Assembly: GCF_900110375.1 (NCBI RefSeq)
Contig: NZ_FODN01000007.1
Location: 62,001-126,000, forward strand
DNA: 64,000 nucleotides
Direction: 5' to 3'
From: Flavobacterium sinopsychrotolerans
GTDB taxonomy: Bacteria; Bacteroidota; Bacteroidia; Flavobacteriales; Flavobacteriaceae
The stretch's first letter is position 1; every line of letters begins with the position of its first letter. The notes under the pieces were generated by a model. That model had not been told where the DNA came from. It worked only from the letters and a program-made list of their open reading frames with translations, and did no database searches. Positions 1 to 64,000 of this stretch are shown here, in pieces. Both the position numbers and the translations under genes were made by a program.

Positions 1-124
1 TTTAATTCTATAAACTAAGTATGGAACGGTGCTTTTAGCAATATTTTGTACTTTTTTTATAGATTAAATAAAAATATTAACTTTAAATGTAGGTTTTTTT
101 TATTGAAAATACTTTGATTACTGA

Positions 125-835
125 TCAAAGAGGTTTAAAACTGGCTTTTTCCTCCAATTTTTTCAAAACTTCTGTTATTTTTTCGAAAGAACTGAAGTTT
201 TCATGTTCCACTTTATGATCGATTTTTTCGTGTGCCCAAGTCGTATGAAACGGAATATGTACGGCATGTCCGCCAATTGCTAAAACGGGTAAAACATCCG
301 ATTTTAAAGAATTTCCAATCATAAAAAATTCGGAAGGTTGTATTTCCAATCGTTTTATTAAATCAGAATAATCAATTTCTTGCTTGTCTGACATCACTTC
401 GATATGATGAAAATAATGACCTAAACCCGAATTGTGTAATTTTCGACGTTGGTCTAATAAATCGCCTTTGGTAGCAACCACCAATTTATATTTTCCGTGT
501 AATGCGTCTAAAGTTTCTTCCACACCTTCCAATAAAACAATTGGTTTCTCCAGCAATTCTTTCCCATATTGGATGATTTTTTCGATTATTTCTATAGGAA
601 GCGTATTATTCGAAATAGTCATCGCCGCTTCAATCATCGATAAAATGTAGCCTTTGATTCCGTAACCGTATAGTTTTAAATTATCAATTTCGACCTTAAA
701 AAGTTCTTTGGATATTCCTTGATGGGATAAATAATCTTCCATTAAACCACAGAATTTCTTCTCGGTTTCATCAAAATACGTTTCGTTGATCCATAAGGTA
801 TCATCGGCGTCGAAAGCAATTACTTTTAGTTCCAT
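125..835 (-). CDS. HAD-superfamily hydrolase (phosphatase-like)
   Basis: A 236-residue HAD-fold protein, probably a cytoplasmic small-molecule phosphatase. Motif I is visible near the N-terminus (FDADDTLW, with the nucleophile and acid/base aspartates in DADDT), motif II as VVATKGD, a conserved lysine in the VMSDK segment, and motif IV as FFMIGNSLKSDV. The cap is a helical insertion between motifs I and II, as in the YjjG/phosphoglycolate phosphatase-like branch. The substrate cannot be read from the sequence. The gene ends the minus-strand run metG, EamA transporter, HAD, with 36 bases between it and the transporter, so cotranscription is plausible. The ATG start gives a full-length domain with motif I at residue 8. 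The family call is secure; the substrate is unknown. Confidence 0.85.
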   Translation of the reverse strand: MELKVIAFDADDTLWINETYFDETEKKFCGLMEDYLSHQGISKELFKVEIDNLKLYGYGIKGYILSMIEAAMTISNNTLPIEIIEKIIQYGKELLEKPIVLLEGVEETLDALHGKYKLVVATKGDLLDQRRKLHNSGLGHYFHHIEVMSDKQEIDYSDLIKRLEIQPSEFFMIGNSLKSDVLPVLAIGGHAVHIPFHTTWAHEKIDHKVEHENFSSFEKITEVLKKLEEKASFKPL

Positions 836-871
836 TTTTATTTTATTTTGATAATAATTGAGGTTTTCCTT

Positions 872-1768
872 TTAACTGTCCCCTGCTTTGGAAAAGACTT
901 TCTTCATTGAAATTGTTTTCGAATAAAAGGTAATTCGGATTCCCAAAAGTAAAATAATTCCTCCGATAATCATTTGCAGTGTGATTATTTCATCTAAAAA
1001 CAACCAGGCTAAAATAGAAGTCAAAACGGCTTGACCGAGCAAACTCAATGACACTCTTGTGGCCCGCATGTGTTGTGTGGCATAACTGAGCGATAACCAT
1101 GCTAATAATTGGCAAACTATTGCCTGGATTAACAAGACCAACCAGCCAGCATCAGAAAATCCGAAAAAAGGTTCGTCTAGGATTAAACAGAGAAATCCTA
1201 AATATATACTTGAAGAAATTAAGCTGATGGTCATGAACGAAAGGACATCCACTTTAGAAAGCACTTTTTTGCTGACCAGTAAGTAAATAGCATATAAAAT
1301 ACCCGATAATACGGCTAAAAGAAAAGCGGTGTCAAAATTCAGTTCGATAAAAAACTGGAAACCAACCAGCATAATCATTCCGAATAATGATACTAGAGTT
1401 CCAATCCAGAAATTAGTGGCGGGTTTTGTTTTTAAAAATAGAAAGGAACCAATGCCCAACCAAAGTGGGGATAAATTAGTAAGCAGTGAAGCCTGAGTAG
1501 CGCTAGATTCTTGAATGGCAATATTCCAAACGGCAACATCTGAGGCAAATAAAATTCCGCAAATTATGGCGGGAATTAATACCTTGAAAGTTGGAAGCTT
1601 GAATTTTTTTGTAATAATGACATAAGGCAATAGCAAGGTTGCTGCAATTGCCATTCTATAAAAAGCCGAAATTAGCCCGGGAGTTAACCGAAGTTTTATT
1701 AATATTGGAAAAATCGAAATGCAGAGTATCCCAACAATTAAAGCTAATTGCGGCTTTTTTATTTTCAT
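872..1768 (-). CDS. EamA/DMT-family transporter
   Basis: A 298-residue inner-membrane protein with about ten hydrophobic segments arranged as two similar halves of five, the standard EamA (drug/metabolite transporter) layout and length. Family members mostly export metabolites or amino acids; no substrate is implied here. The second half contains the LSLLGQAVLTSILAWLFLDE pattern typical of the EamA repeat, with the helix end carrying a conserved acidic residue. Only 12 bases separate it from the end of metG upstream on the same strand, so it is probably transcribed with metG and the HAD gene. The short basic N-terminus (MKIKKPQ) before the first membrane segment supports the ATG start. Confidence 0.85.
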   Translation of the reverse strand: MKIKKPQLALIVGILCISIFPILIKLRLTPGLISAFYRMAIAATLLLPYVIITKKFKLPTFKVLIPAIICGILFASDVAVWNIAIQESSATQASLLTNLSPLWLGIGSFLFLKTKPATNFWIGTLVSLFGMIMLVGFQFFIELNFDTAFLLAVLSGILYAIYLLVSKKVLSKVDVLSFMTISLISSSIYLGFLCLILDEPFFGFSDAGWLVLLIQAIVCQLLAWLSLSYATQHMRATRVSLSLLGQAVLTSILAWLFLDEIITLQMIIGGIILLLGIRITFYSKTISMKKVFSKAGDS

Positions 1769-1780
1769 TTTATAATTTCC

Positions 1781-3841
1781 TTAATTGATTGTCTCTCCAT
1801 TAGCAACACCATCGGTATCCGGATTTACAAAAACCAATTTCCCTTCAGCGTTTGTAGTCATCAAAATCATTCCTTGACTTTCTACGCCACGAAGGTTTCT
1901 GGGAGCCAAATTCACTAAAACAGTAACTTTTTTTCCAATAATATCTTCTGGTTTAAAACTCTCGGCAATTCCAGAAACTATCGTGCGAATGTCAATTCCG
2001 GTGTCTACTTTCAAAATCAAAAGCTTGTTGGCTTTCGGCATTTTTTCGGCTTCCAAGATTGTTCCTGTACGGATATCCATTTTGGCAAAATCCTCAAATT
2101 GAATCGCTTCTTTTTGTGGTTCTGCAACTTTATTCTCCGCTTTGTTCGCAGTTTTAGTCGCTTCCAGTTTGTCTATTTGTTTTTGGATTTCCTCGTCTTC
2201 AATTTTTGCAAACAATAATTCTGCTTCTCCAATTTGGTGTCCAGCCGGAATCAAATCAGAATTTTGAGCAATAGTATTCCAATTCAACGGACTTTCTATT
2301 TTTAGAATTCTTGATAATTTTTTTGCTGTAAATGGTAGGAATGGTTCGCAAAGTGAACTTAATGCGGCAGCAATTTGTAAGGCAACATACATTTGCGTTT
2401 GTACGCGCTCCGGATTGTCTTTTATCACTTTCCAAGGCTCTTCGTCAGCCAAATATTTATTTCCTAAACGAGCCACATTCATCAATTCGCTCAAAGCTTC
2501 ACGGAATCGGTAACGCTCCAAAGAACTTGAAATAACCGCCGGATACGCTTTCAATTCAGCCAGGGTTTGTTCGTCCACTTCCGAAAGTTCGTTTGGTTGT
2601 GGAACAATTCCGTTGTAATATTTATTGGTTAAAACCACGACACGATTAATGAAATTCCCGTAAATCGCTACCAATTCATTGTTATTTCTCGCCTGAAAAT
2701 CTTTCCAGGTAAAGTCATTATCCTTTGTTTCCGGCGCATTCGATGTCAAAGCATAACGCAAAACATCTTGTTGATTTGGAAATTCTTCTAAATATTCGTG
2801 CAACCAAACCGCCCAGTTTTTAGACGTAGATAATTTATTTCCTTCCAAGTTCAAGAACTCGTTTGCAGGAACATTGTCTGGCAAAATATAACTTCCTTCG
2901 GCTTTCAACATCGCAGGGAAAATGATGCAATGGAAAACAATATTGTCTTTCCCAATGAAGTGAACCAGTTTTGTATCCTGATCTTTCCAGTACGGTTCCC
3001 AATCCTTTCCTTCGCGCAACGCCCATTCTTTCGTAGACGAAATGTAGCCAATCGGCGCATCAAACCACACGTATAATTTTTTTCCTTCGGCACCTTCAAC
3101 TGGAACGTCAATTCCCCAGTCCAAGTCACGAGTTACCGCACGAGGTTCTAGTCCACCATCAATCCATGATTTTACTTGGCCGTAAACATTCGGTTTCCAG
3201 TCATTTTTATGTCCAACGAGAATCCATTCTTTCAAGAAATCTTCATAACGGTCCAAAGGCAAAAACCAGTGTTTCGTAGATTTCAAAATAGGAGTTTCAC
3301 CAGTTATTGTCGATTTTGGATTAATCAAATCAGTAGCATTCAGCGTCGAACCACATTTTTCGCATTGATCACCATACGCTTCTTCGTTACCACATTTTGG
3401 GCAAGTCCCAACCACAAAACGGTCTGCCAAAAACTGATCTGCTTTTGCATCATACAATTGCTCGGTCACTTCTTCGATAAAATCGCCTTGATCATACAGT
3501 TTTCTAAAAAATTCCGAAGCCGTATCATGATGAATTTTAGCCGAAGTTCTGGAATAATTATCAAACGAAATTCCAAAATCAGAGAACGATTTACGAATGA
3601 TTCCATCATATTTATCGATTACTTCTTGTGGCGTAATGCTTTCTTTTTTGGCTTTCATCGAAATTGCCACGCCATGCTCGTCACTTCCGCAAACGAACAA
3701 AACGTCTCTTCCCTGCAATCTTAAATATCGGGAATATATGTCCGAAGGCACATAAACACCCGCCAAATGGCCAATGTGAATCGGTCCGTTCGTATACGGC
3801 AATGCCGCTGTAATCGTATATCTTTTTGGATTCTGTATCAT
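1781..3841 (-). CDS. metG: Methionyl-tRNA synthetase
   Basis: Charges tRNA-Met with methionine in the cytoplasm. The class I HIGH signature is at residues 22-25 and the KMSKS-equivalent appears as KLSTS in the middle of the protein. Between them lies a zinc knuckle with the CPKCG and CEKCG cysteine pairs of the MetG1 type. The C-terminal ~110 residues (from about [14 protein letters not shown]) are the EMAP/Trbp111-like tRNA-binding domain, so at 686 residues this is the long dimeric form. A TATTTTTG -7-like box reads on the minus strand at 3890-3883, about 40 bases before the ATG. It appears to lead a small operon with the downstream EamA and HAD genes. Confidence 0.97.
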
Positions 3842-3882
3842 AAAATTATTTTTAGATTCTGAAATTAATTCAGAACGAGCTG

Positions 3883-3890
3883 CAAAAATA
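3883..3890 (-). promoter_or_regulatory. Probable -7 box upstream of metG
   Basis: On the minus strand these eight bases read TATTTTTG, a perfect match to the Bacteroidota TAnnTTTG -7 consensus, 42 bases upstream of the metG ATG. No convincing TTG at the -33 position was found, so this rests on the -7 match and its position alone. Confidence 0.45.
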
Positions 3891-4085
3891 AGGAATCCAA
3901 TTTTATTTGCAGCTATTTAGCTTCGCTGAATCTTCGATCTCCCTTTATACGTTGTAATCTTATTGTTTTGCCAACAACAACTATAAGAATTTCCAATATT
4001 ATCGAAGCTGGAAATCCTTTTGCATCAAAAAACATATTGCAACTTATAGCAATAATTATATAACATTAATCGAGAGCGATACAGC

Positions 4086-4093
4086 TAATTTTG
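4086..4093 (+). promoter_or_regulatory. Probable -7 box of the lipocalin-like lipoprotein gene
   Basis: TAATTTTG matches the TAnnTTTG consensus and lies 26 bases upstream of the ATG at 4120. The -33 region has no clear TTG. Confidence 0.45.
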
Positions 4094-4119
4094 TCGATGT
4101 TAATTTAAAAAATAAAATT

Positions 4120-4536
4120 ATGAAAACGAAAAGCATATTAGTTGCCTTAGTATTAAGTATTGGATTATTTACAGTGTCTTGTAGTGATGATAATGAGGGA
4201 GAAACGCTAGCTCCTTTAGTAGGAAAATGGAACATTACCAAAGTGGGTACAACTATTGGAGGCCAAGAAACCTTGATTGATGCGCCACAAAACCAAAACG
4301 GTTGCGAAAAAAATTATCTTAATCTTAAAATTGACAATACAGCAATTGAAGGAGATTATAGTTCTATCGTTAGTCCTTGTGCGATAACAACAAAAACGGG
4401 AATTTATTCTAGATCACATAATAACTTAACACTTGTTATCGATGGGGTGACTACAACTCAGGATATAGTTAATCTTACGCTTTCTGAATTAAAATTGAAA
4501 GATGCCAATGGAGTTATCTCATTGTATAATAGATAA
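4120..4536 (+). CDS. Lipocalin-like lipoprotein, probably surface exposed
   Basis: A 138-residue lipoprotein. The signal peptide ends in a lipobox (LFTVSC) with the lipidated cysteine at about residue 21. The mature protein begins C-SDDNEGE, an acidic run right after the cysteine that resembles the lipoprotein export signal (Ser plus Asp/Glu) shown in Flavobacterium and Capnocytophaga to send lipoproteins to the cell surface. The body has the LVGKWNITKVG pattern of the lipocalin-like families common in Flavobacteriaceae, with an expected small beta barrel. The ligand is unknown. It sits alone between its own -7 box and a strong terminator hairpin, so it is likely monocistronic. The family assignment is by pattern only. 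Confidence 0.75.
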   Translation: MKTKSILVALVLSIGLFTVSCSDDNEGETLAPLVGKWNITKVGTTIGGQETLIDAPQNQNGCEKNYLNLKIDNTAIEGDYSSIVSPCAITTKTGIYSRSHNNLTLVIDGVTTTQDIVNLTLSELKLKDANGVISLYNR

Positions 4537-4583
4537 TTCATTTGCTATAACGATAGATTATAAATCTTAGTGAGACGCAGTAT

Positions 4584-4624
4584 AAAACGGAAATAACTTT
4601 TAAAGTTGTTTCCGTTTTTTTTGT
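4584..4624 (+). terminator. Rho-independent terminator after the lipocalin-like gene
   Basis: An inverted repeat with arms AAACGGAAATAACTTT and AAAGTTGTTTCCGTTT (one wobble) and a short loop, followed by a T tract. It lies about 50 bases after the stop at 4536. Confidence 0.8.
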
Positions 4625-4660
4625 GGATTGAATTGTTTAAGAATAAATGATTTTTTTGAA

Positions 4661-4752
4661 GCTATTTCCCGTCTCGTTTTAAAGACGAGATTGCAATCTT
4701 TTACTTTTTAAAGAAAAAAGTAAAAGGATTTTCACTGCTATCGGGGCTAGGG
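4661..4752 (+). repeat. Dispersed structured element, copy 1 (CTATTTCCCG...CGGGGCTAG family)
   Basis: A 92-base intergenic element starting GCTATTTCCCG and ending TCGGGGCTAGG. The ends pair (CTA/TAG, CCCG/CGGG), and inside are two further stems: TCTCGT/ACGAGA at about 4672-4690 and a 12-base-pair stem from CTTTTACTTTTT (4698-4709) with its complement ending at 4726. It shares end sequences and the inner words TGCAATCTT and AAGGATTTTC with the copy at 19913-19992, while the inner stem differs by compensating changes. It lies between a lipocalin-like gene and an unknown gene. Its function is unknown. Confidence 0.75.
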
Positions 4753-4810
4753 AATTTGGGTTTTCGATAAAATTTGTCATTTTAAAATTGCATTTTATTT
4801 ATCTGCAATC

Positions 4811-4884
4811 TTGTCATTCCGACGAAGGAGGAATCTTCGTTATGTGAGCACTTTGATGGGATTCTTCCTTCGTCGGAATGACAA
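4811..4884. repeat. Long inverted repeat (TTGTCATTCCGACGAAGG type)
   Basis: Two 25-base arms, 4811-4835 and 4860-4884, are inverted copies with one mismatch, separated by 24 bases. The arm begins TTGTCATTCCGACGAAGG. There is no T tract typical of a terminator. It lies directly beside the structured element at 4661-4752 and before the small gene at 4981, so this gap is a repeat cluster. Confidence 0.85.
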
Positions 4885-4980
4885 AGTAAGAAAGAATAAT
4901 TTTCTGTAAGAAAAGATTATATTTGGAAAACTAAAAAGAAGCTGACTATAAGGGCTAAAATAAGTTGTACATAATATTCC

Positions 4981-5376
4981 ATGAAGCTAACAAAAGAATT
5001 GATATTAGAAATAGATTTATTAATTGACGAATTAATAGAAGTAGGAGTTGTTTCTGAAAATAAATGTAATTCTGAAATAAGAGGAAATTCTATTCGTTTT
5101 TTAAAAACAAAAGGCCTTTTAATTTCGAACTGTAAAAGAGTACAATATAATCCAACTTCTGAAGTGTATGAAATTAAAAAAGTAGGAATTGAAAAGTATT
5201 TAAAAGAAGAAAATCGAGTTGAAGAACTTGATTTAAAAATTAAGGAATTGACAGCAATTAATCTTAATTTACAAAACAAACAATTGAAAAGGTATATTTT
5301 GTATTCTGTAATAAGTTTCGTGTTAGGTGCTATTTCAACAAATATTGAAGAGATTTTGAATTTCTTGAATCAATGA
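4981..5376 (+). CDS. Unknown protein with coiled coil and C-terminal membrane anchor
   Basis: I do not recognise a named family for this 131-residue protein. The N-terminal ~75 residues are alpha/beta with a possible winged-helix look (two helices, then NSIRFLKTKGLLIS and a short strand pair). Residues ~75-100 are Glu/Lys/Leu-rich and predicted coiled coil, and residues ~102-122 (YILYSVISFVLGAIS) form one membrane span, followed by a short tail. This would make a small tail-anchored cytoplasmic protein. It is bracketed by intergenic repeats on both sides (4661-4884 and 5424-5457), which suggests an accessory position. An antisense open frame covers the same DNA but has no support. Being coding is likely but not certain. 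Confidence 0.6.
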   Translation: MKLTKELILEIDLLIDELIEVGVVSENKCNSEIRGNSIRFLKTKGLLISNCKRVQYNPTSEVYEIKKVGIEKYLKEENRVEELDLKIKELTAINLNLQNKQLKRYILYSVISFVLGAISTNIEEILNFLNQ

Positions 5377-5423
5377 ATTAAAATAAATGTTGCCTGTCTT
5401 TTTATCTTAGTTTGTCAGCTCGC

Positions 5424-5457
5424 ATTGCAAATCCGTACTATCGGTTGGATTTGTAAT
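5424..5457. repeat. Short inverted repeat
   Basis: Arms ATTGCAAATCC and GGATTTGTAAT (one wobble) around a 12-base loop. The following sequence is not a clean T tract, so it may be a weak terminator for the gene ending at 5376 or a repeat remnant. Confidence 0.45.
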
Positions 5458-5488
5458 CTGTTCCTACAATCCTAACTATCCGTTTATT

Positions 5489-5496
5489 TATATTTG
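5489..5496 (+). promoter_or_regulatory. Probable -7 box of the small basic protein gene
   Basis: TATATTTG matches TAnnTTTG and lies 28 bases before the ATG at 5525. No clear -33 TTG was seen. Confidence 0.45.
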
Positions 5497-5524
5497 CAAA
5501 CGTAATTAAATTATATTCTACATT

Positions 5525-5695
5525 ATGGCAAAAGGACCCGAAAAAAACACTAAGAATAAGGCGTTGCATACCAAATTGCTAAATCGGAAAAAGATTAAAC
5601 TTCAAGAAGAAAAAAAAGAAAAAGCAGCACGTTTGAAAGCTTTGGTTACAAAAATGAATCAGAAAAAGAATAGTAATGAATCTGATAGCATATAA
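5525..5695 (+). CDS. Small highly basic protein, 56 residues
   Basis: A short open frame that begins MAKGPEKNTKNKALHTKLLN and ends NESDSI. It is extremely rich in Lys, with a central helix of alternating Lys/Glu/Arg that could form a coiled coil or bind nucleic acid. Support comes from a TATATTTG -7 box 28 bases upstream, an ATG start and a composition unlike random translation of AT-rich intergenic DNA. Small Lys-rich proteins of this kind occur in Flavobacteriaceae, but I cannot assign a function. It is followed within 70 bases by the DMP19-like gene on the same strand. Confidence 0.6.
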   Translation: MAKGPEKNTKNKALHTKLLNRKKIKLQEEKKEKAARLKALVTKMNQKKNSNESDSI

Positions 5696-5763
5696 ATCGC
5701 ATTGTATTTCATTTCTGTTTTTATTTACCCGAAATTTGCATCACATATTCAAATATAAAACCT

Positions 5764-6303
5764 ATGGAATTCGGTAGAATAATTATTTCAGAAACTGCAA
5801 TGAACAGTGAAAATCTCCAAGATGTAATTCACTCTAATATTTCGGTAATCAACTTAATGCGTGAGGAAGGCGTGAATGATGATTTGATTCACGAAGATGC
5901 GATAATGAGTTATTATTTAGATTATTATACATCACAATATACCGAAGGAAATTTTGCTCAGTTTGTATACAATTCCGGTTGGGATAAAGAATTAAACGAA
6001 TTAATCGAAGAAGGTTTGGGATTAATTGGTGCCGAAAAGCATTTGGAATTGTTCCAACAGCAATCCAAAAAAGTAAAACTGATGAGCAGTGTGAAGCTGA
6101 ATAAATTCCTAAAAGGGAAATTAGAAGGCGTAAATCCTATCCGAGATTTGCTTAACAACGACACTTTTTTTGAAATAGAAGAAAATCTAATTACTTTGAA
6201 TGCTGCTTTCTTAAAAACCCACCCAGATTTTGAAGTCCTTTCTGTAGACGACATGTTTGCAACCTTAGAAGAATTTGTGGGGCACGAAATTAAAAGAGAC
6301 TAA
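5764..6303 (+). CDS. DMP19/DUF4375-like protein
   Basis: A 179-residue soluble protein. Its central part has the pattern of the DMP19 (DUF4375) family: SYYLDYYTSQYTEGNFAQFV, then NSGW and an alpha-helical stretch with GLGLIGAEKHLELF. DMP19 in Neisseria was described as a DNA-mimic protein, but most family members have no proven role and this copy is not strikingly acidic overall, so no DNA-mimic function is claimed. There is no signal peptide or membrane span. It stands alone between the small basic gene and serS. The family call is from remembered pattern and should be confirmed by profile search. Confidence 0.6.
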   Translation: MEFGRIIISETAMNSENLQDVIHSNISVINLMREEGVNDDLIHEDAIMSYYLDYYTSQYTEGNFAQFVYNSGWDKELNELIEEGLGLIGAEKHLELFQQQSKKVKLMSSVKLNKFLKGKLEGVNPIRDLLNNDTFFEIEENLITLNAAFLKTHPDFEVLSVDDMFATLEEFVGHEIKRD

Positions 6304-6307
6304 AGTA

Positions 6308-6447
6308 AGTCAAAAGTCCAATGTCATAAAGTTTTTAAAGTCCTGTTTTTATTTGTTTTTTTGAAGTTCTGTTGTCAATGTAAATTAAACATTAGGGCAT
6401 TTGAATCATACATTAGTATTGGACTTTATGACTTTGGACTTTTGACT
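6308..6447. repeat. Widely spaced inverted repeat (AGTCAAAAGTCC type)
   Basis: Arm 6308-6332 (AGTCAAAAGTCCAATGTCAT and five more bases) is the inverted copy of 6423-6447, with one mismatch in 25. The 90-base spacer holds no gene. It occupies most of the gap between the DMP19-like gene and serS. Confidence 0.8.
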
Positions 6448-6480
6448 AATTTTTTGTCCCATTTCTATCAAACATTTCCT

Positions 6481-6488
6481 TAAATTTG
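6481..6488 (+). promoter_or_regulatory. Probable serS -7 box
   Basis: TAAATTTG matches TAnnTTTG and lies 40 bases before the serS ATG. A TTG at 6454-6456 is 24 bases upstream, slightly farther than usual for a -33 element. Confidence 0.5.
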
Positions 6489-6528
6489 CTTCCATTATTA
6501 TAAAAGTTAGCGTTAAAAAAATCAAGCT

Positions 6529-7800
6529 ATGTTACAAATCGCATTTATTAGAGAGAATCAAGAAAAAGTAATCACCGCTTTGGCAAAGAGAAACATCGAT
6601 GCCACAAGTGTTGTTGAAGAAGTGGTACAACTGGATGAAAAACGCCGCGCTACGCAAGTGGAGCTAGACAACATTTTATCCGAATCTAATAAATTATCCA
6701 AAGATATTGGCGAATTGATGAAAGGCGGAGAGAAAGCAAAAGCCGCAATTCTAAAAGAAAAAACCGTTTTAAACAAAGAGAAAAGCAAAGCTTTAGCGGA
6801 AATGGCTGATGCGCTTGCCGCTGAACTTTTAGAGAAATTATACACGTTACCCAATCTTCCTGCTGATATTGTTCCTGTTGGAAAAACGCCGGAGGAAAAC
6901 CTAAACGTTTTTGAAGAAGGTAAAATTCCAGTTTTGCATGAAGGAGCGCAACCGCATTGGGAATTGGTAAAAAAATACGACATCATTGATTTTGAACTTG
7001 GAGTAAAAATAACTGGTGCAGGATTTCCGGTGTATAAAGGAAAAGGAGCTCGATTACAACGTGCTTTAATCAATTATTTCTTGGACAAAAATACCGCTGC
7101 AGGATATAATGAAGTTCAAGTGCCACACATGGTCAATGAAGCGTCGGCATATGGAACGGGACAATTACCGGACAAAGAAGGGCAAATGTATCACGATAAA
7201 ACAGATGATTTGTACTTGATTCCAACGGCTGAGGTTCCGGTGACGAATTTGTTTCGTGATGTAATCCTTAACGAAAGTGAATTGCCGGTTTTAACTACGG
7301 CTTATACGCCATGTTTCCGTCGTGAAGCAGGTTCTTATGGTGCGCATGTACGTGGATTGAACCGTTTGCATCAATTTGACAAAGTAGAAATCGTTCGTGT
7401 AGAACATCCGGATAAATCATACGAAGCTTTGGACGGAATGGTAGAACATGTAAAAAGTATTTTACAAGAATTGAAATTACCTTACCGAATATTGCGTCTT
7501 TGCGGCGGTGATATGGGTTTCACATCAGCTTTGACATATGATTTTGAAGTGTTTTCTACAGCGCAAGATCGTTGGTTAGAAATCAGTTCGGTTTCTAACT
7601 TTGAGACTTTCCAATCTAATCGTTTGAAATTGCGTTTCAAAGACAAAGACGGAAAAAACCAATTAGCACACACCTTAAACGGAAGTTCATTGGCTTTGCC
7701 AAGAGTTTTGGCTGGAATTTTAGAAAATTACCAAACTCCGGAAGGAATCATAATTCCAGAAGTGTTGCGTCCGTACTGCGGATTTGATATTATAAACTAA
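6529..7800 (+). CDS. serS: Seryl-tRNA synthetase
   Basis: Charges tRNA-Ser and, as known for the family, tRNA-Sec. The protein is 423 residues, the normal bacterial length. Residues ~1-110 form the long helical tRNA-binding arm (Lys/Glu-rich antiparallel coiled coil). The class II core follows, with motif 2 (TPCFRREAGSYG) and motif 3 (LNGSSLALPRVLAGILENYQ), ending in the family-typical LRPYCGF. The ATG directly precedes the conserved LQIAFIRENQE opening. It is monocistronic or leads into the TPR gene 121 bases downstream. An antisense 171-residue open frame in this region is a shadow. Confidence 0.97.
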   Translation: MLQIAFIRENQEKVITALAKRNIDATSVVEEVVQLDEKRRATQVELDNILSESNKLSKDIGELMKGGEKAKAAILKEKTVLNKEKSKALAEMADALAAELLEKLYTLPNLPADIVPVGKTPEENLNVFEEGKIPVLHEGAQPHWELVKKYDIIDFELGVKITGAGFPVYKGKGARLQRALINYFLDKNTAAGYNEVQVPHMVNEASAYGTGQLPDKEGQMYHDKTDDLYLIPTAEVPVTNLFRDVILNESELPVLTTAYTPCFRREAGSYGAHVRGLNRLHQFDKVEIVRVEHPDKSYEALDGMVEHVKSILQELKLPYRILRLCGGDMGFTSALTYDFEVFSTAQDRWLEISSVSNFETFQSNRLKLRFKDKDGKNQLAHTLNGSSLALPRVLAGILENYQTPEGIIIPEVLRPYCGFDIIN

Positions 7801-7807
7801 AAATTTT

Positions 7808-7884
7808 AACATATAAGTCATGTCAGTTTTTGCAAAGTTTTAAATTTAAAGCGATGCAAGTCTTATATGACTAATATGTTTAAA
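7808..7884. repeat. Imperfect inverted repeat between serS and the TPR gene
   Basis: AACATATAAGTCAT near 7808 pairs with ATGACTAATATGTT ending near 7881, one mismatch in 14, with a ~50-base spacer that contains a smaller AT-rich palindrome. The trailing run is A-rich, not T-rich, so it is not an obvious terminator for serS. Confidence 0.4.
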
Positions 7885-7921
7885 AAAAATAGATGTTTGA
7901 AGAAACAAACTGCACTTAACA

Positions 7922-9697
7922 ATGAAAAAGCTATTTCTACATATTACCCTATTTTTTTCATTGGTTTGTTTTTCGCAAAACGAACAATTAGCGCAGTATT
8001 ATTATGATAGAGGTGATTTTGAAAAAGCAAAAATCAGCTACGAAGAGTTACTGCAAGATATTCCTCAAAACTCACAATATTTTCTTAGAACTATTGATTG
8101 TTCTCAGCAATTGCAACAATTTGATAGCGCCGAGAAAGCCCTTCAGCAACGACTTGAAAAATACAATCAAGGGAATCTTTTGGTAGAATTGGGGTATAAT
8201 TTTCAGTTGCAAAAGAATAATGCCAAAGCCACGGTTTACTACGAGCAAGCATTAGACCGAATCAGAAAAAATCCAAATGATGTCTATGGTATTTCAAATG
8301 CTTTTGAAAGGAAAGTACTGTTGGAATATGCGCTAAAATCCTATCAAACCGCTGCAGAATTGGAACCGAATTTTAATTTCAAGTACCAAATAGGATTACT
8401 TTACGGCCAATTATCTAATATGGAAATGATGATTTCCACCTTTCTGGACGAAGCGTATGCGAATCCTCAAAATTCAATATTAATTCAAAATCAATTGGTT
8501 CGTTTTATGGTTGACGAGGGCGATGCTGCCTTTAGTGAAATGCTTCGTAAGGCATTAATTATAAGAACCCAGAAAAATCAAGATATTTTTTGGAATCATT
8601 ATTTGAGTTGGTTTTATGTACAGCAGAAAGAGTTCGGAAAGGCATTTATTCAGGAAAAAGCTATTTACAAACGCAATCCTGAATCGCTTGTCAATATTGT
8701 AAATTTAGGACAATTGGCCATAGACGAGGGGAATGAGGAAGGGGCTAAAGAAATTTTGGGATTTGTATTGGAAAATACACAAGATTTAGAATTGCTTATC
8801 CAAGCGAATTCGTATTTAATAACCATGAGAATTGAAAAAGCATCCGAAAATGACCTTGCAGCCATCAGTGCAGAATTAGACGGTTTGTTGAAACAATTTG
8901 AAATAAGTCCTTTTACCTTATCTTTGCAGCTGATTCAGGCACATTTCACGGCATTTAATTTGAAAAAACCAGAAGAAGGAAAGGCAATAGTCAAGAGAGC
9001 GCTGGAATTGCAATTGAATGATTATGAAATGGCTAATGCCAAAATGGAACTGGCAGATATTTTGCTGTACGAAGAAAAATTCAATCAGGCTTTGATCTAT
9101 TATTCGCAGATTGAATTGGATTTGAAGAATGATGTATTAGCGCATGAAGCCAGTTTGAAAGCCGCAAAAACCAGTTATTTCAAAACTGATTTTGCGTGGG
9201 CGTTGAAACAATTTAAGGAACTGAAATCAGCCAACACGCAGTTGATTGCCAATGATGCTTTGGAATATTTTCTGTTAATTAATGATAATACGGTTGCCGA
9301 TTCGACACAAACGGCTTTGAAACAGTTTGCCAAAGGAGATTATCTCTTGTATCAAAACAGGAATCAGGAAGCGGTAACGCAGTTTGAATTGATTTTGAAA
9401 AACCACAAAGGACAGGAAATAGAGGACGTGACTTTGTTGCGATTAGGAAAAATATATGAAAAGAAAGGCGATTTTGCTTTGGCTTTAAGCCAATACCAAA
9501 TGATTATAGATCAGCATAGCGACGGAATTTACATAGACGAAGCGTTGTATTTTTCGGCAGAAATATATAACAAGCAATTGTTGCCTGAAAAAGCAAAACC
9601 ATTATATGAAAAGCTATTGTTCAATCATCAGGACAGTATTTATTTTGTGGAAGCCAGAAAGAAATTTAGACAATTGCGGGGAGATACTAATTTATAA
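7922..9697 (+). CDS. Exported TPR-repeat protein
   Basis: A 591-residue protein with an N-terminal Sec signal peptide (MKKLFLHITLFFSLVCFSQ) and helical TPR-like repeats along almost the whole length. The clearest are near the N-terminus (YYDRGDFEKAKISYEELL), in the middle (ADILLYEEKFNQALIYYSQIE) and at the end (LGKIYEKKGDFALALSQYQMII, then FSAEIYNKQLLPEKAKPLYEKLLF). TPR superhelices are protein-binding scaffolds. Export points to a periplasmic or outer-membrane assembly role, but no partner can be named. It sits between serS and a DUF4286 gene on the same strand, with 121 and 70 bases of spacing. Confidence 0.85.
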   Translation: MKKLFLHITLFFSLVCFSQNEQLAQYYYDRGDFEKAKISYEELLQDIPQNSQYFLRTIDCSQQLQQFDSAEKALQQRLEKYNQGNLLVELGYNFQLQKNNAKATVYYEQALDRIRKNPNDVYGISNAFERKVLLEYALKSYQTAAELEPNFNFKYQIGLLYGQLSNMEMMISTFLDEAYANPQNSILIQNQLVRFMVDEGDAAFSEMLRKALIIRTQKNQDIFWNHYLSWFYVQQKEFGKAFIQEKAIYKRNPESLVNIVNLGQLAIDEGNEEGAKEILGFVLENTQDLELLIQANSYLITMRIEKASENDLAAISAELDGLLKQFEISPFTLSLQLIQAHFTAFNLKKPEEGKAIVKRALELQLNDYEMANAKMELADILLYEEKFNQALIYYSQIELDLKNDVLAHEASLKAAKTSYFKTDFAWALKQFKELKSANTQLIANDALEYFLLINDNTVADSTQTALKQFAKGDYLLYQNRNQEAVTQFELILKNHKGQEIEDVTLLRLGKIYEKKGDFALALSQYQMIIDQHSDGIYIDEALYFSAEIYNKQLLPEKAKPLYEKLLFNHQDSIYFVEARKKFRQLRGDTNL

Positions 9698-9734
9698 AAA
9701 CAGATTATTTAGATTCTTGGATTTTTTGAAAAAG

Positions 9735-9761
9735 TCTAATAATCTAATAATCTAATAATCA
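9735..9761 (+). repeat. Short tandem repeat TCTAATAA(T)
   Basis: TCTAATAAT is repeated three times in a row with a final partial unit, directly upstream of the DUF4286 gene start at 9768. The array is so close to the ATG that it must be in the leader or promoter, where slipped-strand length change could alter expression. Confidence 0.7.
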
Positions 9762-9767
9762 AAAAAA

Positions 9768-10079
9768 ATGATACTATACAACGTCACTACAAACATACAT
9801 GAAAGCGTTCACGATCAATGGATGATCTGGATGCAACACAAGCATATTCCTGAAATTTTGGCTACGGGAAAATTCTCTTCGGCAAGAATGGTACGGGTTT
9901 TAATTGAAGAAGAAATGGGCGGTGTAACGTATTCAGTTCAATATGCGACGGACAGCAAAGAAACTTTGGAGAAATATTATCAGGAAGATGCGCCTGGTTT
10001 TCGCGAAGAAGGAGCGAAATTATTTGGAGATAAAATGCTGGCGTTTAGAACAGAATTAGAATTGATTGCAGATTATTAG
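9768..10079 (+). CDS. DUF4286 family protein
   Basis: A 103-residue cytoplasmic protein beginning MILYNVTTNIHESVHDQWMI and containing WMQHKHIPEIL. This matches the DUF4286 family, small Bacteroidota proteins with a ferredoxin-like/dimeric alpha-beta barrel look, and full family length. No enzymatic role has been assigned. It lies between the TPR gene and rsmA on the same strand. The latter starts 140 bases downstream across a repeat-rich gap, so cotranscription is possible but not shown. Confidence 0.8.
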   Translation: MILYNVTTNIHESVHDQWMIWMQHKHIPEILATGKFSSARMVRVLIEEEMGGVTYSVQYATDSKETLEKYYQEDAPGFREEGAKLFGDKMLAFRTELELIADY

Positions 10080-10080
10080 A

Positions 10081-10212
10081 GTCATTGCGAGGAACGAAGC
10101 AATCACATTCAGATTGTCGTTTTGAATCACAATCTTGAAGTCGCAATTTGTGACCTTCAATTATAAAAAAAATATAACTACGCTTTGTGCCTCAGTGCCT
10201 TCGTGGCAAAAC
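10081..10212. repeat. Repeat-derived intergenic stretch before rsmA
   Basis: Three word-like repeats follow one another. GTCATTGCGAGGAACGAAGC (10081-10100) is a dispersed-repeat type I recognise from flavobacterial genomes. The middle part, about 10110-10165, has AGATTGT/ACAATCT and GAAGTCGCAA/TGACCTTC inverted words. The last part, 10177-10212, is a CTTTGTGCCTCAGTGCCTTC phrase resembling those that flank bioA. An in-frame extension of rsmA into the last word is an artefact of the repeat. Confidence 0.55.
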
Positions 10213-10219
10213 AAAAAAC

Positions 10220-10999
10220 ATGGAAAAAGTAACAGCCAAAAAACACCTCGGACAGCACTTTCTTAAAGACGAAAGCATTGCTAAAGATATTGCCGACACG
10301 TTAAACTTAGAAGGATATGATGATGTATTAGAGATAGGTCCGGGAATGGGAGTTTTGACAAAATATTTGTTGGACAAGCCGGTTAACACCTACGTTATTG
10401 AAATCGATACGGAATCAGTGACGTATTTGGACCAAAATTATCCAAAATTAAAAGACAGAATCATTTCTAAAGATTTTTTGAGGTATGATATTAATGAAAC
10501 TTTTGAAGGAAAACAATTTGCTATAATTGGTAATTTTCCGTATAATATTTCGACACAAATTGTGTTCAGAACTTTGGAATACCGCGATCAGATTCCGGAA
10601 TTTGCAGGGATGTTCCAGAAAGAAGTGGCGCAACGTATTTGTGAAAAAAAGGGAACAAAAGCGTATGGAATTCTATCGGTTTTAGTTCAGGCTTTTTATG
10701 ATGCCGAATATTTATTTACGGTAGATGAAAATGTATTTATTCCGCCACCAAAAGTGAAATCAGGAGTTTTACGTTTGCGCAGGAAGAAAGATTACAGTTT
10801 GCCTTGCGGTGAAAAATTGTTTTTTACCGTAGTGAAAACGGCTTTTCAGCAACGACGCAAAACGTTACGAAACAGTTTAAAAACCTTAAATTTGTCGGAT
10901 AGTTTGAGAGAGGATGAAATCTTTAACCTTCGACCAGAACAATTAAATGTAGAACAGTTCATAGCACTCACCCAAAAAATAGAAGCCGATGGAGTTTAA
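10220..10999 (+). CDS. rsmA: 16S rRNA (adenine1518/1519-N6) dimethyltransferase
   Basis: Dimethylates two adjacent adenines in the helix 45 loop of 16S rRNA during 30S maturation (KsgA). The protein is 259 residues from the ATG at 10220; an upstream in-frame start at 10187 would only add residues encoded by a repeat. It opens with the family signature [12 protein letters not shown]. It has the SAM site [12 protein letters not shown] and the catalytic motif NFPYNIST, with the C-terminal [10 protein letters not shown] region intact. Its last codons overlap mgtE by 11 bases, so translation of the two is probably coupled. Confidence 0.97.
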
Positions 11000-12341
11000 A
11001 ATCAGCAAAGAATTAATTCAGGAATTAGAGCAACTCATTCAAAATAAAAACGACCAGCAACTGGAAGTATTATTGAATGACATGCACCATGCTGATATTG
11101 CTGAAATTCTTGATGAGCTTGATTTTAATGAAGCGACCTATATTTTTAAAGTTTTAGACAGTGAAAAAACCGCCGAAATCCTTCTGGAACTAGAAGATGA
11201 TTTGCGGGAAAATATATTAAGCAGGCTTTCGCCAAAAGAGATCGCGGAAGAATTAGATGAGCTGGAAACCAATGATGCCGCCGATATTATCGCGGAGCTT
11301 TCCAAAGATTTGAAAGCCGAAGTAATATCAGAACTTCAGGATGTTGAGCACGCTAAAGATATTGTTGACTTGTTGCGTTATGACGAAGATACCGCAGGAG
11401 GAATCATGCACAAGGAATTGGTTAAAGTAAATGAAAATTGGAATGTCCTGACCTGTGTAAAAGAAATGCGCATTCAGGCCGAAAATATTTCCAGAGTCCA
11501 TTCGATTTATGTCGTGGATGATGAAGACCGACTGAAAGGACGTTTGTCACTCAAGGATTTATTGACCACTTCTTCCAGAACACCAATTAATGATGTTTAC
11601 ATTCGGAAATTAAACTCCGTAAAAGTAGATACCGAAGATGTTGAGGTGGCCCGGATCATGCAAAAATACGATTTAGAAGCCATTCCTGTCGTAGACGAAA
11701 TGGGACGATTAGTAGGAAGAATTACTATTGATGACATTGTAGACGTAATAAAAGACGAAGCGGATGAGGATTACCAGTTGGCAGCAGGTATTTCGCAGGA
11801 CGTTGAAGCGGATGACAGTATATTTGAACATACAAAAGCACGATTGCCTTGGCTAGTTTTGGCTCTTTTGGGTGGTTTTGTCTCCGTAAAAGTGCTCGGA
11901 TTATTTGAAGGAGCGATGCTGGAACATGGGAATTTATTCTTTTTCACGCCACTTATTGCCGCCATGGCAGGAAATGTTGGTGTACAATCATCGGCAATTA
12001 TAGTGCAGGGATTGGCTAACAATACGTTGAGTGGCTCCTTGTTTAATAGATTGGTCAAAGAAGTGTCACTAAGTTTATTAAACGGACTGATTTTGGCTAC
12101 GATATTATTTTTAGGAAGTCATTTTCTTTTGAATGTAGAATTCATCATTGGAATTATTGTTACTGTAGCATTGATGTCGGTAATTATTATTGCTTCGTTA
12201 ATAGGAACTTTTGTTCCGTTATTATTGGACAAATTTGGTATTGACCCAGCTTTGGCTACCGGACCGTTCATCACAACGAGCAATGACATTTGCGGAATTC
12301 TGATTTATTTTTCGATAGCAAAAATGATTTTGGGGTTTTAA
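10989..12341 (+). CDS. mgtE: Magnesium transporter MgtE
   Basis: A Mg2+-gated Mg2+ channel of the inner membrane, 450 residues, full length. Residues ~1-130 are the helical MgtE N domain with the repeated [19 protein letters not shown] pattern. Residues ~135-255 contain two CBS domains ([15 protein letters not shown] and [16 protein letters not shown]), and the C-terminal ~170 residues hold five membrane helices with the selectivity-related [11 protein letters not shown] segment. The acidic cytosolic part is the known Mg2+ sensor in this family. It overlaps rsmA by 11 bases, a pairing that looks like one transcription unit. Confidence 0.96.
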
Positions 12342-12423
12342 GAAAGATAATAGAATATTGAGAGGAAATTCAACAACGAAATAATACAACTATAACTACA
12401 CAACCAACACTTTTCCCTTACAG

Positions 12424-12470
12424 CTCCTTCTCTTTTGGAGAGGTTCAGAAGCTTCGGGAGGGGAGAGGAA
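12424..12470. repeat. CTCCTTCTCTTTTGGAGAG repeat word
   Basis: A small palindromic word (CTCC..TTTTGGAG) followed by a G-rich GGGAGGGGAGAGG stretch in the gap between mgtE and proC. The GC-rich composition is unlike the neighbouring intergenic DNA. It looks like another dispersed intergenic repeat type, but only one copy lies in the window. Confidence 0.35.
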
Positions 12471-12483
12471 AACCATAACTAGC

Positions 12484-13260
12484 ATGAAAGTACACATCAT
12501 CGGCGGAGGAAACCTAGGTGTTTCTATCGCATTAGGACTATCAAAATTTTCACCAGAAAACCAAGTCACGATAACCAGAAGAAATACCTCCAGCATTCTG
12601 TATCTTGAAAAATTAGGCGCAACAGTTTCCACAAATAATACCCATCAGATTCAGGAAGCCGATGTCATTATTTTGACTATCAAACCATACCAAGTAGATA
12701 CTGTTTTAGCCGAAATTCTTTCTGTAATTTCTAATAAAATCATCGCTTCGGCAGTGAGTGGATTGTCTATAGAAAATTTGCAAAATAAAATCGGTGATTC
12801 GAATAGTGCAATCCGAATCATGCCCAATATTGCGGCTCAGTTTGGCGCATCAGCCACCTGTATTGCGTTCCATGAAAAAGACAAAGAGAAGGCGCAAGAC
12901 ATAGTTTCTCTTTTTCAGAGTTTGGGAACCGCTCCTATTATTGACGAAAAATTAATGGATGCAGCAACCGTTCTTGCGGCCAGCGGAACTGCTTTTGCGT
13001 TGCGTTACATTCGCGCTTCGATGCAAGCCGGAATTGAAATAGGATTTGACTGGCAAACTGCTTTGGCTATTTCTGCACAAACCGTAAAAGGTGCTGCCGA
13101 AATGCTGCTGGAAGAAAAAGTACACCCAGAACAATTAATTGACCGTGTGACCACGCCACAAGGCTGTACGATTGCGGGATTGAACGAAATGGAAATGCAC
13201 GGATTCAGTTCGTCCTTGATACGAGGAATCAAAACGTCATTGAAACAAATCAAAGGATAA
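12484..13260 (+). CDS. proC: Pyrroline-5-carboxylate reductase
   Basis: Last step of proline synthesis: NAD(P)H-dependent reduction of 1-pyrroline-5-carboxylate. The protein is 258 residues, near the usual 260-280. The Rossmann dinucleotide loop IIGGGNLGVSIALGL is at residues ~4-18, and the C-terminal dimerisation/substrate domain has AAEMLL and VTTPQGCTIAGLNEME, the family signature (usually TSPGGTT; here TTPQGCT). The gap to mgtE carries a CTCCTTCTCTTTTGGAGAG repeat word. The start is the only ATG that keeps the Rossmann fold intact. Confidence 0.95.
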   Translation: MKVHIIGGGNLGVSIALGLSKFSPENQVTITRRNTSSILYLEKLGATVSTNNTHQIQEADVIILTIKPYQVDTVLAEILSVISNKIIASAVSGLSIENLQNKIGDSNSAIRIMPNIAAQFGASATCIAFHEKDKEKAQDIVSLFQSLGTAPIIDEKLMDAATVLAASGTAFALRYIRASMQAGIEIGFDWQTALAISAQTVKGAAEMLLEEKVHPEQLIDRVTTPQGCTIAGLNEMEMHGFSSSLIRGIKTSLKQIKG

Positions 13261-13271
13261 GCGGCATTAGG

Positions 13272-13546
13272 ATGAGACATTATAATATAGATAAGACCGA
13301 GGAACTTTTTTTCAAACAGAACTAATCATCCTTAAAGCTGGAGAAACTAAACTGCTGACTATAAATCCCAGTCTTACGTACAATCTCGGATTAGGGATAA
13401 TGATAGGAATGGTAGTGACTGGTTTGATTATTCAATTTGCGGTACTTCAAAGATTTTCGCCTGTAATGATAATTCCATTGTTTTCTTTTTTACTCATTAG
13501 AAAAAAAAATTTCTCTAATAGTTTTGCAATAAGTTATTCAAAATAA
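13272..13546 (+). pseudogene. Small membrane protein gene, frameshifted (or read by -1 frameshifting)
   Basis: An ATG at 13272 opens a frame reading MRHYNIDKTEELFF that stops at 13325. The -1 frame then continues without interruption to a stop at 13544-13546, giving ILKAGETKLLTINPS, a hydrophobic segment around GLGIMIGMVVTGLIIQFAVL, then a second hydrophobic stretch and a basic tail. Together the two frames make a coherent small protein of about 90 residues with one or two membrane spans. The break lies in a run of seven T. The run includes the heptamer T TTT TTC (13307-13313) in the correct register for -1 slippage. Decay by loss of one T, a sequencing error or programmed frameshifting are all possible. 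I do not recognise the family. Confidence 0.5.
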
Positions 13547-13562
13547 AAGCAGTTATTGAACA

Positions 13563-13602
13563 TAAAAAAGCTTCGTTTAATCACTTAAACGAAGCTTTTT
13601 TA
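13563..13602. terminator. Bidirectional terminator between the frameshifted gene and nhaA
   Basis: Arms AAAAAGCTTCGTTTAA and TTAAACGAAGCTTTTT with a 4-base loop, A-rich on one side and T-rich on the other. It separates two convergent genes and can serve both. Confidence 0.85.
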
Positions 13603-13617
13603 TGAAATAGATTGTAG

Positions 13618-14787
13618 CTAAACTTTCTTGGATTGTTTTTTTGCTTTAGCGGGTTTCAAATTAAATTTTAACCATAAGAAGCCAATAGTTCCCGCAATAA
13701 AAGAAGCAACCAGAATCGCAATTTTTGAATAAGTAATGACTTCTTCTCCGTCGTTTTTGAAGGCAAGTAATGTTATAAAAATAGACATTGTAAACCCTAT
13801 TCCACCCAGCATTCCTGCGCCTAGAATAGTGCTCCATTTTAAATCTCTTGGCAGTGTACCAATTCCTAAACTCACTGCAAGGAATGAAAATAGCCAGATC
13901 CCTAATGGCTTTCCTACGACAAGACCTAACATAATTCCAATCGTGTTAGGATGATTCAATCCTTCATGCCAATCGGAGTTTATGGCAATACAGGTATTGG
14001 CTATGGCAAATAACGGAAGGATAAAAAACGCGACCGGATAGTGTAAAAAATGCTGTAAACGATAGGAAGATGTCTTCTTCCCTCCGTCACCAAATGGTAT
14101 TACAAAGGCTAATAATACTCCGGTTATAGTAGCGTGAACTCCTGAATTTAGCATGAAATACCACATTGCAGCACCACCAATTAAATAAGGAATAAGACTG
14201 TGTACTTTTCTTCGGTTCAAGATAAACAAACCACCCATAATGGCAAAAGCAATGAACAAATTCAGATAAGCAATAGTGTCTGTATAAAATATGGCAATCA
14301 CCAAGATGGCACCTAAATCATCAATAACCGCAAGTGCAGTCAAAAATACTTTTAAGGAGGTAGGAACACGGTTTCCTAAAAGAGACAAAATACCAATCGC
14401 AAAAGCAATATCTGTCGCCATAGGAATTCCAGCTCCGTTTTGTGTAATAGTTCCAAAATTTAATAATAAAAAGATTCCTGCCGGAACAATCATTCCTCCA
14501 AAGGCACCAAAAATAGGCAATGCCGCGTTTTTTATACTGGATAATTCTCCTTGATACATTTCGCGTTCTAATTCTAAACCAATGAGTAGGAAGAAAATAG
14601 CCATTAAGCCGTCATTAATCCAGTGCGTAATGGAATGGTTTCCGATTTCAGTTCCCCAAAAAGCAATATATTCGGTTTGAAAAGATGAATTAGCCAATAG
14701 CATGGAAACTATGGTAACGAATAGTAATAGGAGTCCGCCTGATTTTTCGCTTTCAAAAAAAGCTTTGAAGGTTTTTGTTAATTTCAT
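13618..14787 (-). CDS. nhaA: Na+/H+ antiporter NhaA
   Basis: An inner-membrane antiporter that expels Na+ (or Li+) in exchange for H+. It has 389 residues with about twelve hydrophobic helices, the normal NhaA size. The central helix contains the ion-binding pair in VFLTALAVIDDLGAILVIA (two adjacent aspartates, equivalent to D163/D164 of the E. coli protein), and the GMIVPAGIFLLLN and MATDIAFAIGIL segments are family-typical. The C-terminus is strongly basic (KPAKAKKQSKKV). It is monocistronic, convergent with the small gene before it across a shared terminator and divergent from the dehydrogenase gene. Confidence 0.96.
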   Translation of the reverse strand: MKLTKTFKAFFESEKSGGLLLLFVTIVSMLLANSSFQTEYIAFWGTEIGNHSITHWINDGLMAIFFLLIGLELEREMYQGELSSIKNAALPIFGAFGGMIVPAGIFLLLNFGTITQNGAGIPMATDIAFAIGILSLLGNRVPTSLKVFLTALAVIDDLGAILVIAIFYTDTIAYLNLFIAFAIMGGLFILNRRKVHSLIPYLIGGAAMWYFMLNSGVHATITGVLLAFVIPFGDGGKKTSSYRLQHFLHYPVAFFILPLFAIANTCIAINSDWHEGLNHPNTIGIMLGLVVGKPLGIWLFSFLAVSLGIGTLPRDLKWSTILGAGMLGGIGFTMSIFITLLAFKNDGEEVITYSKIAILVASFIAGTIGFLWLKFNLKPAKAKKQSKKV

Positions 14788-14933
14788 TTTTTTGCTTTCC
14801 TTTATTACAAAACATAAGATTTATAATAAAAATTTATTAATCGCTAATTTACGATTTTACGACTTAATTTCCTCCGATAAATCAATAAACCGTAATTTTT
14901 TTGTTAATTTGAAGGATCAAAAACCGAACAATT

Positions 14934-16283
14934 ATGGACATCAAAATCCTTCACATAGATAGCAATCATCCTGTACTTTGGGATCAGTTGCAGCATTCCG
15001 GGTTTATAAATCATAGTGATTTTTCCTCTTCTAAAGAAGAAATCGAAGCCAAAATTCAGGATTACCAAGGAATTGTGATTCGAAGCCGTTTCAAGATTGA
15101 TAAAGAATTTTTGGACAAAGCCACTAATTTGCAATTCATTGCGCGTGTTGGAGCCGGATTAGAAAGTATTGATTGCGATTATGCCGCATCCAAAAACATT
15201 ACGCTCATAGCTGCTCCCGAAGGAAATAGGAATGCAGTTGCCGAACATACTTTAGGGATGATTTTATCCCTTTTTAATAAATTGAATGAAGCTGATCGTG
15301 AGATACGTTCCGGACACTGGAACCGGGAAAGCAACCGTGGCCATGAACTCGACGGAAAAACGGTAGGGATCATCGGTTACGGAAACATGGGGAAAACATT
15401 TGCCAAAAAAATGCGTGGTTTTGATGCGGAAGTACTTTGTTACGATATTCAGGAAAATGTGGGTGACGCTAACGCAAAACAGGTTTCTTTACATGAATTT
15501 CAGCAAAAAGTAGATGTAATAAGTTTGCATATTCCGTGGACTCCCGAAACGGATAAAATGGTTGACAGTGATTTTATCAATGGATTTGCCAAACCTTTTT
15601 GGATTATCAATACGTCTCGGGGCAAGAATATTGTCACTGCTGATATGGTTACGGCCATGCAATCCGGTAAAATTCTTGGAGCAGGTTTGGATGTTTTGGA
15701 ATATGAAAAATTGTCTTTTGAAACCCTTTTTCACGATAAAAACACACCGGAGGCTTTTCAATATTTGCTGAAAGCCAAGAATGTTATTTTGAGTCCACAT
15801 ATTGCCGGCTGGACATTTGAAAGCCATGAACGCTTAGCGCAAGTCATAGTTGATAAAATAAAAGCAAAGTATTTTGGTCAAGCCAAAGTTGCGGAGCCCG
15901 AGAAACGCGTTACGGGAATTGGCGGTTTCTTTTTTAAATCAAAAAATCCGAAAGAACTGGTGGCTTGGTACGGAAAACATTTGGGTTTAAAAACCGATGA
16001 TTATGGTTCCACTTTTTGGTGGAAAGACAAACAGGGTAATGATTGTTCCACTCAGTGGTCACCATTTGCCAATGACACTGCTTATTTTGCGCCAAGCGAA
16101 AAACAGTTCATGCAAAACTTCAGAGTTGATGATTTAGAAATTTTATTACAAAAATTATCGGATGAAGGTGTAACAATTGTGGGTGATGTGCAGACTTATG
16201 AGTATGGAAAATTTGGATGGGTTCTGGATAACGAAGGAAATAAGATAGAACTTTGGGAACCAATCGATAAAGCATTTCAATAA
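14934..16283 (+). CDS. D-2-hydroxyacid dehydrogenase fused to a C-terminal VOC/glyoxalase domain
   Basis: A 449-residue two-domain protein. Residues 1-~315 are a complete NAD-dependent D-isomer 2-hydroxyacid dehydrogenase: dinucleotide loop GYGNMG (148-153), catalytic Arg229 in NTSRG, Glu256 in LDVLEYE and His289 in SPHIAGW. Residues ~326-449 read as one VOC (glyoxalase/bleomycin-resistance-like) domain: GIGGFFFKSKNPKELVAWYG at its start and GYxxDNEGNKIELWEP-type ending (here GWVLDNEGNKIELWEP). The reading frame is continuous across the junction, which consists of a short charged linker. Dehydrogenases of this family reduce or oxidise alpha-keto/hydroxy acids; the VOC partner suggests a linked metabolite, but no substrate can be named. 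The gene is alone, divergent from nhaA. Confidence 0.85.
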   Translation: MDIKILHIDSNHPVLWDQLQHSGFINHSDFSSSKEEIEAKIQDYQGIVIRSRFKIDKEFLDKATNLQFIARVGAGLESIDCDYAASKNITLIAAPEGNRNAVAEHTLGMILSLFNKLNEADREIRSGHWNRESNRGHELDGKTVGIIGYGNMGKTFAKKMRGFDAEVLCYDIQENVGDANAKQVSLHEFQQKVDVISLHIPWTPETDKMVDSDFINGFAKPFWIINTSRGKNIVTADMVTAMQSGKILGAGLDVLEYEKLSFETLFHDKNTPEAFQYLLKAKNVILSPHIAGWTFESHERLAQVIVDKIKAKYFGQAKVAEPEKRVTGIGGFFFKSKNPKELVAWYGKHLGLKTDDYGSTFWWKDKQGNDCSTQWSPFANDTAYFAPSEKQFMQNFRVDDLEILLQKLSDEGVTIVGDVQTYEYGKFGWVLDNEGNKIELWEPIDKAFQ

Positions 16284-16327
16284 TTTTTTAATAATCACTA
16301 ACTTAAATTTAACCAAACCAAACCAAA

Positions 16328-16711
16328 ATGGAAGAAATCGTACAAGAAACTTGGAACACTCCAAGGAAACCTATTCCAGTATTTAAAGTAGATCCAGTAT
16401 TAGTATTAATTTTTGGGTTTTTAACCTGTGGATTGTATTTAATCTATTGGAATATTAAAGTTGCAGAAGTTTTTAATGCAGTTTCGGAGCGAGAAGTTAT
16501 CTCACAACCTATTGCCATATTTGCAGGTTGTTGCTATCCTGTAAATATTTATTTCTTTTATTTAGCAGGTAGAGATGGACTTCCGGATGTATATCATAGA
16601 TCTGGTTCAGTCCAAAAAGACGATACAGTTTTGTTGCTTATTTTAGGGCTTTTCTTTCCAATGATTGCTGCAATGATAGTTCAAAATGAAATCAATAAAT
16701 TATATAAGTAA
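16328..16711 (+). CDS. DUF4234-like membrane protein
   Basis: A 127-residue protein with three to four hydrophobic segments. The first contains LIFGFLTCGLYLIYW, which resembles the DUF4234 signature (Thr-Cys-Gly-Leu-Tyr followed by Tyr-Trp), and the C-terminal helix ends QNEINKLYK, also typical. The role is unknown; members often sit beside DUF2752 genes, as here. Its 3' end overlaps the DUF2752 gene by 26 bases, so the two are almost certainly cotranscribed. Confidence 0.7.
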   Translation: MEEIVQETWNTPRKPIPVFKVDPVLVLIFGFLTCGLYLIYWNIKVAEVFNAVSEREVISQPIAIFAGCCYPVNIYFFYLAGRDGLPDVYHRSGSVQKDDTVLLLILGLFFPMIAAMIVQNEINKLYK

Positions 16712-17150
16712 TACTAAAGATAAACGTAAAATTTACGGAATTATAGGTGCTTTTCTTACGCTGATGATTCCGTTTTTTTTAATGTTTTTTAATGGGGACA
16801 ATCATCTTGAGACCGATCAATCTTTGTGTCCTTTTAAAATGATTACTGGGTTTCCATGTCCTGGTTGTGGGATTACAAAATCATTGGTTTATTTTTATCA
16901 TGGAGATTTTTACAAGAGCGTTAGCTATCATATATTGGGTCCTTTTGTAATTGCATTTAGTGTTGTGAGTATTGTTGTATTGATCATGGAGTTGATTACT
17001 AAAAAGGAGTATTTCAATACTGTTATGTATAATAAAAGACTGGCGTATGGTTTGGGTTTTTTCCTTGTTGGATATCATATCATAAGGTTGATTTTCTTTA
17101 TAAAAAACAATTCTTTAGATTACATTTTGAAAGAATCAATTTGGAGGTAA
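16686..17150 (+). CDS. DUF2752 membrane protein
   Basis: A 154-residue membrane protein with a cytoplasmic or exposed cysteine motif CPFKMITGFPCPGCGITKS near residue 48, the hallmark of DUF2752 (usually CPxxxxTGxxCPxCGxTR). Three membrane spans are visible. The three Cys of the motif suggest metal or redox chemistry, but no function is established. The ATG at 16686 lies inside the preceding DUF4234-like gene (26-base overlap), which fits translational coupling. It is followed by a strong bidirectional terminator. Confidence 0.85.
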   Translation: MKSINYISNTKDKRKIYGIIGAFLTLMIPFFLMFFNGDNHLETDQSLCPFKMITGFPCPGCGITKSLVYFYHGDFYKSVSYHILGPFVIAFSVVSIVVLIMELITKKEYFNTVMYNKRLAYGLGFFLVGYHIIRLIFFIKNNSLDYILKESIWR

Positions 17151-17161
17151 TTAGAAAACAT

Positions 17162-17205
17162 AAAAAATCCCGTCTCGTCTTTTTAGGACGAGACGGGATT
17201 TTTTT
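17162..17205. terminator. Bidirectional terminator
   Basis: A perfect 18-base-pair hairpin (AAAAAATCCCGTCTCGTC and its complement, 7-base loop) with A and T flanks, between the convergent DUF2752 and OlsF-like genes. Confidence 0.9.
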
Positions 17206-17221
17206 ATAAAGGCATCTGCAT

Positions 17222-19024
17222 TTAATCTTCTTTATCTGCTAATTTTCGTTCCAATTCTTTCTGGAACTCTTCCATTACTGGTTTCATTGTGCTTTCCGGA
17301 ATATCTGCAATTCGGATGTACATTAATCCGTCAACGGCATTATTAAAAAGCGGATCTACATTAAAGGCTACCACTTTTGCATTTTGTTTAATGTATTTTT
17401 TAATCAAAACCGGCAAACGTAAACTTCCTGGCTCCAGTTCATCAATAATTTTATCAAACTTATTCAAATCGGATTCGGCTTCGTCAAAAATGAAATCCTT
17501 ATCGGCATCTTTTAGTTTTACTTTATACGCTTTCTTCGGGTGAATGTATTGCGCAATATACGGGTCATAATAATTGGACTTCATGAATTCAATCATCAGT
17601 GATTTAGAAAAATCAGAAAATTGATTGCTGATACTCACGCCTCCCAATAAAAATTTATGTTCCGGGTAACGCAATGTCGTATGCATAATTCCTTTCCAAA
17701 GCAGGAAAAGAGGCATGGGTTTTTGTTGGTATTCCTTGATGATGAAAGCTCTACCCATTTCGATAGACTTGTGCATCATATCATGCAATTCAGGCTCAAA
17801 TCGGAACAAGTCGTTGAGGTAGAAACCATTTATTCCATACTTCGGATAAATTTCGGAACCCAATCCCATTCGGTATGCACCAGCAATTTTATTGGCTTCA
17901 TTATCCCATAAAAAAAGATGATGGTAATATTGATCGTGCTTGTCTAAATCAATGGATTCGTTTGTTCCTTCGCCTACTTCCCTAAAAGTAATTTCTCGAA
18001 GGCGTCCTATTTCATGAAGAATATTAGGTATTTTTTTTGCTCCTGCCAGAAATACTTCATAGTTTTTACTTTGTAAAAGTCGGTAATCGGTGCTGCGTAA
18101 CGCATCTACTTCCTTGATCATTTTGTCCTGATTTGCGGCAGTGACAATTGTCTTTGGACTTTTAGGAATTTTTAATGTAGGTGTCGGTAAAAAGTTGCTT
18201 TCTTTTTCAAAAGGATTCGCCAACATGTACGTTTTCTTTCTCAAAAACTCAGAGTATTCCTCAATCGTAGTGTGTTCGTTTTGCTCATTTACTGAAATAG
18301 GTTTTCCAATACGCACTTTAATCACGCGACGTTTCTGGCTAAATACTTCTGAAGGCAGTTTTGCCGTTCTGAAAGTACCGCTTATTTTAGAAAGCAAATA
18401 GAATAATCGACTATTTTTAGCATGAAAATAAATAGGGACAACAGGCACTTGTGCTTTTCTAATTACTTTTATAGCCCCTTCTTCCCATGGTTTGTCCACC
18501 ATTAATTTCCCATCTTTATACGTGGAAACTTCTCCAGCAGGAAACATTCCTAATGGTTTTCCATCACTTAAATGGCGTAATGTTTCTTTTATTCCCACCA
18601 CGCTTGATTTAGCATCCTTGTGATTTTCAAAAGGATTCACCGGCATGATGTATTTCTTAAGAGGGGCAATGCGATGCAAAAGGAAATTTGCGATAATTTT
18701 GAAATTAGGCTCTCTTTCGAGCATTAATTTCAACAATAAAACACCGTCAATTCCTCCTAGCGGATGATTAGAAATCGTGATATAAGCACCTTCTTTTGGC
18801 AATCGTTTTAAATCTTCTTCCGGAATTTCGAATTTTATTTGTAAATCATCCAATATTCCATTCAAAAACGAAACATCTTTCAAATGTTTGTTTCTGTTGT
18901 ATACTTTGTTTAACGTCGATATTTTTAGCACCTTCATCAGCATCCATCCGGAAAAAGTTCCCAGAACTCCGTACTTGTCTGCATTTATTGCTTTTGCAAC
19001 TTCTTTCGCGGTTACTAAACCCAT
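17222..19024 (-). CDS. Bifunctional acyltransferase, OlsF-like (ornithine/glycine-type aminolipid synthesis)
   Basis: A 600-residue protein with two acyltransferase-type halves. Residues ~60-260 are a PlsC-type O-acyltransferase domain: NHPLGGID (the HX4D-equivalent) and FPAGEVSTY. The C-terminal half (~310-600) has the OlsB/hemolysin-like N-acyltransferase look (REITFREVGEG, HHLFLWD, and AGAYRMGLGSEI). This order and length fit OlsF, the bifunctional enzyme of Flavobacterium and Serratia that builds ornithine lipids; Bacteroidota also make glycine lipids by related enzymes, so the amino acid head group is uncertain. The protein would act on the inner face of the cytoplasmic membrane. A TATCTTTG box lies about 30 bases upstream. 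Confidence 0.85.
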   Translation of the reverse strand: MGLVTAKEVAKAINADKYGVLGTFSGWMLMKVLKISTLNKVYNRNKHLKDVSFLNGILDDLQIKFEIPEEDLKRLPKEGAYITISNHPLGGIDGVLLLKLMLEREPNFKIIANFLLHRIAPLKKYIMPVNPFENHKDAKSSVVGIKETLRHLSDGKPLGMFPAGEVSTYKDGKLMVDKPWEEGAIKVIRKAQVPVVPIYFHAKNSRLFYLLSKISGTFRTAKLPSEVFSQKRRVIKVRIGKPISVNEQNEHTTIEEYSEFLRKKTYMLANPFEKESNFLPTPTLKIPKSPKTIVTAANQDKMIKEVDALRSTDYRLLQSKNYEVFLAGAKKIPNILHEIGRLREITFREVGEGTNESIDLDKHDQYYHHLFLWDNEANKIAGAYRMGLGSEIYPKYGINGFYLNDLFRFEPELHDMMHKSIEMGRAFIIKEYQQKPMPLFLLWKGIMHTTLRYPEHKFLLGGVSISNQFSDFSKSLMIEFMKSNYYDPYIAQYIHPKKAYKVKLKDADKDFIFDEAESDLNKFDKIIDELEPGSLRLPVLIKKYIKQNAKVVAFNVDPLFNNAVDGLMYIRIADIPESTMKPVMEEFQKELERKLADKED

Positions 19025-19052
19025 GTATTTTTTGTTTTTTTAGAGCAAGAAA

Positions 19053-19060
19053 CAAAGATA
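19053..19060 (-). promoter_or_regulatory. Probable -7 box of the OlsF-like gene
   Basis: On the minus strand this reads TATCTTTG, a perfect TAnnTTTG match 28 bases before the ATG at 19024. Confidence 0.45.
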
Positions 19061-19112
19061 GCAAAAAACTCCATTTTCTCTATTTTTCTCTATCAAACTT
19101 CTACTTTTTTGT

Positions 19113-19120
19113 TACATTTG
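19113..19120 (+). promoter_or_regulatory. Probable -7 box of the exonuclease III gene
   Basis: TACATTTG, a perfect TAnnTTTG match, lies 19 bases before the ATG at 19140. It sits close to the divergent box at 19053-19060, so the two promoters share this 115-base region. Confidence 0.45.
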
Positions 19121-19139
19121 AAATTTAAAAAAAAATTTA

Positions 19140-19901
19140 ATGAGAATTATTTCATACAACGTTAACGGAATCAGAGCAGCCATTTCAAAAGGATTTATTG
19201 ACTGGTTGCAACACGCAAATCCGGATATTATTTGTCTTCAGGAAATTAAGGCAACCGAAGATCAAATCCCAGTCGAGGATATTGCAAAAGCGGGTTATCC
19301 GTACCAATATTACTATTCCGCGACTAAAAAAGGATATAGCGGCGTGGCTATTCTTTCTAAAATCAAACCCAATAATGTCGTTCATGGAACTGGAATTCAC
19401 CACATGGATTTCGAAGGAAGAAACCTTCGTGCTGATTTTGATGACTTTTCAGTGATGAGTTTGTACCTGCCATCGGGGACAAATATCGATCGATTGGACC
19501 ATAAATTCACATTCATGGATGATTTTCAAACCTACATTGACGAACTCAAAAAAGTAACGCAAAACCTCATTATTTGCGGGGATTATAACATTTGCCACGA
19601 GGCAATCGATATTCATGATCCCATCCGAAACAAAAATGTTTCTGGATTTTTGCCACAAGAAAGAGCTTGGCTTGATGGATTCATGAAGTCTGGATTTGTA
19701 GATAGTTTTCGCCATTTCAACAATGAACCGCACCAATATTCGTGGTGGAGTTACCGCGCCGGAGCCAGAGGAAACAACAAGGGTTGGCGCATCGATTACA
19801 ATTTAGTTGCCGATTCTTTAAAACATAAATTGAAAAGAGCCGTTATTTTATCAGATGCCGTGCATTCGGATCATTGCCCAATTTTGGTAGAAATCGAATA
19901 A
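19140..19901 (+). CDS. xth: Exodeoxyribonuclease III / AP endonuclease
   Basis: Cleaves abasic sites and degrades 3' ends during base excision repair. It has 253 residues, the normal size. Catalytic motifs are visible: MRIISYNVNGIRAA at the N-terminus (metal-binding Asn), CLQEIKA (Glu), GDYNICHEAIDI (Asp/Asn), WWSYR, IDYNLVAD and SDHCPILVEIE (final Asp-His). The order is ExoA/Xth-like. The gene is divergent from the OlsF-like gene. Downstream lies a structured repeat element rather than an obvious terminator. Confidence 0.95.
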   Translation: MRIISYNVNGIRAAISKGFIDWLQHANPDIICLQEIKATEDQIPVEDIAKAGYPYQYYYSATKKGYSGVAILSKIKPNNVVHGTGIHHMDFEGRNLRADFDDFSVMSLYLPSGTNIDRLDHKFTFMDDFQTYIDELKKVTQNLIICGDYNICHEAIDIHDPIRNKNVSGFLPQERAWLDGFMKSGFVDSFRHFNNEPHQYSWWSYRAGARGNNKGWRIDYNLVADSLKHKLKRAVILSDAVHSDHCPILVEIE

Positions 19902-19912
19902 CATTTTCAGGA

Positions 19913-19992
19913 GCTATTTCCCGCTTTGCACTGCAATCTTGTTGTTTTTAAACAAAAGACAACAAGGATTTTCGTTTCAATCGGGGCTAGGG
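19913..19992 (+). repeat. Dispersed structured element, copy 2 (CTATTTCCCG...CGGGGCTAG family)
   Basis: An 80-base element directly after the exonuclease III gene. Ends GCTATTTCCCG and TCGGGGCTAGG are identical to copy 1 (4661-4752), as are TGCAATCTT and AAGGATTTTC inside. The central stem is CTTGTTGT with ACAACAAG, whereas copy 1 has CTTTTACT with AGTAAAAG, so three stem positions changed on both sides. It ends about 65 bases before the OmpA-like gene start and would be transcribed in its leader if the promoter lies upstream. Confidence 0.75.
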
Positions 19993-20057
19993 CATTCGAA
20001 TACTATTTGATTTTTTGCTTTCAAAACAACATTAGAAACAACATAAATACTATCAAA

Positions 20058-20999
20058 ATGATTAAAAGAGTTTCCATCGGATTATTAGTGCTAGTACTTT
20101 CAACCTCCTGTGTATCCAAGAAAATATACAACGACTTAGAAAATAAGTACGCCGATTCCAAAAAAGAAAACAGAAGTTTAGCAGATGAAAATGCCGATTT
20201 GCTAAAAGCTAAAAACCAATTAGAATTAGATCGCGACGGTTTAAAAACTGATTTGAGTAAATTCAAAGCAGAACTGGAAAAATTGAAAGCAGATTACGCC
20301 GCGGCTCAAAATAAATTTAGAGTTTTACAGGATTCGTATGCTGCTTTAGAAAAAAACAGCGGAGATGCTTTACAAAGTAACATGAAGAAAAATCGTGATT
20401 TACTGGAGCAATTAGACGAGAAAGGAAAAGTATTGGCATTAGAACAAGACCGATTGAGCAAAAGCGCGCAACGTCTGCAAGAATTGGAAGATTTGATTGC
20501 CGCCAAAGAAGCGAGCATGAAAAAACTAAAAGAAACCTTATCTAAAGCCTTGAACAGTTTTGAAGGCAAAGGGTTGACGGTAGAACAAAAAAACGGGAAA
20601 GTGTATGTTTCTATGGAGAACAAATTACTTTTCAATTCGGGAAGTTGGGCTGTAGGTTCCGAAGGGAAAAAAGCAGTAATTGAAGTTGGTAAAGTTTTGG
20701 GTGACAACCCAGACATATCAGTTCTGATTGAAGGTCATACGGATGATGATGCTTTTACAGCTTCAGGACCAATTGCCGATAACTGGGATTTATCAACCAA
20801 AAGAGCGACAGCAATTGTAGCTATTTTGAGCGAAAACAAGAAAATCAGTAAACAAAATTTAACGGCCGCCGGAAGAGGAGAATTTTCTCCTTTAGCTAGC
20901 AATTCAACCGCAGAAGGAAAAGCAAAAAACCGTAGAATCGAAATAATCCTTACACCAAGATTAGACGAAATTTCTAAAATGCTGAATGAGATTAATTAA
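20058..20999 (+). CDS. OmpA-family lipoprotein
   Basis: A 313-residue lipoprotein, from the ATG at 20058. An earlier in-frame start would put ~44 residues of repeat-encoded sequence before the signal peptide, so it is rejected. The lipobox is LVLSTSC, and the mature sequence starts CVSKKIYND without the acidic surface-export run, which fits anchoring in the periplasmic leaflet. Residues ~30-190 form a long coiled coil rich in Leu, Lys and Glu. The C-terminal ~120 residues are an OmpA domain that binds peptidoglycan: VLIEGHTDDDAF, TKRATAIVAIL and AAGRGEFSP with NRRIEIILTP. It is probably a tether between outer membrane and cell wall. Confidence 0.93.
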   Translation: MIKRVSIGLLVLVLSTSCVSKKIYNDLENKYADSKKENRSLADENADLLKAKNQLELDRDGLKTDLSKFKAELEKLKADYAAAQNKFRVLQDSYAALEKNSGDALQSNMKKNRDLLEQLDEKGKVLALEQDRLSKSAQRLQELEDLIAAKEASMKKLKETLSKALNSFEGKGLTVEQKNGKVYVSMENKLLFNSGSWAVGSEGKKAVIEVGKVLGDNPDISVLIEGHTDDDAFTASGPIADNWDLSTKRATAIVAILSENKKISKQNLTAAGRGEFSPLASNSTAEGKAKNRRIEIILTPRLDEISKMLNEIN

Positions 21000-21020
21000 G
21001 GTTCAAAGTTTCAAAGATAG

Positions 21021-21052
21021 AAAGGTTCAAAGTTTTACTTTGGACCTTTTTT
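21021..21052 (+). terminator. Terminator after the OmpA-like gene
   Basis: Arms AAAGGTTCAAAGT and ACTTTGGACCTTT (one wobble) with a 3-base loop and a T tail, 22 bases after the stop. The upstream word GTTCAAAGTTTCAAAG repeats part of the arm. Confidence 0.75.
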
Positions 21053-21068
21053 GGTAAGAATAAATTTT

Positions 21069-21136
21069 AACCGCTAATTCGCTAATTTTATCTTTCGATT
21101 GAGGGCTTTTAATTGGCGAATTAGCGGTTTTATTTT
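21069..21136 (+). repeat. Inverted repeat with T tail (CCGCTAATTCGC type)
   Basis: Two 19-base arms (AACCGCTAATTCGCTAATT and its complement with one wobble) separated by 23 bases and followed by TTATTTTTTT. It could act as a second terminator in tandem with the one just upstream. Confidence 0.75.
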
Positions 21137-21213
21137 TTTAAATATCTCGTTTAGTCTTAAATAAACGTTTCTCAATTTTCTGTTAACGGTAAATTTAAAC
21201 AACAAACTAATTT

Positions 21214-21221
21214 TATCTTTG
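21214..21221 (+). promoter_or_regulatory. Probable -7 box of the aldo/keto reductase gene
   Basis: TATCTTTG, a perfect TAnnTTTG match, 31 bases before the ATG at 21253. Confidence 0.45.
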
Positions 21222-21252
21222 TTTTCGAAAATAAAATACAATTTCCGTAAAT

Positions 21253-22290
21253 ATGAAATACACTACTTTACCAAATACTGATGTAAAAGTCAGCAAAATT
21301 TGCCTTGGAACCATGACTTTTGGGCAACAAAACACAGAAGCTGATGGTCATGCCCAAATGGATTATGCTTTAGAAAACGGAGTCAATTTCTTTGATACCG
21401 CTGAGATGTATTCGATTCCATCGCGTCAGGAAACCTACGGAAGTACAGAGAAAATACTTGGAACCTGGTTCAAAAAAACAGGAAAAAGAGAAGAAATAGT
21501 TTTGGCATCCAAAATTGCAGGACCCAATCCTAATTTTGGTTATATGAGGGAGAAATTAGATTTCTCACCAGCCAGTATCAAGTTTGCATTGGATCAAAGT
21601 TTACAACGCTTACAAACGGATTATATTGATGTGTACCAATTGCATTGGCCGGAACGCAAAACCAATTATTTTGGACAACGAGGTTTTAAAGTCCAGGATG
21701 ATGCTTGGGAAGATAACATTCACAATGTATTGGAAACATTAGGTGGTTTTGTCAAAGAAGGAAAAATAAACCACATCGGACTTTCAAATGAAAATCCTTG
21801 GGGAATCATGCGTTTTCTGGAAGAAAGCAAATACAATAATCTGCCAAGAGTAAAAACGATTCAAAATCCATATTCGTTATTGAACCGACTTTTTGAAAAC
21901 GGTTCCGCTGAAATTTGCCTGAGAGAAAATGTAGGTCTATTGGCGTATTCGCCTATGGCTTTTGGGGTTTTATCCGGGAAATTCCTTACTGGTAAAGCTC
22001 ATCCAAATGCCAGAATCAAGTTGTTTCCGCAGTATTCCAGATACAACAGCGCACAAAGTACCGAAGCCACTCGATTGTATCAAGAAATAGCCAAGAAAAA
22101 CGGACTGACCTTGACGGAATTGTCTTTAGCATTTATAAATCAACAACCGTTTGTAACGAGCACGATTATTGGCGCTACCACTTTGGAACAATTAAAGGAA
22201 AATATTGATACGATTCAGGTTACACTTTCGGATGAAATTCTAAAAGCAATTGATGAAGTTCAGGCTATAATTCCTGATCCGGCTCCGTAA
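21253..22290 (+). CDS. NADP(H)-dependent aldo/keto reductase (Tas-like)
   Basis: A 345-residue cytoplasmic TIM-barrel oxidoreductase. The AKR catalytic tetrad is visible: Asp and Tyr in FFDTAEMYSIP, Lys in LASKIAGP and His in YQLHWPER. The LGLSNENPWGIMRF segment and the insertion with WPERKTNYFGQRGF match the Tas/YdjG-like branch, which is longer than classic AKRs. The physiological substrate is unknown; the family reduces small carbonyl compounds. It is monocistronic between tandem hairpins upstream and a bidirectional terminator downstream. Confidence 0.93.
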   Translation: MKYTTLPNTDVKVSKICLGTMTFGQQNTEADGHAQMDYALENGVNFFDTAEMYSIPSRQETYGSTEKILGTWFKKTGKREEIVLASKIAGPNPNFGYMREKLDFSPASIKFALDQSLQRLQTDYIDVYQLHWPERKTNYFGQRGFKVQDDAWEDNIHNVLETLGGFVKEGKINHIGLSNENPWGIMRFLEESKYNNLPRVKTIQNPYSLLNRLFENGSAEICLRENVGLLAYSPMAFGVLSGKFLTGKAHPNARIKLFPQYSRYNSAQSTEATRLYQEIAKKNGLTLTELSLAFINQQPFVTSTIIGATTLEQLKENIDTIQVTLSDEILKAIDEVQAIIPDPAP

Positions 22291-22297
22291 AGTAATA

Positions 22298-22336
22298 AAC
22301 CCTATCAGAGTTCAAAACTCTGATAGGGTTGTTTTT
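22298..22336. terminator. Bidirectional terminator
   Basis: A perfect 15-base-pair hairpin (AACCCTATCAGAGTT and its complement, 3-base loop) with a T tail, between the convergent aldo/keto reductase and GT51 genes. Confidence 0.9.
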
Positions 22337-22338
22337 AA

Positions 22339-24306
22339 TTAAAGATCAAATTCATCATCAACGGCTAAGGAATCCACTTTTATTTGTGTTGAATCTTGCA
22401 CTTTGAATTTGATAAAAGATTTTGCAGGTCCTGAAATCAATATTGGTAAGGACTTGTAAATAGTGTCTTCAGGAGTCAAAAGCCCTCTTCGAAACATAAT
22501 ATTCGTTAGAAAAGATTCTTGTTTTACAGCAAAATCTTTCAACATTCCTTGATCGTTGAACTGATACATGAATTTTTTAGGACTTGGAATAATTCGGGCG
22601 AGATACAAGCATTCATTCAGCGATAATTCCGAAGGTGTTTTTTGGAAGTAAAACTGACTTGCTTCGCCAATTCCATATACATTTGGACCCCATTCAATAA
22701 TATTAAAATAAACTTCAAGCATGCGTTCTTTGCTCACAATCCGATTGTTTTCCAGAATGTAAACCAGTAAAATTTCTTCCAGTTTGCGCGAAACTGTTTT
22801 TTCCCGACTCAGAAAAGCATTCTTTACTAGTTGCATGCTGATGGTACTGGCACCGCGGGAGAATTTTTTGGTTCTTATGTTTTTCACGATGGATTGTTTG
22901 AATGCTTCGGTGATAAAACCACGGTGCGAAAAGAAAGATGGATCTTCTGTAGTCAAAACCGATTTTCTTAAATATGGTGAGATTTGGTCTAACGGCGTAT
23001 AATTTGGATTGGCAGAACCAACCAAAATCGGACGTTGCAACACATTTTTTATAAGTGCCCGATAGACAAATTCGCCATTAAGTTTGTTGAGATTGGCTTC
23101 GCCGTATTTTGTGATTTTTAGATTTTCTTTCTTCAATTTACTGTCAAAAACCAACTGATTGGGTCTGTTTTGGTTGAAGGCAAAATCCAATTTGTAATCA
23201 AAAGTACCAGTAGCTTCCATTCCTTGAAAGTGGGTAAATAAACCGTCTGGAAGCGAAGTAATAAAGTCCTGCGCTTTCATTTTTGTGATGTTTACTTTGA
23301 GCTTGTAAATCGTATCTTTTTCCGTTTCGTAAGCCAAGTAGGGATGAAATTTTATTTTATTCAACTGAACCGTTGAGCTACTGTCAATCGAAATAAAATC
23401 AGAACCCAATAAGAATCGGTAATCAAATTTGGCATTCTTGAGGATGACATCTTTACTGGCAATTTTTGGGTGGTTGATTTTTAAATTGGCAATAGCCATA
23501 AAACCATCAATATGCAATTCGCCACCGTCTTTATCTATGTTTTGAATATTTAATCGAATGGAGTCAAAGCTTGATTTCAGGTTGAAACGCTCGTCTAAAT
23601 AGGGTATTTTGATTGCGCCAGTATCAATATTAACAAAACGGATATCGGCTTTTTTATTTCTTGGATCGGCAAATCCTTTGATTCTCCATCGTTGTGAAAT
23701 GGTATTGGTTTGAACTTTTATTGAAGTTTCGAGTTGTTTATTGACCAATCGCAGTTTTTGGAAGTTGATGGTTGCTTTTTTCCCGTTATCATTAAGTCGA
23801 AAAGACAGATTGTCTAAAATCATATCCGTAGGTACTAAATTCAGTGCTTTTGAGATTATTCTGTAGGCAAACTGGGCGTAATCTCTTTTCTCGTCTCGTA
23901 TTTCTGTTTGATTGTCTTTTTTTAGAAAAGCATCAAAATTTCTCACCTTTCCTTTTTTTACTAACTGGACAAAACCATTCTGGACTTCCAAAGTTCCAAG
24001 CTGGACATCGCCCGTTATGAGATGCCATAAATTAACGCTGGTTTTTAATTTTTGTATTTTAAAAAGAGTGTCTGCATTTTTTGGAACCAGTATTATTTCA
24101 GTAAGATTCAGTCCGGATAATCCGTTAAAAGAAGCTTTTTTTATCGTAAAAGTACTGTTGTAATCCACTTGCATTTCATTGGAAACTTTCGCTATCGTTT
24201 GTTGTAAAACGGCATCTCGAAATATATAAAAAGCAATAATTATAGTTACAAATAATACAAAAAGTATTTTTGCCGCTAGAATTAGTTTTTGTTTTCCGGT
24301 TTTCAT
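22339..24306 (-). CDS. Monofunctional GT51 peptidoglycan glycosyltransferase with AsmA-like N-terminal region
   Basis: A 655-residue inner-membrane protein with one N-terminal span (residues ~9-28). Residues ~30-400 resemble the AsmA/YhdP-type lipid-transfer-like region: FTIKKASFNGLSGLNLTEIIL, beta-rich with repeated short strands. The C-terminal ~220 residues are a GT51 transglycosylase: TTEDPSFFSHRGF (catalytic Glu), RGASTISMQLVKNAFL, RKLEEILLVYILE and YFNIIEWGPNVYGIGEAS. No transpeptidase domain follows, so it would polymerise glycan strands only. The long AsmA-like part is unusual compared with MtgA-type enzymes of ~240 residues. The gene stands alone. Confidence 0.85.
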   Translation of the reverse strand: MKTGKQKLILAAKILFVLFVTIIIAFYIFRDAVLQQTIAKVSNEMQVDYNSTFTIKKASFNGLSGLNLTEIILVPKNADTLFKIQKLKTSVNLWHLITGDVQLGTLEVQNGFVQLVKKGKVRNFDAFLKKDNQTEIRDEKRDYAQFAYRIISKALNLVPTDMILDNLSFRLNDNGKKATINFQKLRLVNKQLETSIKVQTNTISQRWRIKGFADPRNKKADIRFVNIDTGAIKIPYLDERFNLKSSFDSIRLNIQNIDKDGGELHIDGFMAIANLKINHPKIASKDVILKNAKFDYRFLLGSDFISIDSSSTVQLNKIKFHPYLAYETEKDTIYKLKVNITKMKAQDFITSLPDGLFTHFQGMEATGTFDYKLDFAFNQNRPNQLVFDSKLKKENLKITKYGEANLNKLNGEFVYRALIKNVLQRPILVGSANPNYTPLDQISPYLRKSVLTTEDPSFFSHRGFITEAFKQSIVKNIRTKKFSRGASTISMQLVKNAFLSREKTVSRKLEEILLVYILENNRIVSKERMLEVYFNIIEWGPNVYGIGEASQFYFQKTPSELSLNECLYLARIIPSPKKFMYQFNDQGMLKDFAVKQESFLTNIMFRRGLLTPEDTIYKSLPILISGPAKSFIKFKVQDSTQIKVDSLAVDDEFDL

Positions 24307-24446
24307 AAACAGTTTAATAAGTAATACAATCTAAAATACAATGCGTTTGGAATCTCGGCCATAAAGAAAAGGAAAATATTACTAAAGGAAAGATTTTTAT
24401 GGTTTTCTTTAGCATTTTGATTGTGGGAAATGATTTTTTTAAATAA

Positions 24447-24480
24447 AAAAACTACAACCTGTAAAGCGTTGTAGTTTCTA
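24447..24480 (-). terminator. Terminator of the radA-region minus-strand operon
   Basis: On the minus strand, AAACTACAAC and GTTGTAGTTT form a 10-base-pair stem with a T-rich tail (TTTTTTTATTT), about 30 bases after the stop of the eRF1-like gene. Confidence 0.8.
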
Positions 24481-24507
24481 AATTATGGTATAGCAGCTAA
24501 ATTAGTT

Positions 24508-24942
24508 TTATGGCTTTGGTTCTTTATACTCAAACGGATTATAAAACCGTCTTACTTTTTCCACAATTTGGTTTAAGGTCATTTTATCAGCTGTTTCTAC
24601 TGCTTTTAGTTTTCCCGGTTCAATCAAATGATCCGTCATTAATTTTTGTTCCAGTTTAGTTTTGGTTTGTGCCGGGCCAAAAACAATAAGTTCATCTGAT
24701 TTTTTTACGTACGAAAGAACTGATTTTATAAAATAATCCAGCTCTTGTTTTTTTCGGTCGTCGAATTTTTTGTCGCTATTGCCATGATGAACTCCTGAGA
24801 AAGTTCCTTTATTACCTTCGTCATTATGATGTACGCTGTTTTCAACCTCAGAATCTATTTCGGTAATTTTTTCTGTATCACCATCAAGAGCAACTATTAT
24901 TGCTTTTGAGGAGTCTATCCAAATGCCAGTTTGTCTTTTCAT
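24508..24942 (-). CDS. Bacterial eRF1/Pelota-domain-like protein
   Basis: A 144-residue cytoplasmic protein that resembles the middle domain of eRF1/Pelota/Vms1-type proteins: GIWIDSSKAIIVAL at the start, a disordered His/Asp/Gly-rich loop around residues 38-62, then a helix and DELIVFGPAQTKTKLEQKL, the strand-helix pattern of that fold. Bacterial members (baeRF-like) are widely distributed but poorly characterised; no peptidyl-tRNA hydrolysis is claimed here. The Gly-Gly-Gln-type motif of release factors is not visible. It is the last gene of a five-gene minus-strand group beginning with the hydrolase at 28626. Confidence 0.55.
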   Translation of the reverse strand: MKRQTGIWIDSSKAIIVALDGDTEKITEIDSEVENSVHHNDEGNKGTFSGVHHGNSDKKFDDRKKQELDYFIKSVLSYVKKSDELIVFGPAQTKTKLEQKLMTDHLIEPGKLKAVETADKMTLNQIVEKVRRFYNPFEYKEPKP

Positions 24943-24983
24943 GTCTTTGCTATTTAAATTAAAGTAGATTATTTTTTACTGTT

Positions 24984-25388
24984 TTATTGCAAAAGAATCG
25001 CGCTTAGTTGACTTATTAAAACGTGTTCTGATTTGTTTTTTCCTGAAAATGAAGAAGCTATGGCATTGGCAGTTTTTAGAATTAGGACATTAATTTCTGG
25101 AGTGAACAAGTGTTGATGTTCTTCTCTGAAAATTTTAAAGTCGGGAATCACTTGTTCCAATTCCCATTCATTGGCGACAAGCCAGTCAAAAACAATTTCG
25201 ATTTCATAAGCAGTGTCATCCCCAAATTCATTGAAGCTCTTTTCAAGCGGAAGCCATTCCGTTTTTATGATTTGTTTCAGTTTTTCGATTTCCTCTTCGC
25301 GAATTGTTTTGTCTATGGCCGCAATAGAGTAGAACACTTTGCCTAAGTGTTCGTATAAATGAGTCATAGTTTGGTGAGAGGGTTTCAT
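24984..25388 (-). CDS. Unknown helical protein, possibly TerB-like
   Basis: A 134-residue, mostly helical, acidic protein. The pattern LYEHLGKVFYSIAAIDKTIREEEIEKLKQII resembles the first half of TerB/DjlA-like domains (helix, AxxDGxxxxEE loop, helix), with the loop reading AAIDKTIREEE. TerB-like domains occur in stress and tellurite-related proteins, but this is a weak resemblance. No signal peptide or membrane span. It lies between the eRF1-like gene (41-base gap) and the HExxH gene (121-base gap) on the same strand. Confidence 0.55.
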   Translation of the reverse strand: MKPSHQTMTHLYEHLGKVFYSIAAIDKTIREEEIEKLKQIIKTEWLPLEKSFNEFGDDTAYEIEIVFDWLVANEWELEQVIPDFKIFREEHQHLFTPEINVLILKTANAIASSFSGKNKSEHVLISQLSAILLQ

Positions 25389-25509
25389 TTTATTTTCGTA
25401 AAGTATTGTAAAACATAAAGTTACAAAAAATAATGATTTCCTTTCCTGATTTGTTGTTTTTATTTAAAATAAGAAACACAGGAGTGCAATCTTGGAAATA
25501 AGAAAAGTG

Positions 25510-26034
25510 TTATTTTATTTTTGCCTCCAGTAAAGAAAGCAGATTGTCTGTTTCCAGTTTTTGATTGGCGTATTTTAATTGAAGTTCTGAACTTTCGCTC
25601 ATTCTGTTGCAGTATTCCAACGCTTTTTTTGCAAAGAAGCGTTTATGGAAATCTGGAAGTTCAGGAATTTGAGGAAATTTTTTATGAAAAAGCATTTCAT
25701 AATACGCTTGCCATTCTCTTTCGTTTTTGTCTTCAATCCAATTTTCCTGTGTTTTTTGACTCACGTGAATCATTTCATGCATCAGTAGATTGAGCATTAA
25801 GTGTAGCGGATATTCGAAAGTGTTTTCAGGAATACGGATGATTTGAGGTTCGCCAAACGCGCCTTCAGTTGTCATCAGGATAAATTCCGGTTTGGCTTTT
25901 TCCCTTAATTCGAAACCTTTGAAATTGGGGTTTTCTAAACCATATTCTTGTATTAAAAACTGGGCAGCAGCAATGGTTCCTCCAAGTTCATGATAGGTAT
26001 TGACGATTTGTAAGAGTTCTGGATACGATTTCAT
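25510..26034 (-). CDS. Putative metal-dependent peptidase-like protein (HExxH)
   Basis: A 174-residue cytoplasmic protein. A HExxH-type zinc-binding motif is present as LLMHEMIHVSQ at about residue 87, with NEREWQAYYEMLFHKKFP following, similar in spacing to the glutamate-bearing helix of gluzincin/SprT-like proteins. I do not recognise the exact family, and catalytic activity is inferred from the motif alone. It is 20 bases downstream of radA on the same strand and therefore likely cotranscribed with it. Confidence 0.6.
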   Translation of the reverse strand: MKSYPELLQIVNTYHELGGTIAAAQFLIQEYGLENPNFKGFELREKAKPEFILMTTEGAFGEPQIIRIPENTFEYPLHLMLNLLMHEMIHVSQKTQENWIEDKNEREWQAYYEMLFHKKFPQIPELPDFHKRFFAKKALEYCNRMSESSELQLKYANQKLETDNLLSLLEAKIK

Positions 26035-26054
26035 TTTTCGTTGTGTTTTTAAAA

Positions 26055-27416
26055 TTACCCAAACAACTCACTCGCCACATCTTCAATTTTGGCTACCAAT
26101 CGAATTTTGATTCCGGTATTTTTCAGCGCAATTTTATTGTATTTGGATACAAAAATGGTCGAAAAACCTAATTTCTCCGCTTCCTGAATGCGTTGGTCCA
26201 CGCGGTTTACAGGACGTATTTCGCCCGAAAGTCCCACTTCACCGGCAAAGCAAAAATCTTTATTGACTGCAATATCTTCATTAGAAGATAAAATGGCGGC
26301 TACAACAGCCAAATCTATCGCCGGATCATCTACTGAAATTCCTCCGGTTATGTTGAGGAAAACATCTTTGGCGCCAAGCCTAAAACCGGCTCTTTTCTCT
26401 AAAACGGCCAGAATCATATTGAGTCTTTTGGCATTATAACCCGTGGTGCTGCGTTGTGGTGTTCCATATACTGCAGTGCTTACCAATGCTTGGATTTCAA
26501 TCATCAAAGGACGCATGCCTTCTAAAGTTGAGGCAATTGCGGTTCCAGATAATTCCTCGTCTTTGTGTGAAATCAATATTTCCGAAGGATTTGAAACTTC
26601 GCGTAAGCCATTGCCCAGCATTTCATAAATACCAATTTCGGCAGTGGAACCGAAACGGTTTTTTAACGAACGTAAAATGCGATACACGTGGTTTCTATCG
26701 CCTTCAAACTGTAAAACGGTATCAACCATGTGCTCCAATATTTTTGGTCCGGCAATGTTTCCGTCTTTGGTGATATGACCAATCAGGATTACCGGAATAT
26801 TGGTTTCTTTGGCAAATTTGATTAGTTCGGCGGTGGTTTCCCTAATTTGAGAAATACTTCCGGGAGTGGATTCAATATAATCCGTATGCAAGGTTTGAAT
26901 GGAATCGATAATCACGATTTCTGGTTCGATGGCTTCAATTTGCTTGAAGATATTTTGTGTTTTGGTTTCAGTCAGGATATAGCAATTGTCTCCGCTTGGC
27001 GTGATTCTTTCTGCACGCATTTTTATCTGCTTTTGACTTTCTTCGCCTGAAACATAAAGGGTCTTATACGGTAACTTTAAAGAAATTTGAAGTAAAAGCG
27101 TACTTTTTCCAATGCCGGGTTCACCGCCCAAAAGAATCAAGGAGCCAGGAACGATTCCGCCACCCAACACGCGATTAAGCTCCGCATCTGTGGTGTCCAT
27201 TCGGATTTCCTGAGCAGAATCGATTTCGTTTATTCGTAACGGTTTTGGTGCTTTACTGCTTGAGGTAGTTTCGCTTTTCCAAGCTATTTTTTCCTGTTTT
27301 TGGATGATTTCCTCAGCTATGGTGTTCCATTCTTTACAAGAATTGCATTGTCCTTGCCATTTTGCATATTGTGCGCCACAGTTTTGGCAAAAAAAAGTTG
27401 TTTTTACTTTTGACAT
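26055..27416 (-). CDS. radA: DNA repair protein RadA
   Basis: A RecA-like ATPase (Sms) that drives branch migration in recombination intermediates. It has 453 residues, the typical length. In order: N-terminal C4 zinc finger (CQNCGAQYAKWQGQCNSCKEW), Walker A GGEPGIGKST at about residue 96, the RadA-specific KNRFGS motif and the C-terminal Lon-like domain (GTPQRSTTGYN, GISVDDPAIDLAV). It starts 4 bases after the upstream hydrolase gene ends, so the two are in one transcript. Confidence 0.96.
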   Translation of the reverse strand: MSKVKTTFFCQNCGAQYAKWQGQCNSCKEWNTIAEEIIQKQEKIAWKSETTSSSKAPKPLRINEIDSAQEIRMDTTDAELNRVLGGGIVPGSLILLGGEPGIGKSTLLLQISLKLPYKTLYVSGEESQKQIKMRAERITPSGDNCYILTETKTQNIFKQIEAIEPEIVIIDSIQTLHTDYIESTPGSISQIRETTAELIKFAKETNIPVILIGHITKDGNIAGPKILEHMVDTVLQFEGDRNHVYRILRSLKNRFGSTAEIGIYEMLGNGLREVSNPSEILISHKDEELSGTAIASTLEGMRPLMIEIQALVSTAVYGTPQRSTTGYNAKRLNMILAVLEKRAGFRLGAKDVFLNITGGISVDDPAIDLAVVAAILSSNEDIAVNKDFCFAGEVGLSGEIRPVNRVDQRIQEAEKLGFSTIFVSKYNKIALKNTGIKIRLVAKIEDVASELFG

Positions 27417-27420
27417 TGTC

Positions 27421-28626
27421 TTATTTTTTTTCTTCTACGGCATCTGTTATTTCGGATTGCTCTGTTTCTTTTCCTTTTTTGGCAAAGGATTTCTTTAAAG
27501 AATCCGTTTTTTCAAACATCATATCTTTGGTAAGCTGTCCAATTTCATTTTTCAAAAAAGCGTCTTGATAGTATTTTGCGGCTCTTTTTAAGTCGCCTTT
27601 TTGTTCAAACATCAGTGCCAATTCATAATCAGCAAGCATTGTTTTTGGGTAATTTTTTCTGGCTAAAATAGACAATTCTTCAAGTTCATTGTACATTTTG
27701 TTCTTTAAAATTGCGGATTCTATAGCATTAAAATCTGAAATTCTAACAGGAGTTCTTACGCCATAATATTTCTCCATGTCATCATATTTTTTTGTCAAAT
27801 AAGAAACATAATCACTTGGCAACACTACGATTTTTTCATTGTATTCCAAGGTAGAAATTGCTTTGTAGGTTTCAAATAAATGGTATAAGGCATTTGGTAT
27901 GGAATGCAGTACTAAAGAGTAGTGGGAGGCGCCAATAAATTGATCCTGTTTATAATGTAAATTTTCATTTTTTATAGTTAATATATTGGAATGTAGTATT
28001 TTAATTCCTTCTTGGTATTCTTTTAAATCTTTGTCAGAGTAGGACTGGTAATAAAAGACTGGGGAACTTACTTTAGATAATTGTTTTGCAATTTGCACTT
28101 CCATTCCGGTTGCCAGTTCTGGACTTAATGATATATATGCTCTGAAGGGAGAGGTTTCTTTGTATAAAAAAAAATTTAAATAGCTGGCAGTGAGGTCATG
28201 CCCAGCTATGGTTTTAAAGGGGGTGATTCTGTATTTTTTTTCTAAATTAGGCAATAGTTCGGTAGAAATAAAATCAAAAAATTTAGTGCCTTTTTCTATG
28301 GGATATCCAGTTGCATCGTCAATTTCGCAATCAGATTCCCGTTCCTTGTTTTTATTTTGATGAATTCCCACAATAATGGTTTCGGGCATTTCATCCCAAT
28401 AATTCCCATAGGAAAGTGCCCCGTTAAAGGCATCAAAAAGATAATCGCCATCGAGTAAAACAAGTAAGGGGTATTTTTTCTCTTTATTTTTTTGGTAAGA
28501 AGCTGGTAATGAAACTGTGATTATCCGATTTTCACCTAAACTCTGTGATGCTATAGTGTCTGTACTTATTTGAGAAAATGTGGTTACGCAGAATAATAAT
28601 GATAGAATGAGGAGGAATTTTTTCAT
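27421..28626 (-). CDS. Exported alpha/beta-hydrolase-fold protein with Asp at the nucleophile position
   Basis: A 401-residue protein with a Sec signal peptide (MKKFLLILSLLFCVTTFSQ), so periplasmic or outer-membrane associated. Residues ~30-260 have the esterase D/IroE-like fold: YPLLVLLDGDYLF, ETIIVGIHQNK and a C-terminal His at 235 (GASHYSLV). The nucleophile elbow, normally GHSLGG, reads AGHDLTA with Asp144 in place of Ser. Asp nucleophiles are known in other alpha/beta hydrolases (haloalkane dehalogenases, epoxide hydrolases) but not usual in this branch, so it may be a non-esterase or an inactive relative. The C-terminal ~120 residues contain a TPR-like segment and a charged tail. It heads the radA operon. 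Confidence 0.8.
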   Translation of the reverse strand: MKKFLLILSLLFCVTTFSQISTDTIASQSLGENRIITVSLPASYQKNKEKKYPLLVLLDGDYLFDAFNGALSYGNYWDEMPETIIVGIHQNKNKERESDCEIDDATGYPIEKGTKFFDFISTELLPNLEKKYRITPFKTIAGHDLTASYLNFFLYKETSPFRAYISLSPELATGMEVQIAKQLSKVSSPVFYYQSYSDKDLKEYQEGIKILHSNILTIKNENLHYKQDQFIGASHYSLVLHSIPNALYHLFETYKAISTLEYNEKIVVLPSDYVSYLTKKYDDMEKYYGVRTPVRISDFNAIESAILKNKMYNELEELSILARKNYPKTMLADYELALMFEQKGDLKRAAKYYQDAFLKNEIGQLTKDMMFEKTDSLKKSFAKKGKETEQSEITDAVEEKK

Positions 28627-28796
28627 GTGAAATGAATATTTTTTAATAATTTAGGTTGTTAAATAGATGACCAATATAGTAAATAATTTTTTCTACAGAT
28701 GAATCTCTTTTTCTTTACATAAACGAATTAATTAAAATTTATACATTGAAAATTATGTAGGATTCATATTTATTTTTCCAGAGTTCCCTTTATTAT

Positions 28797-28847
28797 ATAA
28801 TCAAAAAAGTACAAGCTTTAGATATAAGCTTGTACTTTTTTGATTAT
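28797..28847 (-). terminator. Terminator after panD
   Basis: A perfect 22-base-pair inverted repeat (arms 28797-28818 and 28826-28847, 7-base loop) containing an A run on one side and a T run on the other. It lies 45 bases after the panD stop and upstream of the hydrolase gene on the same strand. Confidence 0.9.
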
Positions 28848-28891
28848 CGCAACATTGATTTTCGATATGAATTCTATCGTAATTATTAAAA

Positions 28892-29242
28892 TTACGTCAA
28901 AGAATTGTCATTTTCATTTGGGAAAATAACCCAAGGTTTAAATGTTTTAGCCTCTTCAAATTCTATTGTGGCGTAAGAAATGATAATGATAATATCATCT
29001 TTTTGTACTTTTCTTGCTGCGGGTCCATTAAGCGTTATGGTGCCTGAATTCCTTTCGCCTTTAATAGCGTAGGTTTCAAAACGCTCGCCATTATTGATGT
29101 TAACAATAGAGACTTTTTCGCCTTCAATAATGTTAGAAGCGTCTAGTAATGATTCGTCAATGGTAATGCTTCCGATATAATTTAAATCGGCGCCTGTTAC
29201 TTTTACTCGGTGAATTTTTGATTTTAATACTTGAATTTGCAT
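28892..29242 (-). CDS. panD: Aspartate 1-decarboxylase
   Basis: Makes beta-alanine from aspartate for pantothenate. It has 116 residues, the normal zymogen size. The self-cleavage site is Gly24-Ser25 in YIGSITID, where Ser25 becomes the pyruvoyl group, and [20 protein letters not shown] is family-typical. It follows panC on the same strand with a 14-base gap and ends before a strong terminator, giving a panC-panD operon. The tail ends NENDNSLT, slightly variable between species. Confidence 0.97.
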
Positions 29243-29256
29243 GCTACAAAAGTAAA

Positions 29257-30105
29257 TTAATTTAATGAAATGGTGTCAATCAAACGAATATTGTTGACTA
29301 ATACGGCAATAAAAGCACGGTATTTTTTATTTTTATTTTTTAGTGTACATTCTAAGAGCGTTTCCTCATCAGCAATTACGAAATATTCCAGTGCAAAGTT
29401 AGGGTTATTCTCAAATTCTTTTTGGACCCATTCTGAAATTGTCAAAGGACTATCAGATGCGAATTTTTCTTTTACTTGGGTGAGGATTTTATAGATAATT
29501 GCTGCTTCATCTCTTTCTAATGCTGATAAACGTTCGTTTCTGGAACTCATTGCAAGCTGGTTGGATTCTCTGAAAATGGGACAGCCAATTATAGTTACTT
29601 TCAACTTGTTCTTTGCCACCATTTTTTTGACAATTTGTAATTGTTGAAAGTCTTTTTCGCCAAAATAGGCTCTTGTAGGTTCAATAATTTCAAAAAGGCG
29701 TTTTACTATAGTGCCAACTCCGTCAAAATGACCCGGCCTGAATTTTCCTTCCATCTGATTTTCAAGTCCATCAAAATTGAAAGATTGAGATTGTGGTGTA
29801 CCGTCATAAATATCTTCAACAGTTGGAGCATATAAAATGATCTTTGGGTTTAAAGCAGTAAGTTTTTCTACATCTTCGGCTAATGTCCTTGGATATTTTG
29901 CCAAATCTTCGGGATTGTTGAATTGAGTTGGATTTACAAAAATACTCACAGCAGTATATTCGTTTTCCGAAAGGGATTTTTGCATTAAAGCCAAATGTCC
30001 TTGATGTAAAGCACCCATAGTTGGAACAAATCCAATGGTGGAATTTGAAGTTTTGATCGATTTCAAATACTCTCTCAAAGCCGCTTTTCCATAGAAAATA
30101 TTCAT
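29257..30105 (-). CDS. panC: Pantothenate synthetase
   Basis: ATP-dependent condensation of pantoate with beta-alanine. It has 282 residues. Visible motifs: [16 protein letters not shown] (HxGH at the ATP site), [49 protein letters not shown] and MSSRNERLS. It leads a two-gene operon with panD. A TAAGTTTG -7-like box lies about 24 bases upstream, and the gene is divergent from the starch-synthase-like gene over a ~108-base region. Confidence 0.97.
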
Positions 30106-30128
30106 GGTGGTATTGTTTAAATTAGATG

Positions 30129-30136
30129 CAAACTTA
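30129..30136 (-). promoter_or_regulatory. Probable -7 box of panCD
   Basis: On the minus strand this reads TAAGTTTG, matching TAnnTTTG, 24 bases before the panC ATG. Confidence 0.45.
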
Positions 30137-30167
30137 ATATTTTAGTTAATAACTGCATAAATTTTTG

Positions 30168-30175
30168 TAATTTTG
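30168..30175 (+). promoter_or_regulatory. Probable -7 box of the starch-synthase-like gene
   Basis: TAATTTTG matches TAnnTTTG and lies 38 bases before the ATG at 30214, back to back with the panCD box. Confidence 0.45.
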
Positions 30176-30213
30176 CTTGGTTTTTATTGCCAATAAATTA
30201 AGTAAATTACAAT

Positions 30214-31020
30214 ATGAAAGATAAGAGGATATTATATGTATCATCTGAAGTGGTGCCTTATCTCGCTGAAAATGAGGTCTCTTTAATGTCTTATGACGTG
30301 CCAAAAATGATTAATGATCAAGGTGGACAGATAAGAATTTTTATGCCAAGGTATGGAAATATTAACGAGAGAAGACACCAGTTGCACGAGGTAATTAGGC
30401 TTTCTGGGATGAATTTGGTGGTAAATGATTTAGATATGCCTTTGATAATAAAAGTAGCATCGATTCCTAAAGAAAGGATTCAGGTTTACTTTATTGACAA
30501 CGAAGAATATTTTAAAAGAAAGGCTACATTCGCGGATGAAGAGGGCGTTATGTATCCGGATAATGATGAAAGAGCTATCTTTTTTGCAAAAGGAGTTGTA
30601 GAAACTGTAAAAAAATTGAATTGGGTTCCTGATATTATTCATGTACATGGTTGGATGGCGGCTATGTTGCCTATTTACATGAAACATTTTTATAAAAATG
30701 AAGCCTTATTCTCAGAAACTAAAATTGTTACTTCTGTTTACAGTCAGTCTTTCGAAGGGACTTTGGATGTCGAAATGATTAATAAAGTTAAATTTGACGG
30801 CGTGCCGGATGAAGCAATTGTAGACCTGGCTATTCCAGATTACGAAAATATCATCAGAACAACGGTAATGCATTCTGACGCGGTTATTATTGCTTCAGAA
30901 AACCTATCTCCAAGTTTAACAAAATTTATAGAGTCTTCGGGTAAACCTTTTTTACCTTTCACCCCAAAAGATAGATTCGCTGAGGCGTACACTAATTTCT
31001 ATAAAAACGAGGTTCTGTAA
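30214..31020 (+). CDS. Glycogen/starch synthase N-terminal-domain protein (GT5 half)
   Basis: A 268-residue protein that looks like only the N-terminal Rossmann domain of a GT5 glycogen/starch synthase: ILYVSSEVVPYLAENEVSLM at the start (KxGGL region diverged to ENEVSL), VYFIDNEEYF, and DIIHVHGWMAAMLPIYMK. The second GT-B domain, which binds ADP-glucose, is absent, and the stop is followed closely by the next gene, so this is not a recent truncation. Similar short proteins near DUF4270 and glmS recur in Flavobacteriaceae from memory. Synthase activity is therefore unlikely without a partner; a regulatory or binding role is possible. It starts a three-gene run with 20- and 9-base gaps. Confidence 0.75.
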   Translation: MKDKRILYVSSEVVPYLAENEVSLMSYDVPKMINDQGGQIRIFMPRYGNINERRHQLHEVIRLSGMNLVVNDLDMPLIIKVASIPKERIQVYFIDNEEYFKRKATFADEEGVMYPDNDERAIFFAKGVVETVKKLNWVPDIIHVHGWMAAMLPIYMKHFYKNEALFSETKIVTSVYSQSFEGTLDVEMINKVKFDGVPDEAIVDLAIPDYENIIRTTVMHSDAVIIASENLSPSLTKFIESSGKPFLPFTPKDRFAEAYTNFYKNEVL

Positions 31021-31040
31021 ATTAAACTTTTATTTTAAAT

Positions 31041-32636
31041 ATGCACAATAATTTTTTTTTAAAAAGCACACTGGTCTTATCCTGTATTGTTCTTCTTTGT
31101 TCATGTGACAAAGAATATAATGGCATTGGAGATGAATTAATCGGTGAAAATCATTTTGATTTTAATAAATATACTTCAAACGTAATTGCCTATAATCAGA
31201 AGATTGATCCTATTCAGTCCAATGGTCTTGAAGTAAATGCATTGGGAATACTGGATGATGCCGCCTTTGGAACTACGACTGCGAATTTTGCAACACAATT
31301 AGTGTTGCCAAGTGTTAATCCAACTATCGGAGCAAATCCCGAAATTGAAAGTGTAGTGTTGACCATCCCGTATTTTAGTACTTTGAAATCAACAGACACT
31401 GATGGGAATAATGTATATGAATTAGATTCTATTTATGGACCAAGCGATGCTAAAATCAAACTTAGTGTTTATGAATCCGGTTATTTTATGAGAGATTTGG
31501 ATCCCGTAGGTGGATTTCAACAAGCTCAAAAATATTTTACCGATCAGAATAGTGATTTTAACGATCGTAAAGTTGGAAATCGTTTGAATGATGCTGCTGA
31601 TGCCATTCAAAATGATGCTTTTTTCTTTGATAAAGCTGAATATGTTGAGTCAACAACCGATGCGGATGGCAAGGTTACAAAGACAAGAAAGGTTCCTGGA
31701 ATGCGTTTGAATTTGAATAAAGCTTTTTTCAAAACAAAAATTATTGATGCTGTTGCGTCCGGTAAATTAGCGACCAACGATGTTTTTAAAGATTATTTCA
31801 GAGGGTTATATTTTAAAGTAGAGAAGTCAGGGAGCAGTCCAAGTAATTTAGCAGTGTTGAATTTTGCATCTGGACAAATTACTATAAAGTACAAAGAAGA
31901 TTTGTCTACTACGACCTCAGGAGTTACCACTGTTAGCCGAGTAGAGAAATCTATACTGCTTAATATGTCTGGAAATACAGTGAGTTTGCTGGATCAAAGT
32001 AATGTAAATACGGCTTATACAAATGCTACAAATAGTCCAAATGTAACATTAGGAGATGAAAAATTGTATGTAAAAGGTGGTGAAGGTTCAATGGTTATAC
32101 TTGACCTTTTCAGTACTGCAGGCGAATTAGAAACAATTAGAAATAATGGTTGGTTGATTAATGAGGCTAATTTGGTTTTTCATGTTGATGCCAGTGCAAT
32201 GGCGGGTAGTTACGAGCCTAATAGAATCTATTTGTATGATTTAAATAATAACCGACCTGTTGTAGATTATTTTAATGATCAAACAGAAAGTTTAGATACG
32301 AAAAAATCCAAATTAATATTTGATGGAGTTTTAAACAAAGCCACTGGTGCCAATGGCAGAGGTTTGACTTATAAAATCAGAATTACAAATCAAGTACGAA
32401 ATCTGATAAGAAATGCTGATTCAACTAATGTAAAATTAGGAGTTGTTGTAACTGAAGATATAAATAAAATGATTTCGTATAAATTAAAAACCGCAAACGC
32501 TTTTACTTCTCAAGCGCCAAAAGCATCAGTCATGAATCCATTAGGAACTATTTTGTTTGGTACTAATATTCCTATTGGTACAGCTAATTATGACAAAAGA
32601 TTGAAATTAGAAATCTATTATACAAAACCTAATTAA
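31041..32636 (+). CDS. DUF4270 lipoprotein
   Basis: A 531-residue outer-membrane lipoprotein with signal peptide and lipobox (IVLLCSC), the mature end starting C-DKEYNGIG. The sequence matches the DUF4270 family: IGDELIGENHFDF and LGILDDAAFGTTTANFATQL near the N-terminus, and a beta-rich body. The function is unknown. The 20-base gap to the starch-synthase-like gene and 9-base gap to glmS put it in the middle of one transcription unit, an arrangement suggesting a link with sugar or envelope-precursor metabolism. Confidence 0.85.
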   Translation: MHNNFFLKSTLVLSCIVLLCSCDKEYNGIGDELIGENHFDFNKYTSNVIAYNQKIDPIQSNGLEVNALGILDDAAFGTTTANFATQLVLPSVNPTIGANPEIESVVLTIPYFSTLKSTDTDGNNVYELDSIYGPSDAKIKLSVYESGYFMRDLDPVGGFQQAQKYFTDQNSDFNDRKVGNRLNDAADAIQNDAFFFDKAEYVESTTDADGKVTKTRKVPGMRLNLNKAFFKTKIIDAVASGKLATNDVFKDYFRGLYFKVEKSGSSPSNLAVLNFASGQITIKYKEDLSTTTSGVTTVSRVEKSILLNMSGNTVSLLDQSNVNTAYTNATNSPNVTLGDEKLYVKGGEGSMVILDLFSTAGELETIRNNGWLINEANLVFHVDASAMAGSYEPNRIYLYDLNNNRPVVDYFNDQTESLDTKKSKLIFDGVLNKATGANGRGLTYKIRITNQVRNLIRNADSTNVKLGVVVTEDINKMISYKLKTANAFTSQAPKASVMNPLGTILFGTNIPIGTANYDKRLKLEIYYTKPN

Positions 32637-32645
32637 GGCAAAACT

Positions 32646-34493
32646 ATGTGTGGAATCGTTGGATATATCGGTTATAGAGAAGCTTATCCTATAGTAATTA
32701 AAGGATTAAAAAGACTTGAATATAGAGGTTATGATAGTGCGGGTGTCATGTTATTTGACGGTGAAAATCTAAAACTTTGTAAGACTAAAGGAAAAGTTTC
32801 AGACCTTGAGCTTAGAGCCTCTGAAGAAATTACAACAAACGGAACAATTGGAATAGGTCATACACGTTGGGCTACTCATGGTGTTCCTAATGATGTGAAT
32901 TCTCATCCACATCTTTCAAATTCAGGGGATTTAGCAATAATTCATAATGGAATTATTGAAAATTATGCACCGTTGAAAGCGGAGTTGATAAAAAGAGGAT
33001 ACATTTTTCATTCTGATACAGATACTGAGGTACTGGTAAATCTTATTGAAGAAGTTCAGAAAAAAGATAATTTAAAGCTTGGAAAAGCTGTGCAGGTGGC
33101 TTTAAACCAGGTTGTTGGAGCTTATGCTATTGCTGTTTTTGATAAAAAAACACCAAATGAAATTGTAGCGGCTCGTTTAGGAAGCCCATTAGCAATAGGT
33201 GTTGGAGAAGGAGAATATTTTATTGCTTCAGATGCTTCTCCATTTATTGAATATACTTCGAATGCTATTTATCTGGAAGATGGTGAAATGGCAAATATAA
33301 GATTGCATAAAGCAATGAAGGTTAGAAAGATTAAAGATGATACTTTAGTTGATCCTTACATTCAAGAGCTTAAAATGAATCTGGAACAAATTGAAAAAGG
33401 CGGATATGATCATTTCATGCTGAAAGAAATTTACGAACAGCCAGATGTTATCAAAGACACTTATCGTGGAAGACTTCATGCAAATGACGGTATCATTCAA
33501 ATGGCAGGTGTAGAAGATAATCTGGAAAAATTCTTAAATGCTGACAGAATAATAATTGTAGCTTGTGGTACGTCATGGCATGCAGGTTTAGTAGCAGAAT
33601 ATATATTTGAAGAGTTTGCTCGAATCCCAGTTGAAGTGGAGTACGCGTCAGAATTTAGATATAGAAATCCGATAATAAACAGTAAGGATATTGTCATTGC
33701 AATATCACAATCGGGCGAAACAGCTGATACGATGGCCGCAATAAAATTGGCCAAGGAAAATGGAGCCTTTGTGTTTGGTGTTTGTAATGTAGTGGGTTCT
33801 TCTATTTCCAGAGAAACTCATGCAGGAGCATATACTCACGCGGGACCTGAAATTGGTGTGGCTTCTACAAAAGCGTTTACTACTCAAATCACTGTTCTGA
33901 CAATGATTGCTTTGCGTTTAGCGAAAGCAAAAGGTACAATGTCTGTGTCAGACTTTCATATGTATTTACAAGAGTTAGAAATAATTCCTGAAAAAGTGAA
34001 AGAGGCTTTAGAGACAAACCAAAGAGCAAAAGAAATTGCTTCGGTATTCAAAGATGCTCCTAATTGTTTGTATTTAGGAAGAGGTTATAATTTTCCAGTA
34101 GCTCTTGAGGGGGCTTTAAAACTTAAAGAGATCTCCTATATTCATGCTGAAGGTTATCCTGCAGCGGAAATGAAACACGGTCCGATTGCATTGATTGATG
34201 AGCATATGCCTGTAGTGGTTATTGCTCCAAAACAAGGGCATTATGATAAGATCGTAAGTAATATTCAAGAGATCAAATCGAGAAGTGGAAAAATTATTGC
34301 AGTTGTAACTAAAGGTGATACTCAAGTACGTGAATTAGCCGATTATGTGATTGAAATTCCGGAAACTTCAGATGCTTTATCTCCATTGATAACCACTATT
34401 CCATTGCAGTTGTTGTCTTATCATATTGCTGTTATGCGCGGTTGTAATGTTGATCAACCTCGTAATTTGGCAAAATCAGTTACCGTAGAATAA
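32646..34493 (+). CDS. glmS: Glutamine-fructose-6-phosphate aminotransferase (isomerizing)
   Basis: Makes glucosamine-6-phosphate, the first step toward UDP-GlcNAc for peptidoglycan and lipid A. It has 615 residues, full length. The N-terminal class II glutaminase starts MCGIVGYIG, with Cys2 as nucleophile after Met removal, and has IGHTRWATHG and NGIIENY. Two SIS domains follow, with CGTSWHAGLVAEY, ISQSGETADTMAAI and the C-terminal DQPRNLAKSVTVE. No glmS ribozyme is expected or seen, as the start is only 9 bases after the DUF4270 stop. A terminator lies 64 bases downstream. Confidence 0.98.
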   Translation: MCGIVGYIGYREAYPIVIKGLKRLEYRGYDSAGVMLFDGENLKLCKTKGKVSDLELRASEEITTNGTIGIGHTRWATHGVPNDVNSHPHLSNSGDLAIIHNGIIENYAPLKAELIKRGYIFHSDTDTEVLVNLIEEVQKKDNLKLGKAVQVALNQVVGAYAIAVFDKKTPNEIVAARLGSPLAIGVGEGEYFIASDASPFIEYTSNAIYLEDGEMANIRLHKAMKVRKIKDDTLVDPYIQELKMNLEQIEKGGYDHFMLKEIYEQPDVIKDTYRGRLHANDGIIQMAGVEDNLEKFLNADRIIIVACGTSWHAGLVAEYIFEEFARIPVEVEYASEFRYRNPIINSKDIVIAISQSGETADTMAAIKLAKENGAFVFGVCNVVGSSISRETHAGAYTHAGPEIGVASTKAFTTQITVLTMIALRLAKAKGTMSVSDFHMYLQELEIIPEKVKEALETNQRAKEIASVFKDAPNCLYLGRGYNFPVALEGALKLKEISYIHAEGYPAAEMKHGPIALIDEHMPVVVIAPKQGHYDKIVSNIQEIKSRSGKIIAVVTKGDTQVRELADYVIEIPETSDALSPLITTIPLQLLSYHIAVMRGCNVDQPRNLAKSVTVE

Positions 34494-34556
34494 TTTGAGT
34501 TTATGGTCTAGTTTTCTGTTAAAGAGATTTTTACGGAACCACATCGTTTAATAATC

Positions 34557-34587
34557 AGCCTCGAAAGTTTTCTTTCGAGGCTTTTTT
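34557..34587 (+). terminator. Terminator after glmS
   Basis: Arms AGCCTCGAAAG and CTTTCGAGGCT with a 4-base loop, then TTTTT. It lies in the 399-base gap between glmS and the TonB receptor gene. Confidence 0.85.
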
Positions 34588-34892
34588 AGTTCATAAAGAC
34601 TCTCTTATTCTTATAAAAAGCCTAAAAAAAGAATAAATTTCGCCATTTACATCACTTTTATCAAATATCTAAAAATTAATAATTATTTTAAGATATATGT
34701 ATTTTTTATATGCATGCATAATGATATTCATTTTTTTGACTCTGTTTTTTAACATAAATAAATGAAATACAAAATGTATAATAAGTGTAAAAGAGGCAAA
34801 ATAAATGATAAATATTAAATTTTTTCAGTGATTTTTTATTGATATCAAAAATATTTGTACTTTGGCATCATTAACTAATAAAAATCAACCAA
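34588..34892 (+). other. AT-rich intergenic region upstream of the TonB receptor gene
   Basis: No gene is visible in this ~305-base stretch. It contains the self-complementary word TATGCATGCATA near 34712-34723, a TTG at 34839-34841 followed 16 bases later by TACTTTGG (34858-34865), which is an imperfect -7 box, and the leader of the TonB receptor gene. The length and AT-richness suggest a regulated promoter, but no known operator was recognised. Confidence 0.4.
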
Positions 34893-37652
34893 ATGAGAAT
34901 GTATTTACTTTTTATGACATTGTTTTTTTGCGGCATATCTTTCGCTCAAAATACAATTTCAGGTTCAGTTACAGACCGTAACAATCAACCGGTTCCGGGT
35001 GCCAATATTAAGATTGTTGGCGAAAGCTCTGGAACAACTACCGATTTTGATGGTTCTTTTACCTTGCAATCATCAAGAAAGCCCCCTTACGTGATAGAAG
35101 TCACGAGTGTTGGGTTTGAATCTCAAAAAGTAAGTGTTTCGTCCAGTACTCAAAAAGTTCTTGTGCAACTTGAAGGGGAAGAGACAAAATTAAATGAAAT
35201 AGTAGTTTCTGCCTCAAGAACACCTGAAAGGGTTTTGGAGTCTCCCGTGACTATTGAAAGAATGGGAATAGTTGAAATTAAGAAAACAGCTTCTCCTTCT
35301 TTTTATGATGGATTAGAAAACATGAAAGAAGTACAAATGAATACTTCAAGTATGTCTTTCAAATCGATTAATACGCGTGGATTCGCAACAGTTGCAAATA
35401 CTCGTTTTATGCAATTAGTTGATGGTATGGATAACTCCTCGCCATTGTTGAACTTTGTGCTTGGAAATTTAATTGGGGTGTCTGAAATAGATGTTCAAAG
35501 TGTAGAATTATTACCAGGAGCTTCTTCAGCTTTATATGGTGCAAATGCTTTCAATGGAATTTTGTTTATGACTAGTAAGAGTCCGTTTACTAGCCAAGGA
35601 ATAAGAGCTTACGCAAAATTTGGGCAAACCACTCAAAAGGCTGCAGGTACAAATGATTATTTAGATTATGGAGTCCGTATGGCTAAAGCATTCAACAAGT
35701 ATATAGCAGGTAAAGCTAATTTTGCTTATATGAGAGGTACAGAATGGCATGCTGTGAATTATGATGATAAAACTGTAGCAGGTCGAGATAGAACTCATTA
35801 TGGGTATGATGGTATCAATGTTTATGGTGACGAAGTGTCCACAGTTATTCCCGCACCTACTTTACCTAGTGATAAAGTTTCAAGAACAGGGTATAATGAG
35901 GTGGATTTAACTGATAATAAAGTTTCAAACACAAAAATTGACTTGTCATTGCATGTTCGTCCTTTCGGTGACGAAAGATTAGAAGTTATTTGGCAAAGTA
36001 AATTTGGTTATGGTAATACGGTATATCAAGGTGCCAATCGTTACTATTTGAACAACTTTTTTATGCAGCAACATAAAATCGAATTCAAAGGAAAAAACTT
36101 CTTCTTGAGGGGATATACTACTACTGAGGATGGTGGGCAATCTTATGACATGTTGTTTACAGGTATCAATATAAATCGTAAATGGAAGTCAGATCAACAA
36201 TGGTTTACAGAATATGGAACTACATTTGCTCAATCAACATTGGGTGGTATGTTGCCAGCAGATGCGCACAGAGCGGCTAGAGCAAGAGCAGATCAAGGAA
36301 GGTTCTTACCAGGAACTCCTGAGTTTAGAAATGCTTTTAACCAAGTTACAAACGAAGCAAGTGTGTTAACAGGTTCTAAATTAGTGGACAATTCGAGAAT
36401 TTATCACTCAGATGTAAATTATAATTTTAAAGATTTAATCAAATTTGCTGAAATTCAGGTTGGAGGTTCTTACAGACAATATGAGTTAAATTCATTTGGT
36501 CGTATTTATACAGATGCTAATGGGCCTATCAAATACGATGAATACGGAGCGTACACGCAAGTGATGAAAAAAATGATTGACGATCGTTTGAAATTTACAG
36601 GATCTATTCGTTATGATAAAGCGCAAAATTTTGATGGGAATATTTCTCCAAGGGTTTCGCTTGTTTATTCAGGCGGTCAAAATAAGAACCATAATTTTAG
36701 AGGTTCTTTCCAAACTGGTTTTAGAAACCCAACTACACAGGATCAATACATAGGTTTCAATGTTGGTAGTGCTATCTTATTAGGTTCAGCACCAGACAAC
36801 CTAACTCGATTTGTAGAAACTTTACCAATAAATGGTGCAGTAGGTCAAGCTTTTGCTGGTGGAAGCACGGTGACTATAAATGGTTTGAACGCTTATGACA
36901 ATTCTTATACAGCGTCTTCAGTAGCGTCTTTTGCAGCGGCAGCCAATCCAGCATTGCTAAGAAAAACAAATGCTGGATTAGTGAAGCCTGAGGAAGTGAA
37001 AGCTATTGAACTTGGATACCGTTCATTTATCAATAGAACTTCTATTGATATTAACGGGTACTATAATATTTACAACAACTTTATTGGTAACCTTAATGTT
37101 GTTGCTCCGCTTTATGGAACAGCTACAGACGAAGGTGGTTTAGCAACGGCTGGAGGGCAACAATCGGTTCATGCTTTGCAAAATGGCAACACAAGAGTTT
37201 TTCAATTGTACACAAATACACCACTTGAAATTGAATCTATCGGTTTTGGTATTGGTTTGTCAAGAAAAGTCTACAAAGAATTTGAAATAGGAGCTAATTA
37301 CAATTATGCTGAATTTAAGTTTGATCAATCTAAAGATCCTAGTTTTGAAGCTGGATTCAATACTCCAAAACACCGTATCAAAGCGTCATTTGGTAATGAA
37401 AAATTATTTCCAAATTTTGGATTTAATGTAAGTGGTAGATGGAACAGTGAATACTTGTGGCAATCATCCTTCGCAGATGGTACCATTGAGGCGGCGACAG
37501 TTATAGACGCACAATTAAATTATAACTTCCCTTCTTTAAAATCAACTTTAAAAATAGGGGCGTCAAATATTGGAGGTAAGGAATATGGTCAAGTATTAGG
37601 AGCTGGTCTAATTGGTCAACAATATTTTGCATCTTGGACAATCAACCCGTAA
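34893..37652 (+). CDS. TonB-dependent outer-membrane receptor
   Basis: A 919-residue receptor with signal peptide (MRMYLLFMTLFFCGISFAQ). Residues ~22-100 are a carboxypeptidase-regulatory-like domain (SGSVTDRNNQPVPGANIKIV, DFDGSFTL), residues ~110-230 the plug (IVVSASRTPERVLESPVTIE, LVDGMDNSSPLL, VELLPGASSALYGANAFNGI), and the rest a 22-stranded barrel with repeated aromatic strands such as YNYAEFKF and YFASWTINP at the end. It is not a SusC type: there is no SusD gene beside it. A lipoprotein hydrolase gene follows after 29 bases, so the two likely act together on the same outer-surface substrate. Ligand unknown. Confidence 0.93.
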   Translation: MRMYLLFMTLFFCGISFAQNTISGSVTDRNNQPVPGANIKIVGESSGTTTDFDGSFTLQSSRKPPYVIEVTSVGFESQKVSVSSSTQKVLVQLEGEETKLNEIVVSASRTPERVLESPVTIERMGIVEIKKTASPSFYDGLENMKEVQMNTSSMSFKSINTRGFATVANTRFMQLVDGMDNSSPLLNFVLGNLIGVSEIDVQSVELLPGASSALYGANAFNGILFMTSKSPFTSQGIRAYAKFGQTTQKAAGTNDYLDYGVRMAKAFNKYIAGKANFAYMRGTEWHAVNYDDKTVAGRDRTHYGYDGINVYGDEVSTVIPAPTLPSDKVSRTGYNEVDLTDNKVSNTKIDLSLHVRPFGDERLEVIWQSKFGYGNTVYQGANRYYLNNFFMQQHKIEFKGKNFFLRGYTTTEDGGQSYDMLFTGININRKWKSDQQWFTEYGTTFAQSTLGGMLPADAHRAARARADQGRFLPGTPEFRNAFNQVTNEASVLTGSKLVDNSRIYHSDVNYNFKDLIKFAEIQVGGSYRQYELNSFGRIYTDANGPIKYDEYGAYTQVMKKMIDDRLKFTGSIRYDKAQNFDGNISPRVSLVYSGGQNKNHNFRGSFQTGFRNPTTQDQYIGFNVGSAILLGSAPDNLTRFVETLPINGAVGQAFAGGSTVTINGLNAYDNSYTASSVASFAAAANPALLRKTNAGLVKPEEVKAIELGYRSFINRTSIDINGYYNIYNNFIGNLNVVAPLYGTATDEGGLATAGGQQSVHALQNGNTRVFQLYTNTPLEIESIGFGIGLSRKVYKEFEIGANYNYAEFKFDQSKDPSFEAGFNTPKHRIKASFGNEKLFPNFGFNVSGRWNSEYLWQSSFADGTIEAATVIDAQLNYNFPSLKSTLKIGASNIGGKEYGQVLGAGLIGQQYFASWTINP

Positions 37653-37681
37653 GACTTTATTAAAACTAAAATCAAAGAACA

Positions 37682-39235
37682 ATGATAAAAAATTTCAAAT
37701 GGCTACTATTTGCTTCACTGGCATTTGTAGCGTGTAATAATGAAGATGAAGTAATAGCTGATGCTAACTCATCTGATGGGCAGCCTCTAACTGCTGGATC
37801 GGCAGTAGTAACAAAATATGTAGCATTAGGAGATTCTTATGCAGCGGGTTTTAGTGATAATGCCTTGTTTATTGAAGGGCAAAAAGGTTCGTATGCTAAT
37901 ATTATAGGACAACAATTTACATTAAAGGGTGGAGGAGAATTTAAGACTCCTTTAATGGCTGATAATGTTGGAGGACTTTTATTAGGTGGTAATGTAATTC
38001 TAGGACAACGCTTGTTTTTTAATGGATCAGCACCTGTTCCAGTATCAGGAAGGCCTTCTACAGAAGTTACTACAAAACTTACGGGACCTTTTAGTAATTT
38101 AGGAGTTCCAGGGGCAAAAAGTTACCATTTACTTGCTCCAGGTTATGGGAATCCGGCTGGTGTAGCAACTGGTCAGGCTAATCCCTACTTTGCGAGATTT
38201 GCAACATCCACTACAACAACAGTAGTAGCTGATGCTGTCGCTCAAGATCCTACTTTTTTCTCTTTGTGGATAGGAGGGAATGATGTGCTTGGGTATGCTA
38301 CCTCTGGTGGAGCGGGAAGAAACCAAACAGGTAATATGAATCCTGCAACCTATGGCAGTAATGACATTACGGATCCAACTGTTTTTGCAAGTGCATACAA
38401 CAATATTGTTAATGTAATGACTGCCAAAGGTGCCAAAGGAGTAGTAGCAAATTTACCGTATGTAACGGCTTTACCTTTTTTTACAACGGTACCTACAAAT
38501 GCCATTCCTGGATTAAGCCCATCACAAGCTGGTCAGCTTAATCAGTTATTTGGAGGTATAAACGCGGCATTGGCTGGAGCAAGTTTGCCAGCTCGTTTTG
38601 CGACAATTCTTGCTGATGATGGAAACCCGAGAACGACAGAAAGCAATCCGCTTCTTATTTTAGATGAATCTTTGCCCAATATATCTGCACAAATTACAGT
38701 TGCTTTAACTCCTACTTTAGGAGCTGGAACTGCTGCTGCTTTAGGAGGTCTTTATGGTCAAGCAAGACACGCAAGTAGTGCTGCCGCTAAACAAGACTTC
38801 ATTCTATTAACGGCAAGAGGAGTTATTGGTACCACTCAAGCTGGAGCGCCTGCTGGTTTTAATACTATTGGTGTAACGTTTCCAATGGGTGATGGCACAG
38901 CCTTGACTGCTGCAGAGTTTTTGGAAATTAAAGTAGCTACAGATGCTTACAATGCTACTATTAAATCCATAGCTGATACAAAAGGGTTGGCATTCGTTGA
39001 ATTGAAATCTGTAACGGATCAGTTAGCAAATGGTGGAATAATCTATAATAACTACAGAGTAACTTCGGCCTTTGTAACAGGTGGAATGTTCTCGTTAGAT
39101 GGCGTGCATCCAAGTCCAAGAGGATATGCAATTATAGCTAATCTGTTTACGGATGCTATAAATGCAAAATTTGGAGCTAATTTCAAAAATAAAGATGTAA
39201 GCTTGTATCGAATACTGTATCCAGCTACTTTATAA
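37682..39235 (+). CDS. SGNH/GDSL-type hydrolase lipoprotein
   Basis: A 517-residue lipoprotein. The lipobox is AFVAC and the mature protein begins CNNEDEV, an acidic start resembling the flavobacterial surface-export signal. The SGNH block I motif is YVALGDSYAAGFSDN with the nucleophile Ser; block III appears as WIGGNDVLGYA and block V as LDGVHPSPRGYA (Asp/His). It is longer than typical SGNH esterases because of Gly/Ala-rich insertions between blocks. The gene follows the TonB receptor by 29 bases, so a surface esterase feeding the receptor is the natural reading. A terminator lies after it. Confidence 0.9.
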   Translation: MIKNFKWLLFASLAFVACNNEDEVIADANSSDGQPLTAGSAVVTKYVALGDSYAAGFSDNALFIEGQKGSYANIIGQQFTLKGGGEFKTPLMADNVGGLLLGGNVILGQRLFFNGSAPVPVSGRPSTEVTTKLTGPFSNLGVPGAKSYHLLAPGYGNPAGVATGQANPYFARFATSTTTTVVADAVAQDPTFFSLWIGGNDVLGYATSGGAGRNQTGNMNPATYGSNDITDPTVFASAYNNIVNVMTAKGAKGVVANLPYVTALPFFTTVPTNAIPGLSPSQAGQLNQLFGGINAALAGASLPARFATILADDGNPRTTESNPLLILDESLPNISAQITVALTPTLGAGTAAALGGLYGQARHASSAAAKQDFILLTARGVIGTTQAGAPAGFNTIGVTFPMGDGTALTAAEFLEIKVATDAYNATIKSIADTKGLAFVELKSVTDQLANGGIIYNNYRVTSAFVTGGMFSLDGVHPSPRGYAIIANLFTDAINAKFGANFKNKDVSLYRILYPATL

Positions 39236-39258
39236 GATTTAAAAGTAAATAATAACGA

Positions 39259-39292
39259 ATAACCATCTGCTTATGCAGGTGGTTATTTTTTT
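39259..39292 (+). terminator. Terminator after the SGNH hydrolase gene
   Basis: Arms AACCATCTGC and GCAGGTGGTT (one wobble), 4-base loop, then ATTTTTTT, 25 bases after the stop. Confidence 0.8.
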
Positions 39293-39372
39293 GAGGATAT
39301 TGCTGGTATTGGATTGTTTTAAAGTCTTTTCTTCGGTAGGAAGTAAAAATATCCATTTTTTATAAAAAATAA

Positions 39373-39402
39373 TTGATTTTATATTTTAAAAAATTATCTT
39401 TG
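39373..39402 (+). promoter_or_regulatory. Promoter of atpD-atpC
   Basis: A TTG at 39373-39375 and TATCTTTG at 39395-39402 are separated by 19 bases, a close match to the Bacteroidota -33 TTG / -7 TAnnTTTG arrangement. The -7 box is 84 bases before the atpD ATG. This is one of the two best promoter matches in the window. Confidence 0.7.
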
Positions 39403-39483
39403 CACACTGAAAAAAGCATTTAATCGATACGTTTCGGTTGGTACTATTTCATAAACCTAAATAGCTATTTAATAAATACATAA

Positions 39484-40998
<1,515 letters not shown>

Positions 40999-41002
40999 AA
41001 TT

Positions 41003-41070
41003 AGTTTATAAGTTTAAAGTTTAAGGTTCACTCGTAACTTTAAACTTTTAAACTTTAAACTTTAAACTAA
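41003..41070. repeat. GTTTAAAGTTTAAAG inverted repeat in the atpD-atpC spacer
   Basis: TTAGTTTATAAGTTTAAAGT near the atpD stop and an AACTTTAAAC-repeated run ending at about 41068 form a long, imperfect AT-rich hairpin. It fills nearly all of the 80-base space between the two operon genes, without a T tail. Confidence 0.8.
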
Positions 41071-41078
41071 AAAGAAAT

Positions 41079-41360
41079 ATGTTATTAGAAATAGTTTCAC
41101 CAGAAGCAAAATTGTTTTCAGCAGAAGTAACTTCGGTAACACTGCCAGGAGTTGATGGAAGCTTTCAGATTTTGAATAACCACGCGCCAATTGTTTCTAT
41201 TTTAGAAAAAGGCGTAGTGAAAATTACTGCTTCAAACTTTGCTTTTGCAAAAGAAGTAGCCAGTAAATTCACCAAACTTGATGCTCAAAACTATACACTT
41301 GCTATCAATTCAGGAACAATTGAAATGAAAGACAATAAAGTTATTGTTTTAGTTGACTAA
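41079..41360 (+). CDS. atpC: F1 ATP synthase subunit epsilon, short form
   Basis: Central-stalk subunit linking rotation of gamma to the c-ring. It has only 93 residues: the N-terminal beta-sandwich is complete (LEIVSPEAKLFSAEVTSVTLPG, DGSFQILNNHAPIVSIL), but the usual ~45-residue C-terminal helical hairpin is missing. Short epsilon subunits are seen in Bacteroidota, so this is not a truncation artefact. That hairpin mediates inhibition of ATP hydrolysis in other bacteria, so such control should be absent or replaced here. It is cotranscribed with atpD and followed by a terminator. Confidence 0.94.
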   Translation: MLLEIVSPEAKLFSAEVTSVTLPGVDGSFQILNNHAPIVSILEKGVVKITASNFAFAKEVASKFTKLDAQNYTLAINSGTIEMKDNKVIVLVD

Positions 41361-41381
41361 GACAATTCAGAATATAAATAG

Positions 41382-41411
41382 AGCCTAACGTAACTGTTAG
41401 GCTTTTTTTTT
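41382..41411 (+). terminator. Terminator after atpC
   Basis: AGCCTAAC and GTTAGGCT with a 6-base loop and a T9 tail, 21 bases after the stop. Confidence 0.9.
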
Positions 41412-41553
41412 GGAGCTAATCCAGCTTTCCATTACAAACTCTTAAAGGAAACACTTTTTTGTTATAACCGCCACGAGCTTCCTTCGGTTGCTGTGTCACT
41501 TCTACAAAAAATAGTGTATCCTTCTGCGAGGCTTTCCATTGCAATCTGGGCTA
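41412..41553 (+). repeat. Dispersed structured element, diverged copy 3
   Basis: Begins GGAGCTAATCCAG and ends TTGCAATCTGGGCTA, compared with GAGCTATTTCCCG and AATCGGGGCTA in copies 1 and 2. The closing stem has changed on both sides (CCAG with CTGG instead of CCCG with CGGG). The interior is longer and has diverged, including CGAGCTTCCTTCGG and a TAGTGTATCC stretch. It fills the gap between the atpC terminator and the bioF promoter. Confidence 0.5.
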
Positions 41554-41570
41554 AATTCATCCAACTTTAG

Positions 41571-41578
41571 TATTTTTG
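41571..41578 (+). promoter_or_regulatory. Probable -7 box of bioF
   Basis: TATTTTTG matches TAnnTTTG and ends only 6 bases before the bioF ATG. A transcript starting from it would have almost no leader. Confidence 0.4.
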
Positions 41579-41584
41579 TTAACT

Positions 41585-42721
41585 ATGAAACGATTCCCAT
41601 CTTCTCTATCCTCTAAACTTGAGATCAGAAAGCAAAATAATGCTTTGCGACAATTGTCTTTGCCGAGTAAAATGATTGATTTTTCTTCTAATGATTACTT
41701 GGGTTTCTCACAATCAGAAATTATTTTTAATGAGACGCATCAGTATTTAATAGATAATAATTTTATTCATAACGGAGCAACAGGTTCCAGATTATTATCC
41801 GGGAACCATAAACTGTATCAAGAAACAGAAGCCTTTATCGCTAAGTTCCATCAATCAGAAGCGGCATTGATTTTTAATTCGGGTTACGATGCTAATGTTG
41901 GTTTTTTTAGTGCAGTTCCTCAAAAAGGCGATTTGATTTTATACGACGAATTGTGTCATGCTTCCATTCGGGACGGAATTCAACTGTCGAATGCCAAAGC
42001 CTATAAATTCGACCACAATGATTTTGAAGATTTAGAAAAGTTGATTTTACGGAATCCAGACACCGTTACTTATATTGTTACCGAATCTGTTTTTTCTATG
42101 GATGGTGATTGTCCAAATCTGGAAGAATTAGTTTTGCTTTCAGATAAATACCATTGCTATTTAGTTGTAGATGAAGCGCATGCTTTGGGAGTTTTTGGTT
42201 CTTCAGGAGAAGGATTCGTTCAACTGCTGGGTTTGCAAGATCACGTTTTTGCCCGTATTATGACTTTCGGGAAAGGATTGGGTTGTCATGGAGCCGCGAT
42301 TTTAGGTTCGGTTGAATTGAAGGATTATTTGGTGAATTTCGCCCGAAGTTTTATTTATACCACGGGGCTTTCGCCACATTCTGTTGCCACGATTTTGATT
42401 GCTTACCAGCATTTAAAAAAAGATTTTACTTCAATTTTAAAATTAAGAGAAAACATTGTTTTTTTTAATCAGCAGAAAAATCTGTTGAGTTTAAAACCAC
42501 TTTTTGTCCGAAGCAAATCAGCGATACAATCTGCCATTATTCCTGGAAATGAAAAGGTTAAATCCATAGCCAATCAATTGCAAGAAAAAGGATTTGATGT
42601 GAAAGCGATACTTTCGCCAACTGTTTCAGAAGGCCAGGAACGTTTGCGCTTTTGTTTACACAGTTATAATTCGCCAGAAGAAATTTCGGCTGTCATGCAT
42701 TGTATTTACTCACTTCTTTAA
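41585..42721 (+). CDS. bioF: 8-amino-7-oxononanoate synthase
   Basis: PLP enzyme that condenses pimeloyl-ACP (or -CoA) with alanine, the first step of biotin ring assembly. It has 378 residues from the ATG at 41585; a TTG three codons earlier is less likely. Motifs: IDFSSNDYLGFSQ, the GATGSRLLSGNH loop, HxxHAS-type EL-CHASIRDGIQL, VDEAHALGVFG (Asp that contacts PLP) and the Schiff-base lysine in TFGKGLGCHGA. It belongs with bioD, bioA and bioB in this window. It is separated from bioD by a four-gene sigma-factor cassette. Confidence 0.95.
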   Translation: MKRFPSSLSSKLEIRKQNNALRQLSLPSKMIDFSSNDYLGFSQSEIIFNETHQYLIDNNFIHNGATGSRLLSGNHKLYQETEAFIAKFHQSEAALIFNSGYDANVGFFSAVPQKGDLILYDELCHASIRDGIQLSNAKAYKFDHNDFEDLEKLILRNPDTVTYIVTESVFSMDGDCPNLEELVLLSDKYHCYLVVDEAHALGVFGSSGEGFVQLLGLQDHVFARIMTFGKGLGCHGAAILGSVELKDYLVNFARSFIYTTGLSPHSVATILIAYQHLKKDFTSILKLRENIVFFNQQKNLLSLKPLFVRSKSAIQSAIIPGNEKVKSIANQLQEKGFDVKAILSPTVSEGQERLRFCLHSYNSPEEISAVMHCIYSLL

Positions 42722-42794
42722 ATAAAATAATTTTTTTTGTAACGTTTTGCTTATTTAATTACTTACGAATGGTAATCAAATAAATAAAACCATT

Positions 42795-42995
42795 ATGAAA
42801 ACAGAAACCACAAAAAAATTTAGCGAGAGAAATGATTTCGGACCTGTTATGATCTTTATCAGTTCAATTGGACTTGGCTACGCTATAATAAACCAATATG
42901 TTTATGAAAAGCCAAATTTGGATATGCTATTGATGATGTCATGCTTCTTTTTGGCGGGAGTGTTTTCGGTCATAAGATCAAAATATAGTAAGTAA
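42795..42995 (+). CDS. Small two-span membrane protein
   Basis: A 66-residue protein with two hydrophobic segments, GPVMIFISSIGLGYAIIN and LDMLLMMSCFFLAGVFSVI, a charged N-terminus (MKTETTKKFSERND) and a basic end. I do not recognise the family. It lies 46 bases upstream of the TraB-like gene in the same direction and is probably the first gene of that cassette. The ATG start is preceded by an A-rich leader without a Shine-Dalgarno site, normal here. Confidence 0.6.
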   Translation: MKTETTKKFSERNDFGPVMIFISSIGLGYAIINQYVYEKPNLDMLLMMSCFFLAGVFSVIRSKYSK

Positions 42996-43041
42996 ATCTA
43001 ACGAGTTTCAATCATCTAAATCAATCAAAAATCAAATTATT

Positions 43042-43917
43042 ATGAAAAAATTATTTAAATCAATTGCAATAGTAGCAGTATTGTTAATGTCCAGTGGAGT
43101 TTTTGCGCAAGCAAAAAAAGTTGAATCAATAAATTCAAACGATAAATCTCTTTTATGGGAAATTTCAGGAAATGGATTATCGAAATCTTCGTATTTATAT
43201 GGCACGATTCACATGATTTGTGGGAATGATTATTTACTGTCTGATAAAACCAAAAAAGCTTTTACGGCTTCTGATAATTTAGTCTTAGAGGTTAATTTAT
43301 CAGACCCAAAGGAATTGAGCGTTGCCCAACAACTGGCATACGGGAAAGAACCATTAAGTAAAACATTGAGCCCAGAACAATTGAATGACCTTGATGCTTT
43401 ATTACAAAAGCGAACTGGAATGACAGTCAAACAAGTTGACAAGTTTAGTTTAATGACAGTAATCAGTTTAATTACGATGAAATCTTTTGGGTGTGTTGAT
43501 ATAAAAAGTTATGAAATGGAATTTATTGCAATGGCTAAAGAATCTGATAAAAGTGTTACTGGATTTGAAACACTTCAAGCACAAATGGATTTCTTAAGCA
43601 AAGGTTATTCTGATGCGGAGATGATAACAATGTTACAGGAATCAAATGACGATACTACAAAAAAGATGGTTCAAAATTACATTCAAGAAAACCTTCCGGA
43701 ATTATATAAAGATATTACGGCTCCAAAAGTGATGAATGAAAAAGCCAGAAAATGGTTGTTAGATGTCAGAAATGAAAACTGGGTGGTAAAAATGCCAGAT
43801 ATGATGAAAGATAAAAGCACTTTTTTTGCAGTAGGAGCCGCTCATTTATTAGATGAACAAGGAGTGATCAATTTATTGAGAAAAAAAGGGTATATCGTTA
43901 AACCTATTCTGAACTAA
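43042..43917 (+). CDS. Exported TraB/GumN family protein
   Basis: A 291-residue protein with signal peptide (MKKLFKSIAIVAVLLMSSGVFAQ). The family signatures are present: SLLWEISGNGLSKSSYLYGTIH at residues ~34-55 (the GxxxGTxH motif) and the C-terminal FFAVGAAHLLDEQGVINLL. TraB/GumN relatives in animals include TIKI, a secreted metalloprotease; the two motifs supply the metal-binding residues, so proteolytic activity is possible but untested in bacteria. It is 7 bases upstream of the ECF sigma gene, so part of one transcript with it. Confidence 0.88.
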   Translation: MKKLFKSIAIVAVLLMSSGVFAQAKKVESINSNDKSLLWEISGNGLSKSSYLYGTIHMICGNDYLLSDKTKKAFTASDNLVLEVNLSDPKELSVAQQLAYGKEPLSKTLSPEQLNDLDALLQKRTGMTVKQVDKFSLMTVISLITMKSFGCVDIKSYEMEFIAMAKESDKSVTGFETLQAQMDFLSKGYSDAEMITMLQESNDDTTKKMVQNYIQENLPELYKDITAPKVMNEKARKWLLDVRNENWVVKMPDMMKDKSTFFAVGAAHLLDEQGVINLLRKKGYIVKPILN

Positions 43918-43924
43918 TACCATT

Positions 43925-44428
43925 TTGAAAGAGAAAGAACCAGAATTTTTAAACCGGATTGAAAAACACAAAGGGATTTTATATAAAGTTTCTAAAATGT
44001 ATATGGACAATCATGATGATCAACAGGATTTGTTTCAGGAGATTGTCTGTCAACTTTGGAAATCGTATGATTCGTTTAGAAACGAAAGCCAGTTTTCGAC
44101 TTGGATGTATCGGGTGGCCATTAATACAGCTATCGTTTTTCTAAAGAAAGAAAAAAGGAAAGTCGATAAATATGAAATAGCATCTGAAAATATTAAAGAA
44201 GAAACTGACGATTCAGAAATTAAGGAAAGCCAAATTGAACATTTTTACAAAGCAGTTCAGAAATTAGAAAAAATAGACAAGGCTATCATTTTTTATCAAT
44301 TAGAGGGTTTTTCGCATAAGGAAATAGGAGACAATTTAGGTATTTCAGAAGGGAATGCCAGAGTGAAATTAAATAGAGCAAAAGAAAAATTAAGAGAAAT
44401 AATTAAAAATCAGGGATATGGATTTTAA
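43925..44428 (+). CDS. ECF-type RNA polymerase sigma factor
   Basis: A 167-residue sigma-70-family factor. Region 2 is DQQDLFQEIVCQLWKSYDSF with FSTWMYRVAINTA, and region 4 is LEGFSHKEIGDNLGISEGNARVKLNRAKEKL, a helix-turn-helix. The likely start is the TTG at 43925, since the next Met is inside region 2 and would delete the first helix. Its end overlaps the downstream membrane protein gene by 11 bases, the usual layout of a sigma factor and its membrane-bound controller. The target promoters are unknown. Confidence 0.93.
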   Translation: MKEKEPEFLNRIEKHKGILYKVSKMYMDNHDDQQDLFQEIVCQLWKSYDSFRNESQFSTWMYRVAINTAIVFLKKEKRKVDKYEIASENIKEETDDSEIKESQIEHFYKAVQKLEKIDKAIIFYQLEGFSHKEIGDNLGISEGNARVKLNRAKEKLREIIKNQGYGF

Positions 44429-45032
44429 CGATATACAATCAGCATGGGATAATGATAACAATGAGAATGTTGTTCTCCCTAATAATTTAGAAAAAATTCA
44501 AACGGCAAATACGCCCTTGGATAAGATTAAAAAAAATCTTAAAAAAGAACTCATTTATCAATCGCTAACTGTTATTCTTTGTGGGTTTGCACCTATCATA
44601 TATCATTTTCCTGAAAAATGGTTGGCTCCTTTTTACTTATTGTATAGTATGTTTTTTGCAGTTTGCGTCTACTATTTGGTGAAGTTGTATTTGTTTTATA
44701 AAAGACTTAATAATATCACTTTAAGAACAAAAGACAGTTTGTATGAAACGTATTTTGATGTGAGATTAAACATGGAATTGTATAAAACATTTACGTTTGC
44801 TCTTACACCGTTTGTAGTTCTTTTTTTAGTAGGATTTACTTTTTATGTGGCTTCCACAACACCTGGAATGAAAATATCAGATTTAAGTAATACTTTAATG
44901 ATTGCTATATTCGTGATAATTTCCGTTCTTATTTTGTTTATGGGATTAATGGCAGAATGGTGGGTTCATTTTTTCTACGGAAAGTATGCAAAAGAAATTA
45001 GAAAAGTTTTAGACGAACTAAAAGAAGAATAA
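44418..45032 (+). CDS. Membrane protein, candidate anti-sigma partner
   Basis: A 204-residue protein with a ~50-residue cytoplasmic N-terminal region beginning MDFNDIQSAWDN and then about four hydrophobic spans (LIYQSLTVILCGFAPIIY, FYLLYSMFFAVCVYYLV, FALTPFVVLFLVGFTFYV, LMIAIFVIISVLILFMG). It lacks the usual anti-sigma zinc motif (HxxxCxxC) and FecR-like domains. The role as a sigma-factor controller is inferred only from the 11-base overlap with the sigma gene and the soluble N-terminus. It is followed by a terminator. Confidence 0.75.
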   Translation: MDFNDIQSAWDNDNNENVVLPNNLEKIQTANTPLDKIKKNLKKELIYQSLTVILCGFAPIIYHFPEKWLAPFYLLYSMFFAVCVYYLVKLYLFYKRLNNITLRTKDSLYETYFDVRLNMELYKTFTFALTPFVVLFLVGFTFYVASTTPGMKISDLSNTLMIAIFVIISVLILFMGLMAEWWVHFFYGKYAKEIRKVLDELKEE

Positions 45033-45037
45033 TAAAT

Positions 45038-45064
45038 GACCCATCTTACCGATGGGTTTTTTAC
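45038..45064 (+). terminator. Terminator after the sigma-factor cassette
   Basis: A short hairpin ACCCATC / GATGGGT with a 5-base loop and a TTTTTT tail, just 6 bases after the stop at 45032. It overlaps the bioD promoter region. Confidence 0.75.
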
Positions 45065-45069
45065 TTTTG
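45062..45069 (+). promoter_or_regulatory. Probable -7 box of bioD
   Basis: TACTTTTG matches TAnnTTTG and lies 17 bases before the bioD ATG. The identical word forms the bioB -7 box on the other strand at 60013-60020. Confidence 0.5.
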
Positions 45070-45086
45070 TGTCAAATCTAATTACT

Positions 45087-45704
45087 ATGAAAATATTTGT
45101 AACCGGAATAGGAACCGATGTCGGCAAAACCATTGTATCTGCCATAATCACCGAAGCACTAGAAGCTGATTATTGGAAACCAATCCAAGCCGGCGATTTA
45201 GATAATTCGGACAGTCATAAAATCAAATGTTTTTTATCTAATAAAAAGACGGTAATTCATCCGAATAGTTATGCTTTGATTACGCCGGCAAGTCCACATC
45301 TCGCTGCTGAACGAGACGGAATTACTATTGATTTACAGAAAATGACTGAACCCAAAACAGAGAATCATTTGGTCATTGAAGGTGCGGGAGGTGTTTTTGT
45401 TCCGCTAAATTCAAAGGATTGTGTTGTTGATTTGATTCAGTCTGATTATAAAGTAATTGTGGTTTCTAGGCATTATTTAGGAAGCATCAATCATACTTTG
45501 CTCACAATTGAAGCCTTACAAAATAGAAAAATAGCAGTTGCGGGAATAGTTTTTTCGGGTGCTGAAAATAAAGCTACAGAAGAAATAATTCTGAGTAAAA
45601 CGGGTGTAAAATGCATTGGGCGAATAGAACAAGAACCCTATTTTGATCAAAATGTAATCAAAGAATATGCTGATTTGTTTCGGAAACTGCTATTGAGTTT
45701 ATAA
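45087..45704 (+). CDS. bioD: Dethiobiotin synthetase
   Basis: ATP-dependent closure of the ureido ring of dethiobiotin. It has 205 residues from the ATG at 45087; an upstream in-frame start lies inside the preceding terminator and is rejected. The P-loop FVTGIGTDVGKT is at residues 3-14, YWKPIQAGD follows, and HLVIEGAGGVFVPLN is the second signature. It is 57 bases upstream of bioA on the same strand, with a CTTTGTG-type repeat in between. Confidence 0.95.
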   Translation: MKIFVTGIGTDVGKTIVSAIITEALEADYWKPIQAGDLDNSDSHKIKCFLSNKKTVIHPNSYALITPASPHLAAERDGITIDLQKMTEPKTENHLVIEGAGGVFVPLNSKDCVVDLIQSDYKVIVVSRHYLGSINHTLLTIEALQNRKIAVAGIVFSGAENKATEEIILSKTGVKCIGRIEQEPYFDQNVIKEYADLFRKLLLSL

Positions 45705-45750
45705 AATCTTTGTAAAACTCTGTGCTTTCTCTGTGTATCTTTGTGAAATA
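45703..45750 (+). repeat. CTTTGTG-type direct-word repeat upstream of bioA
   Basis: ATCTTTGTAAAACTCTGTGC followed by CTCTGTGTATCTTTGTG, a loose tandem of CTTTGTG/CTCTGTG words. A related stretch in opposite orientation follows bioA at 47053-47098, and a relative is found before rsmA. The word TATCTTTG inside it (45736-45743) could also serve as a -7 box for bioA. Confidence 0.6.
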
Positions 45751-45761
45751 TATTATTTAAA

Positions 45762-47033
45762 ATGACTTTAACAGAAAGAGACAGCCAATATCTTTGGCAT
45801 CCGTATACCCAACATAAAACCGCTGCGTTACCAATTGCCATAAAAAAAGGCAAAGGCACTTTGCTTTGGGATGAAAACAATAAAGAATATATTGATGCAA
45901 TTGCCTCTTGGTGGGTCAATCCTTATGGACATTCCAATACATTTATTGCCGATGCCATTTACAAACAACTCACGACATTAGAACATGTATTGTTTGGGGG
46001 TTTTACACATGAACCCGCTATTTTGGTAGCCGAGAAATTGATGGAAATTTTACCGAAAAACCAACAAAAAATATTCTTTTCTGATAATGGGTCTACGGCT
46101 GTTGAAGTAGCGATTAAAGTTGCGTTACAATATTTTTTCAATAAAGGAGAAAAGAGAACTACCATAATTGCTTTCGAAAATGCTTTTCACGGCGATACTT
46201 TTGCAGCCATGGCAGCGAGCGGAATTTCATTTTATACGCAAGCTTTTCAAGGAATGTTTATTGATGTGGTGCGGATTCCGGTTCCGGTTAAAGGAATGGA
46301 GCAAGAGAGTTATGATGCGTTACAATCGGTTATAGAAAACAACAATTGTGCAGGTTTTATTTTTGAGCCTTTGGTTCAAGGAGCGGCGGGAATGGTGATG
46401 TATGAACCGGAATCGTTAGATGAATTAATGCGAATTTGTCAGGATAATAATGTGCGGACCATTGCGGATGAAGTGATGACGGGCTTTGGGAAAACGGGAA
46501 AAACATTTGCAACGGATTATTTGGTAGAAAAACCAGATATGATGTGTCTGTCCAAAGCCTTGACTGGAGGAACTATTCCTATGGCGATTACGACTTTTAC
46601 ACAGGATTTATTCGATGCTTTTTATGATGACGATATTAATAAAGCCTTGTTTCATGGACATACTTTTACAGCAAATCCTACAGGTTGTGCAGCAGCTTTG
46701 GCAAGTTTAGAATTGTTGCAAACCGATGAAATGCAAGCGAATATATTTCGAGTAAATAAAAGTCATTTGGAATTTCAGGAGCGCGTTAAAAATCACCCAA
46801 AAGTTATTACAACACGAGTGCTGGGGGTCATTTTTGCTTTAGAAATAAAAACCGAAAGTTCAGCCAGTTACTATGGAACTTTGCGTAATAAACTGTATGA
46901 TTTTTTTATCGAAAACGGAGTGATTCTGCGTCCTGTTGGGAATATCGTTTACATTTTACCTCCCTACATTATTACGGATGAGCAACTACAAAAAGTATAT
47001 CAAGTAGTCCAAAATGCTTTAGAAATAGTTTAA
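45762..47033 (+). CDS. bioA: Adenosylmethionine-8-amino-7-oxononanoate aminotransferase
   Basis: PLP aminotransferase that converts the BioF product to 7,8-diaminopelargonate, normally using S-adenosylmethionine as amino donor. It has 423 residues. Motifs: LWHPYTQHKTA at the start (typical of BioA), FFSDNGSTAVEVAIKVALQYF, ADEVMTGFGKTGKTFA (PLP Asp/Glu region) and the Schiff-base lysine in CLSKALTGGTIPMAITTF. It is flanked by inverted CTTTGTG-type repeats and followed by the ketoacyl synthase gene in the same direction. Confidence 0.96.
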   Translation: MTLTERDSQYLWHPYTQHKTAALPIAIKKGKGTLLWDENNKEYIDAIASWWVNPYGHSNTFIADAIYKQLTTLEHVLFGGFTHEPAILVAEKLMEILPKNQQKIFFSDNGSTAVEVAIKVALQYFFNKGEKRTTIIAFENAFHGDTFAAMAASGISFYTQAFQGMFIDVVRIPVPVKGMEQESYDALQSVIENNNCAGFIFEPLVQGAAGMVMYEPESLDELMRICQDNNVRTIADEVMTGFGKTGKTFATDYLVEKPDMMCLSKALTGGTIPMAITTFTQDLFDAFYDDDINKALFHGHTFTANPTGCAAALASLELLQTDEMQANIFRVNKSHLEFQERVKNHPKVITTRVLGVIFALEIKTESSASYYGTLRNKLYDFFIENGVILRPVGNIVYILPPYIITDEQLQKVYQVVQNALEIV

Positions 47034-47052
47034 TTTTGCCTCCAAAGTGATT

Positions 47053-47098
47053 ATACAAAGATTCGCAAAGAAATGTAGAGATTCACAAAGAAAGAGGA
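47053..47098 (-). repeat. CTTTGTG-type direct-word repeat downstream of bioA, reverse orientation
   Basis: Read on the minus strand this gives CTTTCTTTGTGAATCTCTAC and TTCTTTGCGAATCTTTGTAT, related to the words upstream of bioA. The two stretches therefore bracket bioA as an imperfect inverted pair. Confidence 0.55.
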
Positions 47099-47187
47099 TT
47101 AAAAATTTTCTTTAGTAATAGTAAAACGTAGCGCATCATCGAGTTTTCTTTCTGAATTTTCGTGAAACAAAATAAAAAATTATCCAC

Positions 47188-48345
47188 TTGCAACAACAAA
47201 CAATCTCTATAACTGCTATAGCTTCCATTTCCCCTTTAGGAAATGCGCATGAGGCTATTTGGGAAAATTATCTTAATGAAAATCATTGTTTTTCGGAACA
47301 TATTTTAGACCATAAAAAAACCTTTGTAGCGACTTTAGACGCTAATTCAGAGCAAGTTGTTGGCGCTTTCCGAGCGTCAGATTCCAAATATAAATCCTTA
47401 GATAAATCAGTTTTGTATGCAATGGGGGCTTCGCGAAAAGCTATGCAAAATGCGGGTTGGACTTCAAACGACGTTTTCGGAATCAATATTGGTTCCTCTC
47501 GCGGCGCAACAGATTTATTCGAAAAACATTATCAGGAGTATTTAAAAACTGGAAAAGCACAAACTTTGGCTTCTCCAACGACTACTTTGGGGAATATTTC
47601 TTCTTGGGTTGCTCATGATTTGCAAAGCTCAGGTCCTGAAATATCTCATTCTATCACGTGCTCTACTGCTTTGCACGCGGTATTAAACGGAGTGGCTTGG
47701 CTCAGAGCAGGAATGGCGGATAAATTTCTTGTTGGTGGTAGTGAAGCACCTTTAACTGATTTTACGATTGCCCAAATGCGCGCTTTGAAAATTTATTCGA
47801 ACAGTGCAGAAGAATATCCGAATCGGGCACTTGATTTAGACAAAAAGCAAAACACCATGATTCTTGGCGAAGGCGCTGGAGTGTGCTGTCTCGAAATAGG
47901 GAAAAAAGAAAACGCATTAGCTTACATCGAGGGAATCGGTTATGCTACAGAGATATTGGAACATAATATTTCTATTTCGGCAGAAGCGAGTTGTTTTCAG
48001 AAATCCATGAAAATGGCGTTGCAAAATACAGATTTAGCTGCAGTTGATGTTATTGTCATGCATGCTCCAGGAACTATAAAAGGAGATTTGACAGAGTATA
48101 AAGCGATACGGAAAGTTTTTGGCGAAAGCCTTCCTTTGTTGACTACTAATAAATGGAAAATTGGTCACACTTTTGGTGCTTCGGGTATATTGAGCATGGA
48201 ACTCGCTATCCTAATGATGCAGCACAATAGATTTATCGGAGTTCCTTTTGCGGAAGCACAAATACAAACAAAACCTATTAAAAAAGTACTGATTAATGCA
48301 GTTGGTTTTGGTGGTAATGCGGTGAGTATTCTTTTAAGTTTGTAA
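47188..48345 (+). CDS. Beta-ketoacyl-ACP synthase-like protein next to the biotin genes
   Basis: A 385-residue thiolase-fold condensing enzyme of the FabF/KAS II type. Catalytic residues are Cys158 (SITCSTALHAV), His292 (VIVMHAPGTIKGD, slightly altered from the usual NAHGTST) and His327 (KWKIGHTFGASGILSMEL). The likely start is TTG at 47188, directly before QQQTISITAIASISPLG; no in-frame ATG is available. The location 154 bases after bioA suggests a role in making the pimeloyl chain, but a role in ordinary fatty-acid or aryl-polyene-like synthesis cannot be excluded. No acyl carrier protein gene lies beside it. Confidence 0.88.
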   Translation: MQQQTISITAIASISPLGNAHEAIWENYLNENHCFSEHILDHKKTFVATLDANSEQVVGAFRASDSKYKSLDKSVLYAMGASRKAMQNAGWTSNDVFGINIGSSRGATDLFEKHYQEYLKTGKAQTLASPTTTLGNISSWVAHDLQSSGPEISHSITCSTALHAVLNGVAWLRAGMADKFLVGGSEAPLTDFTIAQMRALKIYSNSAEEYPNRALDLDKKQNTMILGEGAGVCCLEIGKKENALAYIEGIGYATEILEHNISISAEASCFQKSMKMALQNTDLAAVDVIVMHAPGTIKGDLTEYKAIRKVFGESLPLLTTNKWKIGHTFGASGILSMELAILMMQHNRFIGVPFAEAQIQTKPIKKVLINAVGFGGNAVSILLSL

Positions 48346-48369
48346 GAATTAAAAAGTTTAAAATGGGTA

Positions 48370-48405
48370 CTAATCCGTTAAATCCGTGTCATCTGTGTTC
48401 AAATT
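48370..48405. repeat. Repeat word forming the 3' end of recX
   Basis: On the minus strand it reads AACACAGATGACACGGATTT, an ACACAGATGACACAGATT-type phrase I recognise as an intergenic repeat in Bacteroidota. Here it encodes the last residues NTDDTDLTD of RecX plus the stop. Confidence 0.55.
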
Positions 48406-48867
48406 CTTCAGCTCTTTAATTTTTTCATAAACCAAATTGCTCTCAAATCCTTTGCGCAATAGATAATCACAGAATTTTTTTCGTTTTTTCAGATTGTTGG
48501 TTTCGCTTATGGTTTCCCATTGTCTTTCCGCGACGGTATGAAAAGTCGATAAATACTCCTCTGTTGAGATTTCTTTGAGTGCCAGATTTATATTGTATTG
48601 TGTAATTTTTCGAAATTTCAATTCGTTTACAATTCTGATTTTTCCCCAAAATTTGATGCGGTGTTTCCCTCGTGCGAAACTGCAGGCAAACCTACTTTCA
48701 TTCAGAAAATTATCACTTATAAGATGGACTAAAATCGTGTCGATTTCATCAGGATCCATTTTCATGCTCCTTAATTTTTGTACAACTTCTTCATGACAGC
48801 GTTCTTGATAGGCGCAAAAATGTTCTATTTTATGTATGGCTTCTTTTATGGAGTAAACTGGGTTCAT
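48370..48867 (-). CDS. recX: Regulatory protein RecX
   Basis: A small all-helical protein that binds RecA filaments and limits recombinase activity. It has 165 residues with three tandem three-helix repeats: the first contains AIHKIEHFCAYQERCHEEVVQKL, the second DNFLNESRFACSFARGKHRIKFWGKIRI, the third CDYLLRKGFESNLVYEKI. These match the RecX pattern. The final NTDDTDLTD is encoded by an intergenic-repeat word and is not part of the fold. It is convergent with the ketoacyl synthase gene with only 24 bases between the stops. Confidence 0.9.
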   Translation of the reverse strand: MNPVYSIKEAIHKIEHFCAYQERCHEEVVQKLRSMKMDPDEIDTILVHLISDNFLNESRFACSFARGKHRIKFWGKIRIVNELKFRKITQYNINLALKEISTEEYLSTFHTVAERQWETISETNNLKKRKKFCDYLLRKGFESNLVYEKIKELKNLNTDDTDLTD

Positions 48868-49269
48868 TTTTTTGATTTTAAAATGATTCTCTGTGCTTCA
48901 ATTTGTAAAATAGATACGGAATTCAATTTCAAAAATAAGGCTTTAAATCCATTGTGATACAAGCGGTAAACATGAATTTATTTTTTGTTGTTTCTTATGA
49001 TAAAAAAGGAAATTAAGTTTTCAGCAAAAGAGCTTGCCGTAGAGGAAGTTCAGGCTAAGAAATAATTTGTTTTCAAGGTGAGTTTCAAAAGATTTCGCCT
49101 GGCTATAAAAGTGTGTTTTGACAGATTATTTTGTATTTGGTCGATTAAATTGGGCTTTATTTAAAATACGGAACGATATTGCCATGTTAGCTAATTTCTT
49201 TATTTTTTTTGATAAAAATTCAAAAAGAAGTTTTTGAATTTAGTGTTAAGATATATAAAATAATACCAC
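48868..49269. other. Gene-free stretch between recX and the first giant T9SS gene
   Basis: About 400 bases with no supportable gene. A 23-codon frame at 48997-49068 (MIKKEIKFSAKELAVEEVQA...) has plausible composition and could be a remnant of a small gene, but has no other support. The last ~60 bases are AT-rich and act as leader of the 49270 gene. No clear TAnnTTTG box or operator was found. Confidence 0.4.
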
Positions 49270-52200
49270 ATGAATAAAAAATTACTTTTACTAATTGCAT
49301 TCTTTTTTAGTTTTTTTTTGAGTTACGGACAAGTTGCAAGTAGTTATTGTTTTGCTCCTGTTAATGGAACTTATGTTCCATTAACAGGAGCAACAGATGT
49401 ACTTGGATTAACATCTACTAAAGATGATGGTTTTTCTTCAATTTTTCCATTAGATGCGACAACCCCATTTAATTTTGTTTTTGGAGGAGTAAATTATTCT
49501 CAAATACAAGTTTCAAGTAATGGGTTGATGTCATTTAAAAATACAGCTATAAGCGAGCCTTTTTATGGTAAAACAGCTGCGGATATTTCTGACAGAAAAC
49601 CCTTTTTGGTACCTTTATGGGATGATTTAGCGAATACTAATGTACCAAGATATGTTGTAACCGGATCAGCCCCTAACAGGATATTTAAAATAGAGTGGTC
49701 TGGACAGAAATGGAATTTTCAATCACTAGCGGACGTTGTTTCATTTCAGGTGTGGCTGCATGAAACAAGTAATGTTATTGAATATATTTATAACCGAGGA
49801 ACTGCAAATATAAATGGATCTGGTGCTGCAACAATTGGTATTTATGATGCAGCTGATACCTATCTAACTTTGAGCAATTCAGGCACTACGCCAACAGCAT
49901 CGTCTTCTACTTTTACAACTTCTATAAATTCAAGACCTGCTACAGGTCAAATTTATCGATTTACACCACCAATTGCTTCATCTTCTGTGGGGACTTATAC
50001 TTTTTGTATAGATAATTCTAATACGTTAACGACTGCGAGCGTAACTTCAGGAAGATATGCAACTGTTAATGTAGTTAAAGGATTTAATTATACTTTTTCA
50101 GTTGGTAATGCTTTTTCATCACAGGAAAATTTGACAATATTGGATGATTCTAATAATAATGTTTCACCACCAATTACCGCTTCTGGTAATAACGGGACCT
50201 CCATTACTTGGACAGCTACCGTTTCAGGAGCTATAAGAGTATTGTTAACTGGTAATTGTTCAGTTAGTGGTTCAGGTGGATTAACTCTAACTTTAAATTC
50301 TATTGGTAATACACAAGATTCTCAAACTGCATTTGGAACAAATACTTGGGTAGGACATGTTTATAATTGGACAGGAACTACACCGCCTGGAGGAACATCG
50401 CCTGCTGCTCCAGCTATAACGACTCCTTTTACTAATTCAAATTACGTAGGGTATTATAATGTTGCCTCTGAGAGTATTAATGAAGGTTTTGGAGGGGATG
50501 ATGTTTGTTTCCCTGTTTTTTCTAACGGAGTGAATAGGGTAAATGTAAGAACCGAACAATTTGCCGTACGTTATCGCATGAAATCAACTAAGACAGGTTG
50601 TTATTTTCTAAATGTAAATGGTGATGACGGAATACGTGTTTATGTTGACGGAGTTTTGGTATTTAATCAATGGAAAGAGCAAAGCAACACAACGTATTGT
50701 AATAACTTGATTTATCTGAATGGTAATAGTGATATTATTTTAGATTATTATGAAAATGGAGGAGGTAATGTATTAGGATTTTCTCTAACTCCTTTTGTCC
50801 CTTCTAATAACAATATAGCAGGAAACACGGAAATCAATATTTGTTCGGGATCTTCTTCAGGACTTTTAAATGGTTCTTCCTATTCAGGTTGTGGAGCGAC
50901 CAATACAACATACCAGTGGCAGGTTTCAACTGATAATGTAAACTTTACTGATGTTTCAGGGGCAACAGCTGAAGATTATACTCCCCCAACAGTAACAACA
51001 AGTACGGTAAACGTTATTCGATATTATAGAAGAATGTTAAAAGCTTTTGCAACTAATGCAGCCAGTTGTAGTTTTAATACCAATGTAATTAAAGTTACTA
51101 CTAGCCCATCGAGACCAGGAACTCCTGGTGCAATATCAGGATCTAATACTCCATGTGTAGGGGCTACAGGTGAAATTTATAGTATTACTGCTGTCGATAA
51201 TGCTATTTCTTATAACTGGACTCTTCCATCTGGCTGGGTCATAACATCAGGAATGGGTACCAATTCAATTACAGTTACAGTAGGCGCTTCGGGTAATGTA
51301 GAAGTTAAAGCAGTTAACGGATGTGGAGAAAGTTATACTCAATCAGGAAAAAATATTCAAACAGTCCCAACTCCATCCACTCCAGGAACTAATTCTGGTT
51401 TTTCACCAACGTGTACTGGATATACAGCACAATGGGGTTATTCAAATAATGCAACAAACTATTTTATAGATGTTTCCACAGATGCTGGGTTTTCTTCTAT
51501 GATAAGTGCTTATTCAAACTTGGATGTTGGTAATGTTCTTCACTATGCCATTACAGGGTTAGTGCCAAATACTTCTTATTACTACAGGGTTCGCGCATCA
51601 GGTGTTTGTGGGATTAGTCCAAATTCAGGAACGATGACTTTTACCACTAATCAAGTACCAACTATTCCAGTAGCAACAGCGGGTAGTAATCCTGGTTGTG
51701 ATTTTTTCACTGTAAATCTTAATTCTGCTGCAAATGCAACAGGATATTTTTTGGATATTGCTACTGATTCTGCTTTTACAGCTTTTGTTTCAGGGTATAA
51801 TAATTATAATATTGGATATCAAACTTCTAATTTTTTTGCTTCTGGACTTCCCGGAGGTACTTTGTATTATAGATTAAGAGCTTATAATAGTTGTGCTATA
51901 TCTTCTTATTCTAATACAATAATTTATTCCACAACAGGGACAGTAGGTGGGGTAATAACTCAGGAGCAAACTATTTGTTCTGGAAATCAACCTGCTAGCT
52001 TAGTGCTAAGTGGGAATACTGGAGCAGTTGTGAGATGGGAAAAATCAACGAATAGTATCTTCACTGCAGGTTTAGAAACTATTGCTAATACCAGTAGCAC
52101 ATTGACAAGTGCTACCATTGGTAACATAAGTACGACTACCTATTTTAGGGCAGTTGTCAAAAGTGGTTCTTGTGCAGAAGTTTATTCAGTTCCGGTAGCA

Positions 52201-54747
52201 ATAACGGTAAATAGCGCTCCAACAATCACTCCAAATAAGGTCGACGAAACCTGCGCCACAGCTAATGATGGTTCAATTTCACCGACACTTTCCGGAGGAT
52301 TAACCAATGTGCGCTACATAAAACTAACCCAAAAATATGTGAATGCAGATGCATGGCAACAAGTTGCAGAGATTGAAGCTTTTGAAATTTTTACAGGCGC
52401 TAATGTAGCTCAATCTACTAATGGAACTTCAGCAACGTCTTCATCGAACTATAGTTCTCAATATACTGCTCCAATAGCAATCGACGGAAATAATTCAGGG
52501 AACAATAATTTTTGGCATAGTGCAACTCCAAACTTAAACGAATGGATTAAGGTTGATTTGCAATCAGGAAAAAATTTAGATAATATAAGAATCTACAATC
52601 GCACTGATTGTTGTTCACAAAGAGGGCAAAATATGCTATTGGAGTTGTTTGACTCATCTGATAATTTAATCTATTCAAAAACAATTGATTTGTATCAATC
52701 AGGAGCAAATATACCCGTTAATGTCAACGTTTTGGATGTTTCTTGGACAGATAGTGCAACCACTTTAAATAGAACCGGTTTAGATTCGGCTACATATATT
52801 TTGAATTATGCAGATGCAATAGGTTGTTCGTTAAGTTCTCCAATAAACATTGGTTCAACAATTATAGCCGCACCAACACGAGGAACAATTACGCCGGTAA
52901 CGTGCAACGTTCCTGTAGCTAGTGTAATTTTAAATAACTTACCGTCAGCAGGGACTTGGACTTTGATGCAAAGTGGTACTTCTACAGCAACAATTACTGG
53001 TACAGGGATTTCAGCAACTGTTTCAGGACTGGCACCGGGCACATATACTTTTTCGGTATCAATTGATGGTTGTTCTGCTTCTAATCCAGTATTAGTAAAA
53101 ATTGATTCTTTACAAGAAACTGTTTGGAATGGTGCTTGGTCAAATGGATTGCCAAATAGTGATAAAAAGCTTATTTTTAATGCAAATTATAGCCAGACTA
53201 CAGATTTAGTTGCATGTTCATGTGAGGTGACTTTGGGAAATGTAATTGTTAGGTCTGATAAGACCTTGACCTTGACTAATGAATTAAAAGTTTCTGGTGG
53301 TACATTAACTTTCGAAAACAACGCAAGCTTAGTTCAAATTAATGAAGACCCTACTATAAACTCGGGAAATATAACCTATCAAAGAGAAACAGTGACAGCT
53401 GTAGATAAATTCGATTATACCTATTGGTCTTCACCTGTTTCTGCACAAACTTTATACAATGCATCTCCAAATACTTTATGGGATAAGTATATGTCTTTTG
53501 ATGCTGTTAACAACAACTGGATACAGGAAAATTCATCTAAAGAGATGGATAGAGGTGTTGGGTACATTATTCGTGGACCACAAAATCATTATGCGCCTAA
53601 TCCAATAGGGACTTATCGTGCTAATTTTATTGGCGTACCACACAATGGAACTATTCCAGTTTCTATAACGGCAACAGGCGAAGCTTCTTATCTTCTTGGG
53701 AATCCTTATCCGTCTGCGCTGGATGCAGACTTGTTTTTATTTACTAACAAAGACGTATTAGACGGGACGCTATATTTTTGGACCCATAATACAGATATAG
53801 CTCCAAGTGGTTCTCATTATATTTATGATTCAGATGATTATGCATCATACAATTTAACAGGAGGAGTTGGTACCGGTAATGGTATTCCTGCAGCTAGTGA
53901 TGTTAATCCAATGCCTACAATTCCTACAGGAGAAATCGCTTCTGGTCAAGGTTTTTTTGCAACTAGTATTGCACCTGGAACGGTTAATTTTACTAATACG
54001 ATGCGATTGATAGGAAACGTTAATTCACAATTTTTTAGGTCTAACTCAAAATCAAAAAAGAATGCGAGTTTTGATAAAAACAGGCTGTGGTTGAATTTTT
54101 CAAATACAGAAGGTGCATTTAAACAAACACTCATAGGCTACGTAACGGGAGCAACAAATGAGTATGAGAGAACATTTGACGGAATAAGTTTTGATGGGAA
54201 TACATTTGTTGATTTCTATAGTGTACTTGAGGATAAAAACTTTGTAATTCAAGGGAGGGCTCTGCCATTTCTACAAAGTGATCAGGTACCGTTGGGTTAT
54301 AAAACAACTATTGCAGGAGCATTCACTATTACTATTTTTCAAACAGATGGATTCTTGACAACTCAAAATGTATTTCTTGAAGATAAAATGCTGGATATTA
54401 TACATAATTTAAAAGAATCACCTTATGGATTTACTACTCAAAAAGGAACTTTTAATGAGCGTTTTGTGTTGCGTTACACTGATAAAACACTTGGAACGGG
54501 TGATTTTGAAAGCCAAGAAAAAACAATTGTAGTCTTTAAAGAGAAGAACGAATTAAAAATTAAATCTGAATTTGAAACGATGAAACGGGTCACAGTATTT
54601 GATTTATTGGGTAAAAAAGTATTTGAAGAAACACTTAAGGATGTAAATGAATTTCGCACTTCAAATATTACATTGAAGAATCAAATTGTAATCGTAAAAG
54701 TTGTCTTAACTAATGGCCAGGTAGTAGCTAAAAAAGTTAGCTATTAG
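49270..54747 (+). CDS. Giant T9SS-secreted multidomain protein (PA14, FN3-like, discoidin-like)
   Basis: An 1825-residue secreted protein with a Sec signal (MNKKLLLLIAFFFSFFLSYG). In order: a nidogen-like/beta-sandwich region (VSSNGLMSFKNTAISEPF, ~30-230), a PA14-like domain (~390-530; NVNGDDGIRVYVDGVLVFNQW), an Ig/PKD-like stretch, two FN3-like repeats (TSYYYRVRASGVCGISP and TLYYRLRAYNSCAISSYS, ~700-880), a discoidin-like F5/8C domain (~1015-1160; PNLNEWIKVDLQSGKNLDNI), and a ~540-residue C-terminal module shared with the next gene. The tail (TVFDLLGKKVF ... GQVVAKKVSY) is a type C T9SS sorting signal. Sugar or surface binding is likely from the PA14 and F5/8C domains. No catalytic domain is visible. 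Confidence 0.85.
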   Translation: MNKKLLLLIAFFFSFFLSYGQVASSYCFAPVNGTYVPLTGATDVLGLTSTKDDGFSSIFPLDATTPFNFVFGGVNYSQIQVSSNGLMSFKNTAISEPFYGKTAADISDRKPFLVPLWDDLANTNVPRYVVTGSAPNRIFKIEWSGQKWNFQSLADVVSFQVWLHETSNVIEYIYNRGTANINGSGAATIGIYDAADTYLTLSNSGTTPTASSSTFTTSINSRPATGQIYRFTPPIASSSVGTYTFCIDNSNTLTTASVTSGRYATVNVVKGFNYTFSVGNAFSSQENLTILDDSNNNVSPPITASGNNGTSITWTATVSGAIRVLLTGNCSVSGSGGLTLTLNSIGNTQDSQTAFGTNTWVGHVYNWTGTTPPGGTSPAAPAITTPFTNSNYVGYYNVASESINEGFGGDDVCFPVFSNGVNRVNVRTEQFAVRYRMKSTKTGCYFLNVNGDDGIRVYVDGVLVFNQWKEQSNTTYCNNLIYLNGNSDIILDYYENGGGNVLGFSLTPFVPSNNNIAGNTEINICSGSSSGLLNGSSYSGCGATNTTYQWQVSTDNVNFTDVSGATAEDYTPPTVTTSTVNVIRYYRRMLKAFATNAASCSFNTNVIKVTTSPSRPGTPGAISGSNTPCVGATGEIYSITAVDNAISYNWTLPSGWVITSGMGTNSITVTVGASGNVEVKAVNGCGESYTQSGKNIQTVPTPSTPGTNSGFSPTCTGYTAQWGYSNNATNYFIDVSTDAGFSSMISAYSNLDVGNVLHYAITGLVPNTSYYYRVRASGVCGISPNSGTMTFTTNQVPTIPVATAGSNPGCDFFTVNLNSAANATGYFLDIATDSAFTAFVSGYNNYNIGYQTSNFFASGLPGGTLYYRLRAYNSCAISSYSNTIIYSTTGTVGGVITQEQTICSGNQPASLVLSGNTGAVVRWEKSTNSIFTAGLETIANTSSTLTSATIGNISTTTYFRAVVKSGSCAEVYSVPVAITVNSAPTITPNKVDETCATANDGSISPTLSGGLTNVRYIKLTQKYVNADAWQQVAEIEAFEIFTGANVAQSTNGTSATSSSNYSSQYTAPIAIDGNNSGNNNFWHSATPNLNEWIKVDLQSGKNLDNIRIYNRTDCCSQRGQNMLLELFDSSDNLIYSKTIDLYQSGANIPVNVNVLDVSWTDSATTLNRTGLDSATYILNYADAIGCSLSSPINIGSTIIAAPTRGTITPVTCNVPVASVILNNLPSAGTWTLMQSGTSTATITGTGISATVSGLAPGTYTFSVSIDGCSASNPVLVKIDSLQETVWNGAWSNGLPNSDKKLIFNANYSQTTDLVACSCEVTLGNVIVRSDKTLTLTNELKVSGGTLTFENNASLVQINEDPTINSGNITYQRETVTAVDKFDYTYWSSPVSAQTLYNASPNTLWDKYMSFDAVNNNWIQENSSKEMDRGVGYIIRGPQNHYAPNPIGTYRANFIGVPHNGTIPVSITATGEASYLLGNPYPSALDADLFLFTNKDVLDGTLYFWTHNTDIAPSGSHYIYDSDDYASYNLTGGVGTGNGIPAASDVNPMPTIPTGEIASGQGFFATSIAPGTVNFTNTMRLIGNVNSQFFRSNSKSKKNASFDKNRLWLNFSNTEGAFKQTLIGYVTGATNEYERTFDGISFDGNTFVDFYSVLEDKNFVIQGRALPFLQSDQVPLGYKTTIAGAFTITIFQTDGFLTTQNVFLEDKMLDIIHNLKESPYGFTTQKGTFNERFVLRYTDKTLGTGDFESQEKTIVVFKEKNELKIKSEFETMKRVTVFDLLGKKVFEETLKDVNEFRTSNITLKNQIVIVKVVLTNGQVVAKKVSY

Positions 54748-54777
54748 CAATAAATAGTATTTTTAATTTTTTTATTA

Positions 54778-54812
54778 AATCCCATTCTGATGAAAACAGA
54801 ATGGGATTTTTT
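54778..54812 (+). terminator. Terminator after the first giant T9SS gene
   Basis: AAATCCCATTCTG and CAGAATGGGATTT with a 7-base loop and a T tail, about 30 bases after the stop. It separates the two paralogous genes into separate transcripts. Confidence 0.9.
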
Positions 54813-54984
54813 TTAAAATAGAGTCAAAAATGAGAAATATAAATAATTTGGTTATTTAAGCTAAATATCACTAAATGTGGGTATTGCGTAGAATTAGGAT
54901 TGTCTATATTTTTATGTGCAATTAGTAAATGATTGTAGTAGTGCGTATTAGTGTAGTTAGCAAAATCTTAAATCCATTGTAAAT

Positions 54985-57900
54985 TTGAAATCAAAACTTC
55001 TTTGCTTCGTTGTTGTGTTTAGTCTTTCCATTTTTAATCCAGCTTCTTGTCAAGAAGGGCGAGTTGATGCCACTTTTAACACCTATGATGATGGGTTATT
55101 AGGAGATGGTTTTGATAATACCGTCAGAACTGTTTCGATTCAATCTAACGGGAAATTAATTGTAGGAGGCGATTTCTTAAATTTTAATGGTGCCGCCACT
55201 CCTTACTTATGTAGATTGCTTCCGGACGGTACTAAAGATTCTAGTTTTAATTTAGGCACTGGAATTAATGGAAAAGTATATTGTTCTTTGATTCAGCCTG
55301 ATGGGAAAATTCTCCTTGGCGGTTCATTTACACTCTTTAATAGTCAAACTACTAACAGACTACTTCGGTTAAATACTGATGGATCTCTTGATATGACTTT
55401 TAATACCAGTATTGCTTCTAGTTCCGGAGTAATCTATAGTCTTGCGCTGCAATCTGATGGGAGTATTGTTATAGGCGGTAGTTTTACTAATTATAACGGA
55501 AATAATGTAACTCGAATTGCACGAATTTTAGCCAATGGAAATTTGGACACCACCTTTGTAACCGGAACTGGTGCCAATGGTATTATTTATGCCATACAAA
55601 TTCAATCTAATGGTAAAATAATTCTTGGTGGATCATTTACTTTGTTCAATGGAATCCTTTCAAATAAAATAATTAGATTAAATGGGGACGGTAGTAATGA
55701 TATAACTTTTGTTACCGGAATTGGTTTCGATGATGATGTTAAAACTCTGGCCATTCAAACGGATGGAAGAATCTTGATTGGAGGTGATTTCACAAAATAC
55801 GATAATCTTCCAAATAACAGAATACTTCGTTTAAATGATGACGGTTCTATTGATGTCAGTTTCATTGCTGGATTAGGTTTTAGTAATGGAGGTGTTTCAG
55901 TTATCAAAATCAGTACTATTGGTTCAATTGTTTTAGGTGGTTCGTTTACCGGGACCTATGATGGAATCGCCGTAAACCGATTGGTACTGTTAGAGCCCAA
56001 TGGTGTTATAAATCTAACATTTGATAGTAGCTCAGGGCCATCTTCGGGAACTATTCTCACTATTGCGCCAGAATTAAGTGGTTCCTGGTATGTTGGAGGT
56101 TCTTTTTCTATTTTTGATTCCCAAAATCAAGGCAGGCTAGCAAAAATTGATGCTTTTGGGGCTTTAGATATTGGGTATTTAACTGCTGGTGTTGGTTTTG
56201 ATAATTCCGTTTATAAGGTTATTTCTTTGTCCGATACTAAAACTATTGTGGTTGGTAATTTTTCTAAATTTAATGGGTTGAGCGCTCCAAAAATAGCACG
56301 TTTATTAAATAACGGTTCAATTGATCCTTCATTTAATGTTTCTGGTTCTGGCGCTGATGGATTAATCAAAAATGCGATTGTCCAGCCAGACAATAAAATC
56401 ATATTAGCGGGTAATTTTTTGAATTATAATGGGGTTTTAGTAAATAGGATTACCAGAATTTTATCAGATGGTTCTATTGATGTTTCTTTTAATACGGGTT
56501 TGGGTTTTAATAGTCAAATTTATGGAATAGCCTTACAAGCAGATGGTAAAATCATCGTTGGAGGCAATTTTACAAAGTGTAACGGAGTGTCGGTAAATAG
56601 GATAGCACGTTTGTTATCAGACGGAACTCTTGATGCAAGCTTTACAACTGGTTTAGGGGCTGATGAAATCGTCGAGTCCGTCATTGTTCAGCCCGATGGA
56701 AAAATAGTATTAGGCGGTCGTTTTTTGACTTTTAATGGGATTGTCCACAATCGTATTGTGCGATTAAATAGCGACGGTAGTGTGGATACAGGATTTTTTA
56801 CAGGATTGGGTTTTGACAAAAATGTGTATTGTATAGAGAAGCAATCAGACGGAAAGTTGGTATTAGGAGGCTCTTTTTTAAATTACAATGGATCTGCTGC
56901 AAAACGACTGCTGAGATTGAATCCTGACGGAAGTTTAGATACGGGTTTTGCTGCTGGAACTGGCTTTAGTAACGGAGATGTCAGAGCTATTTTAATTCAG
57001 CCGGATAAACGGATTTTGGTAGGTGGAACTTTCTCTGGGACTTATAACGGAACTTCTGTAAAACGGATGATTCGACTTTTGCCCGCTGGTGCTTTTGATG
57101 GTACTTTCTCTGCTAATTTAAATAGTCCGCTCTATAGCATGTGTTTTACTCCGGACAATAAAGTGATGATAGCAGGCAATTTCAATTCTGTTTCGGGTGT
57201 GACAAAACACAGGATTGCTCGGTTACTTTTGTGTTTGGATACTACTGTTTGGGATGGTTTATCTTGGAATAATGGTTCGCCTTCTTCAGAAAAAAGAATA
57301 GTTTTCAATGGAAATTATCCTGTTTTAAATTCTGTGAATGCTTGTTCATGTGCTATCAGTTCAGGAATTAGTGTTGGTGTTCCAAATGGAAATACGTTGG
57401 GTTTAGTTTTTCATTATTCGGGTTTGGGAACATTAATTTTGGAAAATAATGCCTCACTTTTTCAATCCGAGGATCAAATAACAAATACAGGGCTAGTTGT
57501 CTATAAACGCGAAACAACTCCAATAGTCAAATTTGATTATACCTATTGGTCTTCTCCCGTTTCTGGACAAAGATTGATTGATGTCTCTCCTGATACACTA
57601 TCGGATAAGTTCTTTTCTTTTAATGCAGCTTCTGACTCATGGATTAATGAATTGCCTACGAACGTAATGGAGTCCGGTAAAGGATATATCATAAGAGGTC
57701 CTCAAAGTTTTTCAGCAACAGTTCCAGCTATTTATGAAGGGTTTTTTTCAGGCATTCCTAATAATGGGATGGTCTCAGTTCCTATAAGTATAACAGATAC
57801 TTCAAATCTCATAGGAAATCCCTATCCATCGGCTATAGATGCGAACCTCTTTTTGAAATTAAATGAAAAAATCATTGATGGGACACTATATTTTTGGACA

Positions 57901-58839
57901 CATAATACACCAATTATAAATAATGAATATGCATCAAATGATTATGCTTCCTATAATTTATTGGGAGGAGCAGGAACAAAAGCCACAAATTCGGGTATTA
58001 ATAATACAATTCCTGATGGTGAAATAGCCGCCGGACAATCCTTTTTTGTTACCAGTATTAATGGTGGAGGAGCAGCCGTTTTTAACAACAGTATGCGAGT
58101 GGTTGGGCAAAATTCGAGCTTTTTTAAATCAAGTTCACCTAAAAAATTGAAATTAAATGAGATTGAGAAACACCGTATGTGGTTGAATTTGACTAATGAG
58201 GAAGGTGCTTTCAAACAGGTTTTGATAGGATATGCATCCGGAGCGACTAATGATTTTGATAGTTCCTTTGACGGAGAGAGTTTTGATGGGAATGAGTATT
58301 TAGATTTTTATAGTATTAATCAACATAAGAATTTAGTAATTCAAGGAAGATTATTGCCATTTAGTGAAACCGACGAAATAAAATTAGGCTTCAAAGTTAA
58401 GATAGCAGGGGATTTTAAGATTAAAATTGATCATGTGGATGGTCTTCTAGCAAATCAAAATGTTTTTATAGAGGATAAATTGAATAATAGTTTTGTTGAT
58501 ATAACAAATGGGAGTTATGCTTTTAATACAACTATAGGAACATTTGATGATCGTTTTATATTGCGTTATATAGATAAAACCTTGACTTCGGTGGAGTTTG
58601 CAAATAATAAAGAATTCGTGTTTGTATCAAGTAAAAACAAAATGTTGCAAATTAATTCAACTAAGGAATCCATTGATGAGGTTGTAATATACAATTTGGC
58701 AGGAAGAAAAATATATCAAAAAAATGAAATAAACGCTACGGATTTATCAGTGTTGAATTTGCTTGTTGGGCATCAAGTCTTGTTGGTAAAAATACTTTTG
58801 CAGAATGGTCAATCTGTTACCAAGAAAATAATGTATTAA
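54985..58839 (+). CDS. T9SS-secreted delta-60 repeat protein
   Basis: A 1284-residue secreted protein. The likely start is the TTG at 54985, giving the signal peptide MKSKLLCFVVVFSLSIFNPASC; no in-frame ATG fits. Residues ~25-750 contain about 14 delta-60-type repeats of ~50-56 residues, each with the core QxDGKIxxGGxFxxxNG and ending RLxxDGxxDxxF (for example VQPDGKIVLGGRFLTFNG). Such repeats are expected to fold as beta-propeller blades, and 14 would fit two seven-bladed propellers. Residues ~750-1284 are the C-terminal module shared with the preceding gene, ending in a type C T9SS signal (GQSVTKKIMY). The binding target is unknown. Confidence 0.85.
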   Translation: MKSKLLCFVVVFSLSIFNPASCQEGRVDATFNTYDDGLLGDGFDNTVRTVSIQSNGKLIVGGDFLNFNGAATPYLCRLLPDGTKDSSFNLGTGINGKVYCSLIQPDGKILLGGSFTLFNSQTTNRLLRLNTDGSLDMTFNTSIASSSGVIYSLALQSDGSIVIGGSFTNYNGNNVTRIARILANGNLDTTFVTGTGANGIIYAIQIQSNGKIILGGSFTLFNGILSNKIIRLNGDGSNDITFVTGIGFDDDVKTLAIQTDGRILIGGDFTKYDNLPNNRILRLNDDGSIDVSFIAGLGFSNGGVSVIKISTIGSIVLGGSFTGTYDGIAVNRLVLLEPNGVINLTFDSSSGPSSGTILTIAPELSGSWYVGGSFSIFDSQNQGRLAKIDAFGALDIGYLTAGVGFDNSVYKVISLSDTKTIVVGNFSKFNGLSAPKIARLLNNGSIDPSFNVSGSGADGLIKNAIVQPDNKIILAGNFLNYNGVLVNRITRILSDGSIDVSFNTGLGFNSQIYGIALQADGKIIVGGNFTKCNGVSVNRIARLLSDGTLDASFTTGLGADEIVESVIVQPDGKIVLGGRFLTFNGIVHNRIVRLNSDGSVDTGFFTGLGFDKNVYCIEKQSDGKLVLGGSFLNYNGSAAKRLLRLNPDGSLDTGFAAGTGFSNGDVRAILIQPDKRILVGGTFSGTYNGTSVKRMIRLLPAGAFDGTFSANLNSPLYSMCFTPDNKVMIAGNFNSVSGVTKHRIARLLLCLDTTVWDGLSWNNGSPSSEKRIVFNGNYPVLNSVNACSCAISSGISVGVPNGNTLGLVFHYSGLGTLILENNASLFQSEDQITNTGLVVYKRETTPIVKFDYTYWSSPVSGQRLIDVSPDTLSDKFFSFNAASDSWINELPTNVMESGKGYIIRGPQSFSATVPAIYEGFFSGIPNNGMVSVPISITDTSNLIGNPYPSAIDANLFLKLNEKIIDGTLYFWTHNTPIINNEYASNDYASYNLLGGAGTKATNSGINNTIPDGEIAAGQSFFVTSINGGGAAVFNNSMRVVGQNSSFFKSSSPKKLKLNEIEKHRMWLNLTNEEGAFKQVLIGYASGATNDFDSSFDGESFDGNEYLDFYSINQHKNLVIQGRLLPFSETDEIKLGFKVKIAGDFKIKIDHVDGLLANQNVFIEDKLNNSFVDITNGSYAFNTTIGTFDDRFILRYIDKTLTSVEFANNKEFVFVSSKNKMLQINSTKESIDEVVIYNLAGRKIYQKNEINATDLSVLNLLVGHQVLLVKILLQNGQSVTKKIMY

Positions 58840-58853
58840 AATTGGAGCATAAA

Positions 58854-58883
58854 AAAACCATCTTATAAGAGCAAGATGGTTTT
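58854..58883. terminator. Bidirectional terminator between the delta-60 gene and bioB
   Basis: AAAACCATCTT and AAGATGGTTTT with an 8-base loop, flanked by A and T runs, between convergent genes. Confidence 0.85.
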
Positions 58884-58905
58884 GAGTATTTATTAAAAAC
58901 AAAGG

Positions 58906-59991
58906 TTATTTCTCTTTACCGGATGCTTCAAGATTTCTCTCGATAGTATGTCCTGGTCTTGACCATTTTGGTTTTTCACCCAATGGAGCAAATTGAGAAT
59001 CTTCAGCCTCAACGGTTTGAGGTTGAGAAACTTTTGTAAATGGTTTTTGTGGATTTAAACCTAACATCTCAAACATTTTCATGTCTTCATTTACATCAGG
59101 ATTTGGAGTAGTCAGTAACTTATCTCCCGCAAAAATTGAATTGGCACCGGCAAAGAAGCACATGGCTTGACCTTCACGGCTCATGTTCATTCTACCTGCA
59201 GAAAGACGTACTTGGGTTTCCGGCATGATGATTCTGGTTGTTGCTACCATTCGTATCATTTCCCATATTTCAACTGGTTTTTCTTCTTCCATCGGAGTTC
59301 CTTCAACAGCTACCAGGGCATTTATTGGTACTGATTCCGGTTGAGGATTTAAGGTAGAAAGTGCTACAAGCATTCCAGCTCGGTCTTCGATGCTTTCTCC
59401 CATCCCAATTATTCCACCGCTACAAACAGTAACATTCGTTTTACGAACATTTTCAATGGTTTGCAAACGGTCTTCAAATCCACGGGTTGAGATTACTTCT
59501 TTGTAATATTCTTCAGAGGTGTCTAAATTGTGGTTGTAGGCATATAAACCGGCTTCTGCTAAACGATGTGCTTGATTTTCAGTGATCATCCCAAGGGTAC
59601 AGCATACTTCCATATCCAGTTTGTTTATGGTGCGAACCATTTCAAGAACTTGGTCAAACTCAGGGCCATCTTTTACATTTCTCCAAGCCGCTCCCATGCA
59701 TACACGTGAAGATCCGCTTGATTTTGCACGTAAAGCTTGCGCTTTTACTTGGCTAACGGACATTAAATCATTCCCTTCAATTTCAGTATGATATCTTGCA
59801 GCTTGTGGACAATATCCACAATCCTCCGGACATCCACCTGTTTTTATAGACAGTAAAGTAGAAACCTGAACCACATTAGGATCATGATGTTCCCTGTGAA
59901 TAGAAGCCGCTTCATAAAGCAGGTCCATCATAGGTTTATTATATATTGCGATAATTTCGTCTTTGGTCCAGTTGTGTTTTGTAATGCTCAT
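58906..59991 (-). CDS. bioB: Biotin synthase
   Basis: Radical SAM enzyme that inserts sulfur into dethiobiotin. It has 361 residues from the ATG at 59991; a TTG eight codons earlier overlaps the promoter and is rejected. The SAM-cluster motif is GGCPEDCGYCPQAARY (CxxxCxxC), CMGAAWRNVKDG and GGIIGMGES follow, and RLSAGRMNMSREGQAMCFFAGANSIFAGDKLLTT contains the [2Fe-2S]-binding Arg region. It is monocistronic, far from the other bio genes but in the same window, with its own good promoter. Confidence 0.97.
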   Translation of the reverse strand: MSITKHNWTKDEIIAIYNKPMMDLLYEAASIHREHHDPNVVQVSTLLSIKTGGCPEDCGYCPQAARYHTEIEGNDLMSVSQVKAQALRAKSSGSSRVCMGAAWRNVKDGPEFDQVLEMVRTINKLDMEVCCTLGMITENQAHRLAEAGLYAYNHNLDTSEEYYKEVISTRGFEDRLQTIENVRKTNVTVCSGGIIGMGESIEDRAGMLVALSTLNPQPESVPINALVAVEGTPMEEEKPVEIWEMIRMVATTRIIMPETQVRLSAGRMNMSREGQAMCFFAGANSIFAGDKLLTTPNPDVNEDMKMFEMLGLNPQKPFTKVSQPQTVEAEDSQFAPLGEKPKWSRPGHTIERNLEASGKEK

Positions 59992-60012
59992 CGATACGAT
60001 TTTTTGATGCGT

Positions 60013-60043
60013 CAAAAGTAGTTAAATTGTTCTAAAGAACCAA
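60013..60043 (-). promoter_or_regulatory. Promoter of bioB
   Basis: On the minus strand a TTG (60043-60041) is followed after 20 bases by TACTTTTG (60020-60013), a close match to the Bacteroidota promoter pattern. It ends about 21 bases before the bioB ATG. With the atpDC promoter it is the best match here. No BirA operator was recognised. Confidence 0.65.
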
Positions 60044-60203
60044 TGCAATACTATTGAAAAGGCAGTTGTAAATTTATTTATAGTTAAAGTTACACAGTTG
60101 CAAATAGGTGTTTCAGCATTTTATAAATTCGGTTTCCTGTCATTGAGATATTGGTATTTATTAAATAAGAGGAATACAGAATTGCCAAAAAGCAAAAAAA
60201 GAA

Positions 60204-60245
60204 ATGTCGTAAAGACAGGTTTTAATGCTGCTTTGCGACGTTTAT
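60204..60245 (-). terminator. Terminator of the 60271 gene
   Basis: On the minus strand AAACGTCGCAAAG pairs with CTTTACGACATTT through two wobble positions and is followed by TTCTTTTTTTGC, shortly after the stop at 60271. Confidence 0.6.
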
Positions 60246-60270
60246 TTGAATAAATAAATTACAAATGAAT

Positions 60271-60726
60271 TTAGGATTCGGTTCCGTGCTTGTCCGAAGA
60301 ATAGCGAGTGTCCCAGTATAACATAAGCATAAAGGTTACAATTACGGCAGATACGATTCCTTCAAATAACAGAGAGATGGAATAGGTCATTACTGAAGGC
60401 TCTCCGCCAAATAAAAATGTTTTTGATAACGATTCAATATAAATGTCACCTCCTTTTATGTAGCTATAAATAATTAACCCAGCAATGCTCAAAAACACTC
60501 CCGAAAGCGATGTAAATAGAGCAGAAACTGCATTGGAAACCAGTATGGTTTTGCCTTCGGCGAAATTACTTCTTAGCGTTTTATTAGTTCCGTAAAATAC
60601 AAATAGGACATTAAACAGACGCAGAAAATACATGTCTGCTAGTCCTAAAAGTTCCATTAATAAGAAATAAAGGCCAATGCCGATGAAAATAATGAATCCG
60701 TTTACTAATTCTTTTGGAAGTTTCAT
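60271..60726 (-). CDS. Four-span membrane protein, unknown
   Basis: A 151-residue protein with four hydrophobic segments: GFIIFIGIGLYFLLMELLGL, then FLRLFNVLFVFYG, then AVSALFTSLSGVFLSIAGLIIYSY and a final FEGIVSAVIVTFMLMLYW. Loops are short except a charged tail (DTRYSSDKHGTES). I do not recognise the family; similar small DUF membrane proteins are common in Flavobacteriaceae. A TAAATTTG box is found 57 bases upstream, so it seems to have its own promoter although ribF ends close by on the same strand. Confidence 0.7.
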   Translation of the reverse strand: MKLPKELVNGFIIFIGIGLYFLLMELLGLADMYFLRLFNVLFVFYGTNKTLRSNFAEGKTILVSNAVSALFTSLSGVFLSIAGLIIYSYIKGGDIYIESLSKTFLFGGEPSVMTYSISLLFEGIVSAVIVTFMLMLYWDTRYSSDKHGTES

Positions 60727-60782
60727 ACGACTATTTTTAAAAGTTAGAAAGCATATCTAAATGATAAATAGAATATTACCTT

Positions 60783-60790
60783 CAAATTTA
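60783..60790 (-). promoter_or_regulatory. Probable -7 box of the 60271 membrane protein gene
   Basis: On the minus strand it reads TAAATTTG, matching TAnnTTTG, 56 bases before the ATG at 60726. Confidence 0.45.
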
Positions 60791-60820
60791 CAGAAAAAAT
60801 AGTAATGTTTTATGAAAAAA

Positions 60821-61750
60821 TTAAAATTTATTCAAGTAGTTGAGTGTAGTTTTTTTGTCTTTTTCAAGTTGTTCTTTCAGTAACTCAACCGATTCAAATT
60901 TTTGTTCGGAACGAATTCTATGCAGTATTGAAACGCTGATTCTTTGATTGTATAAATCAGCATTAAAATCAAAATAATGAATTTCAATGGATTGTTTTTG
61001 TCCGTCAACAGTAGGATTGAACCCAATGTTCATCATTCCAAAAACGGCTTGTTCATTAATCATACTTTTTACAATATAAACTCCGTTTTGCGGAATCAGT
61101 TTGTAGTTTTCTTCGATTTTTAAATTAGCAGTTGGAAAACCGATGGTTCTTCCCAATTGTTTTCCTTTGATGATAATTCCGGTCAGAACGTATTCGTATC
61201 CCAAATATTCATTGGCCAAAGCCATGTTTCCTTCTAATAATGCATTTCTGATTTTTGTTGAGCTTACTGATATTTCATTAATTTCCTGAACTGATATTTG
61301 TTCTACTTCAAAATCATACTGTTTTCCAAAAGCGATAAGATCATCAATATCCGCAGTTCGGTTTCTTCCAAAGCGGTGGTCGTGACCAATAATTATCTTT
61401 TGGATATGAAATCGATCAACGAGAATAGAGCTTACAAATTCTTCGGCAGTCAATCTTGAAAAAGTTTCGTCAAAAGGATGAATCACTAGGTTTTCAATAC
61501 CAATTTTTTTCAACAAATCTATTTTTTCAGCTATAGTGTTGAGTAATTTTATATCAGAATGTTCCTGTAAAACCATCCTGGGATGAGGAAAAAACGTAAG
61601 TACCAGACTTTCGTATTTCTCGTTCTCCGTGTTTTGGGTTAGTTTATTCAGAATTTTTTTGTGACCAATGTGAACTCCATCAAAGGTTCCTAACGTTAGG
61701 ATTGTTTTTTTTGTGGAAGTGAAATCGTTTATAGAATGAAAAATCTTCAA
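60821..61750 (-). CDS. ribF: Bifunctional riboflavin kinase/FAD synthetase
   Basis: Phosphorylates riboflavin to FMN and adenylylates FMN to FAD. N-terminal FAD synthetase domain: LGTFDGVHIGHKKIL (nucleotide-binding HxGH) and IIGHDHRFGRNRT. C-terminal kinase domain: LGRTIGFPTANLKIEENYKL, GVYIVKSM and MMNIGFNPTV. No ATG is available. The TTG at 61774 lies inside a TAAATTTG -7 box, so the TTG at 61750 (KIFHSINDF next) is chosen, giving 309 residues, the normal length. Its promoter follows the terminator of the M43 protease gene. Confidence 0.93.
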   Translation of the reverse strand: MKIFHSINDFTSTKKTILTLGTFDGVHIGHKKILNKLTQNTENEKYESLVLTFFPHPRMVLQEHSDIKLLNTIAEKIDLLKKIGIENLVIHPFDETFSRLTAEEFVSSILVDRFHIQKIIIGHDHRFGRNRTADIDDLIAFGKQYDFEVEQISVQEINEISVSSTKIRNALLEGNMALANEYLGYEYVLTGIIIKGKQLGRTIGFPTANLKIEENYKLIPQNGVYIVKSMINEQAVFGMMNIGFNPTVDGQKQSIEIHYFDFNADLYNQRISVSILHRIRSEQKFESVELLKEQLEKDKKTTLNYLNKF

Positions 61751-61771
61751 AGCAAGTGTTTTATAAAAGCG

Positions 61772-61779
61772 CAAATTTA
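61772..61779 (-). promoter_or_regulatory. Probable -7 box of ribF
   Basis: On the minus strand it reads TAAATTTG, a perfect TAnnTTTG match, 21 bases before the TTG start at 61750. This box decides the start codon, since the earlier in-frame TTG lies within it. Confidence 0.5.
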
Positions 61780-61793
61780 AGGTATCTAATTGA

Positions 61794-61838
61794 TATAACT
61801 AAAAAAGGATCGAAAAGTTCGATCCTTTTTTAGTTATA
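61794..61838 (-). terminator. Terminator after the M43 protease gene
   Basis: A perfect 21-base-pair hairpin with a 3-base loop (arms 61794-61814 and 61818-61838; core AAAAAAGGATCGAA). On the minus strand it lies right after the protease stop and before the ribF promoter. Confidence 0.92.
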
Positions 61839-61847
61839 AAATAATTT

Positions 61848-63881
61848 TTATTTTTTAATAAATCGAATTGTTTTGGTTTCGGATTGACTTTTTGATAATT
61901 TTAAAAAATAAATACCTTGAGATAAATTGGAGACGTTTATTTGAAGATTATCAGTTGATTCGATTTTTTTAGATTTCATAATTTGACCTAAAGTATTGAT
62001 AATAGTATAGGCTTCCGGAGTTTCTAATTTATTTTCAACAACTACGTTCAATATATTTGAGGTGGGATTTGGATAAAGATAAACCGAATTTAAGTTTTCT
62101 ACATTAGCGGTTGATAATGATCCAATTCTAAAGCTTTTTGATTCACTCTCTCCAAATTCCCCTCCAGTTGCAATTATTTCTCCTGTAGGGGTTGTTATTG
62201 TATAAGATCCATTTCCGTAATCACAACAGATTCCGTCTCCCTCCTTGTCAATTATTGTAAAAGTATAGCAGTCGTTACTAGCAATATTAAAACTTGTTTT
62301 GAATGGTGCTGGAAGTGCGATGTCTTTAGCAGTGTTGGTATATGGACCTCCTTCATACAATGTCAATCCGGCTGAATTTGTTAGTTTCCATGTGGTTTCA
62401 GTTCCGTAGCGATCTATTTGTATTGTGAAGTTCACGGTATTGTTTGCGTAATTCTTTACAATATCAAAATTTAAGGTTTCAGTGTTATTGGCATTGTTTT
62501 GATCTGTTGTTCCATTCACGCTGTTCATGTTAGTGCTAAAATTATGATTACCGCCACTTGTAGTCAAACTGTTTAGTGTGATATTTTGTGATTCGTTGTT
62601 CGCAAGATTACCGGTCCAATTGAATGTTTGTAAATTGTTGTTGTCTATTCCATAAGTAAATGATGCTTTAGTCAATGTGGCATTCCCTTTGTTTACAATT
62701 TTTATTATTGGCGAGAACGTATAGCTGCATGAATTAATGTTTAAGTTTACAATCATAGTGGAAGCATCATTGTCAAAAATTACTCCGGGAGTAAGTGCGT
62801 CAGAAGTTTGTAATGAAACTCTTCTGATGGAGTTGTTCATAACGGTAATCATACGTGTTTTTTGATCTGCTGTAAAAATGTTCATACAAGCATCATAAGT
62901 ATAGTCCATGTAGTTCTCAACCATATCCATTCCTGGCGAAGTTGGACAAGAGTCTACTCCTGTTGGGCAACCTTCGTTTTCTTGTCCTGCATTAGGCGTA
63001 TCTTCACAAAAATCGTCTACATCACAGCCTCCATCTCCCCAGATATGTCGTAGCCCTAACCAGTGCCCAACTTCATGGGAAGTTGTTCTTCCTTTGTCGT
63101 AATTAGTGGTGTAGGTGCCGTTTGTAAAATACACTGAAGAACCAAAATATTTATAACCAATCACTACGCCATCAGTATTTGCTGGGCCTTCATCTGTATT
63201 TATTCCTCGCAACCCCGATTCACTTGGGAATTGAGCATATCCTAATAAATCGGTTCTACTAAAATTCACTACCCAAATATTCAGGTATTTTTCAGGATCC
63301 CATTGTGTTTGGGGTTTTACAATATCATTTATATCAGTAGTTGACCAGCTTTCTTGTCCTAAGTTGACATGGTTTATTCCATTTGATAATACGCCTGCCG
63401 GATCTCGTTTTGCAAGTGCAAATTCAATTTCTACATCAGCTCCAACTGGATTGGTATTAAAACCAGGAGTGCCTGATTTCTTTCTGAAATCGTCGTTAAG
63501 GACTTGGATTTGCGAAATTACTTGTTCATCAAATATGTTTTCATCAACGCCTAAAATGTCGCCACTATGAATTACATGGACCACAACAGGTATGGTTATG
63601 ATAGCATTTGTTTTGAGTCCTTTTGTGGTACTCTGTTTTTTGTTTTTTTCAAGTATGATTTTGGGCGTTATCCATTGTTCAAATTCATTAGTTGATAATC
63701 TATTTGGATTTTTGGATTTCAAGTATTCTTCATATTCCGTAGATGCACAGCGAATTACGGAACCTTGTTTTGTGATTTTCTTTTTGCCAAAAAGCAGGAT
63801 CTCATTAGTAGTAGTCGCCTGCGCAAAAGTGCAGTTGATTGAAAATAATGAGAGTAGTAATAGAAAAGTAATTTTTTTCAT
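61848..63881 (-). CDS. Secreted M43-type zinc metalloprotease with T9SS sorting tail
   Basis: A 677-residue secreted protein with signal peptide (MKKITFLLLLSLFSINCTFAQ). The catalytic zinc site is HEVGHWLGLRH at residues 269-279 (HExxHxxGxxH, metzincin clan), followed by CDVDDFCEDTPNA and MDMVENYMDYTYDACMNIF, the Met-turn region typical of the M43 (pappalysin/cytophagalysin) family. After the catalytic domain come a CARDB-like beta domain (~370-470) and a beta-rich region with CYTFTIIDKEGDGICC. The C-terminal ~75 residues (VYLYPNPTSNILNV ... GIYFLKL) are a type A T9SS sorting signal. Likely a secreted protein-degrading enzyme; the specific substrate is unknown. Confidence 0.93.
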   Translation of the reverse strand: MKKITFLLLLSLFSINCTFAQATTTNEILLFGKKKITKQGSVIRCASTEYEEYLKSKNPNRLSTNEFEQWITPKIILEKNKKQSTTKGLKTNAIITIPVVVHVIHSGDILGVDENIFDEQVISQIQVLNDDFRKKSGTPGFNTNPVGADVEIEFALAKRDPAGVLSNGINHVNLGQESWSTTDINDIVKPQTQWDPEKYLNIWVVNFSRTDLLGYAQFPSESGLRGINTDEGPANTDGVVIGYKYFGSSVYFTNGTYTTNYDKGRTTSHEVGHWLGLRHIWGDGGCDVDDFCEDTPNAGQENEGCPTGVDSCPTSPGMDMVENYMDYTYDACMNIFTADQKTRMITVMNNSIRRVSLQTSDALTPGVIFDNDASTMIVNLNINSCSYTFSPIIKIVNKGNATLTKASFTYGIDNNNLQTFNWTGNLANNESQNITLNSLTTSGGNHNFSTNMNSVNGTTDQNNANNTETLNFDIVKNYANNTVNFTIQIDRYGTETTWKLTNSAGLTLYEGGPYTNTAKDIALPAPFKTSFNIASNDCYTFTIIDKEGDGICCDYGNGSYTITTPTGEIIATGGEFGESESKSFRIGSLSTANVENLNSVYLYPNPTSNILNVVVENKLETPEAYTIINTLGQIMKSKKIESTDNLQINVSNLSQGIYFLKLSKSQSETKTIRFIKK

Positions 63882-64000
63882 AATGTCGGTTTTTGGGACG
63901 TAAATGAATCTGCTTTTTGTAATGAGTTGTTTTTGAATCTAATTATGGTTTTAGCATAGTACTTTATTGAAACTTAAAAAGTAATGCGTTTGGATAAAAT
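63882..64000. other. Upstream region of the M43 protease gene (window edge)
   Basis: The last ~120 bases contain no gene. They should hold the protease promoter, but no TAnnTTTG match is evident on the minus strand. Confidence 0.3.

Follow-up and report, generated by a model that had tools for sequence, protein, structure and literature searches.

The two matching stretches at positions 4661-4752 and 19913-19992 of the window (the whole 64,000-nucleotide stretch of DNA analyzed here) are, with essential certainty, minus-strand copies of Flavo-1 (Rfam ID RF01705). Flavo-1 is an existing, already known Rfam family, and the element in the window does not represent a new one. It has stood as an unexplained RNA motif since 2010 (PMC2864571), and it could not be placed by a subsequent study of the transcriptome either (PMC9723704). 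Our preferred explanation, in which we have about even confidence, is that Flavo-1 is an old non-autonomous dispersed repeat of the REP/ERIC kind, maintained by recognition of its folded single strand. What has to be explained is the presence of ~100 copies per genome, a constraint on one strand, and G·A mismatches fixed amid covarying pairs, as well as a tip that nearly any palindrome can replace and a second architecture with just the core in common. These constraints narrow the search to a protein reading the core, and two parts are worth following: the second architecture (class II) and the core with its fixed G·A mismatches.

The first-pass annotation had reported that the two stretches share several words and differ in their central stems by changes that are paired. 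Re-reading of the sequence places both the shared words and the stem changes where they had been described: CTTTTACT (4698-4705) pairs with AGTAAAAG (4719-4726) in copy 1, CTTGTTGT (19938-19945) pairs with ACAACAAG (19959-19966) in copy 2, and the three stem differences between the copies are complementary on both sides. The copies are related and do not resemble each other by chance: RF01705 matches copy 2 with an E value of 1.8e-14 and copy 1 (4666-4752) with an E value of 9e-4, and our own covariance model R1, built from 20 Flavo-1 copies, also recognizes copy 1 (Table 1). The score of copy 2 passes the curated RF01705 cut-off of 42 bits, and that of copy 1 falls below it, probably because of an added hairpin in one arm, which alters the predicted fold. 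Copy 1 is therefore best called a diverged or rearranged Flavo-1 copy; an insert resembling its arm hairpin is found in a Flavobacterium petrolei copy at another site. The first reading had missed that the structured strand is the minus strand, that copy 1 is not clean, and that the window contains two further copies.

Table 1. Flavo-1 copies in the window and their parts
Feature	Positions	Strand	Details
Flavo-1 copy 1	4658-4752	minus	Class I ends, rearranged 3' arm; RF01705, 35.3 bits; R1, 54.9 bits, E 8e-13
Extra hairpin TCTCGTTTTAAAGACGAGA in one arm of copy 1	4672-4690		Sequence and predicted fold
Tip stem-loop of copy 1	4698-4726		Arms perfect, 12 bp
Flavo-1 copy 2, intact	19910-19992	minus	RF01705, 74.2 bits (19913-19992); R1, 92.7 bits
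Tip stem-loop of copy 2	19938-19966		Sequence
Flavo-1 copy 3, long complex tip	41412-41556	minus	RF01705, 44.1 bits (41414-41556, passes 42); R1, 46.0 bits
Decayed Flavo-1 copy	3931-4013	minus	RF01705, 29.8 bits (3934-4013); R1, 37.0 bits

According to Pfam, copy 2 immediately follows an Exo_endo_phos gene (19140-19901) and precedes an OmpA-family gene, a position that recurs in about a dozen other Flavobacterium-type loci. Copy 3 has an ATP synthase delta/epsilon-chain gene on one side and an aminotransferase gene on the other, and the decayed copy is located upstream of the methionyl-tRNA synthetase gene. Copy 1 adjoins a separate repeat, the inverted repeat TTGTCATTCCGACGAAGGAGGAATC with 25-nt arms (4811-4884). 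Sequences like TTGTCATTC/TCATCCTGAG... immediately precede Flavo-1 in L025, L099, L110, and L320. The window also includes a perfect hairpin between two genes (61782-61835), flanked by A and T runs and weakly matching SpF25, which is probably an ordinary bidirectional terminator.

The fold is real. As derived from 20 copies, the Flavo-1 strand starts with TAGC and the stem CCYG/CRGG, followed by a mismatched A·G, the 2-bp stem UN/NA, and the 3x3 loop GNA/GNA; another 2-bp stem then leads to the second 3x3 loop, which is either GRA/RNA or GGC/ANA, and to the stem AAUC/GAUU, which is one pair shorter in a second subtype. The upper part consists of a C that is usually bulged, UUUU/AAAA, and a variable tip, and the 3' end is AAATAGCTCC. 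In a set of 81 hits that come mostly from other genomes (five of them are in the seed), 98.8% of the cells are standard pairs (slid versions, 42-51%), two-sided changes occur at 14 of 16 pairs, and the covariation score is 0.397 versus 0.133 for shuffled alignments (0 of 500 shuffles). The copies of the window's own genome are 97.7% paired, with two-sided changes at 13 of 16 pairs (0 of 500 shuffles). These counts lean towards the model because the alignments were fitted to it; the Rfam seed alignment, which was not fitted to our model, shows the same covariation. The A·G mismatch (columns 12/168) is invariant in 78 of 78 copies and offers exact single-base tests, while the first 3x3 loop has G·A in 72 and A·G in 72 of 78 copies and the second has G·A in 73 of 77. 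Template switching would not readily yield covarying pairs flanked by fixed mismatches, and the lower stem is therefore under genuine constraint.

The idea that paired changes reflect selection on the fold is supported for the lower stem, with its covarying pairs among near-invariant G·A mismatches, and less so for the tip stem, from which it had originally been drawn. The tip stem is often wholly turned over even between orthologous copies and sometimes holds other palindromes. Since it is freely exchanged, paired changes there could arise by template switching or tip replacement, without selection. The palindrome TAGTCCTGAACTTGTTTCAGGATCCTGAAACAAGTTCAGGACTA or its variant forms the whole tip in several copies (L029, L113, L117, L120, L127, L137, L139, and L090); at two sites of this type, the ortholog in the complete genome G068 has a plain tip, which indicates that the end of the hairpin can be invaded or replaced by palindromes. 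A motif like GAGCTTCCGTTGGTCGC, probably a further nested repeat, recurs in the long tips of unrelated copies (window 41412-41556, L088:2321-2467, and L370:10819-10964).

Non-Watson-Crick cells on the Flavo-1 strand of 158 copies comprise 58 G·U and 15 A·C combinations; the respective P value of 4e-7 assumes independent copies, which are in fact partly related, and the model itself favors G·U. A symmetric function in double-stranded or cruciform DNA predicts equal numbers, so the G·U excess argues that the Flavo-1 strand is constrained as a single strand. From these sequence comparisons, the constrained form appears to be a single strand that may be either RNA or single-stranded DNA (ssDNA), the two being indistinguishable here. 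Among the candidates initially listed, a protein-free mobile repeat and an RNA element are retained, and a nucleoid-protein site on double-stranded DNA is disfavored by the same excess.

The relation of the copies to genes and promoters was examined in several genomes. No clear promoter peak of the Flavobacterium type (TANNTTTG) is seen upstream of the Flavo-1 5' end, and outward-pointing promoters peak ~50-90 nt beyond the 5' side. In the window's genome (G000), the 5' side faces the start of the neighboring gene in 52 of 77 copies. Copies located between tandem genes are antisense rather than sense to them in a ratio of 30 to 15 in G000, 13 to 5 in G036, and 13 to 8 in G068; the total of 56 versus 28 includes orthologous copies, which G000 and G068 share. 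The T run of an intrinsic terminator was not found after the stem, where the sequence 3' of the Flavo-1 strand is instead rich in A. Neither the orientation relative to genes nor the promoter data fit a simple RNA gene.

The window's genome contains at least 99 Flavo-1 matches, a lower bound obtained by scoring 150 of 1,070 candidates, and 75 of 77 copies in it are intergenic. Among its relatives, 40 of 60 genomes, in 4 of 20 genera, carry Flavo-1, compared to 0 of 14 control genomes, and genomes of a single genus have anywhere from 0 to at least 65 copies. The G000 copies are diverse (91% identity for the best pair, with a median of 64%), which speaks against a recent burst; recent transposition in this genome was rejected, as none of the copies are near-identical. 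By flank comparison, at least 18 of 30 copies in G068 match a G000 copy in position and orientation, a minimum obtained with a comparison set of 77 G000 copies. In aligned orthologs, the element is 77% identical, and the two 70-nt flanks, coding sequence included, are 67% and 73% identical; similarity is visibly greater at the ends and in the lower stem, and the tip is often unrelated. Among 80 orthologous 20-kb stretches around the endonuclease gene that precedes copy 2, 12 of 16 hits immediately follow that gene, on the same strand, and this position is kept across 72-97% protein identity, which could equally reflect a local function. F. petrolei has a broken copy at the endonuclease locus and an intact one (L310:18692-18774; 96 bits) in place of the decayed window copy 3931-4013; this reciprocal decay implies that individual copies are dispensable. 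Some orthologous sites have lost Flavo-1 with no obvious substitute. The endonuclease copies of the window and of the closely related F. rhamnosiphilum differ by three compensated lower-stem pairs within nearly identical flanks, through either stepwise compensation or conversion by another copy. No class I copies were found on viral contigs, phages, or plasmids. As regards a replication-strand bias, 58 of 86 copies in G068 are on the plus strand, without two clean halves or an obvious replichore pattern.

Some copies matched the core of the model alone and had different outer parts. These constitute class II, whose scheme, GCGTGA-[GGG core CCC]-GA-[CCC..GGG]-(T)CACGC-CC, is that of a three-way junction with the Flavo-1 core as arm P2. 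Among 65 class II hits from several families, 95.9% of the cells are standard pairs, with two-sided changes at 19 of 22 pairs, and the covariation includes P3 and P1 (the inner P1 pair is GC in 29, UA in 16, and AU in 11 cases). Rfam detects Flavo-1 in many class II copies but models neither P1 nor P3, and it gives no match for some class II copies with GC-rich cores (L253, L254, and L230); no description of class II was found in Rfam or in the literature searched. Samples of 119 genomes of the order and 141 Bacteroidota genera contained class II in 29 and 26 cases, respectively, counts in which some weak matches may be class I. Examples include L124:2005-2094 and L241-L258 (alignment A6), with P1 GCGTGA/TCACGC and a P3 hairpin.

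Three distant Bacteroidota genomes have a single class II match each (L458, L463, and L466), which adjoins restriction-modification genes: DpnII/BanI-like with N6_N4_Mtase, HaeIII with a C5 methylase, and DpnI. At one such site, the class II 3' end is located where the start codon of the HaeIII-type gene should be; the G394 gene keeps its start. The class II model R2 has 18 matches on IMG/VR contigs. In G146, both rRNA operons examined (L272:6124-6208 and L273:5965-6039) carry a sense class II copy ~100 nt downstream of the 5S gene. Three G000 contigs (L269:430-539, L270:430-556, and L271:521-647) start with nearly the same ~430 bp followed by a class II copy; P1 and P2 are almost the same in these copies, and the P3 hairpins differ. 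In both classes, a P1-like pairing at the end is followed by CC, and, judging by these sequences, class I may be a form of class II that lacks P3 and has a minimal P1 (AGC/GCU). We tentatively suggest, as a minority view, that two or more chassis, Flavo-1 among them, are built around a single recognized core, which would be a lone hairpin in class I and the P2 arm in class II, the whole being a new structured dispersed element moved or read by a single-strand-binding protein.

The search for a mobilizing partner covered REP-associated tyrosine transposases (RAYTs), IS200, and other signs of transposition. RAYT-like genes are common in the genus (60 relatives were searched), and most of the loci examined are flanked by other palindromes that are repeated nearby or in related loci; L061-L079 include several RAYT-like subtypes in Flavobacterium, most with their own palindromes (e.g., CTCGTTTGCAACGAG, CGCGGATTTGCAATCCGTG, and CAAAGTCTCCGACTTTG). 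The borders of 17 RAYT genes in 16 loci have no Flavo-1; the element is 0.36 kb (one weak match) or at least 1 kb away, at about background density. Flavo-1 does not flank the IS200 genes of the genus either, and both RAYT and IS200 were rejected as the cognate enzyme on these grounds. Three genomes with at least 64 Flavo-1 copies have no Y1 transposase match. The GTAG/CGTC tetranucleotide was not seen at a palindrome end, the consensus ends being TAGCCC...AGCTCC. No target-site duplication was found, orthologous empty sites being too diverged to read one, and the sole junction located (L463 versus L468) gives the 3' boundary only. No transposition event was observed, and no parent transposon was found.

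The main rival to the repeat reading, possible although clearly less probable, is that Flavo-1 is a structured RNA, a small RNA family or part of a message, that acts as RNA, e.g., by binding a protein, and that the copies form a multigene family. Flavo-1 is classified by Rfam as an sRNA gene, and in the judgement of Weinberg et al. it is probably an RNA and is not cis-regulatory (PMC2864571). Covariation and the G·U excess fit this well; also in favor are the sense copies following 5S in the two G146 operons and the coincidence of several F. psychrophilum 5' transcribed regions with Flavo-1 (PMC9723704). However, the antisense excess between tandem genes (orthologs included) and the lack of a clear TANNTTTG peak upstream count against it, as does the reported transcription, in which hits show no preferred orientation to transcribed regions and many are untranscribed (PMC9723704). 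A role as a local insulator or terminator that separates transcription units and is kept upstream of promoters appears unlikely. The intergenic location, the 5' side turned towards gene starts, the outward promoters beyond it, and one site kept in about a dozen species favor such a role, but no U-run follows the Flavo-1 strand, the element has disappeared from orthologous sites with nothing obvious in its place, and a terminator has no need of invariant mismatches.

Mobilization of Flavo-1 as a classical REP by RAYT is still less likely: although RAYT-like genes are common in the genus, they mostly have other flanking palindromes, Flavo-1 shows no proximity to them above background and no GTAG/CGTC tag, and genomes rich in Flavo-1 may have no Y1 transposase match. 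We regard as most improbable of all the notion that the paired changes are a mutational artefact of palindromes repairing themselves by template switching, without selection. Tips that change wholesale in sequence and length between orthologs and yet remain paired, or have other palindromes inside, would be expected from such a process, but it would also convert the lower-stem G·A mismatches, which almost never become Watson-Crick pairs, and it is already contradicted there.

If Flavo-1 is a dispersed repeat maintained through its fold, the folded single strand, either a passing transcript or ssDNA that becomes exposed during replication or upstream of promoters, would be bound by a putative protein encoded elsewhere. 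Rare copying or conversion would offset slow decay, so that copies persist, and the structure would be kept because recognition would be limited to well-folded copies. The conserved G·A loops look like a requirement of a specific RNA, which counts against this reading.

In sequence, strand, consensus fold, and Bacteroidota distribution, the window copies agree with RF01705, which three of the four match by curated score or with an E value below 0.001; the differences are the arm hairpin and subthreshold score of copy 1 and a pairing that is fuller here than in Rfam, with two 3x3 G·A loops. Like MITEs, Flavo-1 is gene-free and dispersed in tens to hundreds of copies, but no terminal inverted repeat with target duplication was seen for it and no parent transposon was found. 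It shares with the REP/REPIN elements and their RAYTs a short palindromic intergenic form, high copy number, and a presumed single-strand fold but is longer, has neither the GTAG/CGTC tag nor a bordering RAYT, and occurs in a genus whose RAYTs have other flanking palindromes. The ERIC elements, or intergenic repeat units, of Enterobacteria are imperfect palindromes of about 80-130 bp that are intergenic and of unknown function, as is Flavo-1. In contrast to ERIC, to which it is unrelated in sequence, Flavo-1 combines near-invariant non-Watson-Crick pairs with a replaceable tip.
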